38,345 nucleotides of DNA from an uncultured Bacteroidia bacterium (lineage in GTDB: Bacteria; Bacteroidota; Bacteroidia; Bacteroidales; UBA932). Positions 1 to 38,345 of the stretch are shown one piece after another (within the stretch, counting starts at the first letter, position 1; each line of letters begins with the position of its first letter). Under the pieces are notes generated by a model. It made no database searches. It was not told where the DNA came from and worked only from the letters and a program-made list of their open reading frames with translations. Position numbers and translations under genes: made by a program. The stretch covers positions 1 through 38,345 of the forward strand of contig CACYZM010000015.1 in the NCBI GenBank assembly GCA_902778855.1, read 5' to 3'.

Positions 1-800
1 GCGCGAGGGGAAGATGTCCATGACCTCGAGCAGTACTTTCTCCAGGAACTTGAAGGTGTCTTCGTTGCCGGGGCAGAGGTCGCTGCTGCGCCTGGACCCG
101 GATTTGTCGGTGGTCATGCAGCGGAGTTCGGGGTAGGCGGCCAGCACTTCGGAGCTATGGCCGGGCATTTCGATCTCGGGAATGACGGTGATATGGCGGG
201 CGGCCGCATAGGCGACGATTTCTCGGGCGTCTTCCTGCGTCAGATAGCCGCCGTAGGCGTCGGAATCGTGTTCATCTGCGTACCGGCGTCCGGTGGAACG
301 CCACTGTTTCCAGGTCTTGCCCTGACGCCAGGCGGCATAGTTCGTCAGGCGCGGGAAGGCCTTGATCTCGATGCGCCAGCCGGCGTCATCGGTCAGGTGC
401 AGGTGCAGGCGGTTGAGCCGGACCTCGGCCATGGCGTCGATCTGTTTGAGGATGAACGCCTTGTCGCGGAAGTGCCGGGAGATGTCGCGCGGCGCATCTG
501 GTCGAGGCTTTTCTGCGCGTAGAAAGCACCGGTTGCCGTATTGGCCTCGATGCGGATGCCCTTGCGGCTGATGGTCAGCCGATAGGCTTCCTCCTGCGCA
601 AAAGCGGGCAGGCCGGCCGTCGCCTTGCGGAACGCCTGGCCGCCGATTGAAATCTGCGGCTTGCCGTATGCAACGGTGCCATCGGCAGCCGTGATGCGGG
701 CAGGGGTGGGGAGAATGTTTTCAGGGCCGCCAGTCGCGGCGAAAAGGGGTGCCAAGGAAGCGGCGACCAGGAGTGTCAGGCTCAGGAACAGTTTTTTCAT
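1..800 (-). pseudogene. GH20 beta-N-acetylhexosaminidase, frame-disrupted and cut by the window edge
   Basis: The start codon is the ATG read from 800, giving MKKLFLSLTLLVAASLAPLFA, a secretory signal peptide. The N-terminal domain runs to GAFYAQKSLDQMRR. Around 487-494 the frame changes; the next frame reads DISRHFRDKAFILKQID, then HLHLTDDAGWRIEIK, PEIEMPGHSSEVLAAYPEL and LCPGNEDTF, and stays open to base 1. These are catalytic-domain motifs of glycoside hydrolase family 20, which removes terminal N-acetylhexosamine from glycans in the periplasm or outside. In relatives a connector of about 20-35 residues, including a YRGxxLD-type motif, precedes SRHF; here it is absent. So a short out-of-frame deletion is the best explanation, natural or from sequencing/assembly. 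The gene is convergent with nothing visible and diverges from the tRNA-Leu gene. Confidence 0.8.
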
Positions 801-803
801 AAC

Positions 804-834
804 CAAAATTAAAAAAATATTTGCATAGTTCAAA
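804..834 (-). promoter_or_regulatory. Promoter of the GH20 gene
   Basis: On the minus strand TTTG (834-831) is followed after 19 nt by TAATTTTG (811-804), a full match to the Bacteroidetes -33/-7 arrangement. The ATG starts only 3 nt after the -7 box, so a transcript from here would be nearly leaderless. A second TAATTTTG lies at 838-831. Confidence 0.5.
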
Positions 835-850
835 ATTAACTGTACCTTTG
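820..850 (+). promoter_or_regulatory. Promoter of tRNA-Leu
   Basis: TTTG at 820-823, 19 nt spacer, TACCTTTG at 843-850. This is the Bacteroidetes sigma-factor consensus. It lies 14 nt before the tRNA 5' end and overlaps the divergent GH20 promoter. Confidence 0.75.
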
Positions 851-864
851 CAATCCCAATCGCC

Positions 865-950
865 GCCCAGGTGGTGAAATTGGTAGACACGCCAGCTTGA
901 GGGGCTGGTGCCCGCTTTAGGGCGTGCAAGTTCGAGTCTTGTCCTGGGCA
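865..950 (+). tRNA. tRNA-Leu (anticodon GAG)
   Basis: The acceptor stem GCCCAGG (865-871) pairs with CCTGGGC (943-949), with discriminator A950. The anticodon arm is CCAGC-TTGAGGG-GCTGG, giving anticodon GAG, which reads CUC and CUU. A long variable arm (GCCCGCTTTAGGGCG) and the T loop TTCGAGT fit a class II leucine tRNA. CCA is not encoded. Confidence 0.93.
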
Positions 951-952
951 CT

Positions 953-987
953 AAAAAGCATCCGCATTCGCGGATGCTTTTTTTTTT
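953..987 (+). terminator. Intrinsic terminator after tRNA-Leu
   Basis: A perfect 13-bp stem (953-965 with 970-982) with an ATTC loop runs into a T tract ending at 987. It sits 3 nt after the tRNA. Confidence 0.9.
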
Positions 988-1011
988 GCCCTTCTTCAAG
1001 TCGAAAAATGC

Positions 1012-1019
1012 TAACTTTG
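1012..1019 (+). promoter_or_regulatory. -7 box before the GT4 gene
   Basis: TAACTTTG ends 8 nt before the ATG at 1028. No TTTG lies at the usual 19-21 nt upstream. The spacing predicts a leaderless or extremely short-leader mRNA. Confidence 0.5.
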
Positions 1020-1027
1020 TCGCCGAA

Positions 1028-2191
1028 ATGAAAAAAGTAGGCCTTTTTATCGACACCTGGTATCCGATGGTGGACGGTGTTATCAAGGTGGTGGACAATT
1101 ATGCTCGCCGGCTGATGCAGTACTGCGACGTCGTTGTTTTCTGCCCGGAGACTCGGGGTTACAGGAAAGAGGATGACGCGGCTCATCCTTACGAAGTGGT
1201 GCGGTGCTCGTCGATTCCCCTGATCGGGAATGACTACGATATTCCCACGCCGGCCCTCGATCCGGTTTTCGAAGCGCGCATTCTCAAGAGCGGCATCGAC
1301 CTGGTCCATATCCATTCGCCGTTCACCCTGGGTCTGTCCGGGGTGTTGTATGCGAAAATCCGGCATCTGCCCGTGGTGGCGACGCTGCATAGCCAGTACC
1401 GTCAGGATTTTGAGAAACCGTTGAAGATCAAAGGTGCGGTGGATCTGGCGATGGGAGGTGTCATGCGGGTTTTCAACGCGTGCGACGAATGCTGGGCCGT
1501 CAATGCCGGCATCAAGGACCTGTATGAAAACGAATACGGTCTCACGGCCCCGTGCAAGGTGCGGCTCAACGCGACCGACCACGTTCCCGTTGCGGATCCG
1601 GCCCGGGCGGCTGCCATCGTCAACGAGACCTACGGCATTCCAGCCGAAGCCACGGTTTTCCTGTTCGTGGGCCGGATCAATTTCATCAAGAACATCGACT
1701 TCACCGTCCGGGCGCTGGCCCGGGCAAAAGAAATGGGGCTGAAGAATTTCCGCATGCTCTTTGTCGGCAAGGGGCAGGACGAGGAGAAGCTGGCCGCCCT
1801 GGTGCAGGAAGTCGGTCTCCAGGATGAAGTGGTTCTGTGCGGGCTCGTCTCCGACCGGGAGATGCTGCAGAACCTGTATTCCCGCGCGAAACTGTTCCTC
1901 TTCCCGTCGCTCTATGACGCCAATTCCCTCGTGCAGATCGAGGCGGCCTGCCAGGGAACGCCCACCGTCTTTCTGGAAGGCGCCAAAACCGCTGCCACGG
2001 TCACGCCGGGCGTCAACGCCTATGTCTCGCAGCCCGGGGAAGACAATTATGCACGGATGATTATGGACATCCTGTCGGACCCGGCCGGCTACGAGCGGGT
2101 GTCCGCCGCCGCCCGTTCCGACCTGTATCTGAACTGGGACGACGTCGTCAAGGAAGTCTACGCCGACTACTGCACATTCACGGCGAAATAG
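1028..2191 (+). CDS. GT4-family glycosyltransferase
   Basis: 387 aa, ATG at 1028 chosen because the reading frame upstream runs through the tRNA and terminator. GT-B fold. The N-terminal acceptor domain starts VGLFIDTWYPMVDGVIKVV and holds HIHSPFTLG near residue 94. The C-terminal nucleotide-sugar domain starts near FVGRINFIKNIDF (about residue 212). Its usual E-x7-E region reads SLYDANSLVQIEAACQGTP, with Asp in place of the first Glu. The N-terminal pattern resembles bacterial diacylglycerol glucosyltransferases and PimB-like mannosyltransferases, so a membrane glycolipid product is plausible, but donor and acceptor cannot be told from sequence. Cytoplasmic or membrane-associated. It has its own promoter and is followed by ubiE, which also has its own -7 box. 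Confidence 0.85.
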   Translation: MKKVGLFIDTWYPMVDGVIKVVDNYARRLMQYCDVVVFCPETRGYRKEDDAAHPYEVVRCSSIPLIGNDYDIPTPALDPVFEARILKSGIDLVHIHSPFTLGLSGVLYAKIRHLPVVATLHSQYRQDFEKPLKIKGAVDLAMGGVMRVFNACDECWAVNAGIKDLYENEYGLTAPCKVRLNATDHVPVADPARAAAIVNETYGIPAEATVFLFVGRINFIKNIDFTVRALARAKEMGLKNFRMLFVGKGQDEEKLAALVQEVGLQDEVVLCGLVSDREMLQNLYSRAKLFLFPSLYDANSLVQIEAACQGTPTVFLEGAKTAATVTPGVNAYVSQPGEDNYARMIMDILSDPAGYERVSAAARSDLYLNWDDVVKEVYADYCTFTAK

Positions 2192-2208
2192 GGAGCGCGT
2201 TTTTTTCG

Positions 2209-2216
2209 TACTTTTG
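2209..2216 (+). promoter_or_regulatory. -7 box before ubiE/menG
   Basis: TACTTTTG ends 6 nt before the ATG at 2223, again predicting an essentially leaderless transcript. No clear -33 element is seen. Confidence 0.45.
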
Positions 2217-2222
2217 TCCCCG

Positions 2223-2924
2223 ATGACGGAATACTTGGACAAAGACGAGAAAAAGATCTCCGGGATGTTCGATTCGATCGCTTCGAAGTACGACCGGATG
2301 AACCACGGCATGTCGCTGGGCATCGACCGCCTGTGGCGCTGGCGCTTCGTGCGCAGGCTGGCGAAGACGCTTCCTGAGAAGGCCGCCGTGCTCGACCTCG
2401 CCTGCGGTACGGGTGACCTGACGAAAGCGCTGTCCAACAAGGGCTTTCATGTAACGGGCCTCGATATTTCTGCCGAGATGATGGCGATCGGCCGGGAAAA
2501 ATGCCGGTATCTTTCGCCAAAGCCGAATTTCGTCCTTGGATCGGCCGAGCAGATTCCTTTCCCCGACGCTTCGTTCGATGCCGTGACCATCGCCTTCGGC
2601 CTGCGCAACTTCGACCACCGGGCCCAATGCCTGGCCGAAATCCACCGCGTGCTCAAGCCCGGCGGCCGCCTGGCCGTCCTGGAGTTCGCCGTCCCTCGGA
2701 ACCGCCATTGGAACAAAATCTATCTGTTCTATTTCAAGAATATTCTGCCGCTGATCGGCCGCCTGGTCGGCAGCGCCGATGCCTACGGCTATCTGGTCGA
2801 TTCCGTCCTGGCCTTCCCCCGCTATGAAGCCCTCTGCGATGAATTCCGCGCTGCCGGCTTCGACTTCCCGCGCTACAAGCCCTACACCGGCGGCATCGCC
2901 TGCGGCTACTTCGCTTCGCGATAA
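2223..2924 (+). CDS. ubiE/menG: Demethylmenaquinone methyltransferase
   Basis: 233 aa class I SAM-dependent methyltransferase. It makes menaquinone from demethylmenaquinone in the last step of quinone synthesis, at the cytoplasmic face of the membrane. The family N-terminus is clear (ISGMFDSIASKYDRMNHGMSLGIDRLWR), followed by the SAM-binding loop VLDLACGTGDLT (about residues 56-67), FGLRNF and RVLKPGGRLAVLEF (about 142). It ends with the usual YKPYTGGIACGYFA. The ATG at 2223 is preferred over an in-frame TTG at 2214 that would lie inside the -7 box. Length is typical of the family. Bacteroidetes use menaquinone, so menG is the likely function. Confidence 0.93.
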   Translation: MTEYLDKDEKKISGMFDSIASKYDRMNHGMSLGIDRLWRWRFVRRLAKTLPEKAAVLDLACGTGDLTKALSNKGFHVTGLDISAEMMAIGREKCRYLSPKPNFVLGSAEQIPFPDASFDAVTIAFGLRNFDHRAQCLAEIHRVLKPGGRLAVLEFAVPRNRHWNKIYLFYFKNILPLIGRLVGSADAYGYLVDSVLAFPRYEALCDEFRAAGFDFPRYKPYTGGIACGYFASR

Positions 2925-2950
2925 TCACTATTGCGCATAGGCCTGGTGGA

Positions 2951-3004
2951 GCGGCAGGTTCTTTTAAGCCAGGCTCTAGGCCTGGCTTAAAAAGGTTCTG
3001 CCGC
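2951..3004. terminator. Bidirectional terminator between ubiE and guaA
   Basis: A long hairpin: TTTTAAGCCAGG pairs with CCTGGCTTAAAA across a 7-nt CTCTAGG loop, extended by GCGGCAG/CTGCCGC outer arms. It carries T-rich flanks on both strands and separates two convergent genes. The rest of 2925-3024 holds nothing else recognisable. Confidence 0.75.
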
Positions 3005-3024
3005 GCGTTGGGATTCACAGCGGG

Positions 3025-4551
3025 CTATTCCCACTCGATGGTTGCCGGGGGTTTGGAAGAGATGTCGTAGACGACGCGGTTGATGCCGCGGACGCGGCGG
3101 ATGATGTCGTTGGAGACCTTGGCCAGGAAATCGTAGGGGAGCGGATACCAGTCGGCGGTCATGCCGTCGGTGGAGGTGACGGCGCGGAGGGCTGCCGTGT
3201 ATTCGTAGGTACGCTCGTCTCCCATCACGCCGACACTCTTGACCGGGAGCAGGATCGTGCCGGCCTGCCAGATCTTGTCGTAGAGGCCGTCGGCCCGGAG
3301 GGCGTCGATGTAAATCTTGTCGGCGTCGCGGAGGATTTCCAGCTTTTCGAAGGTCACTTCGCCCAGGACGCGGATGGCCAGGGACGGCCCGGGGAACGGG
3401 TGCCGGCCGATGAGCGAGGCGGGGATGCCGAGGGCGCGGCCCACGCGCCGGACTTCGTCCTTGAACAACATCCGGAGCGGCTCCACGATCTGGAGATTCA
3501 TCTTCTCGGGCAGACCGCCCACATTGTGGTGGCTCTTGATCTTCGCGGCCTGGCCGCCGATGGCGGCGGATTCGATAACGTCGGGATAGATGGTCCCCTG
3601 GGCCAGCCAGCGGGCGCCGTCCACTTTCCGGGCTTCTTCCTCGAAGACTTCGATGAAGGTCTTGCCGATGGCCTTGCGCTTGGCTTCCGGTTCGGTCAGC
3701 CCGGCCAGGGCCGTCAGGAAACGTTCGCCGGCGTCGACGCCGGTGACGTTGAGGCCCATGCCGCGGTAGGACTCCATGACTTCGGAGAACTCGTTGCGGC
3801 GCAGCAGTCCATTGTCGACGAAGATGCAGTGGAGCCGGTCGCCGATGGCCTTGTGGAGCAGCACGGCCGCCACGGTGGAGTCGACGCCGCCGCTCAGACC
3901 GAGGATCACGGGATCGTTCCCGAGTTTGCGGTGCAGTTCGTCGACGGTGGTGTCGATGAACGAGGCGGGCGTCCAGCTGCCGCTGCAGCCGCAGATCGTC
4001 TTGACGAAGTTGGCCAGGATGCGGCTGCCGTATTCCGTATGATAGACTTCCGGATGGAACTGCACGGCATAGGTCTGCTCTCCGAAGATGCGGTAGGCGG
4101 CGTTCACCACGCTCGCCGTGGAGGCGAGGACCGTGGAATTGTCGGGCAGGGCCGTGATCGTGTCGCCGTGCGACATCCAGACCTGGCTCTTGGGCGGGAC
4201 GCCGTCGAAGAGCGGATCACGCTGCATGATCTCGAGTTCGGCCCGGCCGTATTCGCGGGAACCCGCGCTTTCCACGGCGCCGCCGTAGTGGTGCGCCAGG
4301 TACTGGGCCCCGTAGCAGATGCCCAGCAGGGGCAGCCGCCCCTTGATGCCCTGCAGGTCGACCTGCGGCGCATCGGGCGCCGTGACGGAGCAGGGACTCC
4401 CCGAAAGGATGACGCCCTTGACGGTATCGTCGAGTTCCGGGATCTTGTTGAACGGATGGATTTCGCAGTAAACGTTGAGTTCGCGGAGCCGGCGTCCGAT
4501 GAGCTGGGTCACCTGGGAGCCGAAATCGAGGATGATGATCTTTTCAACCAT
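3025..4551 (-). CDS. guaA: GMP synthase (glutamine-hydrolysing)
   Basis: 508 aa, start ATG read from 4551 ([13 protein letters not shown]). It converts XMP to GMP using ATP and glutamine in the cytoplasm. N-terminal class I glutamine amidotransferase: Cys79 in GICYGAQYL, His166 and Glu168 in QFHPEVY. The ATP-pyrophosphatase domain has the P-loop [11 protein letters not shown] (SGGVDST at 220-226). The C-terminal dimerisation domain ends KPPATIEWE, the normal family ending. The upstream frame extension to 4674 crosses the divergent promoter region and was rejected. The gene diverges from typA. Confidence 0.96.
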
Positions 4552-4555
4552 GTCA

Positions 4556-4563
4556 CAAAAATA
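4556..4563 (-). promoter_or_regulatory. -7 box of guaA
   Basis: On the minus strand TATTTTTG lies 4 nt before the guaA ATG, predicting a leaderless mRNA. Confidence 0.4.
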
Positions 4564-4586
4564 TGCAAAAATTGCGAGATTATTTC

Positions 4587-4594
4587 TACTTTTG
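4587..4594 (+). promoter_or_regulatory. -7 box of typA
   Basis: TACTTTTG, 24 nt before the typA ATG. It shares the 67-bp divergent gap with the guaA promoter. Confidence 0.5.
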
Positions 4595-4618
4595 CGCCTT
4601 TCAGACGCAGTACGAATC

Positions 4619-6418
<1,800 letters not shown>

Positions 6419-6435
6419 TATTTAAAATAATTTGC

Positions 6436-6443
6436 TATATTTG
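6436..6443 (+). promoter_or_regulatory. -7 box of the yceD-rpmF operon
   Basis: TATATTTG, 19 nt before the ATG at 6463. No convincing -33 element. Confidence 0.5.
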
Positions 6444-6462
6444 CAGCCCCAATTTTCACGAC

Positions 6463-7008
6463 ATGGACGAATTGCATCTTCAGGATATCGTGATTCCGGT
6501 CAAGGGTTTACCCTTCGGAGAGAGTTCGTTCCGGTTTGAAATCGGGGAACCGTTCTTTCAGGAATTCGGAAATACGCAGATCAAAGACGCCGATTGCGGC
6601 ATCCACGTCAGCGTCTTCCGGCACCAGACCCTGCTCGACATTACCTGCGCCATCGCAGGTTTCGTCGTTGTCGAATGCGACCGCTGCCTGGAAGACCTTA
6701 CCCTCAAGGTGGACATCGAACCCCGCCTGATGGTCGGGTTCGGCAGCGTCGATGTCGACGCCGAAGCGGCAGGCGATGAAGACGTGCTGGTCATCGACCG
6801 CTCCGAGAGCGAGTTGAACCTCAACCAGTTCGTCTACGATTACATCTGCCTCTCGCTCCCCCTGGTCAAGGTCCATCCGGAAGGCAAATGCAATCCCGAG
6901 ATGCTCCGTTATCTGAGCGACCGCGCCGGTAGCGAAGACGCAGGCGAGTCGGAGACCGTCCGTCCTTTCGAAGGCTTGAAAGATTTATTGGAAAACAAAG
7001 ACAAATAA
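6463..7008 (+). CDS. YceD/DUF177 family protein
   Basis: 181 aa. It belongs to the DUF177 (YceD) family, linked to 23S rRNA maturation or accumulation in other bacteria. Visible support: the CDRCLEDL metal-binding-like Cys pair near residue 67, the acidic central part, the LNQFVYDYICLSLPLVKVHPEGKC segment with a further Cys, and its position directly upstream of rpmF, the classic yceD-rpmF pairing. It ends with a poorly conserved acidic and charged tail (ESETVRPFEGLKDLLENKDK). The 11-bp gap to rpmF indicates one operon. Confidence 0.85.
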   Translation: MDELHLQDIVIPVKGLPFGESSFRFEIGEPFFQEFGNTQIKDADCGIHVSVFRHQTLLDITCAIAGFVVVECDRCLEDLTLKVDIEPRLMVGFGSVDVDAEAAGDEDVLVIDRSESELNLNQFVYDYICLSLPLVKVHPEGKCNPEMLRYLSDRAGSEDAGESETVRPFEGLKDLLENKDK

Positions 7009-7019
7009 AATAAAGAACC

Positions 7020-7202
7020 ATGGCACATCCGAAACACAAGATCTCGAAGCAGCGTCGAGATAAGAGAAGAACCCACGACAAAGCGCTTGTTCCGCAGCTT
7101 TCCACCTGCTCGAACTGCGGCGCTACGGTGATGTATCACCACGTTTGCCCCGAGTGCGGTTACTACCGCGGCCGTCAGATCATCAACAAGACCGTTGCGT
7201 AA
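7020..7202 (+). CDS. rpmF: 50S ribosomal protein bL32
   Basis: 60 aa, starting MAHPKHKISKQRRDKRRTHDKA, the standard bL32 N-terminus. Two Cys pairs, CSNCG and CPECG, form the zinc-binding ribbon, so this is the zinc-containing (C+) form. A component of the large ribosomal subunit, co-transcribed with the upstream yceD gene. Confidence 0.97.
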   Translation: MAHPKHKISKQRRDKRRTHDKALVPQLSTCSNCGATVMYHHVCPECGYYRGRQIINKTVA

Positions 7203-7226
7203 ATCTGACCGAGACGAAGTTGAAGG

Positions 7227-7255
7227 ATGCCGGGCTAGTTCTCGGCATTTCTTTT
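7227..7255 (+). terminator. Weak terminator-like hairpin after rpmF
   Basis: ATGCCG (7227-7232) pairs with CGGCAT (7243-7248), followed by TTCTTTT. The stem is short, so readthrough into tRNA-Arg is possible; no separate tRNA promoter is visible. Confidence 0.4.
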
Positions 7256-7261
7256 AATCGG

Positions 7262-7333
7262 GGCCCTGTAGTTCAACGGATAGAATGGAGGTTTCCTAAA
7301 CCTTAGATGGCGGTTCGATTCCGCCCGGGGCTA
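7262..7333 (+). tRNA. tRNA-Arg (anticodon CCT)
   Basis: Acceptor GGCCCTG (7262-7268) pairs with CGGGGCT (7326-7332), with G-U pairs at the end and near the base; discriminator A7333. D arm GTTCAACGGATAGAAT, anticodon loop TTCCTAA (anticodon CCT, reading AGG), T arm GGCGG-TTCGATT-CCGCC. CCA is not encoded. Confidence 0.93.
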
Positions 7334-7336
7334 CGC

Positions 7337-7372
7337 AAGAACAGACTGCCGAAGCAGCCTGTTCTTTTTTTT
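7337..7372 (+). terminator. Intrinsic terminator after tRNA-Arg
   Basis: AAGAACAG (7337-7344) pairs with CTGTTCTT (7359-7366), with an inner CTGC/GCAG stem and a T tract to 7372. Its end touches the stop codon of the convergent GH92 gene. Confidence 0.8.
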
Positions 7373-9515
7373 ATTCCATTTCGTAAACCAATTTCCCGCC
7401 TTGCTTGAGCGTGGCGATATCCAGGAAAGGACGATCGAGGGTTTTTCCATTCAGGCGGATGCTACGGACATACGGGTGGCCGGGGGCGTTGCCGGGGGCT
7501 TCGATGCGGAGGTGGCGGTTGCCGGGGAGGGTGACGTCAGCTTCGCGGAAGAGGGGCGAGCCGGCGGCGTACTGCCCGCTGGCGGGGCAGACCGGGTAGA
7601 AGCCGAGGGCGGAGAAAATGTACCAGGCGGAAGTCTGGCCGTTGTCTTCGTCGCCGCAGTAGCCGTCGGGCGCGGCGCTGTAGAGGCGGTCGATTGTCTC
7701 GCGGATCCGCTGCTGCGCTTTCCGGGGCTGGGAGGTCCAGTCGTAGAGATAGATCATATGCTGGGCGGGCTGGTTGCCGTGGGCGTAGTTGCCCATATCG
7801 GCCACCTGCATTTCGGTGATCTCGTGGATGCGGTAGCCGTAGTAGCTGTCGTCGTAAATGGGCGGGACCACGAAGACGGAGTCGAGCATGGCCGTGAAGG
7901 CGGCGTCGCCGCCCATGGCTTCGACCAGGCCCGGGACGTCGTGGAAGACGCTCCAGGTGTAGTGCCAGGCATTGCCTTCGGTGAAGGCATCGCCCCATTT
8001 ATAGGGGCTGAAAGGCGCCTGGAACGTGCCGTCCTGGTTCCGGCCCCGCATCAGACGGGTTTCGGGATCGAAGACGTTCCGCCAGTTCTGCGAACGCTTT
8101 TCAAAGCGCGCGATTTCTTCCTGCGGCCGCTCCAGCAACCGGGCGACCTGCGCGATGCACCAGTCGTCATAGGCATATTCCAGCGTACGGGCCACGTTCT
8201 CGTTGATGCCCACGTCGTAGGGGATGTACCCCAGCTCATTATAGTATTCGTGCCCTTTGCGGCCCGACGAGCCGACGGTCGGGTGCACGTTTTCCGAAGC
8301 GTGGACCAGGGCCCTGTAGAGCACTTCCAAGTCTTCGCGCGACGTGATTCCCTGCATCGCGGCGTCGGCCACGACGGCGGCGGAATTGTTGCCGACCATA
8401 CAGTTGCGATGGCCCGGAGAGGCCCATTCGGGCAGGAAGTCGTTTTCGCGGGCGATGTTGGCCAGGCCGGCCTGGATCTCGGCGTTCACGTCGGGATACA
8501 CGAGGTTCAGCAGCGGGAACAAGGCGCGGAAGGTATCCCAGAAACCGGTGTCGGTATACAGGTAGCCGGGTTCCACTTGGCCGTTGTAGGGGCTGTAGTG
8601 GACGGGCTGGCCGTCGGCGCCGATCTCGTAGAACTTCCGCGGGAAAAGGACGCTGCGGTACAGGCAGGAATAGAAGGTGCGGTACTGGTCGTCGGTGCCG
8701 CCGGCCACGCGGATGCGTCCGAGAACTTCGTCCCAGCGCGCCTGCGCCGCGTCGCGGACTTCGTCAAAGCTGCGTCCCTCCACCTCTTTCAGGTTCAGGG
8801 CCGCCTGCTCGGACGAGATGAAGGAGGAGGCGACATAGAGCGTGACAACCTGCCCGCGCGTTGTCGGGAAGGTCTCCAGCAGCGGGGCGTCCGCCCGGAT
8901 GACGAAGTGATTGCGGAACCCTTCCGGCACGCCGCCATGGTTCTGGACGCTGAAGCCCGTCGCTTCCCGGCGGGTCGCCAGCACCATTCCGTCCCGATAA
9001 GGGTTCACGGCGATGAAGGATGAATCACTTTTCGGGAAGGTGAAGCGCATGACCGCGGCCCGCTCCGTGGGCGTGATTTCCACGGTGATGTCATAATCCG
9101 CAAGATAAACGCGATAATAGTAGGGTTTCGCCACCTCGCTTTTGTGGGAGAACCAGCTGGCGGGCTTGCCGTCGGCCGTTCCGGTGAAAGGCATCACCGA
9201 GAAGGCGCCGTAATCGTTGATCCAGGGCGAGGGCTGGTGGGTCTGTTTGAAGCCGGTGATCCTGTGGGCGCCGTACTGGTAGGTCCAGCCGTTGTCTTCC
9301 CGGTCCGAAGTCATGGGGGTCCAGAAGTTCATGCCCCAGGGCAGGGCGATGGCGGGGTAGGTGTTTCCCGTGGAGAAGGTCCAGTCGGACTCGGTGCCGA
9401 CCAGGGTGGAGACATAGTCGGACAGGTGTCCGTCCGGCGCGGACGGGGCGGTGCCGCACCCGCAGAGCGCCAGGGCCAGCAGGGCGGGGAGAAGGGTTCG
9501 GATCGGGGATTTCAT
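7371..9515 (-). CDS. GH92 family alpha-mannosidase lipoprotein
   Basis: 714 aa. GH92 enzymes are calcium-dependent exo-alpha-mannosidases, mostly alpha-1,2, used by gut Bacteroidetes to strip mannose from N-glycans or yeast mannan. The N-terminus is a lipoprotein signal (LLPALLALALCGCG, acylated Cys18 or Cys20), so it is exported and membrane-anchored. Family motifs: STLVGTESDWTFSTGNTYPAIALPWGMNFW near the start, TGFWDTFRALFPL mid-protein, and EDNGQTSAWYIFSALGFYPVCP near the C-terminus, which holds the catalytic region. Full length. It begins 13 bp after xerD ends, so it may be read with the ftsE-nth-xerD run. The exact linkage cleaved is inferred from the family. Confidence 0.92.
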   Translation of the reverse strand: MKSPIRTLLPALLALALCGCGTAPSAPDGHLSDYVSTLVGTESDWTFSTGNTYPAIALPWGMNFWTPMTSDREDNGWTYQYGAHRITGFKQTHQPSPWINDYGAFSVMPFTGTADGKPASWFSHKSEVAKPYYYRVYLADYDITVEITPTERAAVMRFTFPKSDSSFIAVNPYRDGMVLATRREATGFSVQNHGGVPEGFRNHFVIRADAPLLETFPTTRGQVVTLYVASSFISSEQAALNLKEVEGRSFDEVRDAAQARWDEVLGRIRVAGGTDDQYRTFYSCLYRSVLFPRKFYEIGADGQPVHYSPYNGQVEPGYLYTDTGFWDTFRALFPLLNLVYPDVNAEIQAGLANIARENDFLPEWASPGHRNCMVGNNSAAVVADAAMQGITSREDLEVLYRALVHASENVHPTVGSSGRKGHEYYNELGYIPYDVGINENVARTLEYAYDDWCIAQVARLLERPQEEIARFEKRSQNWRNVFDPETRLMRGRNQDGTFQAPFSPYKWGDAFTEGNAWHYTWSVFHDVPGLVEAMGGDAAFTAMLDSVFVVPPIYDDSYYGYRIHEITEMQVADMGNYAHGNQPAQHMIYLYDWTSQPRKAQQRIRETIDRLYSAAPDGYCGDEDNGQTSAWYIFSALGFYPVCPASGQYAAGSPLFREADVTLPGNRHLRIEAPGNAPGHPYVRSIRLNGKTLDRPFLDIATLKQGGKLVYEME

Positions 9516-9528
9516 GGTTCGGGGAGTG

Positions 9529-10440
9529 TCAGGTACGGGTCGGATGGTATTTCAGGATGGTATCCTGCCATTTGCGGGTATCGATATGGGTGTAGATTTC
9601 GGTGGTGAGGATGCTTTCGTGGCCGAGCATCTGCTGGACGACGCGCAGGTCGGCGCCGTTTTCCACCAGGTGCGTGGCGAAACTGTGCCGGAAGGTGTGC
9701 GGCGAGACGTTTTTCCGGACGCCCGCCGCGGCGGTGGCGTCGCGGACGATGTGGAAGATCATCTCACGGGTCATTTTCCCGCCGTTGCGGTTGAGGAACA
9801 GGATGTCTTCGGCCGCTTTTTGGACGGGGCCCGCGTCGCGGATTTCGCGGTAGAGCGTAATGGCGCGGATGGCCGGTTCGCCGATGGGCACCAGGCGTTG
9901 TTTGCTCCCTTTGCCGAAAACCCGGATGAACTGTTCGTCGAGGAACAGGTCGGAGATTTTGAGGTTTACCAGTTCGCTCACGCGCAGGCCGCAGGAGTAG
10001 AGCACTTCGAGGATGGCGCGGTTGCGGTGCCCCTGCGGCTGGGAGAGGTCCACGGCATCGAGGATGGAGAGCACCTCTTCGACCGAAAGGACGGTCGGCA
10101 TATAGGGGTTGATCTTGGGGACGGAAATCTTGTCGCAGGGATTCTCGCTAAGACGACCTTCCGCGTCGAGAAACCGGTAGAGCGCCTTGACGGAACTGAT
10201 GGCCCGGGCCTGCGAGCGTTTGGTGACGCCGGCCTGGACCAGGGCCTCGAGGAAGCGGGCGATGTCATCGGGCCCGGCGTCGGCGGGGGCGATGCCGTCG
10301 CCGCGCAGGCCGTCGAAGTATTTCCGCACGTCGGAGGCGTAGCCCGAGACGGTATTGGGCGACATCGAGCGCTCGAGTTTCAGGTGGTCCCGGAATTCGA
10401 GCAGCGTGGTCTCATAGATGTCAGCGTGATTCCTGCGCAT
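9529..10440 (-). CDS. xerD: XerC/XerD-type tyrosine recombinase
   Basis: 303 aa, ATG read from 10440 (MRRNHADIYETTLLEFRDHL). The N-terminal SAM-like core-binding domain covers about residues 1-100. The catalytic domain shows all expected residues: Arg in CGLRVSELVNL, Lys in FGKGSKQRLVPIG, HTFRHSFATHL, His in QMLGHESILTT, and nucleophile Tyr in EIYTHID. Length and composition match chromosomal Xer recombinases that resolve chromosome dimers at dif, rather than an integrase of an element. The first 20 bp overlap the end of nth. The longer upstream reading frame lies inside nth and was rejected. Confidence 0.9.
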   Translation of the reverse strand: MRRNHADIYETTLLEFRDHLKLERSMSPNTVSGYASDVRKYFDGLRGDGIAPADAGPDDIARFLEALVQAGVTKRSQARAISSVKALYRFLDAEGRLSENPCDKISVPKINPYMPTVLSVEEVLSILDAVDLSQPQGHRNRAILEVLYSCGLRVSELVNLKISDLFLDEQFIRVFGKGSKQRLVPIGEPAIRAITLYREIRDAGPVQKAAEDILFLNRNGGKMTREMIFHIVRDATAAAGVRKNVSPHTFRHSFATHLVENGADLRVVQQMLGHESILTTEIYTHIDTRKWQDTILKYHPTRT

Positions 10441-11059
10441 AATGGCGGCAGCAGGGGGCAAGCCCGCAGGCGTCGCATTTCGGGGCGCGGGCGGTGCATT
10501 CATAACGGCCGTGGAGGATGAGCCAGTGGTGGGCCTTGGGGCGCAGGGCTTCGGGGATGCCGGCTTCCAGGTCGCGTTCCACGGCATATGGCGTCTTGCC
10601 GTCGGACAGGCCGAGGCGGTGCGCCACGCGGAACACGTGGGTATCGACGGCGATGACGGGCTCGTCGTAGAGGACGGAGGTCACGACATTGGCCGTTTTG
10701 CGGCCCACGCCGGGCAGCGTCATCAGGGTGTCGATGTCGCGGGGAATCTCTCCGCCGAACTCGTCCCGGACCTTGCGGGCCATGGCCACCAGATGCGCCG
10801 CCTTGCTGTTGGGGTAGGAGATCGAGCGGATGAGCGGATAGACTTCTTCCGGCGTGGCGGCCGCCAGCGCGGGAATGTCGGGGAACCGCTCGTAGAAGGC
10901 GGGCGTGGTGAGATTGACGCGCTTGTCGGTGCACTGGGCCGAGAGGATCACGGCCACGATGAGCTGGTAGGGCGAGTGGAAATGCAGTTCGCTCTCCGCG
11001 ATCGGCCGGTTGGCTTCGAACCAGGCGAGGACTTCCTTAAACCGTTGTTTCCTGTTCAC
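10421..11059 (-). CDS. nth: Endonuclease III
   Basis: 212 aa with the GTG start read from 11059 (VNRKQRFKEVLAWF); an ATG at 11089 would give 10 more residues and a longer overlap with ftsE. DNA glycosylase/AP-lyase for oxidised pyrimidines. Helix-hairpin-helix LPGVGRKTANVV with the catalytic Lys, catalytic Asp in AVDTHVFRV, and a C-terminal 4Fe-4S motif C-x6-C-x2-C-x5-C (CTARAPKCDACGLAPCC). Overlaps ftsE upstream and xerD downstream, indicating translational coupling in one minus-strand operon. Confidence 0.94.
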   Translation of the reverse strand: MNRKQRFKEVLAWFEANRPIAESELHFHSPYQLIVAVILSAQCTDKRVNLTTPAFYERFPDIPALAAATPEEVYPLIRSISYPNSKAAHLVAMARKVRDEFGGEIPRDIDTLMTLPGVGRKTANVVTSVLYDEPVIAVDTHVFRVAHRLGLSDGKTPYAVERDLEAGIPEALRPKAHHWLILHGRYECTARAPKCDACGLAPCCRHYAQESR

Positions 11060-11726
11060 GGCAGATTCCGTTTTCGATGACCAGCACACGGGCGGGGAAG
11101 GCCCGCACCAGCGCCTGGTTGTGGGTGACCATGATCACCGCGGTGCCGCGGCCGTTGATTTGGAACAGGAGGCGCATGATGTCGCGGGCGGTGTCTTCGT
11201 CGAGGTTGCCGGTCGGCTCGTCGGCGAGGATCAGCGGGGGCTCGTTGAGGAGGGCGCGGGCGATGGCGGCGCGCTGCTGCTCGCCGCCGGAGAGCTGGTG
11301 CGGCAGCTTGTAGGCTTTCTTGGAGAGGCCCACGGCGTCGAGCACCTGGCCGATGCGTTCGTTCATCGCGCCCTTGTCTTTCCAGTCCGTAGCCTGGAGG
11401 GCGAAACGGAGATTATCCTCGATGCTGCGGTCCATCAGGAGCTGGAAATCCTGGAAGACGATGCCGAGGCTGCGCCTGAGGTATGGAATTTGCTTCCGCT
11501 TGAGACTGCCCAGATCGAACTCGCCGACGCGGGCTTCCCCGCCGGCGAGCGGATTTTCGCCGGTCAGCGTGCGGATGACGGACGTCTTTCCGCAGCCGAC
11601 CCGGCCCGTGAGATAGACGAATTCGCCGGGAAGGATGCTCAGGTTGAGCCCCTCCACGACCGTCACCTCACCGTTGGAGATGTCGGCGGACCGGAAAACG
11701 ACGATGGGAGATGCATCCGTGTTCAT
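11037..11726 (-). CDS. ftsE: FtsE-like ABC transporter ATPase
   Basis: 229 aa ABC ATPase. Walker A GRVGCGKTS, Q-loop VFQDFQLLMDRS, signature LSGGEQQRAAIARALLNEPP, Walker B LILADEPTGNLD, H-loop MVTHNQ. The order and the FQDFQLL/EDNLRFAL segment match FtsE, which with FtsX controls cell-wall hydrolases at division on the inner membrane. No ftsX is adjacent, which is common in Bacteroidetes, so a LolD/MacB-type role is a less likely alternative. First gene of the ftsE-nth-xerD(-GH92) run. Confidence 0.85.
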   Translation of the reverse strand: MNTDASPIVVFRSADISNGEVTVVEGLNLSILPGEFVYLTGRVGCGKTSVIRTLTGENPLAGGEARVGEFDLGSLKRKQIPYLRRSLGIVFQDFQLLMDRSIEDNLRFALQATDWKDKGAMNERIGQVLDAVGLSKKAYKLPHQLSGGEQQRAAIARALLNEPPLILADEPTGNLDEDTARDIMRLLFQINGRGTAVIMVTHNQALVRAFPARVLVIENGICREQETTV

Positions 11727-11745
11727 GGGGACAGGGTTTGATGCA

Positions 11746-11753
11746 CAAATTTA
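11746..11753 (-). promoter_or_regulatory. -7 box of the ftsE operon
   Basis: On the minus strand TAAATTTG, 19 nt before the ftsE ATG. No clear -33 element. Confidence 0.45.
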
Positions 11754-11765
11754 ACTTTTTTTGAC

Positions 11766-11773
11766 TATTTTCG
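11766..11773 (+). promoter_or_regulatory. -7-like box before the TPR gene
   Basis: TATTTTCG, one base off TAnnTTTG, 7 nt before the ATG at 11781. It predicts a nearly leaderless transcript. Confidence 0.35.
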
Positions 11774-11780
11774 CATCATA

Positions 11781-14768
11781 ATGATGAAAAGCGTGAGCGA
11801 ATACCTGAGAAACGGCGCAGCAGTCCTGCTGCTGCTTCTGGCGGTGCTGCCCGCGTCGGGCCAGGTCAAGGACCGGCAGCACTCCGACCGCCTCGAATCG
11901 GCCCGCAAACTCTATTACAGCGGCTCCTACTATGCCGCCGAAAAAGCCTTCACGGAACTGGGCAAAGAGTCTTCCCGCGACCTGGACCGCACGGAAATCG
12001 AAGCTTACAAGGTGATGTGCGCAATCGCCCTCGACAAGGTCAACGCCGAAGGCCTGGTCAACACTTTCTGCAGCAAGTATCCCAATGCACCGCAGCAGTC
12101 GATGGTCCGGGAGGCGCTGGCGTCCCGCTACTTCGATACCGGCAAATATCCGGAGGCCCTGGCTATCTTCAATACCATCGACCGGAACCATCTCTACAAG
12201 ACGCAGCGCACGGGCTATACCTTCAAGAAGGCCTACAGTAACCTTCGCACCGGCGGGTATGACCGCGCGGCAGAAGGGTTTGGGGAAGTCCTCGCGCAGC
12301 CCGCGTCGCAATATACGCTCCCGGCCACCTACTACCTCGGCTACGTGCATTATCTCCGTCAGGAATTCGCCGCCGCCGTCCCGCTATTCGAAAAAGTGGG
12401 GCAGGGCAACCAGTTTTCGCAGATGGCCGACTATTTCGCGGTGGAGAGCAAGCTGATGCTCAAGGACTACGACTATGTGATCCGCCGCGGCGTCCCGTTG
12501 TTCGGGCAGCTCGACAAGGAGATGCAGAGCAGCCTGGCCCGCATCCTGTCGGAAGCTTTCTACAACAAGGGCGACCAGGTGTCCGCGCGCAAGTATCTTG
12601 ACATCTATGCCCAGAGCGGGGCGGAACTCAGCCGGAAAGACCATTATTTCTCGGGCATCGTCTCGTACAGCCTCAAGTCCTGGGTCCCGGCCATCGAGTC
12701 GTTCTCCCACGTGCTGAGCCAGGAAGACGAACTCGGCCAGAACGCCTGGTACTACACCGCCAACAGCTACCTCGAAACCCGCAACAAGATCGCCGCGCTC
12801 GACGCATTCAAGGCGGCGGCGGAATGCGATTTCGATCCGGTGATCCAGGAAGACGCCTTCTTCAACTTCGCCAAGCTTTCGTTCGACGTCAACGCCGACA
12901 TCTCGCAGTTCAGCCGCTATATGGAAATCTGGCCCAACAGCGGCAAGGACGACATCATCCATAATTATATGGCCACGTCGTTCCTCCTGTCGAAAGACTA
13001 CGCCTCCGCCGTCGAGGCCCTCTCCGCCATCCGCAACCACACGCCCGAATCGGCCGCCAACCTTCAGAAGGCTTCTTTCTTCCGGGGGCTTCAGCTGGTC
13101 GAGGGCAAAGGCTATCGCGCGGCGGAGCCGCTGCTGGAAACGGCCGTCGAGACCGGCGACAACCCGAACTTGTCGAACCTCGCCCGCTTCTGGCTGGCCG
13201 AGTGCTGCTACCGCGACGACCGCTGGTCGGAAGCCATCTCGATCCTGGGCAACCTGCTCCTCGATCCGGACTTCCGCAGCACCTCCGAGTATCCGCAGGC
13301 CCTGTACAACCAGGCTTACAGCTATCTGAAGAGCGGCAATTACGTGTATGCCGAGAACAATTTCCGCAGCTTCCTGAACGTGGCCGACGGCTACGAACAA
13401 TATGAGCGCGACGCCCAGACGCGCCTCGGCGACGCCTGCTTCCTGCAGGGCAAGTACGCCGATGCGGCACGGACTTACTCCGCGGTCTATACGGCCGATC
13501 CGGCGTCCGACGATATCTATCCGGCACTCCAGGCAGCCATCGCCTACGGGCTGATGGGTGAGGACAACCAGAAAATCGATCTGCTCAAGCAGGTAACCCG
13601 CGACAACCGCACGGCGCCGCTTTATCCCCAGGCCCTCTACGAATTGGGCCGCACCTATGTGCAGACGGGCAGCGACGAAAACGCCTCCGCCTGCTTCTAT
13701 ACGCTGATGGGTATGAAGGGCAACGACTATTATGCGAAGTCGCTGCTGGAACTGGCCCTGATCAATGCCAACAACCGGAAATACGACAAGGCGATCGAAT
13801 ACTACAAGACCGTCGTGGCTGCCGTCCCGCAGTCGCCGGAAGCCGACGACGCGCTCGCCGGTCTCGAAAGCATCTACCGGCTCCGCAACCGGCCGGAGGA
13901 ATACCTGGCCTACCTCGACGAAATCGGCCGTGCCGACATCAAGACCGCCGACGAGAAGGAGCAGATGATCTTCGCCTCCGCGCAGGAAATCTACCTGTCG
14001 GGCCGGCATACGGCTGCCATCAATGCCCTGCAACGCTATCTGGCCCAGTATCCTACGGGCGCCAATGCGGCGCAGGCCACGTTCTTCCTGGCCGAGAGCC
14101 TGCGCGCCACGGGCCGCCTCGAATCGGCCGCCGACGCCTATCAGAAGGTCATCCGGATGAAACCGGCCTCCTGTCTGGACGACGCCCTCCGCGCCTATGC
14201 CCAGATCAACTACGACCTGCAGCACTACAAAGTGGCTTCCGACACGTGGCGGCAGCTCATCGAACGCTCGCGTGATTCGGAGCTGCGCCTCGAGGCCTAC
14301 ACGGGTCTGATGCGTTCCGCCTTTGGCGAAAAAGACTATCCCGAGGTGATCCAGGCGGCGCAGGCCGTCGGATCGCGCGAAGCCCGCTTCCTCACGGCCA
14401 AGGCCAACCGGACGCTGGGCGAGCGCGCGAAGGCGCGCGCGCTCTTCGAAGAGCTGGCGACCGACACCTCCGACGCCTATGGCGCCGAGAGCGCCTACAT
14501 CCTGGTGCTCGACGCCTACGACCACGGCGACTTCGCCCAGGTGGAGCGGCGCGTCTATGCTTTCTCCGACTCGGGTTCCCCTTACCGCTACTGGCTGGCC
14601 AAGAGTTTCATCACGCTGGGCGACTCCTTCGCCGACCGCGGTGACCTGGCCCAGGCCGAAGCGACATTCACCAGCATTCTCGACGGCTATCAGCCGACCG
14701 ACGACGGCGACGACGTGCCCGAACAGGTGCGCAACCGCCTGAACATGCTTAAAACGATGAAACGATGA
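11781..14768 (+). CDS. Large exported tetratricopeptide-repeat protein
   Basis: 995 aa. A signal peptide (NGAAVLLLLLAVLPASGQ) precedes an almost all-helical protein built of tetratricopeptide-type repeats from about residue 30 to the end; clear units include YSGSYYAAEKAFTELGK, YLKSGNYVYAENNFRSFL, FLQGKYADAARTYSAVY, KYDKAIEYYKTVVAAVPQSP and YLSGRHTAAINALQRYLAQYP. Such proteins act as periplasmic scaffolds. The stop overlaps the next gene's start (ATGA at 14765-14768), so it is made together with the barrel protein downstream, and the two probably form one envelope complex. Start could be either ATG at 11781 or 11784. No enzymatic motif seen. Confidence 0.85.
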   Translation: MMKSVSEYLRNGAAVLLLLLAVLPASGQVKDRQHSDRLESARKLYYSGSYYAAEKAFTELGKESSRDLDRTEIEAYKVMCAIALDKVNAEGLVNTFCSKYPNAPQQSMVREALASRYFDTGKYPEALAIFNTIDRNHLYKTQRTGYTFKKAYSNLRTGGYDRAAEGFGEVLAQPASQYTLPATYYLGYVHYLRQEFAAAVPLFEKVGQGNQFSQMADYFAVESKLMLKDYDYVIRRGVPLFGQLDKEMQSSLARILSEAFYNKGDQVSARKYLDIYAQSGAELSRKDHYFSGIVSYSLKSWVPAIESFSHVLSQEDELGQNAWYYTANSYLETRNKIAALDAFKAAAECDFDPVIQEDAFFNFAKLSFDVNADISQFSRYMEIWPNSGKDDIIHNYMATSFLLSKDYASAVEALSAIRNHTPESAANLQKASFFRGLQLVEGKGYRAAEPLLETAVETGDNPNLSNLARFWLAECCYRDDRWSEAISILGNLLLDPDFRSTSEYPQALYNQAYSYLKSGNYVYAENNFRSFLNVADGYEQYERDAQTRLGDACFLQGKYADAARTYSAVYTADPASDDIYPALQAAIAYGLMGEDNQKIDLLKQVTRDNRTAPLYPQALYELGRTYVQTGSDENASACFYTLMGMKGNDYYAKSLLELALINANNRKYDKAIEYYKTVVAAVPQSPEADDALAGLESIYRLRNRPEEYLAYLDEIGRADIKTADEKEQMIFASAQEIYLSGRHTAAINALQRYLAQYPTGANAAQATFFLAESLRATGRLESAADAYQKVIRMKPASCLDDALRAYAQINYDLQHYKVASDTWRQLIERSRDSELRLEAYTGLMRSAFGEKDYPEVIQAAQAVGSREARFLTAKANRTLGERAKARALFEELATDTSDAYGAESAYILVLDAYDHGDFAQVERRVYAFSDSGSPYRYWLAKSFITLGDSFADRGDLAQAEATFTSILDGYQPTDDGDDVPEQVRNRLNMLKTMKR

Positions 14769-16504
14769 AACGGATACTTGCGATACTGACTTTCTTCCTC
14801 GGCCTGCTTCCCCTCCGCGCCCAGGTGGCGACGGTGGAGGTGAGCCGCGCCTATGACGTCAATCTCGACGGCATCCGGAAACCGGCGCTGCCGGTCTCGG
14901 TCGACGATTCCCTGCAGCGCTTCGACGTGCATTTCGACTACTCGATCTTCAACCGGCCCTATAACGACCTGTACGATTTTACGCCGTACGAGACGATCCA
15001 GCTTTCGACCGTGGGAGCGAACCGTACGCCTTTTGTCTTTACGCGTCTCGGCGCCCGGTATGCGCCCGGCGAGAAAGGCATCATGCCGGCCGGGGAACTC
15101 TATCTCCAGTCCAAACCCAAGAACGGTTTCTGCTCCGGCCTGTACGGCCGCCACGACTCCTTCTTCGGCGACCTCGGCCGCAGTTTCGACGCCTTCCCGG
15201 TCCTCGGCACCGCCCGGATGACAAATACCGTGGGCGGCGACCTGACCTACGACTGGGCCACCGGCGAACTGATGTTCGACGTGAAATACGATTTCGACCG
15301 TTACGACTATACGGCCAAAGACAACGGCGCTCCGACCGTCGCGCCCTGGCCGACGGGCTATTTCCCCACGGCCTCGCACCGGAACAACAGCCTGACGGCG
15401 TCGTTCAACCTGAATTCGGCCCAGAAAGAGGAGAACACCGTCTACTACGACGTGACGCTTTCGTACCGCAATACGCAGAAAGCCCTGGCCTTGTCTTCGG
15501 CCGCGATGGCTCCCGACACGGCACGGCTTACCGAAGGCTTCCTCAAGGTCAGCGGCTATGTGGGCGCCACGTTCGACGTCCATCGCGTGTACATCGACAT
15601 GAACATCGAGTACGCCAACTACCGCGGCGTGCACGATTTCCAGAGCGGCGTGGTGGAATTCTCGCCTATCTACAAATACCAGCGCAAGCGGCTCGACGCG
15701 AAACTGGGTGTCAAATTCGGCACCCGCTACGGCATGGCGGGCGCGATTGAGGAGCCCGGCCTGGATCTGATGCCCCGCAGCGGCATCTTTCCCGACGTGG
15801 ACCTCCGCTTTACGCTGCTCGACCGCAGCCTCTGGGCCCACGCGGTGGTGACCGGCGGCAACGACCTGAATCCCTATTCCCGGATGATCGACGACTGCCC
15901 GATCGTGCTCCCCACCACGACGATGGCGTTCGGCACCCGGCCGGTCGATGCGACGCTTTCCCTCGAAGGCGTGGTCAGCGGCCGCCTGGGATTCAACCTG
16001 GAAGGCAACTACAAGCTTTTCCGCAACAAGATGATCTTTGTTCCGGTATATGACGGCACCTCCCTGCACCAGATGGCGGCTTCCTACCGCGACGTCAACC
16101 AGGCTTCCGTCCAGGGCGAGATCATCTGGCGTTCGCAGGAACTGACCGTCGGCGGCCGTCTCCGCTACGCCAGTTACCTCGACAAGGATACGAAGGAGAC
16201 CGTCACCGAAATGCCGAAGGTCACGGGCAATGCGTTCATCCGCTACAACTACCGCGAACGGATCATCGCCCAGGTCGAATGCAACTACCGCAGCAAGACC
16301 AGCGGCGCAATGATCTGCGAAGCGCCCGTATTCTACGAAGTGCCGGCCATCGTGGATCTGGATGTGAATGTCAACTATCTGATCAACAAGAATTTCTCCG
16401 TTTTCGCCAAGGTCGGGAACCTGCTGAATCACCGCAATGAATACATGCCCCTTTATCTGGAACCCGGCATTAATTTTGGCGGCGGAATCTGCTTGAATTT
16501 CTGA
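14765..16504 (+). CDS. Outer-membrane beta-barrel (TonB-receptor-like) protein
   Basis: 579 aa. Signal peptide MKRILAILTFFLGLLPLRAQ. The rest is rich in alternating aromatic beta strands, for example GGDLTYDWATGELMFDVKYDF and VTLSYRNTQKALALS. It ends in a receptor-like pattern, SVFAKVGNLLNHRNEYMPLYLEPGINFGGGICLNF, with a C-terminal Phe as expected for outer-membrane barrel proteins. No plug domain or TonB box is evident, so it resembles the barrel half of a TonB-dependent receptor rather than a full one. Translationally coupled to the TPR protein by a 4-base overlap; a shared envelope role is inferred from this. Confidence 0.75.
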   Translation: MKRILAILTFFLGLLPLRAQVATVEVSRAYDVNLDGIRKPALPVSVDDSLQRFDVHFDYSIFNRPYNDLYDFTPYETIQLSTVGANRTPFVFTRLGARYAPGEKGIMPAGELYLQSKPKNGFCSGLYGRHDSFFGDLGRSFDAFPVLGTARMTNTVGGDLTYDWATGELMFDVKYDFDRYDYTAKDNGAPTVAPWPTGYFPTASHRNNSLTASFNLNSAQKEENTVYYDVTLSYRNTQKALALSSAAMAPDTARLTEGFLKVSGYVGATFDVHRVYIDMNIEYANYRGVHDFQSGVVEFSPIYKYQRKRLDAKLGVKFGTRYGMAGAIEEPGLDLMPRSGIFPDVDLRFTLLDRSLWAHAVVTGGNDLNPYSRMIDDCPIVLPTTTMAFGTRPVDATLSLEGVVSGRLGFNLEGNYKLFRNKMIFVPVYDGTSLHQMAASYRDVNQASVQGEIIWRSQELTVGGRLRYASYLDKDTKETVTEMPKVTGNAFIRYNYRERIIAQVECNYRSKTSGAMICEAPVFYEVPAIVDLDVNVNYLINKNFSVFAKVGNLLNHRNEYMPLYLEPGINFGGGICLNF

Positions 16505-16512
16505 GATTTTTT

Positions 16513-18513
<2,001 letters not shown>

Positions 18514-18530
18514 TTTTATTACAGAATAAT

Positions 18531-19790
18531 ATGGATATTTTTGAAAGAATCGCAAAAGATTCCGGCGGCCCGCTGGGACAGTATCGTGACAAGGCCTTCG
18601 GCTACTACATGTTCCCCAAACTGGAAGGAGAACTGGGACCCCATATGCGGTTCCAGGGCCAGGAAGTCCTCTGCTGGAGCCTCAACAACTACCTGGGCCT
18701 GGCCAACCACCCGGCGATCCGCAAGATCGACGGTGAAGCCGCAGCCCGCTGGGGCCTCGCGTATCCGATGGGTTCGCGCATGCTGACCGGACATACCTCG
18801 CTCCACGAACGCCTCGAACGTGAACTGGCCGACTTCGAGAAGAAGGAAGACGCTTTCCTCTTCAACTTCGGCTACCAGGGCATTGTCTCGACCATCGACG
18901 CGCTGGTGAGCCGGCACGACGTGATCGTCTATGACAACGAGTGCCACGCCTGCCTGCTCGACGGTATCCGTCTCCACATCGGCAGCAAATACAAGTATCG
19001 CCACAACAACATCAAGCACTGCGAAACGATCCTCGCGCGCGCCTGCGCCGAAGCCGAGAAGAACGACGGCGGCGTGCTGCTGATCACCGAAGGCGTCTAC
19101 GGCATGACCGGCGCCCTGGGCATCCTCGACCAGATCGTCGCGCTGAAGAAGAAATACAAATTCCGCATCCTGATCGACGATGCGCACGGTTTCGGCGTCA
19201 TGGGCCCCCACGGCCGCGGCACCTCCGAGCATTTCGGCGTGATGGACGACATTGACCTCTACATCGGTGCCTACGCCAAGAGCATGGCCATCATCGGCGG
19301 CTTCGTGGCCGGCCCGCACGCCATCATCAACTACCTGCGCTACAACCTGCGTTCGCAAATCTATGCGAAGGCGCTCCCGATGCCCATCGTGGAAGGCTGC
19401 CTCAAGCGTCTGGAAATCATCCGCGGTCCGGAAGGCGACGAACTTCGCAACAAGCTCTGGACCATCACCCGCGCCCTGCAGGACGGTCTCCGCAAACGCG
19501 GATTCGACATCGGCGTGGCCGAGGCCTGCGTGACGCCTGTCTTCCTGAAAGGCAATATGGCCCAGGCGACCAACATCCTGATCGACCTGCGCTCGAACTA
19601 CCACATCTTCTGCTCCGTGATTACCTATCCGGTCGTTCCCGAGGGAATCCTGATGTACCGCATCATCCCCACGGCCGCCCACACGCTCGAAGACGTGGAA
19701 TACACGCTCAACGCCTTCGCCGAAGTGCGCGAGAAGCTCGACAAGGGTGTCTACGACTCCGACACCATCCTGAACATGAGCATCAAGTAG
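18531..19790 (+). CDS. PLP-dependent alpha-oxoamine synthase family enzyme
   Basis: 419 aa fold-type I enzyme. The family condenses an amino acid with an acyl-CoA and releases CO2 (serine palmitoyltransferase, cysteate acyltransferase, 2-amino-3-ketobutyrate CoA ligase, 8-amino-7-oxononanoate synthase). Motifs: WSLNNYLGLANHP, YPMGSRMLTGHTSLHERLE, NFGYQGIVSTIDALV, DNECHAC with the PLP-stacking His, LLITEGVYGMTG, IDDAHGFGVMG with the PLP Asp, and the Schiff-base Lys in YIGAYAKSMAIIGGF. It resembles the form widespread in Bacteroidetes that is usually annotated as KBL or BioF; no bio or threonine genes are adjacent, so sphingolipid or sulfonolipid head formation is possible. It follows gyrB by 17 bp and may be co-transcribed. 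Confidence 0.85.
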   Translation: MDIFERIAKDSGGPLGQYRDKAFGYYMFPKLEGELGPHMRFQGQEVLCWSLNNYLGLANHPAIRKIDGEAAARWGLAYPMGSRMLTGHTSLHERLERELADFEKKEDAFLFNFGYQGIVSTIDALVSRHDVIVYDNECHACLLDGIRLHIGSKYKYRHNNIKHCETILARACAEAEKNDGGVLLITEGVYGMTGALGILDQIVALKKKYKFRILIDDAHGFGVMGPHGRGTSEHFGVMDDIDLYIGAYAKSMAIIGGFVAGPHAIINYLRYNLRSQIYAKALPMPIVEGCLKRLEIIRGPEGDELRNKLWTITRALQDGLRKRGFDIGVAEACVTPVFLKGNMAQATNILIDLRSNYHIFCSVITYPVVPEGILMYRIIPTAAHTLEDVEYTLNAFAEVREKLDKGVYDSDTILNMSIK

Positions 19791-19815
19791 GCGGGAGCCT
19801 CAGCTTCGTTAAAAC

Positions 19816-19847
19816 AGAAAACCTCGGGTCAATACCCGAGGTTTTCT
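19816..19847. terminator. Bidirectional terminator
   Basis: AGAAAACCTCGGG (19816-19828) pairs perfectly with CCCGAGGTTTTCT (19835-19847) around TCAATA. A-rich on the left and T-rich on the right, so it works for both convergent genes. Its right arm encodes the last residues of the esterase on the minus strand. Confidence 0.8.
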
Positions 19848-20680
19848 TCGTTCAGGATGCGGCTGAAGTACCACAGGTGGAGCTTCAGCGCGTAGCCCCA
19901 GTATTTCCAGGAATGGGTCCCCGGGGAATAGACTTCGATGTAGGGGACGCCGAGTTCCTTGCAGCGGGCGCAGAAGCTCTGGGAGGCGCCGTAGAGGGAG
20001 TCGCTGTAGCCGCAGGTGATGAGCATCAGTTTGCCCGCGTCTTTCGCCCGTTCGATGCGGTTGACGGCCGATTCTTCCGCGTGCCGTTTGTTGGCGGGGT
20101 CGTCGTAGGGGCCCAGCAGGTCCGAAAGGCCGAGGCGACCGTGCTCGTAGGCCAGGTCGAGGACGCCGCTCATCGAGCCGGCGGCACGGAAGCGGGCCGG
20201 GTCATCGAGGAAAAGGTTGATGGCGCCGTGTCCGCCCATCGACAGACCGGTGATGAAGGTCTTCTCCGGATCGAGGAAGTATTTCTCTTTCAGCTGGGGA
20301 TAGAGCTCCTGGTCGAAGAAGTCGCGCCACTGCATCTTATTCGGGTCGTTGGCGTTTACGTACCAGCTGTCGTAGAAGCCGTCGGGGCAGATGATGAGGA
20401 AGCCCGATTCGTCGGCAATCTGCTGAAGGTCATAGTAATCGCTCCAGTTGCGGTAGCAGCCCGACCAGCCGTGCAGCAGGAAGAGGGCGGGGACAGGATC
20501 GGGATCCCCGAGGCAGTCCAGGCAATAGCGGTCGGAGTAATTGAATTCGAACTGTTGCGGGATGAAGACCAGCACGGAGTCGTTGGCGTGGAGGTTGGGC
20601 GATTCGATGACGACAAGCTGTTGGGCGTGCGCGCCCGCCGCGAAGAGGAGGAGCAGGGCGGCCAGCATGATTTTTTTCAT
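19829..20680 (-). CDS. Secreted alpha/beta-hydrolase esterase (CE1/esterase D-like)
   Basis: 283 aa. Signal peptide MKKIMLAALLLLFAAGAHAQ, so periplasmic or secreted. The esterase-D/feruloyl-esterase type fold is shown by ALFLLHGWSGCYRNWSDY (oxyanion-hole strand), GLSMGGHGAI with the nucleophile Ser, and the catalytic His in SPGTHSWKYWGYAL. Natural substrate unknown; relatives remove acyl groups from plant or host glycans, or act on mycolyl-type esters. Only two Cys pairs of note (YCLDCLGDPD). Divergent from the 7TM-HD gene. Confidence 0.85.
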   Translation of the reverse strand: MKKIMLAALLLLFAAGAHAQQLVVIESPNLHANDSVLVFIPQQFEFNYSDRYCLDCLGDPDPVPALFLLHGWSGCYRNWSDYYDLQQIADESGFLIICPDGFYDSWYVNANDPNKMQWRDFFDQELYPQLKEKYFLDPEKTFITGLSMGGHGAINLFLDDPARFRAAGSMSGVLDLAYEHGRLGLSDLLGPYDDPANKRHAEESAVNRIERAKDAGKLMLITCGYSDSLYGASQSFCARCKELGVPYIEVYSPGTHSWKYWGYALKLHLWYFSRILNEENLGY

Positions 20681-20730
20681 ATTTCCGGAGTTTTTTGCTA
20701 TTTTTACTGATTCTGAGGCTTCACAAAGTT

Positions 20731-22752
20731 ATGAAAAAATATTGGATCATCAGTTGCTATATCGTACTGGCCGTCCTCTTGCTGCTGCTCTATCCCCGCA
20801 TCGGGAAGTTCCAGTACGAGTACCAGAAAGGCCGCCCCTGGGTCTATGAGACGCTGATCTCGCCCATCGACTTCCCGATTCTCAAGTCGGAGGCCGAAAT
20901 GCTCCGGGAGAAGGAGGAACGGGCGTCCGAGATGGTGGATTACTATGCCTACGATCCTTCGGTGGCGCCGCCTGTGCTGGAACGTTTCGGGCACAAGGCC
21001 GTGGAGCTTCAGCTCGACGAGGAGCTGACCCGCAAGCTCTACGAACATCTCGACGAAGCCTACCGCCGTGGCATCGTGTCCGATTTCGGCGGCAATGAGC
21101 AATCCGACAAAGTGGTCTTCATCAAGCGCGACAAGCGGGCCGACGAGACCCCGGCCTCGGAGATCTACGACCTGGCGCGGGTGCTCAACGCCCTGAAATC
21201 CGATCTGGCGTACGAGTATCCCGAAATGGAAGTCGATTCGCTGGTCCGGCAGCTCGATCTGCCGTCGTTCATCGTGCCCAATCTCTTTTTCGACGAGAAT
21301 ACCACGCAACTGGTGCATCGCGAAGCCGTGAACTACATTTCGCCGACCAAAGGCATGGTCTATGCCGGGCAGCTCATTGTCTCGGAAGGGGAGACCGTCA
21401 CCGGCGAGATCTGCGAGATCCTGGATTCCTACAAAGAGGAATACCGGCTCAGCTACGGTTACTCCGGATCGCAGAACGCGCTGCTGATCAGCCATCTGTT
21501 CCTGGTACTGATCCTGCTGGCCGTGTTCTTCTTCGCGGTGTTCTTCCTCGACCGTTCGGTGTTCTCCTCGATGCCCAAGCTGCTCTTCCTGATGATGCTC
21601 CTGCTGATCTCCTTCGCGGGCGTCTCCATCCTCTTCCGCGTGGACCAGCGGCTGCTGTATCTGTTCCCGTTCGCCGTCATCGCGCTCTATATGAGCGCTT
21701 TCTTCCGTGACGACCTCTCGTATGCCGTCTATGCCGTGACGATCCTTCCCCTGCTGATCATTCCGGAAAACGGCGTGGAACTGTTTTTCATCAACATGGT
21801 CGGCGGCTCGGCGGTGCTGTACGCCTACAGCCGGCTCAGCCGGGGCTGGCTGCAGTTCATCAACATCATCATCCTCTTCGTGGCCATGGCCGTCACCTGC
21901 TTCGTGTTCAAACTCGGCGCGGGCGACTTCTCCTATGCCTTCAAGGCCACGGAATTCCTGTACCTGGGCATCAACGCCCTGCTCTCGATCGTGCTATATC
22001 CGTTCGTCTACCTGTTCGAGAAGCTCTTCGGCTTCGTGTCGTATTCACGCCTCCGGGACCTGTCGGAAACCACCAACAAGCTGCTGAAGAATCTCCAGTA
22101 CAAGGCGCCGGGCACGTTCCAGCACTCGCTGCAGGTGGCCAACCTGGCTGAAAACGCCGCCCGCGAGATCGGCGCCAACGCCATGCTCGTGCGGGTCGGA
22201 TCGCTGTATCACGACATCGGCAAGATGGAGAACCCGATGTGCTTCATCGAGAACCAGGCCGAAGGCGTCAACTACCACGCCGGCCTGACGCCGGAAGAGA
22301 GTGCCCGCGCCATCATCAAGCACGTCGACGACGGCCTGGCGCTGGCGAAGAAGGCCAAACTGCCCGCCATCGTCACCGATTTCATCGCCTGCCACCACGG
22401 CCGCTCCGTGACCCTGTATTTCTACAACGTGTATTGCAACAACGGCGGAGACCCGGCCAACAAGGCGGCCTTCACCTACAACGGCATCCTGCCCCGGACC
22501 AAGGAACAGGTGGTCGTGATGATGGCCGACGCCGTTGAGGCGGCGTCCCGTACGTTGAAGGATTATTCCGAGGAGAGCATCTCCGCGCTGGTCGACCGGA
22601 TCATGGCCAATCGTTTCGATGATTCCCAGCTGGCGGAAGCGGACATCTCCATCCGCGACATCAACCAGGTGAAGAAGTCGTTCAAGACTTACCTGATGCA
22701 GATTTACCACGCCCGGATCGCCTACCCGAAACGGCAAAAACCAACAGCGTAA
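20731..22752 (+). CDS. 7TM-HD family phosphodiesterase (PgpH/YqfF-like)
   Basis: 673 aa, start MKKYWIISCYIVLAV at 20731; a TTG start at 20695 would add 12 residues and overlap the promoter. One N-terminal transmembrane helix, an extracytoplasmic 7TMR-HDED domain (to about residue 250), seven membrane helices (about 255-445), then a cytoplasmic HD domain. HD residues: FQHSLQVANLAENAA (His near 466), YHDIGK (His-Asp near 493), IIKHVDDG (near 530), CHHGRS (near 554) and MMADAVEAASR (near 597). Firmicute and listerial PgpH homologues cleave cyclic-di-AMP; that substrate is inferred here, not shown. Overlaps lnt by 71 bp tail to tail. A TATTTTTA -7-like box lies at 20699-20706. Confidence 0.9.
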   Translation: MKKYWIISCYIVLAVLLLLLYPRIGKFQYEYQKGRPWVYETLISPIDFPILKSEAEMLREKEERASEMVDYYAYDPSVAPPVLERFGHKAVELQLDEELTRKLYEHLDEAYRRGIVSDFGGNEQSDKVVFIKRDKRADETPASEIYDLARVLNALKSDLAYEYPEMEVDSLVRQLDLPSFIVPNLFFDENTTQLVHREAVNYISPTKGMVYAGQLIVSEGETVTGEICEILDSYKEEYRLSYGYSGSQNALLISHLFLVLILLAVFFFAVFFLDRSVFSSMPKLLFLMMLLLISFAGVSILFRVDQRLLYLFPFAVIALYMSAFFRDDLSYAVYAVTILPLLIIPENGVELFFINMVGGSAVLYAYSRLSRGWLQFINIIILFVAMAVTCFVFKLGAGDFSYAFKATEFLYLGINALLSIVLYPFVYLFEKLFGFVSYSRLRDLSETTNKLLKNLQYKAPGTFQHSLQVANLAENAAREIGANAMLVRVGSLYHDIGKMENPMCFIENQAEGVNYHAGLTPEESARAIIKHVDDGLALAKKAKLPAIVTDFIACHHGRSVTLYFYNVYCNNGGDPANKAAFTYNGILPRTKEQVVVMMADAVEAASRTLKDYSEESISALVDRIMANRFDDSQLAEADISIRDINQVKKSFKTYLMQIYHARIAYPKRQKPTA

Positions 22753-24334
22753 GCAGCGAAGCCAGGAAAAGATAGCCGGCGCAGCGCCCGACCCGGTCGC
22801 CGTGCCGGACGAACGGCGTGAGGGCGTCGTTGCCGTTGATGGTGCCTTTCAGCGTGGTCTCGACCCACCAGCCCGTCTTGGCCAGCACGTCGCCGCGCTG
22901 GTTGATGAAGCCGGAGGTGCCGGTGTTGGCCGCCTGCACCACGTCGCGCCGGTTCTCGATGGCGCGCAGGCGGGCAAAATTGAAGTGCTGCCGGTAGCCT
23001 GGCGTATCGCCCCACCAGCCGTCGTTGGTCATCACGGCCAGGAAGCGGGCGCCCTTTTTCGTGGCTACGCGCGACCAGTCGCCATACACCGATTCGTAGC
23101 AGATCATCGCGCCCAGCTTGCTCCCGTCGCTGGTCGGGATGGCGTCCATCTCGTCCTGCGTCCCATAGCTGGAACTCGAGCCGCCGAACTTCTGGACGAT
23201 CGGGCCCAGGAACTTGAGCACGTTCTCATACGGGATGATCTCCACACCCGGCACGAGCTTCGACTTGACATACGAGCCGTACACCTGCTGGCTGTCCATC
23301 ACCAGGGCGGTGTTGTAGACGTCGACCCACTGCCCGGCGCCGCCGGGGCGGGCGCTGCGCGAGGGTTTGGCGTACGTATTGAAAAACCGCCGGTAGGTGA
23401 GGGCGCCCAGCAGCAGGTCGGTTCCCGGATGGGCCGACAGGAAAGCCGCGTAGGTCCGCAGGGAAGGACTGCTGAGCAGGGGATTGTCGATATCCACGTC
23501 GTAAGTGAAAGTCTCGGGCGTGACCACGAAACGTGTCTGCGGCGTCACTTCCTGCGCGAGAAGCTGGACCAGCCGTTCGTCGAGGCCGGCCTGCGGCGTG
23601 ACGCCGTATTTGTGGAAAGGATCGATATTGGGCTGCACCACCACCACTTCCATCGGGTCGTCCGTTTCCTTGTAGGTGGCGTAACGGATCTCAGAATAAA
23701 GGATGGGGATGAACACCACCACGGGGGCGGCAATGGCATACCAGCGGCGCCAGGCGCGGTCCCGGGTGGTCAGCCACAGGTAAATGATGCTGTTGCAGAG
23801 GAGGATCCAGGCGGAGCCGCCCACGGCGCCGCAGTCTTCGTACCACTGCACCATCTCGGGATTATAGGCGAAGGAATTGCCCAGGCAGAGCCAGGGCCAC
23901 GACAGTTCGATGTTGAAATAGATGTGCTCCCAGGCCAGCCAGGTGAGGATGAACCAGCAGAGCGATAAGGCTTCGGCCAGGGTCGGATCCTTGACTTTTC
24001 TGCGGAGGATGCGCCCGCCCCAGCGGAACAGCGCGAAGATGGCCGCCATCTGCAGGGCGTTGAGCAGGAGCGCCGCGATGGCGCCTGCCGGCGAGACGAA
24101 CCAGATCCAGAAGGTCGTGGCGATGTTGAAGAGCAGGAAGGCCGTGTAGTAGTACCAGAAGGCGTGCTTGACCCGGTATTCCGTCAGCAGCCGCTCGAAC
24201 AGGAAGAGGGGAACGAATCCTACCAGGGAAAGGAATCCCAGGCGCGGCACCAGGAACGGCAGGCTTGTCAGCAGCGTAAATCCGGCGATCAGCAGCCAGA
24301 GATTTCCTTTCGATATAGGGCGGGATGTTTCCAT
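22682..24334 (-). CDS. lnt: Apolipoprotein N-acyltransferase
   Basis: 550 aa, normal size. Inner-membrane enzyme that N-acylates the terminal Cys of lipoproteins, the third step of lipoprotein maturation. About six N-terminal membrane helices (for example LWLLIAGFTLLTSLPFL), then a nitrilase domain with the catalytic triad: Glu in VVTPETFTYDVDID, Lys in SYVKSKLVPGVEIIPY, Cys in GAMICYESVYGDW. WGDTPGYRQHFNFARLRAIENRR is the conserved substrate loop. A C-terminal membrane helix (AGYLFLASLLTLLVFA) ends in a basic tail that overlaps the 7TM-HD gene. Lipoproteins such as the GH92 enzyme are natural substrates. Confidence 0.94.
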   Translation of the reverse strand: METSRPISKGNLWLLIAGFTLLTSLPFLVPRLGFLSLVGFVPLFLFERLLTEYRVKHAFWYYYTAFLLFNIATTFWIWFVSPAGAIAALLLNALQMAAIFALFRWGGRILRRKVKDPTLAEALSLCWFILTWLAWEHIYFNIELSWPWLCLGNSFAYNPEMVQWYEDCGAVGGSAWILLCNSIIYLWLTTRDRAWRRWYAIAAPVVVFIPILYSEIRYATYKETDDPMEVVVVQPNIDPFHKYGVTPQAGLDERLVQLLAQEVTPQTRFVVTPETFTYDVDIDNPLLSSPSLRTYAAFLSAHPGTDLLLGALTYRRFFNTYAKPSRSARPGGAGQWVDVYNTALVMDSQQVYGSYVKSKLVPGVEIIPYENVLKFLGPIVQKFGGSSSSYGTQDEMDAIPTSDGSKLGAMICYESVYGDWSRVATKKGARFLAVMTNDGWWGDTPGYRQHFNFARLRAIENRRDVVQAANTGTSGFINQRGDVLAKTGWWVETTLKGTINGNDALTPFVRHGDRVGRCAGYLFLASLLTLLVFAVSGRRSGRGKSASGKS

Positions 24335-24362
24335 GGTATGTTCGAATGTGAAGAATTGCTTA

Positions 24363-24370
24363 CAAAGATA
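24363..24370 (-). promoter_or_regulatory. -7 box of lnt
   Basis: On the minus strand TATCTTTG, 28 nt before the lnt ATG. Confidence 0.5.
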
Positions 24371-24375
24371 GGTTT

Positions 24376-24409
24376 TTTGCAGTGAATGTTGTAAATAATG
24401 GTATCTTTG
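24376..24409 (+). promoter_or_regulatory. Promoter of the LysE-type gene
   Basis: TTTG (24376-24379), 22 nt, then TATCTTTG (24402-24409); the ATG follows 19 nt later. Divergent from lnt within a 94-bp gap. Confidence 0.55.
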
Positions 24410-24428
24410 TCATCGTTTCGGAAACACA

Positions 24429-25091
24429 ATGGTACTCAATTTCCTCAAAGCGATCCTCATCGGACTGGCGGCTTCGATTCCGCTCGGGCCGCTGGGCATC
24501 GTCTGCATCCAGAAGTCGCTGGACAAGGGCCGCTGGGCCGGCTTCGCCGTCGGCGTCGGCTCCTCGATCGCCGATACCTTCTATGCGGCGATCGCCCTAT
24601 TCTCGGTCTCGTTCATCAGCGAATTCCTGAACCGGAATTATGACTGGGTGATGCTCATCGGCGGCGCGATCATCCTCCTGATCGGCCTCCAGATTGCCCT
24701 GAAGAACCCGATCAAGGACCTGAACCGGCACAATACGGAAGCCTTGAGTACCCGGCACATCCGGGAAATCGGCCGCGGCCTGCTGATGACGATCACCAAC
24801 CCCGGCGCCCTGGTCCTGATGCTCGGCCTGTTCGCCTTCTTCAAACTGGATCTGGGCAGCAGCTATTCGACCCTCGACGTGCTGTTCGTCCTCTCCGGCA
24901 TCTTCCTGGGCACCGCCACCTGGTGGTTCCTGCTGAGCAGCGGCATCTCGATGTTCCGCAAGCGTTTCCATCTCCGCCAGATGCTGGTCATCAACCGCAT
25001 TTCCGGCACCCTCATCGCCCTCCTCGGCCTCGCCTCCCTCATCGAAGGCCTCGCCCGCCTCCTCCTCCACCAGTCCTTCATCGGGCTCTAG
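24429..25091 (+). CDS. LysE/RhtB family amino-acid exporter
   Basis: 220 aa membrane protein with about six hydrophobic helices. The N-terminus LKAILIGLAASIPLGPLGIVCIQKSLDKGRWAGFAVGVGSSIADTFYAAIA carries the LysE/RhtB signature (small residues, PLGP, then GxxxGxG...D). ITNPGALVLMLGLFAFF matches the second half-repeat of the fold. The family exports amino acids or related small molecules across the inner membrane; the substrate cannot be given. Last core gene before the accessory region. Confidence 0.85.
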   Translation: MVLNFLKAILIGLAASIPLGPLGIVCIQKSLDKGRWAGFAVGVGSSIADTFYAAIALFSVSFISEFLNRNYDWVMLIGGAIILLIGLQIALKNPIKDLNRHNTEALSTRHIREIGRGLLMTITNPGALVLMLGLFAFFKLDLGSSYSTLDVLFVLSGIFLGTATWWFLLSSGISMFRKRFHLRQMLVINRISGTLIALLGLASLIEGLARLLLHQSFIGL

Positions 25092-25113
25092 CGGCCGACT
25101 TTCGTTCTCGTTC

Positions 25114-25196
25114 CCATCCTCAAATAGCGGCTCTTATGAGGATGGCAGCCCGTTTTTTGCCCTCCCATCCTCAAATAAGGCCTTGAATGAGGACGG
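25114..25196. repeat. Two tandem REP-like hairpin units at the island edge
   Basis: Unit 1: CCATCCTCA (25114-25122), 14-nt loop, TGAGGATGG (25137-25145). Unit 2, 51 bp on: CCATCCTCA (25165-25173), 14-nt loop, TGAGGACGG (25188-25196). Left arms and loop starts (AATA) are identical. No coding sequence fits here; this fills most of the 135-bp gap 25092-25226. Confidence 0.75.
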
Positions 25197-25226
25197 GACC
25201 ACGCAAGGCCGCGACCGCTATCAAAA

Positions 25227-26126
25227 TCATTCATATTGCTCGAGCATGGCCTTAATGTCGGCATGAATCACGTCTCGGAACGATTCTGGCGCGAGAACTT
25301 CTACCCAAGGACCTTTACTGAGTACTTCCTGCTCGAAGTCGAAGGTAGGAACGAGCTTATATTCGAAGAGTGTGGATTCATTGGTTGACTCGATCTCGCG
25401 CTGCGAACTGTGAAGCGGCAGCGATATAAAGTATTTGACTTGTCTGGCTTTGACTTTCAATTGAATGGTTTCAGGCTGGCAATTGTTTACATAGATCCCG
25501 AAATAATGGCTGAAGAACTCGTCGGCTTTGAACTTCTTGGGAATCTTGAGTGCATTCTTTGTCTCATTGACTGCGCGGATTCGATCGAGGGCGTAGATGC
25601 GAGGTTCCTTGTAGGTTTCGCTTCGGGCAAGAAGATACCAGCGTTGCTTGAAGAGTTTCAGACACCAGGGATGCGCCTCGAAGGTGGCAGGTTCTGTGCG
25701 ATTGAAACTCTGGTAGGTCATTTCGATGGTCTTGTTATCCCGCATGGCGTTTACTATGGCGGTCAACCAGCGCTGGCTGGATGGTATTTCTTCGAAGAGG
25801 ATGCGGTCACGCATATCGCGAGACTCATTCAGCAGGTTGTTCATTGAGAGGGATTCGAGCAACCACCGACGGATGCCATCTTCTTCCATATCTTCACGAT
25901 TGGCGATGTAGTAGCCCAATGACCGGTCGCACTTGATCTCGATGCCGAAGGTGTCCAGAATGGCTTCCCTGTGATTGTGGAAAGTGCGCTCCGCGAGGTA
26001 ATTTTCCCCTAGCTTGTTAATCGGGCTATGCGCCCACAGATAACTGATCTCCTTGAACGAGATGTGCCCGTGCCTGTTGATGGTGTCAATCAGCCAGATG
26101 TAGCGGTCGAAGTAGTTCTTGGCCAT
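25227..26126 (-). CDS. WYL-domain transcriptional regulator
   Basis: 299 aa, ATG read from 26126. The N-terminal part (about 1-75) is a winged helix: YIWLIDTINRHGHISFKEISYLWAHS, then LAERTFHNHREAILDTFGIEIKCDRSLGYYI. The middle carries the WYL domain, with the name-giving residues W163-Y164-L165 in RWYLLARSETYKEPRIYALDRI. A C-terminal WCX-like region ends KGPWVEVLAPESFRDVIHADIKAMLEQYE. WYL proteins sense nucleic acid or nucleotide ligands and control defence and DNA-repair genes (PafBC, BrxR, CapW are examples). Its promoter carries the 15-bp site found at four other promoters nearby, so it is the prime candidate to bind that site and regulate itself. It lies 62 bp behind the AAA+ gene on the same strand. 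Confidence 0.9.
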   Translation of the reverse strand: MAKNYFDRYIWLIDTINRHGHISFKEISYLWAHSPINKLGENYLAERTFHNHREAILDTFGIEIKCDRSLGYYIANREDMEEDGIRRWLLESLSMNNLLNESRDMRDRILFEEIPSSQRWLTAIVNAMRDNKTIEMTYQSFNRTEPATFEAHPWCLKLFKQRWYLLARSETYKEPRIYALDRIRAVNETKNALKIPKKFKADEFFSHYFGIYVNNCQPETIQLKVKARQVKYFISLPLHSSQREIESTNESTLFEYKLVPTFDFEQEVLSKGPWVEVLAPESFRDVIHADIKAMLEQYE

Positions 26127-26148
26127 ATTCCTCTGTCATTTATCGATA

Positions 26149-26182
26149 CAAAGATAAAAACAAAAACTGCCAAAAAGTGGCA
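26149..26182 (-). promoter_or_regulatory. Regulon site A plus -7 box (WYL gene)
   Basis: Read on the minus strand: TGCCACTTTTTGGCA (26182-26168), 11 nt, TATCTTTG (26156-26149), then 22 nt to the ATG. Flanking bases extend the arms to ACTGCCA/TGGCAGT (26166-26184), 7 bp each. Lying just after the AAA+ stop and followed by T-rich sequence, the same hairpin could also terminate AAA+ transcription. Confidence 0.8.
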
Positions 26183-26188
26183 GTTGAT

Positions 26189-27829
26189 TTAGAAACCGAT
26201 TTTTCTTTTCGATTCACTACCGGAAAGGGTTTCTTCTTCGCAGTAGGAGCGGATGGCGGCGTAGTTGGGTTCAACTGTTTCCAGGATGGCAGCAATGGCA
26301 CGCTTGCGAGAAACGTTTTCAATTTGCCCACCGCTGAAATCGTAGTCAGTTGCCAACTGAATGGATTCGTCTTCTGAAAGAACCGGAATCATCGATTGCC
26401 AGATGGCTGCACGAGCTTCTATTGAAGGCTTCTCAAAGTGGACCTTGTAGAGGAAGCGACGCTCGAATGCTTTGTCAAAGTTGGACGTGAGATTTGTTGT
26501 GGCCATCAGAATGCCGTCCAGGTCTTCCATCTCCTGCAGTATGATGTTTTGAAGACTGTTCTCCATTTTGTCCACGGCGCGTTCCGCTCCCAGTTGCCGG
26601 ATGCCGAAGATGGCGTCGGCTTCGTTGAAGAGCAGAATAGGGATTGTTCCGCCCGCTTTCACGGTTTGGCGGTACTTGTCGAAGATCTCCTTGATGTTCT
26701 TTTCGCTTTCTCCCACCCAGCAACTCTTGATCTGGGACACATCGATGATGAAGAGGTCGCGGCCACTCTCGCGGGCAATCTGGTAGACGGTTTCTGTTTT
26801 GCCGGTTCCGGGACTGCCATAGAACAAGCAGGTGAATCCTGTCCTCAAGCCCTTTTCCTTCATCTTCTGGCGTATTTCCTCAAAACGTCTCTCGTTCATC
26901 AACTCTATCAAACGCTTTACTTGCTGGCCTTCTAAAGAGTTGTAGAACAATGTCTTTTTCGTAATCTCCGACGCACTCAGCTTCCGGGATGCTTTCACGA
27001 AGGACTCCACTTTTCTGACACCGCCCACATCTGCAAAGAGTTCTTCTTTCACGTTTTGCGTAATCCGGAAGTAGTCTTTATTCATCATACCGTTCATTCC
27101 GGAAGGCTCAATGATCTTATCTAATTGTAGAATAAGCCTTTTGCGTCGATATAAAGACTTCAGCCATGCCAGTTCGTCTTCGTTCACGTAGTCGTCCAAA
27201 TCGTGCCAGCCTACCATATCGTCGTTTTCAAAATAGTAGCGATAGACCAGACCGTAGAGCGTTACGCTTTCCCGATAGTCGAGTTCGGAAATGATTCTTC
27301 GTATCGTCCGGGACACGCTGTTCTCAGGATTGAGTTCCATCAAAGTTGTCAGGTCTTCTTCCATTTCTTGTGCTGTGCACTGGTCCTCTTTTCTGATGGC
27401 AAGGGCGTGTTTGATTCGGATCAGTAACTCGCTGGCATCGAGTCCCGTTAGAGGTTCCGGCCGGATGGGCATGTTTTCTGTCAAACTGTTCAGGACGTTT
27501 TTGGGGATGACAATGTTCCCTTCCCTGTCGATGCGGATGTATCCGCGTTTTCTGATGCCTTCCATTTCCTGATGGTAAGTCAAGAACTTAAGGTAGTCCA
27601 ACCCGAGCATATCGGCAATGTCGCTGCTTTCAACACAGAAATGCGACGACCTTTGTACGATGGCAGTGAGGATAACGACCTGCATTGGGCTGATTTCCAG
27701 TAGTTTTGTCAATGCGCGAATATCTGCTGATGCCTTCGGCATTTTTCCCAACTCCATTTGGATGCTGTTCTCCACCGGCCTCATCTTTTGCGCAATACTG
27801 CACATTCTTTCAATAATCGTCTTGGCCAT
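26189..27829 (-). CDS. AAA+ ATPase with N-terminal winged-helix-like region
   Basis: 546 aa from the ATG read at 27829 (MAKTIIERMCSIAQK). A longer frame to 27856 needs a TTG inside the -7 box and was rejected. The first 330 residues contain LLEISPMQVVILTAIVQRSS and a following helical/wing segment but no named domain I can place. The AAA+ module is clear: Walker A GSPGTGKTETVYQIA (about 337-351), pore-loop-like SQIKSCWVGESEKNIKEIFDKY, Walker B PILLFNEADAIFG (about 396, with Asn where Asp is usual before Glu-Ala-Asp), sensor ATTNLTSNFDKAFERRFLYKVHF. This pattern is closest to the CDC48/FtsH-like classic clade, so a remodelling ATPase is likely. Driven by regulon site B. Confidence 0.85.
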   Translation of the reverse strand: MAKTIIERMCSIAQKMRPVENSIQMELGKMPKASADIRALTKLLEISPMQVVILTAIVQRSSHFCVESSDIADMLGLDYLKFLTYHQEMEGIRKRGYIRIDREGNIVIPKNVLNSLTENMPIRPEPLTGLDASELLIRIKHALAIRKEDQCTAQEMEEDLTTLMELNPENSVSRTIRRIISELDYRESVTLYGLVYRYYFENDDMVGWHDLDDYVNEDELAWLKSLYRRKRLILQLDKIIEPSGMNGMMNKDYFRITQNVKEELFADVGGVRKVESFVKASRKLSASEITKKTLFYNSLEGQQVKRLIELMNERRFEEIRQKMKEKGLRTGFTCLFYGSPGTGKTETVYQIARESGRDLFIIDVSQIKSCWVGESEKNIKEIFDKYRQTVKAGGTIPILLFNEADAIFGIRQLGAERAVDKMENSLQNIILQEMEDLDGILMATTNLTSNFDKAFERRFLYKVHFEKPSIEARAAIWQSMIPVLSEDESIQLATDYDFSGGQIENVSRKRAIAAILETVEPNYAAIRSYCEEETLSGSESKRKIGF

Positions 27830-27853
27830 AGTTGTTGCTTTAGATTCACAGTG

Positions 27854-27887
27854 CAAAACTAAGTCAGTGATTTGCCAAAAAGTGGCA
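27854..27887 (-). promoter_or_regulatory. Regulon site B plus -7 box (AAA+ gene)
   Basis: Minus strand: TGCCACTTTTTGGCA (27887-27873), 11 nt, TAGTTTTG (27861-27854), 24 nt to the ATG. The core is identical to site A. An additional GATTTGC/GCAAATC pair (27869-27875 and 27888-27894) flanks it. Confidence 0.85.
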
Positions 27888-27930
27888 GCAAATCGGAAGT
27901 CTATATGCGTTTATATGGTTTCGACCAGCC

Positions 27931-27964
27931 TGCTGTTTTTTGGCATTCGGGGACTCTATCTTTG
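27931..27964 (+). promoter_or_regulatory. Regulon site B2 (degenerate) plus -7 box (RadA-like operon)
   Basis: TGCTGTTTTTTGGCA (27931-27945), 12 of 15 bases matching sites A and B, then 11 nt and TATCTTTG (27957-27964); 35 nt to the ATG at 28000. It forms a divergent pair with site B. Confidence 0.7.
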
Positions 27965-27999
27965 CGAATGATTTGAATATTTGAGTCAGCGAAATAACG

Positions 28000-28869
28000 A
28001 TGGCGAATGAAGTAATCAGGATGCGGGATATGCATTTCAATCCGGAATTGTTCTGCAATTATATGAGCGGAACAGTGCTGGACGAATTGCTTTGCAGCTA
28101 CAACGGCCTTCCTAAAGGCGTGAACTATATGATCATCGGCGATCCTGGTGTGGGTAAGACCACAATCATCCTGGATCTGCTGTCAAACATCCGCAGCTTC
28201 AATCCGGGCGTTCGTGTTCTCTTCATCAGTGCAGAGATGAATGAAATCGACCTGGCCATCTATGTCCAGCGCTTCCCGAAATTTCAGGACTTGGACATCC
28301 TCTTTGTCGAGGCCGGTTTTGACGAAGAATCCCATACCCATAATTTGGAAACTATCAAAAGAATCCTGGAGCGGGGATGGGATATCGTGGCCATCGACTC
28401 GTTTTACGAGTTGCAAGGCATCATCAAGGATGAAGAAGGCCTGACTCTGAAGAAGGCGGAAAGCATTCTCCTGTCTTTGATCAAGCACCAGAACAAGGCG
28501 TCCAATGACCGCGGCGTCAACACGACGTTTCTTACCATTCAGCAAGTCACGAAAGCGGGGCATTTCATCGGCTCCAATCGCCTGAAGCATTCGATCACGG
28601 CTATGCTTGAGTTGCGGCTGGAGAACCCCAAGAACATCTATTCCGACAGATATGCCGTCTTCAGCAAGCATCGAAGGGGTGATGTCGGCGTGCGCCTGTA
28701 CTACGATCTCTCGGTGACCGGCGATGTCTATTATAACGAAGAAAAGTTCGAGCAGGACCGCAAACTTCGGAAACTGCAATCCACGGCTTCCAGCAGTCTC
28801 CGCCAGTTTGCAGACCAGTTCGACAGGATATTCAATCATCAACAAACGAGAATAATTGATAATGAGTGA
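28000..28869 (+). CDS. RadA/KaiC-like RecA-superfamily ATPase
   Basis: 289 aa. Walker A GDPGVGKTTIILDLL (about residues 47-55), strand and Glu of VLFISAEMNEIDLAIYVQRF, Walker B WDIVAIDSFYEL (about 129-135), then a RadA-like segment TTFLTIQQVTKAGHFIGSNRLKHSITAMLEL followed by YAVFSKHRRGDVGVRLYYDL, which aligns with RadA's HVTKEG...LEH...KNRFG region. It lacks the RadA zinc finger and the LonP-like C-terminal domain. RadA is a hexameric branch-migration helicase in recombination, so action on DNA is plausible but the specific role is unknown. First gene of a five-gene operon under site B2; its end overlaps the next gene by 8 bp. Confidence 0.8.
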   Translation: MANEVIRMRDMHFNPELFCNYMSGTVLDELLCSYNGLPKGVNYMIIGDPGVGKTTIILDLLSNIRSFNPGVRVLFISAEMNEIDLAIYVQRFPKFQDLDILFVEAGFDEESHTHNLETIKRILERGWDIVAIDSFYELQGIIKDEEGLTLKKAESILLSLIKHQNKASNDRGVNTTFLTIQQVTKAGHFIGSNRLKHSITAMLELRLENPKNIYSDRYAVFSKHRRGDVGVRLYYDLSVTGDVYYNEEKFEQDRKLRKLQSTASSSLRQFADQFDRIFNHQQTRIIDNE

Positions 28870-29971
28870 AGTGGATCTTACTAAATTGCGGCAGTATGTG
28901 GCTGCTGTGGCAAATCCTTACAAGGTGGTCCGTAGGGACGCTATCGAATATGTGGGCCGCTTGCAAGACGGCTCTGAAATCACGGCACCCTATGAGGGTT
29001 ATGGAAAGAATGTCTACCGGGTGGAAGGCTCTGAGCTTCTGGTCAACGATACGGTATCCCGACAGCTTGATAAGATTATAGGCCTTACTACGAAGCATAC
29101 CAAGATCGTCAAGAACGCATCAGGGGAAGATGGCGTACGCGACTTGCGCAACTATTTTGCAATCGCCGGATCCATGTCGTCTCCTGTGTCTGTTGCGTTG
29201 ATTGCCAATCCTAAGAGCCGCACGGTCAGTGGTTTGGTTCCCATCGAAGAAGAACCTATCAGCGCAGAGGTTTTCTTCGATTTTCTGGAGATGTTTCTTG
29301 ACAAAAATCAGCTCTACCCAGTCAGGTACGAGACGGCCTACGACATTGTCGCCGGACTCACGATCTTCCTCGACAGCGCTCAACCTGAAGTGCGCCAGAT
29401 CGCTCCTGGTGAAGACTTCCTAGTCAACTCCTATTACCTCAAATGGCACCTTGGGCAGATTGAATTGGGCAGATACTATGAGCGTCTGATCTGTTCCAAT
29501 GGGCAAACTGTAACGATCAAAAACAGAGAAGCCCGAGCGACATCTGTCCGTGAAGACAGGATTGGCGGATTCCTGGATATTCCCCGCAATATGGGCCTGT
29601 TGAATGACGATTTCGACAGGTTTACCGGGAAGGCTCTGGAAGCGATGGAAGTACGTGCGTCGATAGCTGAACTGAAATGGGTTTCTGACAAGTTGGAAAA
29701 ATGTCTGGTCGATAGCCAGGCGGCTATGGCCATAGCGCCTTTTGCGGACGAGCACAAGAAGTACATGGATGCCGGATTTAGACCAGAACAACTAAGCACG
29801 CTGAAAGCAAGCATGTCGGTGTGGGAACTGTACAATGGGATGACAGACTATGCCTCCAATAACACGACCTGGGAGCGCAGAGACAACCGCCGCGGTATTT
29901 TGCAGGCCGAGGCCATCAAATTCCTTATGCGTGAACGGGACATCAGGAACTACTCGGATATTTTCGCATAA
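28862..29971 (+). CDS. DUF932-like protein of unknown function
   Basis: 369 aa, ATG at 28862 inside the end of the RadA-like gene. Segments such as YLKWHLGQIELGRYYERLICSNGQTVTI, a central beta-rich part (RNYFAIAGSMSSPVSVALIANPKSRTVSG) and the late WELYNGMTDYASN segment recall the DUF932 family of phage and plasmid proteins, which often accompany DNA-processing genes. This is a weak family match by eye. No signal peptide, membrane helix or catalytic motif. Translational overlap with the RadA-like ATPase suggests the two proteins act together. Confidence 0.6.
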   Translation: MSEVDLTKLRQYVAAVANPYKVVRRDAIEYVGRLQDGSEITAPYEGYGKNVYRVEGSELLVNDTVSRQLDKIIGLTTKHTKIVKNASGEDGVRDLRNYFAIAGSMSSPVSVALIANPKSRTVSGLVPIEEEPISAEVFFDFLEMFLDKNQLYPVRYETAYDIVAGLTIFLDSAQPEVRQIAPGEDFLVNSYYLKWHLGQIELGRYYERLICSNGQTVTIKNREARATSVREDRIGGFLDIPRNMGLLNDDFDRFTGKALEAMEVRASIAELKWVSDKLEKCLVDSQAAMAIAPFADEHKKYMDAGFRPEQLSTLKASMSVWELYNGMTDYASNNTTWERRDNRRGILQAEAIKFLMRERDIRNYSDIFA

Positions 29972-29988
29972 GTTCGTAACTTAACAAA

Positions 29989-30489
29989 ATGATTCAGTAC
30001 ATCGCAGATGATGACCATTTCAAGGAGGTAATTGCTCGCGTTCCCAACGTGAAGAAACTCCTGTGGATTGGAACCGCCGACATCAAGGATTTGTATGTCG
30101 GCGATCGCCCGTTCCTGGGCGTGTTGGCCGACTTGGTCAGCCGTGGCCGGGAAGTACGGCTGATCCATGCCAAGGAACCCGGGCCGAACTTTCGCGAAGA
30201 CTTTGACCATTATCCGATTCTGTTTTCCGAGATGGAACGAATGCTATGCCCGCGCGTCCATTTCAAAATCATCATTTTCGACCTGACGATGGCCTACATC
30301 GGTTCCGCCAACCTTACTGGTGCCGGCCTCGGCATGAAGGCCCGAGGGCGCCGTAACTTCGAAGCCGGCATCCTGACCGATGACCCCGAATTGGTTGATG
30401 CGGCCATTAATCAGTTCGATGCCGTCTGGGCGGGATTCAAGTGCAAGAAGTGCGGCCGGAAGAAGTTTTGTGGAGATCCGATAAAATAG
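29989..30489 (+). CDS. Single-HKD phospholipase-D-like protein (probable nuclease)
   Basis: 166 aa. One HKD motif: His91-x-Lys93-x4-Asp98 in VHFKIIIFDLTMAYIGSANLTGAGLG, with the conserved GSANLTG (about 104-110). PLD-fold nucleases such as Nuc, BfiI and the DrmC/defence-associated PLDs carry one motif per chain and work as dimers. The N-terminal half has the expected beta-alpha pattern (VKKLLWIGTADIKDL, REVRLIHAKEP). A short C-terminal tail FKCKKCGRKKFCGD holds three Cys, possibly metal binding. Substrate is inferred to be nucleic acid from context with the RadA-like ATPase. Gap of 17 bp to the gene before and 7 bp to the one after. Confidence 0.8.
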   Translation: MIQYIADDDHFKEVIARVPNVKKLLWIGTADIKDLYVGDRPFLGVLADLVSRGREVRLIHAKEPGPNFREDFDHYPILFSEMERMLCPRVHFKIIIFDLTMAYIGSANLTGAGLGMKARGRRNFEAGILTDDPELVDAAINQFDAVWAGFKCKKCGRKKFCGDPIK

Positions 30490-30496
30490 CAAAGAC

Positions 30497-31069
30497 ATGA
30501 AGATCCATAAAATAGAGAGGCTCTATCGCTTAATCGGCAGCGATCAGAGATTCGATTATCGATATGGGATGTTTACTACTGAATATTCATCGGACTGTCT
30601 GTTCCGCATATCTTTTAGTCAGGACTCTTTTCTTCAGCGCCTTGGAATGCCTCCAAAACTTATCATTCGCACCAACCAGAAGAAATATGAATTCTACGGA
30701 ATGCAGGATTATGATGAGTCAAAGCTAAGCTGGTTTTTCCCCATCAATGTTAGGAAAATGGTGGAACTCGCAGATGCCTCCAGTATTGTGGTTATGAAAA
30801 TTGAACATTTTGATAACGATCTCGATTTATTCCAATACGAGCCCAATGTTTGGAGCGCTTTCTTCCGTGCTGGAGTGGCTGAGTGCATTGAGGCGACAGA
30901 CGGCTCTTTGGAATTGGAAGCATTTTATCTCCAGCGCGCCCTTGCATGTGCCAGATTTGAGATAATGACTCATCTGAAAACCGGCAAAGAAGCTATAGAC
31001 GAAATGGCGGACATCGTCTTGGATCCTCATCTCTATGATGTGGCGACAAGTGTCAAAGGATTGCACTAA
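30497..31069 (+). CDS. Protein of unknown function in the RadA-like operon
   Basis: 190 aa; I do not recognise it. Soluble, no signal peptide or membrane helix. The first half is beta-rich and basic (MKIHKIERLYRLIG..., LFRISFSQDSFLQRLG, LIIRTNQKKYEFYGMQDYDESKLSWFFPINV); the second half is helical and acidic (PNVWSAFFRAGVAECIEA, LQRALACARFEIMTHLKTGKEAIDEMADIVLD). Its 7-bp spacing from the PLD gene shows it belongs to the operon. AT content is higher than in the flanking PLD and phosphoesterase genes. Confidence 0.7.
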   Translation: MKIHKIERLYRLIGSDQRFDYRYGMFTTEYSSDCLFRISFSQDSFLQRLGMPPKLIIRTNQKKYEFYGMQDYDESKLSWFFPINVRKMVELADASSIVVMKIEHFDNDLDLFQYEPNVWSAFFRAGVAECIEATDGSLELEAFYLQRALACARFEIMTHLKTGKEAIDEMADIVLDPHLYDVATSVKGLH

Positions 31070-31097
31070 GCAATAGAACAATCAGACTTGTCCTTTT

Positions 31098-31688
31098 ATG
31101 CTCATCAATAGTAAGGGACATAAGATCTTCGCCTTCGCCGACCCCCAGGGGCTGTATCGGCGGCTGCAGGTGCCTGGGGATGTGGACATTCTCATTTGCG
31201 CTGGGGATGCTTGCGAGGGCTTTGCGCCTGGTGAACTGAGGGACTTCTTTGCCTGGTACATCAGCATCCCGGCGAAGCTCCGCATCTTTGTTGCCGGCAA
31301 CCACGACATGGTCTTTGATCAGCAGCCAGAGTATGCCCGGAGCCTTGTTCCCGATGGGGTCATGCTTCTTGAGAACGACGGGCTAGAGTTCGATGGAATC
31401 AGTTTCCACAGCGTGGCTGCGAGGCCGTACCTGGATGGAGCTATCACCTTGCCAGACGGTATAGATTTCCTCATCACTCATGGCCCCGCCTATGGACATC
31501 TGGACCGGGGTGAGGGAGATCGCAACCTATATCTGGCCATCGCCAAGGCGCGGCCCAAATACCACATTTTTGGCCATGTCCACGAGGAAGGGCTGAAGAG
31601 AGAAGCGATGCTTTGGGGAACGACTTATCTCAACGTGGCGTATTTCAACTCGCTTCGTTATTGTTCTCCGAGCGAAGGTTCTTCATAA
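31098..31688 (+). CDS. Calcineurin-like metallophosphoesterase
   Basis: 196 aa. Metal-site motifs: ICAGDACEG (GD near 36-37), VAGNHD (67-70), LITHGPAYGHLD (His128), IFGHVHEEG (His160 and His162). The first motif, usually D-x-H, reads FADPQG (Asp15, Gln17), so one metal ligand is changed. The family includes phosphodiesterases, nucleotidases and the Mre11/SbcD nucleases; size and the GHVHE ending fit a small stand-alone phosphoesterase. Last gene of the operon; its final 44 bp overlap the end of the convergent ParE-like gene. Confidence 0.85.
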   Translation: MLINSKGHKIFAFADPQGLYRRLQVPGDVDILICAGDACEGFAPGELRDFFAWYISIPAKLRIFVAGNHDMVFDQQPEYARSLVPDGVMLLENDGLEFDGISFHSVAARPYLDGAITLPDGIDFLITHGPAYGHLDRGEGDRNLYLAIAKARPKYHIFGHVHEEGLKREAMLWGTTYLNVAYFNSLRYCSPSEGSS

Positions 31689-33522
31689 TGAACCGTTGCC
31701 GTTCGGCTGTATTTTCTCCCATATAGAAGGCCAGAAGAGATTGGACATCTTCAGCGTCATCGATAGTGATCTGCTCAAGACGCATGTTCTCGCCGATGAA
31801 ATCGTGAAACTCTTTCTTGTTGATTTCTCCAAGACCTTTGAAGCGTGTGATTTCCACTTTTTCGTTTCCCTTGCTGAATTCGGCAATCGCTGCGTCCCTT
31901 TCGTCCGGGCTGAAACAGTATCGGTTGTGTTTCTTGGTCCTGACACGAAATAGTGGGGTTTCCAAGATATACAGATGACCGGCGCGGATCAGGTCTTGAT
32001 AGTACTTCAAAAAGAAAGTGATCAGGAGCAGGCGGATATGCATCCCGTCGTCATCGGCGTCCGACGCAACGATTACTTTGTTGTAGCGCAATCCTGCAAG
32101 ACCGTCACTCAAACCGAGTGCCGCCACCAGGTTCCGTAATTCAGCATTCTCCAGCACCTTTGCGTCGCTGCTGCGGTAGCTGTTTTTCGACTTGCCGCGA
32201 ATGCTGAAGACAGCTTGATAGATGGGATTTCTGGCTTCGGTAACTGTGCCGCTTGCCGATTTCCCTTCTGTGATGAAGATACTGGTCTGGTTAACATACT
32301 GGGCCATCTCTTTTGAAATACGGCCTCCGTAGTGTACCTTACAGTCTCTCAGATTCTCATTATAAACATGGGATGATTTCGCGCTTTTGTTCCGATTCTT
32401 GATCTCGTTGATTTCCTGACGGAGCCTATACGCCTGTTTGACCTTTTTCTCGATTATTGCGGCTACTTCTTTATGGGATAGCAAGTAATTATCCAGATTC
32501 CTGCTGACGAAATCATTGATGAATGACCGGATGGTCAGCCCGTCACCGCTTTCCGTTTTCCGTATATGTGTAGATTGGAGCGCTACTTTTTGTTGTGATG
32601 CGAAAATCGGATCTTGCATATGAATGTAAATCGCGCCGACAAGCCCCTGGCGGCAATCGTCTGGGATGTAGTCTTTCTTGAAGAAGTCTACAAGAGCTCG
32701 TGCCACTGCTTCTTTGTAGGCTGTAAGGTGCGTTCCGCCGTCAATGGTATATTGCCCGTTGACAAACGAGCCGATGTTGGTTCCGCTTCCGTCGTAATGG
32801 GTAAGGACCATCTCAATATCATCCCCTTGCAAATGAATGGGTTCATACAAAGGCGGCTCCGGGATGTTGTACTTGACCCAATCTGGAAGGCCATTTTCGG
32901 ACCGGTATTGAATGCCGTTCAAAGTAATGATCAAGCCCTTTTTTACGCAGGTGTAATTTCTGACCATCTGTTCAACGATATCCATTCGGTAGGCAAAGTC
33001 AGGAAACAACATTTCATCGGGAGTGAACCGGACATAGGTGCCATTCTTTTCTTTGGTGGTATCCCGTCCGCTATCCTGAAGCTGCCCACGAGAGAATTGT
33101 GCCCAAGAGCATTCGCCGTTTCTATACGAGGCCACATAAAAGTCAATCGACAGGGCATTGACGGCTTTTGTTCCGACTCCATTCAGGCCGATAGATTTCT
33201 TGAAGACCGAATCATCGAAACGGCCACCCGTGTTCAGGACGCTGGTCGCCTTGATTACCGAACCGAGCGGTATCCCGCGGCCATAGTCCCGAACCGTGGC
33301 GGTTCGTTCATCTACGTCCACGATGATATTCTTCCCGAACCCCATGGTGTACTCATCAATGGAGTTGTCAATGATCTCCTTCAGAAGTGTGTAGATGGCA
33401 TCTTTGGGCTCAGCCCCGTTTCCCAATTGGCCAATGTACATACCCGGACGGCGGCGTATGTGCTCGTGCCATTCAAGCGTCTGGATACTCTTTTCGTCAT
33501 AGATGCTGGTTGTGAATTCCAT
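31645..33522 (-). CDS. Divergent ParE-like type IIA topoisomerase subunit B
   Basis: 625 aa, ATG read from 33522 (MEFTTSIYDEKSIQTLEWHEHIRRRPGMYIG); a longer frame to 33576 would run through regulon site C. GHKL ATPase: LLKEIIDNSIDEY (Glu49), DYGRGIPLG (80s), GLNGVGTKAVNALS (112-125). The Lys loop reads FASQQKVALQS instead of QTKTKLGS. TOPRIM: EGKSASGTVTEARN (about 419) where EGDSASG is usual, and SDADDDGMHIRLLL (about 489). Overall it is nearest to Bacteroidetes topoisomerase IV subunit B (ParE), but changed at normally conserved places and without a ParC gene in view. Site C places it in the WYL-linked regulon, so it looks like an accessory paralogue rather than the housekeeping enzyme. Confidence 0.88.
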   Translation of the reverse strand: MEFTTSIYDEKSIQTLEWHEHIRRRPGMYIGQLGNGAEPKDAIYTLLKEIIDNSIDEYTMGFGKNIIVDVDERTATVRDYGRGIPLGSVIKATSVLNTGGRFDDSVFKKSIGLNGVGTKAVNALSIDFYVASYRNGECSWAQFSRGQLQDSGRDTTKEKNGTYVRFTPDEMLFPDFAYRMDIVEQMVRNYTCVKKGLIITLNGIQYRSENGLPDWVKYNIPEPPLYEPIHLQGDDIEMVLTHYDGSGTNIGSFVNGQYTIDGGTHLTAYKEAVARALVDFFKKDYIPDDCRQGLVGAIYIHMQDPIFASQQKVALQSTHIRKTESGDGLTIRSFINDFVSRNLDNYLLSHKEVAAIIEKKVKQAYRLRQEINEIKNRNKSAKSSHVYNENLRDCKVHYGGRISKEMAQYVNQTSIFITEGKSASGTVTEARNPIYQAVFSIRGKSKNSYRSSDAKVLENAELRNLVAALGLSDGLAGLRYNKVIVASDADDDGMHIRLLLITFFLKYYQDLIRAGHLYILETPLFRVRTKKHNRYCFSPDERDAAIAEFSKGNEKVEITRFKGLGEINKKEFHDFIGENMRLEQITIDDAEDVQSLLAFYMGENTAERQRFIMKNLRSENNNEAS

Positions 33523-33541
33523 TGCAAGTCTATTCTGACTG

Positions 33542-33575
33542 CGAATTAAGACAATCTGACTGCCAAAGAGTGGCA
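33542..33575 (-). promoter_or_regulatory. Regulon site C plus -7-like box (ParE-like gene)
   Basis: Minus strand: TGCCACTCTTTGGCA (33575-33561), 11 nt, TTAATTCG (33549-33542), 19 nt to the ATG. The -7 box is weak, which would suit a promoter needing an activator. A TAGACTTG at 33532-33525 is a possible alternative -7. Confidence 0.75.
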
Positions 33576-33592
33576 TATTCGTGTATCTTAAT

Positions 33593-33627
33593 GGCTTTTG
33601 AAAGCCCGTCGAAAAACATTATATTTG
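33593..33627 (+). promoter_or_regulatory. Promoter of the DUF262 pair
   Basis: TTTG (33597-33600), 19 nt, TATATTTG (33620-33627): a standard Bacteroidetes promoter. Its -33 element is inside GGCTTT-TG-AAAGCC (33593-33606), a 6-bp-arm inverted repeat that may be a separate operator. The 15-bp regulon site is absent. Confidence 0.7.
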
Positions 33628-33695
33628 TATGATAACACTAAACTTGCTATGGTTTGGCAGGAATGAGTATTAGTTTTGTCCAAAAGTTTTATACT

Positions 33696-35519
33696 ATGGC
33701 CGAAGAAATAACACTGAAATCCATATCTGAATTAAGCGGGTTAGTCTTCAAGAGTCCGTACCAGCAGAGAGGGTATAAATGGACAGAGGATAATATCAAT
33801 ATCCTCTTGCAAGATTTCCATGATTTTATTCACTCGGATAAAATCATGTACTGCCTCCATCCTATAACTGTATATCTTGAAGGGGGCGCTTACTTTGTCG
33901 TTGACGGTCAACAAAGGCTTACGAGTCTTTTCCTTCTTCAGAAGTATCTTATTGAGGAATGCAAGGCACAACTCGACACATACACTCTCGACTACGAAAG
34001 AGATGAAGATAATGAACGTTACAATCTACTCACGAAACCAATTACCCAGTTAATTGACACGGATTCTGATCATTTTTTCATCACGCGTGCCTACTTGACA
34101 ATCAGGAATGCTTTCTCAAAGCAGAATTCTCCTTATAAAACAGAGGAGTTTGTAGATTTGCTGGTAAAAAAGAAGGAGGAAAAGTCTGTCCAGGTCATTT
34201 GGTATCAGTTAGAAGACGATAAAGTAGCGCATCAGGTGTTTCGTGATCTCAACAGTGGAAAGATTCAATTAACAAACGCCGAGTTAATTAAGGCTTTACT
34301 TCTTAATAGAACAAATGGCTTAAAAAACCATGAACAGATTGCAGCTCAGTTTGAGTCTATTGAGCGAGGATTAGACAATGACAGACTTTGGTTTCTTTTT
34401 AATAATGACAAGACGCTAAAAACCGCAAAAGGGCAATCCAGGATTGATATGTTATTCAACATCGTAACTGGCATTGCTCCGTCAGACTATGAGATAGAGA
34501 CCAGGAAGTCGTTTTTTGAACTTAGCGCACACAAAGAACAGCTTAAGGAGAAGTGGGATAAAGTCTTGGATATTTATTCCCGCATTATGGAATTCTACCA
34601 AGACGTTTATATCTATCATTATATTGGCTTCTGGAACTATTTTAAGGGAGGCGGTAAAAAATTCTCCTTGCAGGAGATGTTAAAGCGTAGTGAAACTCTT
34701 GGTAAATGTGCTTTTAAAGAGTCGCTGCGCAAAGAATTAGTGAGTTTGCTGAATATGGACAAAGAGTGGTTCTCCTGGAATGCGCTTGTCTATGGAAATG
34801 ACACAAAAACCCTGCGTGGCGTGTTCTTGTTGCACAATATAGCAACCATTCTATCTTCCTATGATTCGTTGAACGATTCTCTTGAACGGCACGGGAAAGG
34901 GACTGCCCGTACCTATGAGTACTTTCCGTTTGATCTGCTACACAAGCAGAATTGGGATATTGAACACATCTCGTCTCAAACAGAGAATGATTTTACTTCC
35001 GAGTCAGACAGGCAGGATTGGCTGGAAGGCGTTCAGGCTGATTTTAATTTCCCTCAAGCTGCAGAAAGAATTGCGAATGACGAGACGTTGGAAGGAAAAC
35101 AAGCCATGGAGTTACTGGCTTTATATGATAAACTCGATGCATCAGACAAGACTTCTTTTAATAGATTCTATGAGAAGTTCGTTGAGCTATACGACAACAA
35201 AATTGAGAATAAAAACGGCTTAGGTAATTTAGTGCTTCTTGATAGTCATACTAATCGTTCATTCCACAACTCTTTGTTCCCAAGGAAACGTCGTATTGTT
35301 ATCATAGCAGATGGCGGTTCCCAGGATTCAGAAATCAAGGAGAGAGTCCAACGCGTTTATATACCAGTCTGTACTCGGAACGTATATCTAAAAGCATACA
35401 ACAAAAAAAGGGATGTATCATTGACTAATTGGACCCAAGATGACTATGATGCCTATTATGAGGACATTAAGCAAAAGATTACAGACTATTTCATATCTCC
35501 GAAGAATGTCAAAGCATGA
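33696..35519 (+). CDS. DUF262-DUF1524 protein (GmrSD/SspE-like nuclease subunit)
   Basis: 607 aa from ATG 33696 (MAEEITLKSISELSGLVF); ATG 33663 and TTG 33654 are alternatives. DUF262 part: FKSPYQQRGYKWTEDNINILLQDF, then VVDGQQRLTSLFLL (about 68-75) and the second motif FRDLNSGKIQLTNAELIKALLL. Near the C-terminus the DUF1524 HNH-like nuclease region: NWDIEHISSQTE (His near 423) and NGLGNLVLLDSHTNRSFHNSLF (about 506-527). This is the architecture of GmrSD type IV restriction enzymes and SspE, which use the DGQQR NTPase site to sense or license cleavage of modified or unmodified phage DNA. Strongly AT-rich compared with its surroundings. Overlaps the next gene by ATGA. Confidence 0.87.
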   Translation: MAEEITLKSISELSGLVFKSPYQQRGYKWTEDNINILLQDFHDFIHSDKIMYCLHPITVYLEGGAYFVVDGQQRLTSLFLLQKYLIEECKAQLDTYTLDYERDEDNERYNLLTKPITQLIDTDSDHFFITRAYLTIRNAFSKQNSPYKTEEFVDLLVKKKEEKSVQVIWYQLEDDKVAHQVFRDLNSGKIQLTNAELIKALLLNRTNGLKNHEQIAAQFESIERGLDNDRLWFLFNNDKTLKTAKGQSRIDMLFNIVTGIAPSDYEIETRKSFFELSAHKEQLKEKWDKVLDIYSRIMEFYQDVYIYHYIGFWNYFKGGGKKFSLQEMLKRSETLGKCAFKESLRKELVSLLNMDKEWFSWNALVYGNDTKTLRGVFLLHNIATILSSYDSLNDSLERHGKGTARTYEYFPFDLLHKQNWDIEHISSQTENDFTSESDRQDWLEGVQADFNFPQAAERIANDETLEGKQAMELLALYDKLDASDKTSFNRFYEKFVELYDNKIENKNGLGNLVLLDSHTNRSFHNSLFPRKRRIVIIADGGSQDSEIKERVQRVYIPVCTRNVYLKAYNKKRDVSLTNWTQDDYDAYYEDIKQKITDYFISPKNVKA

Positions 35520-38044
35520 ATACATTTAAGAATACATTTATCGACAAAAAGAAGAGCATTCTAATTCCTCTTCTTCAACGGGACTATGTACAGGGAGGAC
35601 GGCCAGACATCATAAAACCACTTTTAGATAATGCAATAGAAGCATTAACAACGTCAAGGAAACTCGAGCTGAACTATATTTATGGCTACGACGAAAATGA
35701 TGATGCGTCATTATATGTAGCCATTGACGGTCAACAAAGGCTTACTACACTCTGGCTTTTGCACTTATACATTTATAGCCTAACTGGAGTAAGCTACTCA
35801 GTGAAACTGCAATTTCAGTCACGGCAATCCGCGCAGGCGTTTGTTGACAACCTAATGAAAGAGTTGCCCACATTGCTTCCTGAAAAGAAAGGAGAAATAG
35901 TTGATGTAATCACAGACGCTCAATGGTTCCGTTCATTTTGGAATGAGGACCCGACAGTACGGAATATGCTTCAAGCACTTCGTCTTATTGACGATAAAGA
36001 CATCCCTACCGAAATGTCACAGCTCATGCTGGACAACATTCAGTTCAGTTTCCTCAATATGAAAGAAAAGGGACTGGACGATGATGTGTATATCAAAATG
36101 AATGGTCGTGGCCGCCCCTTATCCTATTTTGAGAACGTAAAGTCCTGGATGGACGAACAGGTGAAAACAATATGGGGAGAAAACGACCAATTCACAAAAG
36201 CGTGGCGCTCTTCTATGGATGGCAAGTGGGCCGGAATGTTTTGGCAGGAGCGGAACAAGGGCCAGCAGCATCCAGAAGAAATAGACGATGAGCAACTTCG
36301 CTTTCTTTATTCGGCGCTTTTGCTTTTTTGGGTACAGAATAGAGAGAAATTGAAGATTAATCTTTCACTTGTCACAGATAATTATCTTTTCACGTCACTC
36401 TGTGATTTCATGGATGTCGAAGAAAAGAGTGCAAAGGATAATTCCGATGTACTTGCGAATGCGGTATTCCGGATTCTAAGAGAAGGTAGAAAGATGATTC
36501 CGGTGTTCTGGTTGGACAAACTCGCATTATTCAACGAGTCGGTTTTTACTTTCATACAGAACAGTCTGGATAGGTTGTGTAATTTAGCTCCTCGAATTCG
36601 TGGATTAGAGTTTCTGTTCCCAGACTATGAGGTCTCAAAACAAACATCTTTACTATACCACTTGGCCTTTGCAGAAGAGGCTTCTTATAACAAGACTTTG
36701 CCAGTATTATACGCAATCTTAAAGAGTCCCTATGAACAGCAAGGACATCTTTCCCACTGGCTCAGAGTGATTAGGAACCTGGTTGTCAATTCCTCAATTG
36801 ACTTAAAAGATATGGTTGATGTGCTGGGTAGTATTGATTATCTGGAAGTAAATTCGTCCCAAGATGAGTTCAATCTTTATTCTCTGCTGTTAAAGGACGG
36901 TATATCAAAACAAATCAGAGGCTTCAGTCAGAATCAAGTTAAAGAAGAAATAACGAAGGCGGCTTTTATGGCATCAGGCTTTGATTGCACACTCGTAGCC
37001 AAAGAAGCCTCTTTAACAAGGGACAGTCTTGCAGAATCAATGATCTCTCTGGAGAATCTACCGCAGTTTCAAGGGCAAATCCGATTCATGTTTAAGATTT
37101 TGGGAGAGCCCATTGAGACAGTAGAGTATGCGAACCAGTTTGAGAGCGCGGGTAAAGTTATGGCAGAGTCCATCACATGGAATAAGGGAGAAATCCGGAC
37201 AGCATATCCTGATTCATTATTTAGGAGAGCTCTGATGACCTATCCCCCTCATTGTTTCGGCAAATCATACGGCAATTACAAGTGGCAGAATATTTACGGC
37301 AATCAGTGGAAAGAGTATTTAGTAAGCACAGGAAAACTCTCGTATGATGGCGTAGAATATGAACAGACAGATGCGTTGAAAAGCTTAATCCTTGATGTTT
37401 GTCAAACTCTTGAAGGAAAGGAGATTACCAAGGAGTCAATCTGCAAGGCTATTGCAAATAGAGTCTCTTTTTTCTCCGATCCGGATCAATTGGATTGTTA
37501 TTGGAAGCATTTTGTCCGTCACCCTGGTGTATGGTCATATATGGAGTACAAATTGACTAATGACTGGGACAATGGAAATGATATTAATCTGATTCGCAGT
37601 ATTAATATTGGTCCTCGAATGAATCTTAGGACATTGAGTCTATTTTTAGATATTTGTGATACGGGACAACTATCTCTTAAGAATTACTATAATTCGTGGG
37701 ATGGTCCATATAAATCAGAATACGACGATGATTATAAAACATCCTGTTTCCGTTTTGAAAAACACCTGGAGGATGATAATCATCTCTTGATAGATGTGTT
37801 TCATTCTTTTAAGAAGGAAGAAGACTACCATATCCAAGTATTCGTCAAGAAACCCGACAATCTTACGAATGAGGAGTTTGCGGCAAAAAGAGCTCAGTTC
37901 TATTCTGTAAACCAGATTTCTGGTTTTGAATATGCAAAAACCAGGAATGGAGAAGCAAGGACTACGCGATTGGAGTCGGGAACTCTTACTCGAAATGAGA
38001 CCATCTCATTATTAAAAGAGTTGCTGACGAGAGATTGGAAATAG
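35516..38044 (+). CDS. Large DUF262 protein, partner of the preceding gene
   Basis: 842 aa. DUF262 N-terminus: LIPLLQRDYVQGG (16-28), AIDGQQRLTTLWLLHLY (71-78 core), YIKMNGRGRPLSYFENVKSWM (about 192-212). The remaining 600 residues are mostly helical with no HNH or other nuclease motif that I can see; the C-terminal 120 residues (FRFEKHLEDDNHLLIDVFHSF...) are beta-rich. Start overlaps the first gene's stop (ATGA at 35516-35519), so both are made together, probably as a two-subunit complex in which only the first carries the HNH site. Paired DUF262 genes of this kind occur in defence islands; its specific function here is unknown. Confidence 0.85.
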   Translation: MNTFKNTFIDKKKSILIPLLQRDYVQGGRPDIIKPLLDNAIEALTTSRKLELNYIYGYDENDDASLYVAIDGQQRLTTLWLLHLYIYSLTGVSYSVKLQFQSRQSAQAFVDNLMKELPTLLPEKKGEIVDVITDAQWFRSFWNEDPTVRNMLQALRLIDDKDIPTEMSQLMLDNIQFSFLNMKEKGLDDDVYIKMNGRGRPLSYFENVKSWMDEQVKTIWGENDQFTKAWRSSMDGKWAGMFWQERNKGQQHPEEIDDEQLRFLYSALLLFWVQNREKLKINLSLVTDNYLFTSLCDFMDVEEKSAKDNSDVLANAVFRILREGRKMIPVFWLDKLALFNESVFTFIQNSLDRLCNLAPRIRGLEFLFPDYEVSKQTSLLYHLAFAEEASYNKTLPVLYAILKSPYEQQGHLSHWLRVIRNLVVNSSIDLKDMVDVLGSIDYLEVNSSQDEFNLYSLLLKDGISKQIRGFSQNQVKEEITKAAFMASGFDCTLVAKEASLTRDSLAESMISLENLPQFQGQIRFMFKILGEPIETVEYANQFESAGKVMAESITWNKGEIRTAYPDSLFRRALMTYPPHCFGKSYGNYKWQNIYGNQWKEYLVSTGKLSYDGVEYEQTDALKSLILDVCQTLEGKEITKESICKAIANRVSFFSDPDQLDCYWKHFVRHPGVWSYMEYKLTNDWDNGNDINLIRSINIGPRMNLRTLSLFLDICDTGQLSLKNYYNSWDGPYKSEYDDDYKTSCFRFEKHLEDDNHLLIDVFHSFKKEEDYHIQVFVKKPDNLTNEEFAAKRAQFYSVNQISGFEYAKTRNGEARTTRLESGTLTRNETISLLKELLTRDWK

Positions 38045-38105
38045 GCTTCATTCAAGAAGACAGAGCGCCTCAGCGCTTGCTACAAGAATAACGCATCTTA
38101 AAGAC

Positions 38106-38139
38106 TGCCACTCTTTGGCAACTTCATGCCGTATCTTCG
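38106..38139 (+). promoter_or_regulatory. Regulon site D plus -7-like box
   Basis: TGCCACTCTTTGGCA (38106-38120), identical to site C, then 11 nt and TATCTTCG (38132-38139). The next ATG is 4 nt further on. The gap 38045-38105 before it holds only a short AGCGC/GCGCT hairpin near 38065-38080 without a T tract. Confidence 0.75.
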
Positions 38140-38143
38140 CGGC

Positions 38144-38278
38144 ATGATACTCAAAGAATTGATACAGAAGTATGAGTTCGACGCGATTGTGCCGGACCTT
38201 CTTGCTGATAGTATCCCCAAAAGTCTTAGAATACTGGATGGAACGCTGGTAGCGTTCCATCCAGTGTGTCTGGAGTAG
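38144..38278 (+). pseudogene. Short ORF under site D, probably a truncated gene
   Basis: 44 codons plus TAG: it begins MILKELIQKYEFDAIVPDLL, resembling the first residues of a Bacteroidales protein family (DUF6557-like, from memory and not certain), then loses resemblance and stops soon after a perfect 15-bp inverted repeat. The position right behind a regulon promoter argues that a real gene started here. It may be a remnant, or a genuine small protein. Confidence 0.4.
38233..38265. repeat. Perfect 15-bp inverted repeat with 3-nt loop
   Basis: ACTGGATGGAACGCT (38233-38247), GGT, AGCGTTCCATCCAGT (38251-38265). No T tract follows, so it is not an ordinary terminator. It lies inside the short ORF. 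The remaining 38279-38345 shows nothing recognisable. Confidence 0.85.
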
Positions 38279-38345
38279 GGTCTGCAATTTAAAGAACGTT
38301 CAAAGTTACATCATTTTTCTTGTTATCCAAGGAGACTGGCCCCTT

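Follow-up and report, generated by a model that had tools for sequence, protein, structure and literature searches.

What do the genes for an AAA+ ATPase, a RadA-like protein, a ParE-like protein, and a pair of DUF262 proteins share, such that each is preceded by the same type of 15-bp site at the same distance from its promoter box, and which protein reads this site? The question arises on contig C15 of a Bacteroidales genome of 2.41 Mb in 79 contigs. The contig was analyzed over its full 38,345 bases, which we refer to as the window. Its left 24 kb has a GC content of 58-64%, and ten ORFs scanned there include ordinary genes (GMP synthase, glycoside hydrolase, tyrosine integrase, GyrB/ParE, Lnt, and LysE). 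The right 12 kb, in which the finding sits, has a GC content of 40-50% and carries an island with a single WYL gene:

25227-26126, minus strand: WYL and WCX regulator, 299 aa, with an N-terminal winged helix, the proposed activator (Pfam WYL 6e-17, WCX 9e-8; structural model nearest DriD)
26189-27829, minus strand: AAA+ ATPase, 546 aa, IetA/TRIP13/CDC48-like by family searches, with a homologue in 30 of 80 WYL loci
28000-28869, plus strand: RadA/RadB/KaiC-like ATPase, 289 aa, gene 1 of a probable operon
28862-29971, plus strand: 369-aa protein with a weak DUF932 match (E 0.007, below the cut-off)
29989-30489, plus strand: phospholipase-D-like (PLD) domain protein, 166 aa, part of which resembles DrmC
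30497-31069, plus strand: 190-aa protein without a family match
31098-31688, plus strand: metallophosphoesterase (PADLOC PDC-S10)
31645-33522, minus strand: ParE/GyrB-like protein, 625 aa; this is the second such gene in the window, the other GyrB/ParE lying at 16549-18510
33696-35519, plus strand: GmrSD_N and GmrSD_C (DUF262) type IV restriction-like protein, 607 aa from the ATG
35516-38044, plus strand: second GmrSD_N (DUF262) protein, 842 aa
38144-38278, plus strand: terminal ORF of 44 codons, a doubtful regulon member

The sequence-only reading had proposed five promoters, those of sites A to E below. Direct inspection locates all five in the orientation and at the coordinates listed, each 11 nt from an 8-mer resembling a -7 box. 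The count itself was short, because a sixth site (F) precedes the GmrSD/DUF262 pair:

26168-26182, minus strand: site A, TGCCACTTTTTGGCA, the WYL gene's own promoter, conserved before WYL homologues; -7 box TATCTTTG at 26149-26156; matrix score 38.9
27873-27887, minus strand: site B, TGCCACTTTTTGGCA, promoter of the AAA+ gene; -7 box TAGTTTTG at 27854-27861; score 26.5
27931-27945, plus strand: site C, TGCTGTTTTTTGGCA, promoter of the RadA/KaiC-like gene and its probable operon; -7 box TATCTTTG at 27957-27964; score 34.1
33561-33575, minus strand: site D, TGCCACTCTTTGGCA, promoter of the ParE/GyrB-like gene; poor -7 box TTAATTCG at 33542-33549; score 16.8
33645-33659, plus strand: site F, TGCTATGGTTTGGCA, promoter of the GmrSD_N/DUF262 pair; -7 box TAGTTTTG at 33671-33678, 17 nt from the ATG of the 607-aa GmrSD_N gene; score 16.4
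38106-38120, plus strand: site E, TGCCACTCTTTGGCA; -7 box TATCTTCG at 38132-38139; score 26.2

The gap between site and 8-mer is exactly 11 nt at all six places, and the best-scoring site is that of the regulator's own promoter. With the -7 box placed at -12 to -5, a numbering taken from Flavobacterium (available text of PMC6847099), the site spans -38 to -24 and its invariant GGC falls at -27 to -25; its centre, earlier put near -31 to -33, is at -31. As for the genes that the five promoters were thought to unite, the WYL, AAA+, RadA-like, and ParE-like genes are retained, while the terminal ORF is doubtful: it has only 44 codons, is predicted to be leaderless (transcription would begin at its start codon), and has no relative in the 88 loci compared and no match in Pfam. 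Near the contig end, within this ORF, lies a 14-bp perfect inverted repeat (CTGGATGGAACGCT/AGCGTTCCATCCAG, 3-nt loop, 38234-38264).

Could such an arrangement be fortuitous? Allowing up to three mismatches, the site alone has six matches in the window against 1.77 expected, a number reached in 2 of 100 shuffles. These six loose matches are the five sites first reported and one at 18932, which was rejected as a member since it is without a box at 11 nt. The site by itself is a weak test of chance, and the spaced form is a strong one. Exact copies of the site number four in the 2.41-Mb genome, all within C15; four two-mismatch matches elsewhere in the genome were rejected for want of a -7 box at 11 nt. 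When the degenerate spaced pattern was searched in 395 genomes of the phylum, taken irrespective of a WYL gene, all five hits fell in C15 and none in the other 394 genomes, and the reversed pattern gave two hits over the same 395. At the scale of its own genome, the spaced motif is absent from unrelated promoters.

The comparison upstream of close WYL homologues finds the motif beside them. A WYL-first scan yielded 534 loci, the best 80 of which were taken (L027-L106); among the matches listed, the closest WYL relative (Bacteroidales UBA3290) shares 92% identity. Such a site lies within 200 nt upstream of the WYL gene in 55 of the 79 loci examined (L040, in which the contig end truncates the WYL gene, was left out), and in 52 of 79 it stands 11 nt from a box matching at least 5/6. 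A scoring matrix was built from 47 distinct sites and applied to 1.40 Mb of loci, some of them overlapping; the scores of individual sites leave out L020, whose WYL region is covered by L080. At a score of at least 12, it finds 225 sites versus 0 in reversed sequence; at a score of 10, 239 versus 5. At least one site scoring 16 or more is present in 77 of 81 loci (the window plus L027-L106), and 58 of 81 have two or more. Counted without presuming a gap of 11, 143 sites have 11 nt and 22 are spread over the other 30 gaps in the range 0-30, with at most three cases at any gap other than 11 nt (some loci overlap). Within the site, the TTTTGGCA half is almost invariant, and the upstream TGCC/TGCT half is looser but conserved. 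An ORF starts within 60 nt of the box in 162 of 192 cases versus 1518 of 3000 random positions, which is a weak test.

How closely does the motif travel with this WYL subfamily? When 198 genomes of the order were scanned for the motif first, the strict form appeared in six, the own genome included. The site adjoins a WYL gene of 40-49% identity in G041, G173, and G120; in G081, the two first-found sites lie 11-13 kb from the WYL gene, and a further site (L020, 9256, minus strand) is about 150 nt away. Among WYL-bearing genomes (42 searched, from 43 of the 80 loci), 35 of 42 contain the spaced motif against 0 for the reversed control, with a pattern that was derived from these loci. Within the 198 order genomes, 13 of the 30 that have a WYL homologue at E<=1e-40 contain the motif, versus 7 of 168 others (Fisher 6e-8, the cut-off being post hoc), and at E<=1e-20 the figures are 15 of 73 versus 5 of 125 (p 4e-4). 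The strict pattern is missing from 17 of the 30 genomes with a close homologue, and the seven others have the motif without such a homologue; in one of these, G039, a weaker WYL homologue lies 1.2 kb from the site. Of the 13 matching order genomes, 8 have the motif close to the WYL gene; it is not close in G003, where it is 18 kb away, or in G021, G055, G142, and G166. In the last four, the spaced motifs (G021:C2:206764, G055:C94:24939, G142:C18:61861, G166:C9:12279) are on a contig other than that of the close WYL homologue and are either distant regulon members or chance occurrences.

The link between motif and WYL gene weakens with distance. In the order sample, 7 of 29 WYL genes have a site in their own promoter and two more do so with one extra mismatch (L167 gave no row in this count); for WYL genes below 40% identity, the figure is 0 of 11. 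Three of 11 plasmid WYL matches were examined. A Prevotella plasmid locus of 44.7% identity, outside the training loci, has three sites (scores 18.4, 13.3, and 22.2), all at 11 nt, which precede the WYL gene, an unnamed gene, and that of an ATP-binding protein. Two Segatella plasmid loci of 38-40% identity have no site before the WYL gene, and one of these plasmids carries, some 12 kb from that gene, a site scoring 34. Three WYL-bearing fragments from a phage collection (of five matches) gave one weak site each in two and none in the third, and a viral-contig scan with the WYL protein as query returned no match. The recognition helix and the operator covary: with R at residue 47, operator position 3 is C (118 C, 1 T, 1 G), and with K it is mostly T (11 T, 4 C), although on the tree this amounts to one or two evolutionary changes (the short WYL genes of L060 and L101 were left out of alignment and tree). 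Because the same site recurs beside homologues with a single 11-nt gap and a clean reversed control, the WYL protein is the likely binder. The earlier suggestion that it is the natural one thus holds up for a candidate, the motif being present beside close homologues and absent at unrelated promoters of its own genome.

Across the 81 loci, about 40 protein families lie downstream of sites. At a score of at least 14, the clusters include WYL (58 sites), AAA+ (27), a second WYL-like protein (8), ParE-like (6), and PLD (3), while RtcB, SpoU methylase, metallophosphoesterase, FtsK-like, GmrSD_N, and PD-(D/E)XK genes are behind sites in single or few loci. The second WYL-like gene is found in eight loci, and its representative falls just under the Pfam cut-off; Pfam leaves 6 of the 19 scanned family representatives without a match. 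In most clusters, the start codon follows the box at a median of about 17-34 nt. The cargo probably consists of defence and repair genes. Within the Bacteroidales, it seems likely from these sequences, as part of the activator reading set out below, that the regulator is constant and the cargo is exchanged, each cargo gene or operon coming with its own copy of a WYL-type promoter. The clustered site-controlled ParE-like genes of five sibling loci encode only 187-353 aa. The GmrSD/DUF262 pair of the window recurs in 5 of 80 WYL loci (L030, L068, L076, L078, and L098), each with an AAA+ gene, and the Prevotella/Segatella plasmid loci (L179-L181) carry various of DUF262, metallophosphoesterase, PLD, and ATPase genes. 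RtcB stands behind the same promoter type in L103 (254, plus strand; Pfam-checked) and, by clustering, in L089 (8729, plus strand) and L099 (8730, plus strand), as does a SpoU methylase at L094:3299 (plus strand). Such RNA-repair or modification cargo hints that the regulon may also answer RNA damage.

A -33 TTTG (gap 17-23) is found in 1 of 186 site promoters versus 33 of 205 ordinary ones, although the site alone forbids TTTG at the best gap and thereby accounts for part of the loss. At -18, the site promoters have an AT content of 0.61 versus 0.87 in ordinary promoters, and at -52 to -46 it is 0.69-0.81 versus 0.56-0.68. The TTTTG of the site was rejected as a normal -33 element, as it lies 14 nt from the box and the ordinary TTTG peaks at 19-20 nt. 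The WYL protein, in turn, was modelled with AF2 at a pLDDT of 84.2, the linker region being least certain (56-66). By Pfam and model, it has the layout of DriD: an N-terminal winged helix, a helical linker, WYL, and WCX. In a Foldseek search of the PDB, the best 11 matches are all DriD (E 4.5e-14 to 1.3e-11), followed by PafBC, and CapW and BrxR begin at 8.5e-7 and 1.4e-6; the TM-scores to DriD are only 0.41-0.56, and the match does not speak to domain arrangement. A profile search places PafBC (2e-16) and DriD (4e-12) first, with CapW at 0.004 and BrxR not within 0.01.

Taken together with the comparisons above, we consider it probable that a WYL homodimer activates its own, the AAA+, the RadA-like operon, the ParE-like, and the GmrSD/DUF262 promoters from six sites at the -33 position. 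What the sequences themselves show is the site with its exact spacing, the tie to the WYL subfamily, and the absence of a -33 element; binding by the WYL protein, its homodimeric state, and activation over repression are what we infer from them. In this mechanism, the WYL protein (25227-26126) would bind TGCC(A)-N5-TGGCA at -38 to -24 as a homodimer and occupy the place of the -33 element that the site promoters lack. It would anchor RNA polymerase that carries the housekeeping sigma factor at promoters keeping only a -7 box and so co-activate the genes just named, working much as DriD does in Caulobacter, with a looser likeness to mycobacterial PafBC. The AT-rich stretch at -52 to -46 may let the alpha-CTD dock upstream of the WYL protein. 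By analogy, the signal could be single-stranded DNA or another nucleic acid held in the WYL domain, which would arise during phage attack or DNA damage. Activation had been preferred earlier on account of weak -7 boxes. The preference still appears sound, on better grounds: the position of the site at -38 to -24 with near-absolute spacing, the missing -33 element, and the predicted kinship with DriD and PafBC as the nearest structural relatives.

The same protein on the same sites might instead be a repressor that blocks polymerase as long as the cell is uninfected and lets go once a ligand fills the WYL domain, and we regard this as unlikely but worth serious weight. The WYL regulators of the defence systems BREX and CBASS, BrxR and CapW, are described as repressors in the available text of PMC9122588 and PMC9122601, and a site over -38 to -24 overlaps the core promoter, which would suit repression too. 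Among 186 -7 boxes, 90 have one of the two best sequences (TATCTTTG or TACCTTTG), as in a strong promoter that is repressed; with half of the boxes so good, the loss of -33 partly built in, and the best site at the regulator's own promoter, repression retains its share. Yet a repressor does not need an exact gap, and 143 gaps are 11 nt with no other value exceeding three cases. According to the accessible sections of the same two reports, CapW sites overlap the -10 and BrxR R-BOX1 is downstream of the promoter, which is not where the present site lies (-38 to -24). The ordinary features (-33 TTTG, AT-rich -18) are missing from the site promoters, and both structure and profile place DriD and PafBC above CapW and BrxR.

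Two further readings were considered. The fixed spacing and the asymmetry of the 34-bp unit, with TTTTGGCA near-invariant and the upstream half looser, resemble a two-part promoter, such that TTTTGGCA would be the upstream element and TAnnTTTG the -7 box of an alternative sigma factor. This is very improbable: the upstream TGCC/TGCT half is conserved and completes a palindrome of the kind expected for a winged-helix dimer; the ten island proteins scanned include no sigma family; and the motif goes with the WYL subfamily and its recognition helix. We give hardly any credence to the palindromes being intrinsic terminators or hairpins rather than protein sites. Site A with its flanks (26165-26185) does resemble a terminator hairpin by its score and lies right after the AAA+ stop codon, but 26000-38345 has 11 terminator-like sites versus 11.3 in shuffles, only site A of the six is among them, and the sites precede start codons and keep a single gap to a -7 box. 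Site A may possibly serve the AAA+ gene as terminator in addition, a double use.

If the WYL protein is indeed an activator, how does it compare with those already described? PafBC is a heterodimer, whereas here there is mostly one clear WYL gene and a palindrome; the PafBC element is not known to be palindromic. Its likeness lies in being a WYL activator, which, as far as the available text describes it, wedges itself between DNA and sigma domain 4 and recognizes a motif at -26. Both PafBC and SiwR use -26 elements (accessible parts of PMC11804915 and PMC10693628), and the GGC of the present site is at -27 to -25. SiwR of Mycobacterium smegmatis is a homodimer on a 19-bp imperfect palindrome between -10 and -35, in which the -26 region with a conserved GGA is required for activation; it differs in having so far been shown at one operon (dinB-like genes) in the available portion of PMC10693628. 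DriD of Caulobacter crescentus is alike in its winged helix, helices, WYL, and WCX, in a palindrome over -35/-33 at a fixed distance from -10/-7, in poor -35/-33 elements (here partly built in by the site), and in serving several promoters. In the available text of PMC12340889, its sites overlap the -35 at one distance from the -10, its promoters are poor, and it contacts the alpha-CTD and beta. It differs in its site (ATACGAC-N7-GTCGTAT versus TGCCA-N5-TGGCA) and in its host sigma factor, and it controls DNA-damage genes, not a cargo-swapping island. The same text describes DriD as not activating its own gene, whereas here the own promoter has the best site. BrxR and CapW, from the accessible parts of their reports, are likewise WYL regulators, of phage-defence systems, with palindromic or inverted-repeat sites, and they differ as repressors acting over the -10 or downstream of the promoter and as more distant relatives in sequence and structure.

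We lean, by a narrow measure, toward a wider reading in which these loci form a plug-in defence regulon of the Bacteroidales: a DriD-like WYL activator would take over the -33 contact of the housekeeping polymerase where a promoter has only a -7 box, and unrelated defence and repair genes would join through a 34-bp promoter with an exact 11-nt gap. Candidate members are AAA+, GmrSD/DUF262, PLD, metallophosphoesterase, ParE-like, RtcB, SpoU methylase, FtsK-like, and PD-(D/E)XK proteins, and, if this is true, one nucleic-acid signal would induce a swappable arsenal. In the open-access literature, subscription papers being mostly outside its scope, we found no Bacteroidales WYL regulon and no WYL activation with a Bacteroidota sigma factor. 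As far as that literature shows, a Bacteroidales WYL regulon with exchangeable cargo genes, each with a WYL-type promoter, is new. For the unit-wise switching-on of defence islands, sequence alone here gives the regulator, the operator, and the exact promoter geometry. The regulon would extend WYL activation to the divergent Bacteroidota sigma factor, would test the generality of DriD-like promoter takeover, and marks genes without an assigned function as co-induced defence candidates. Motif and geometry together also offer a way to seek the regulon in other Bacteroidales genomes. In G608 (C6:71897 and 110991), G630 (C83:27848), and G607 (C16:87727), copies of the motif are separated from the WYL gene by about 20 kb or are on a different contig, so the regulon may extend past the island.
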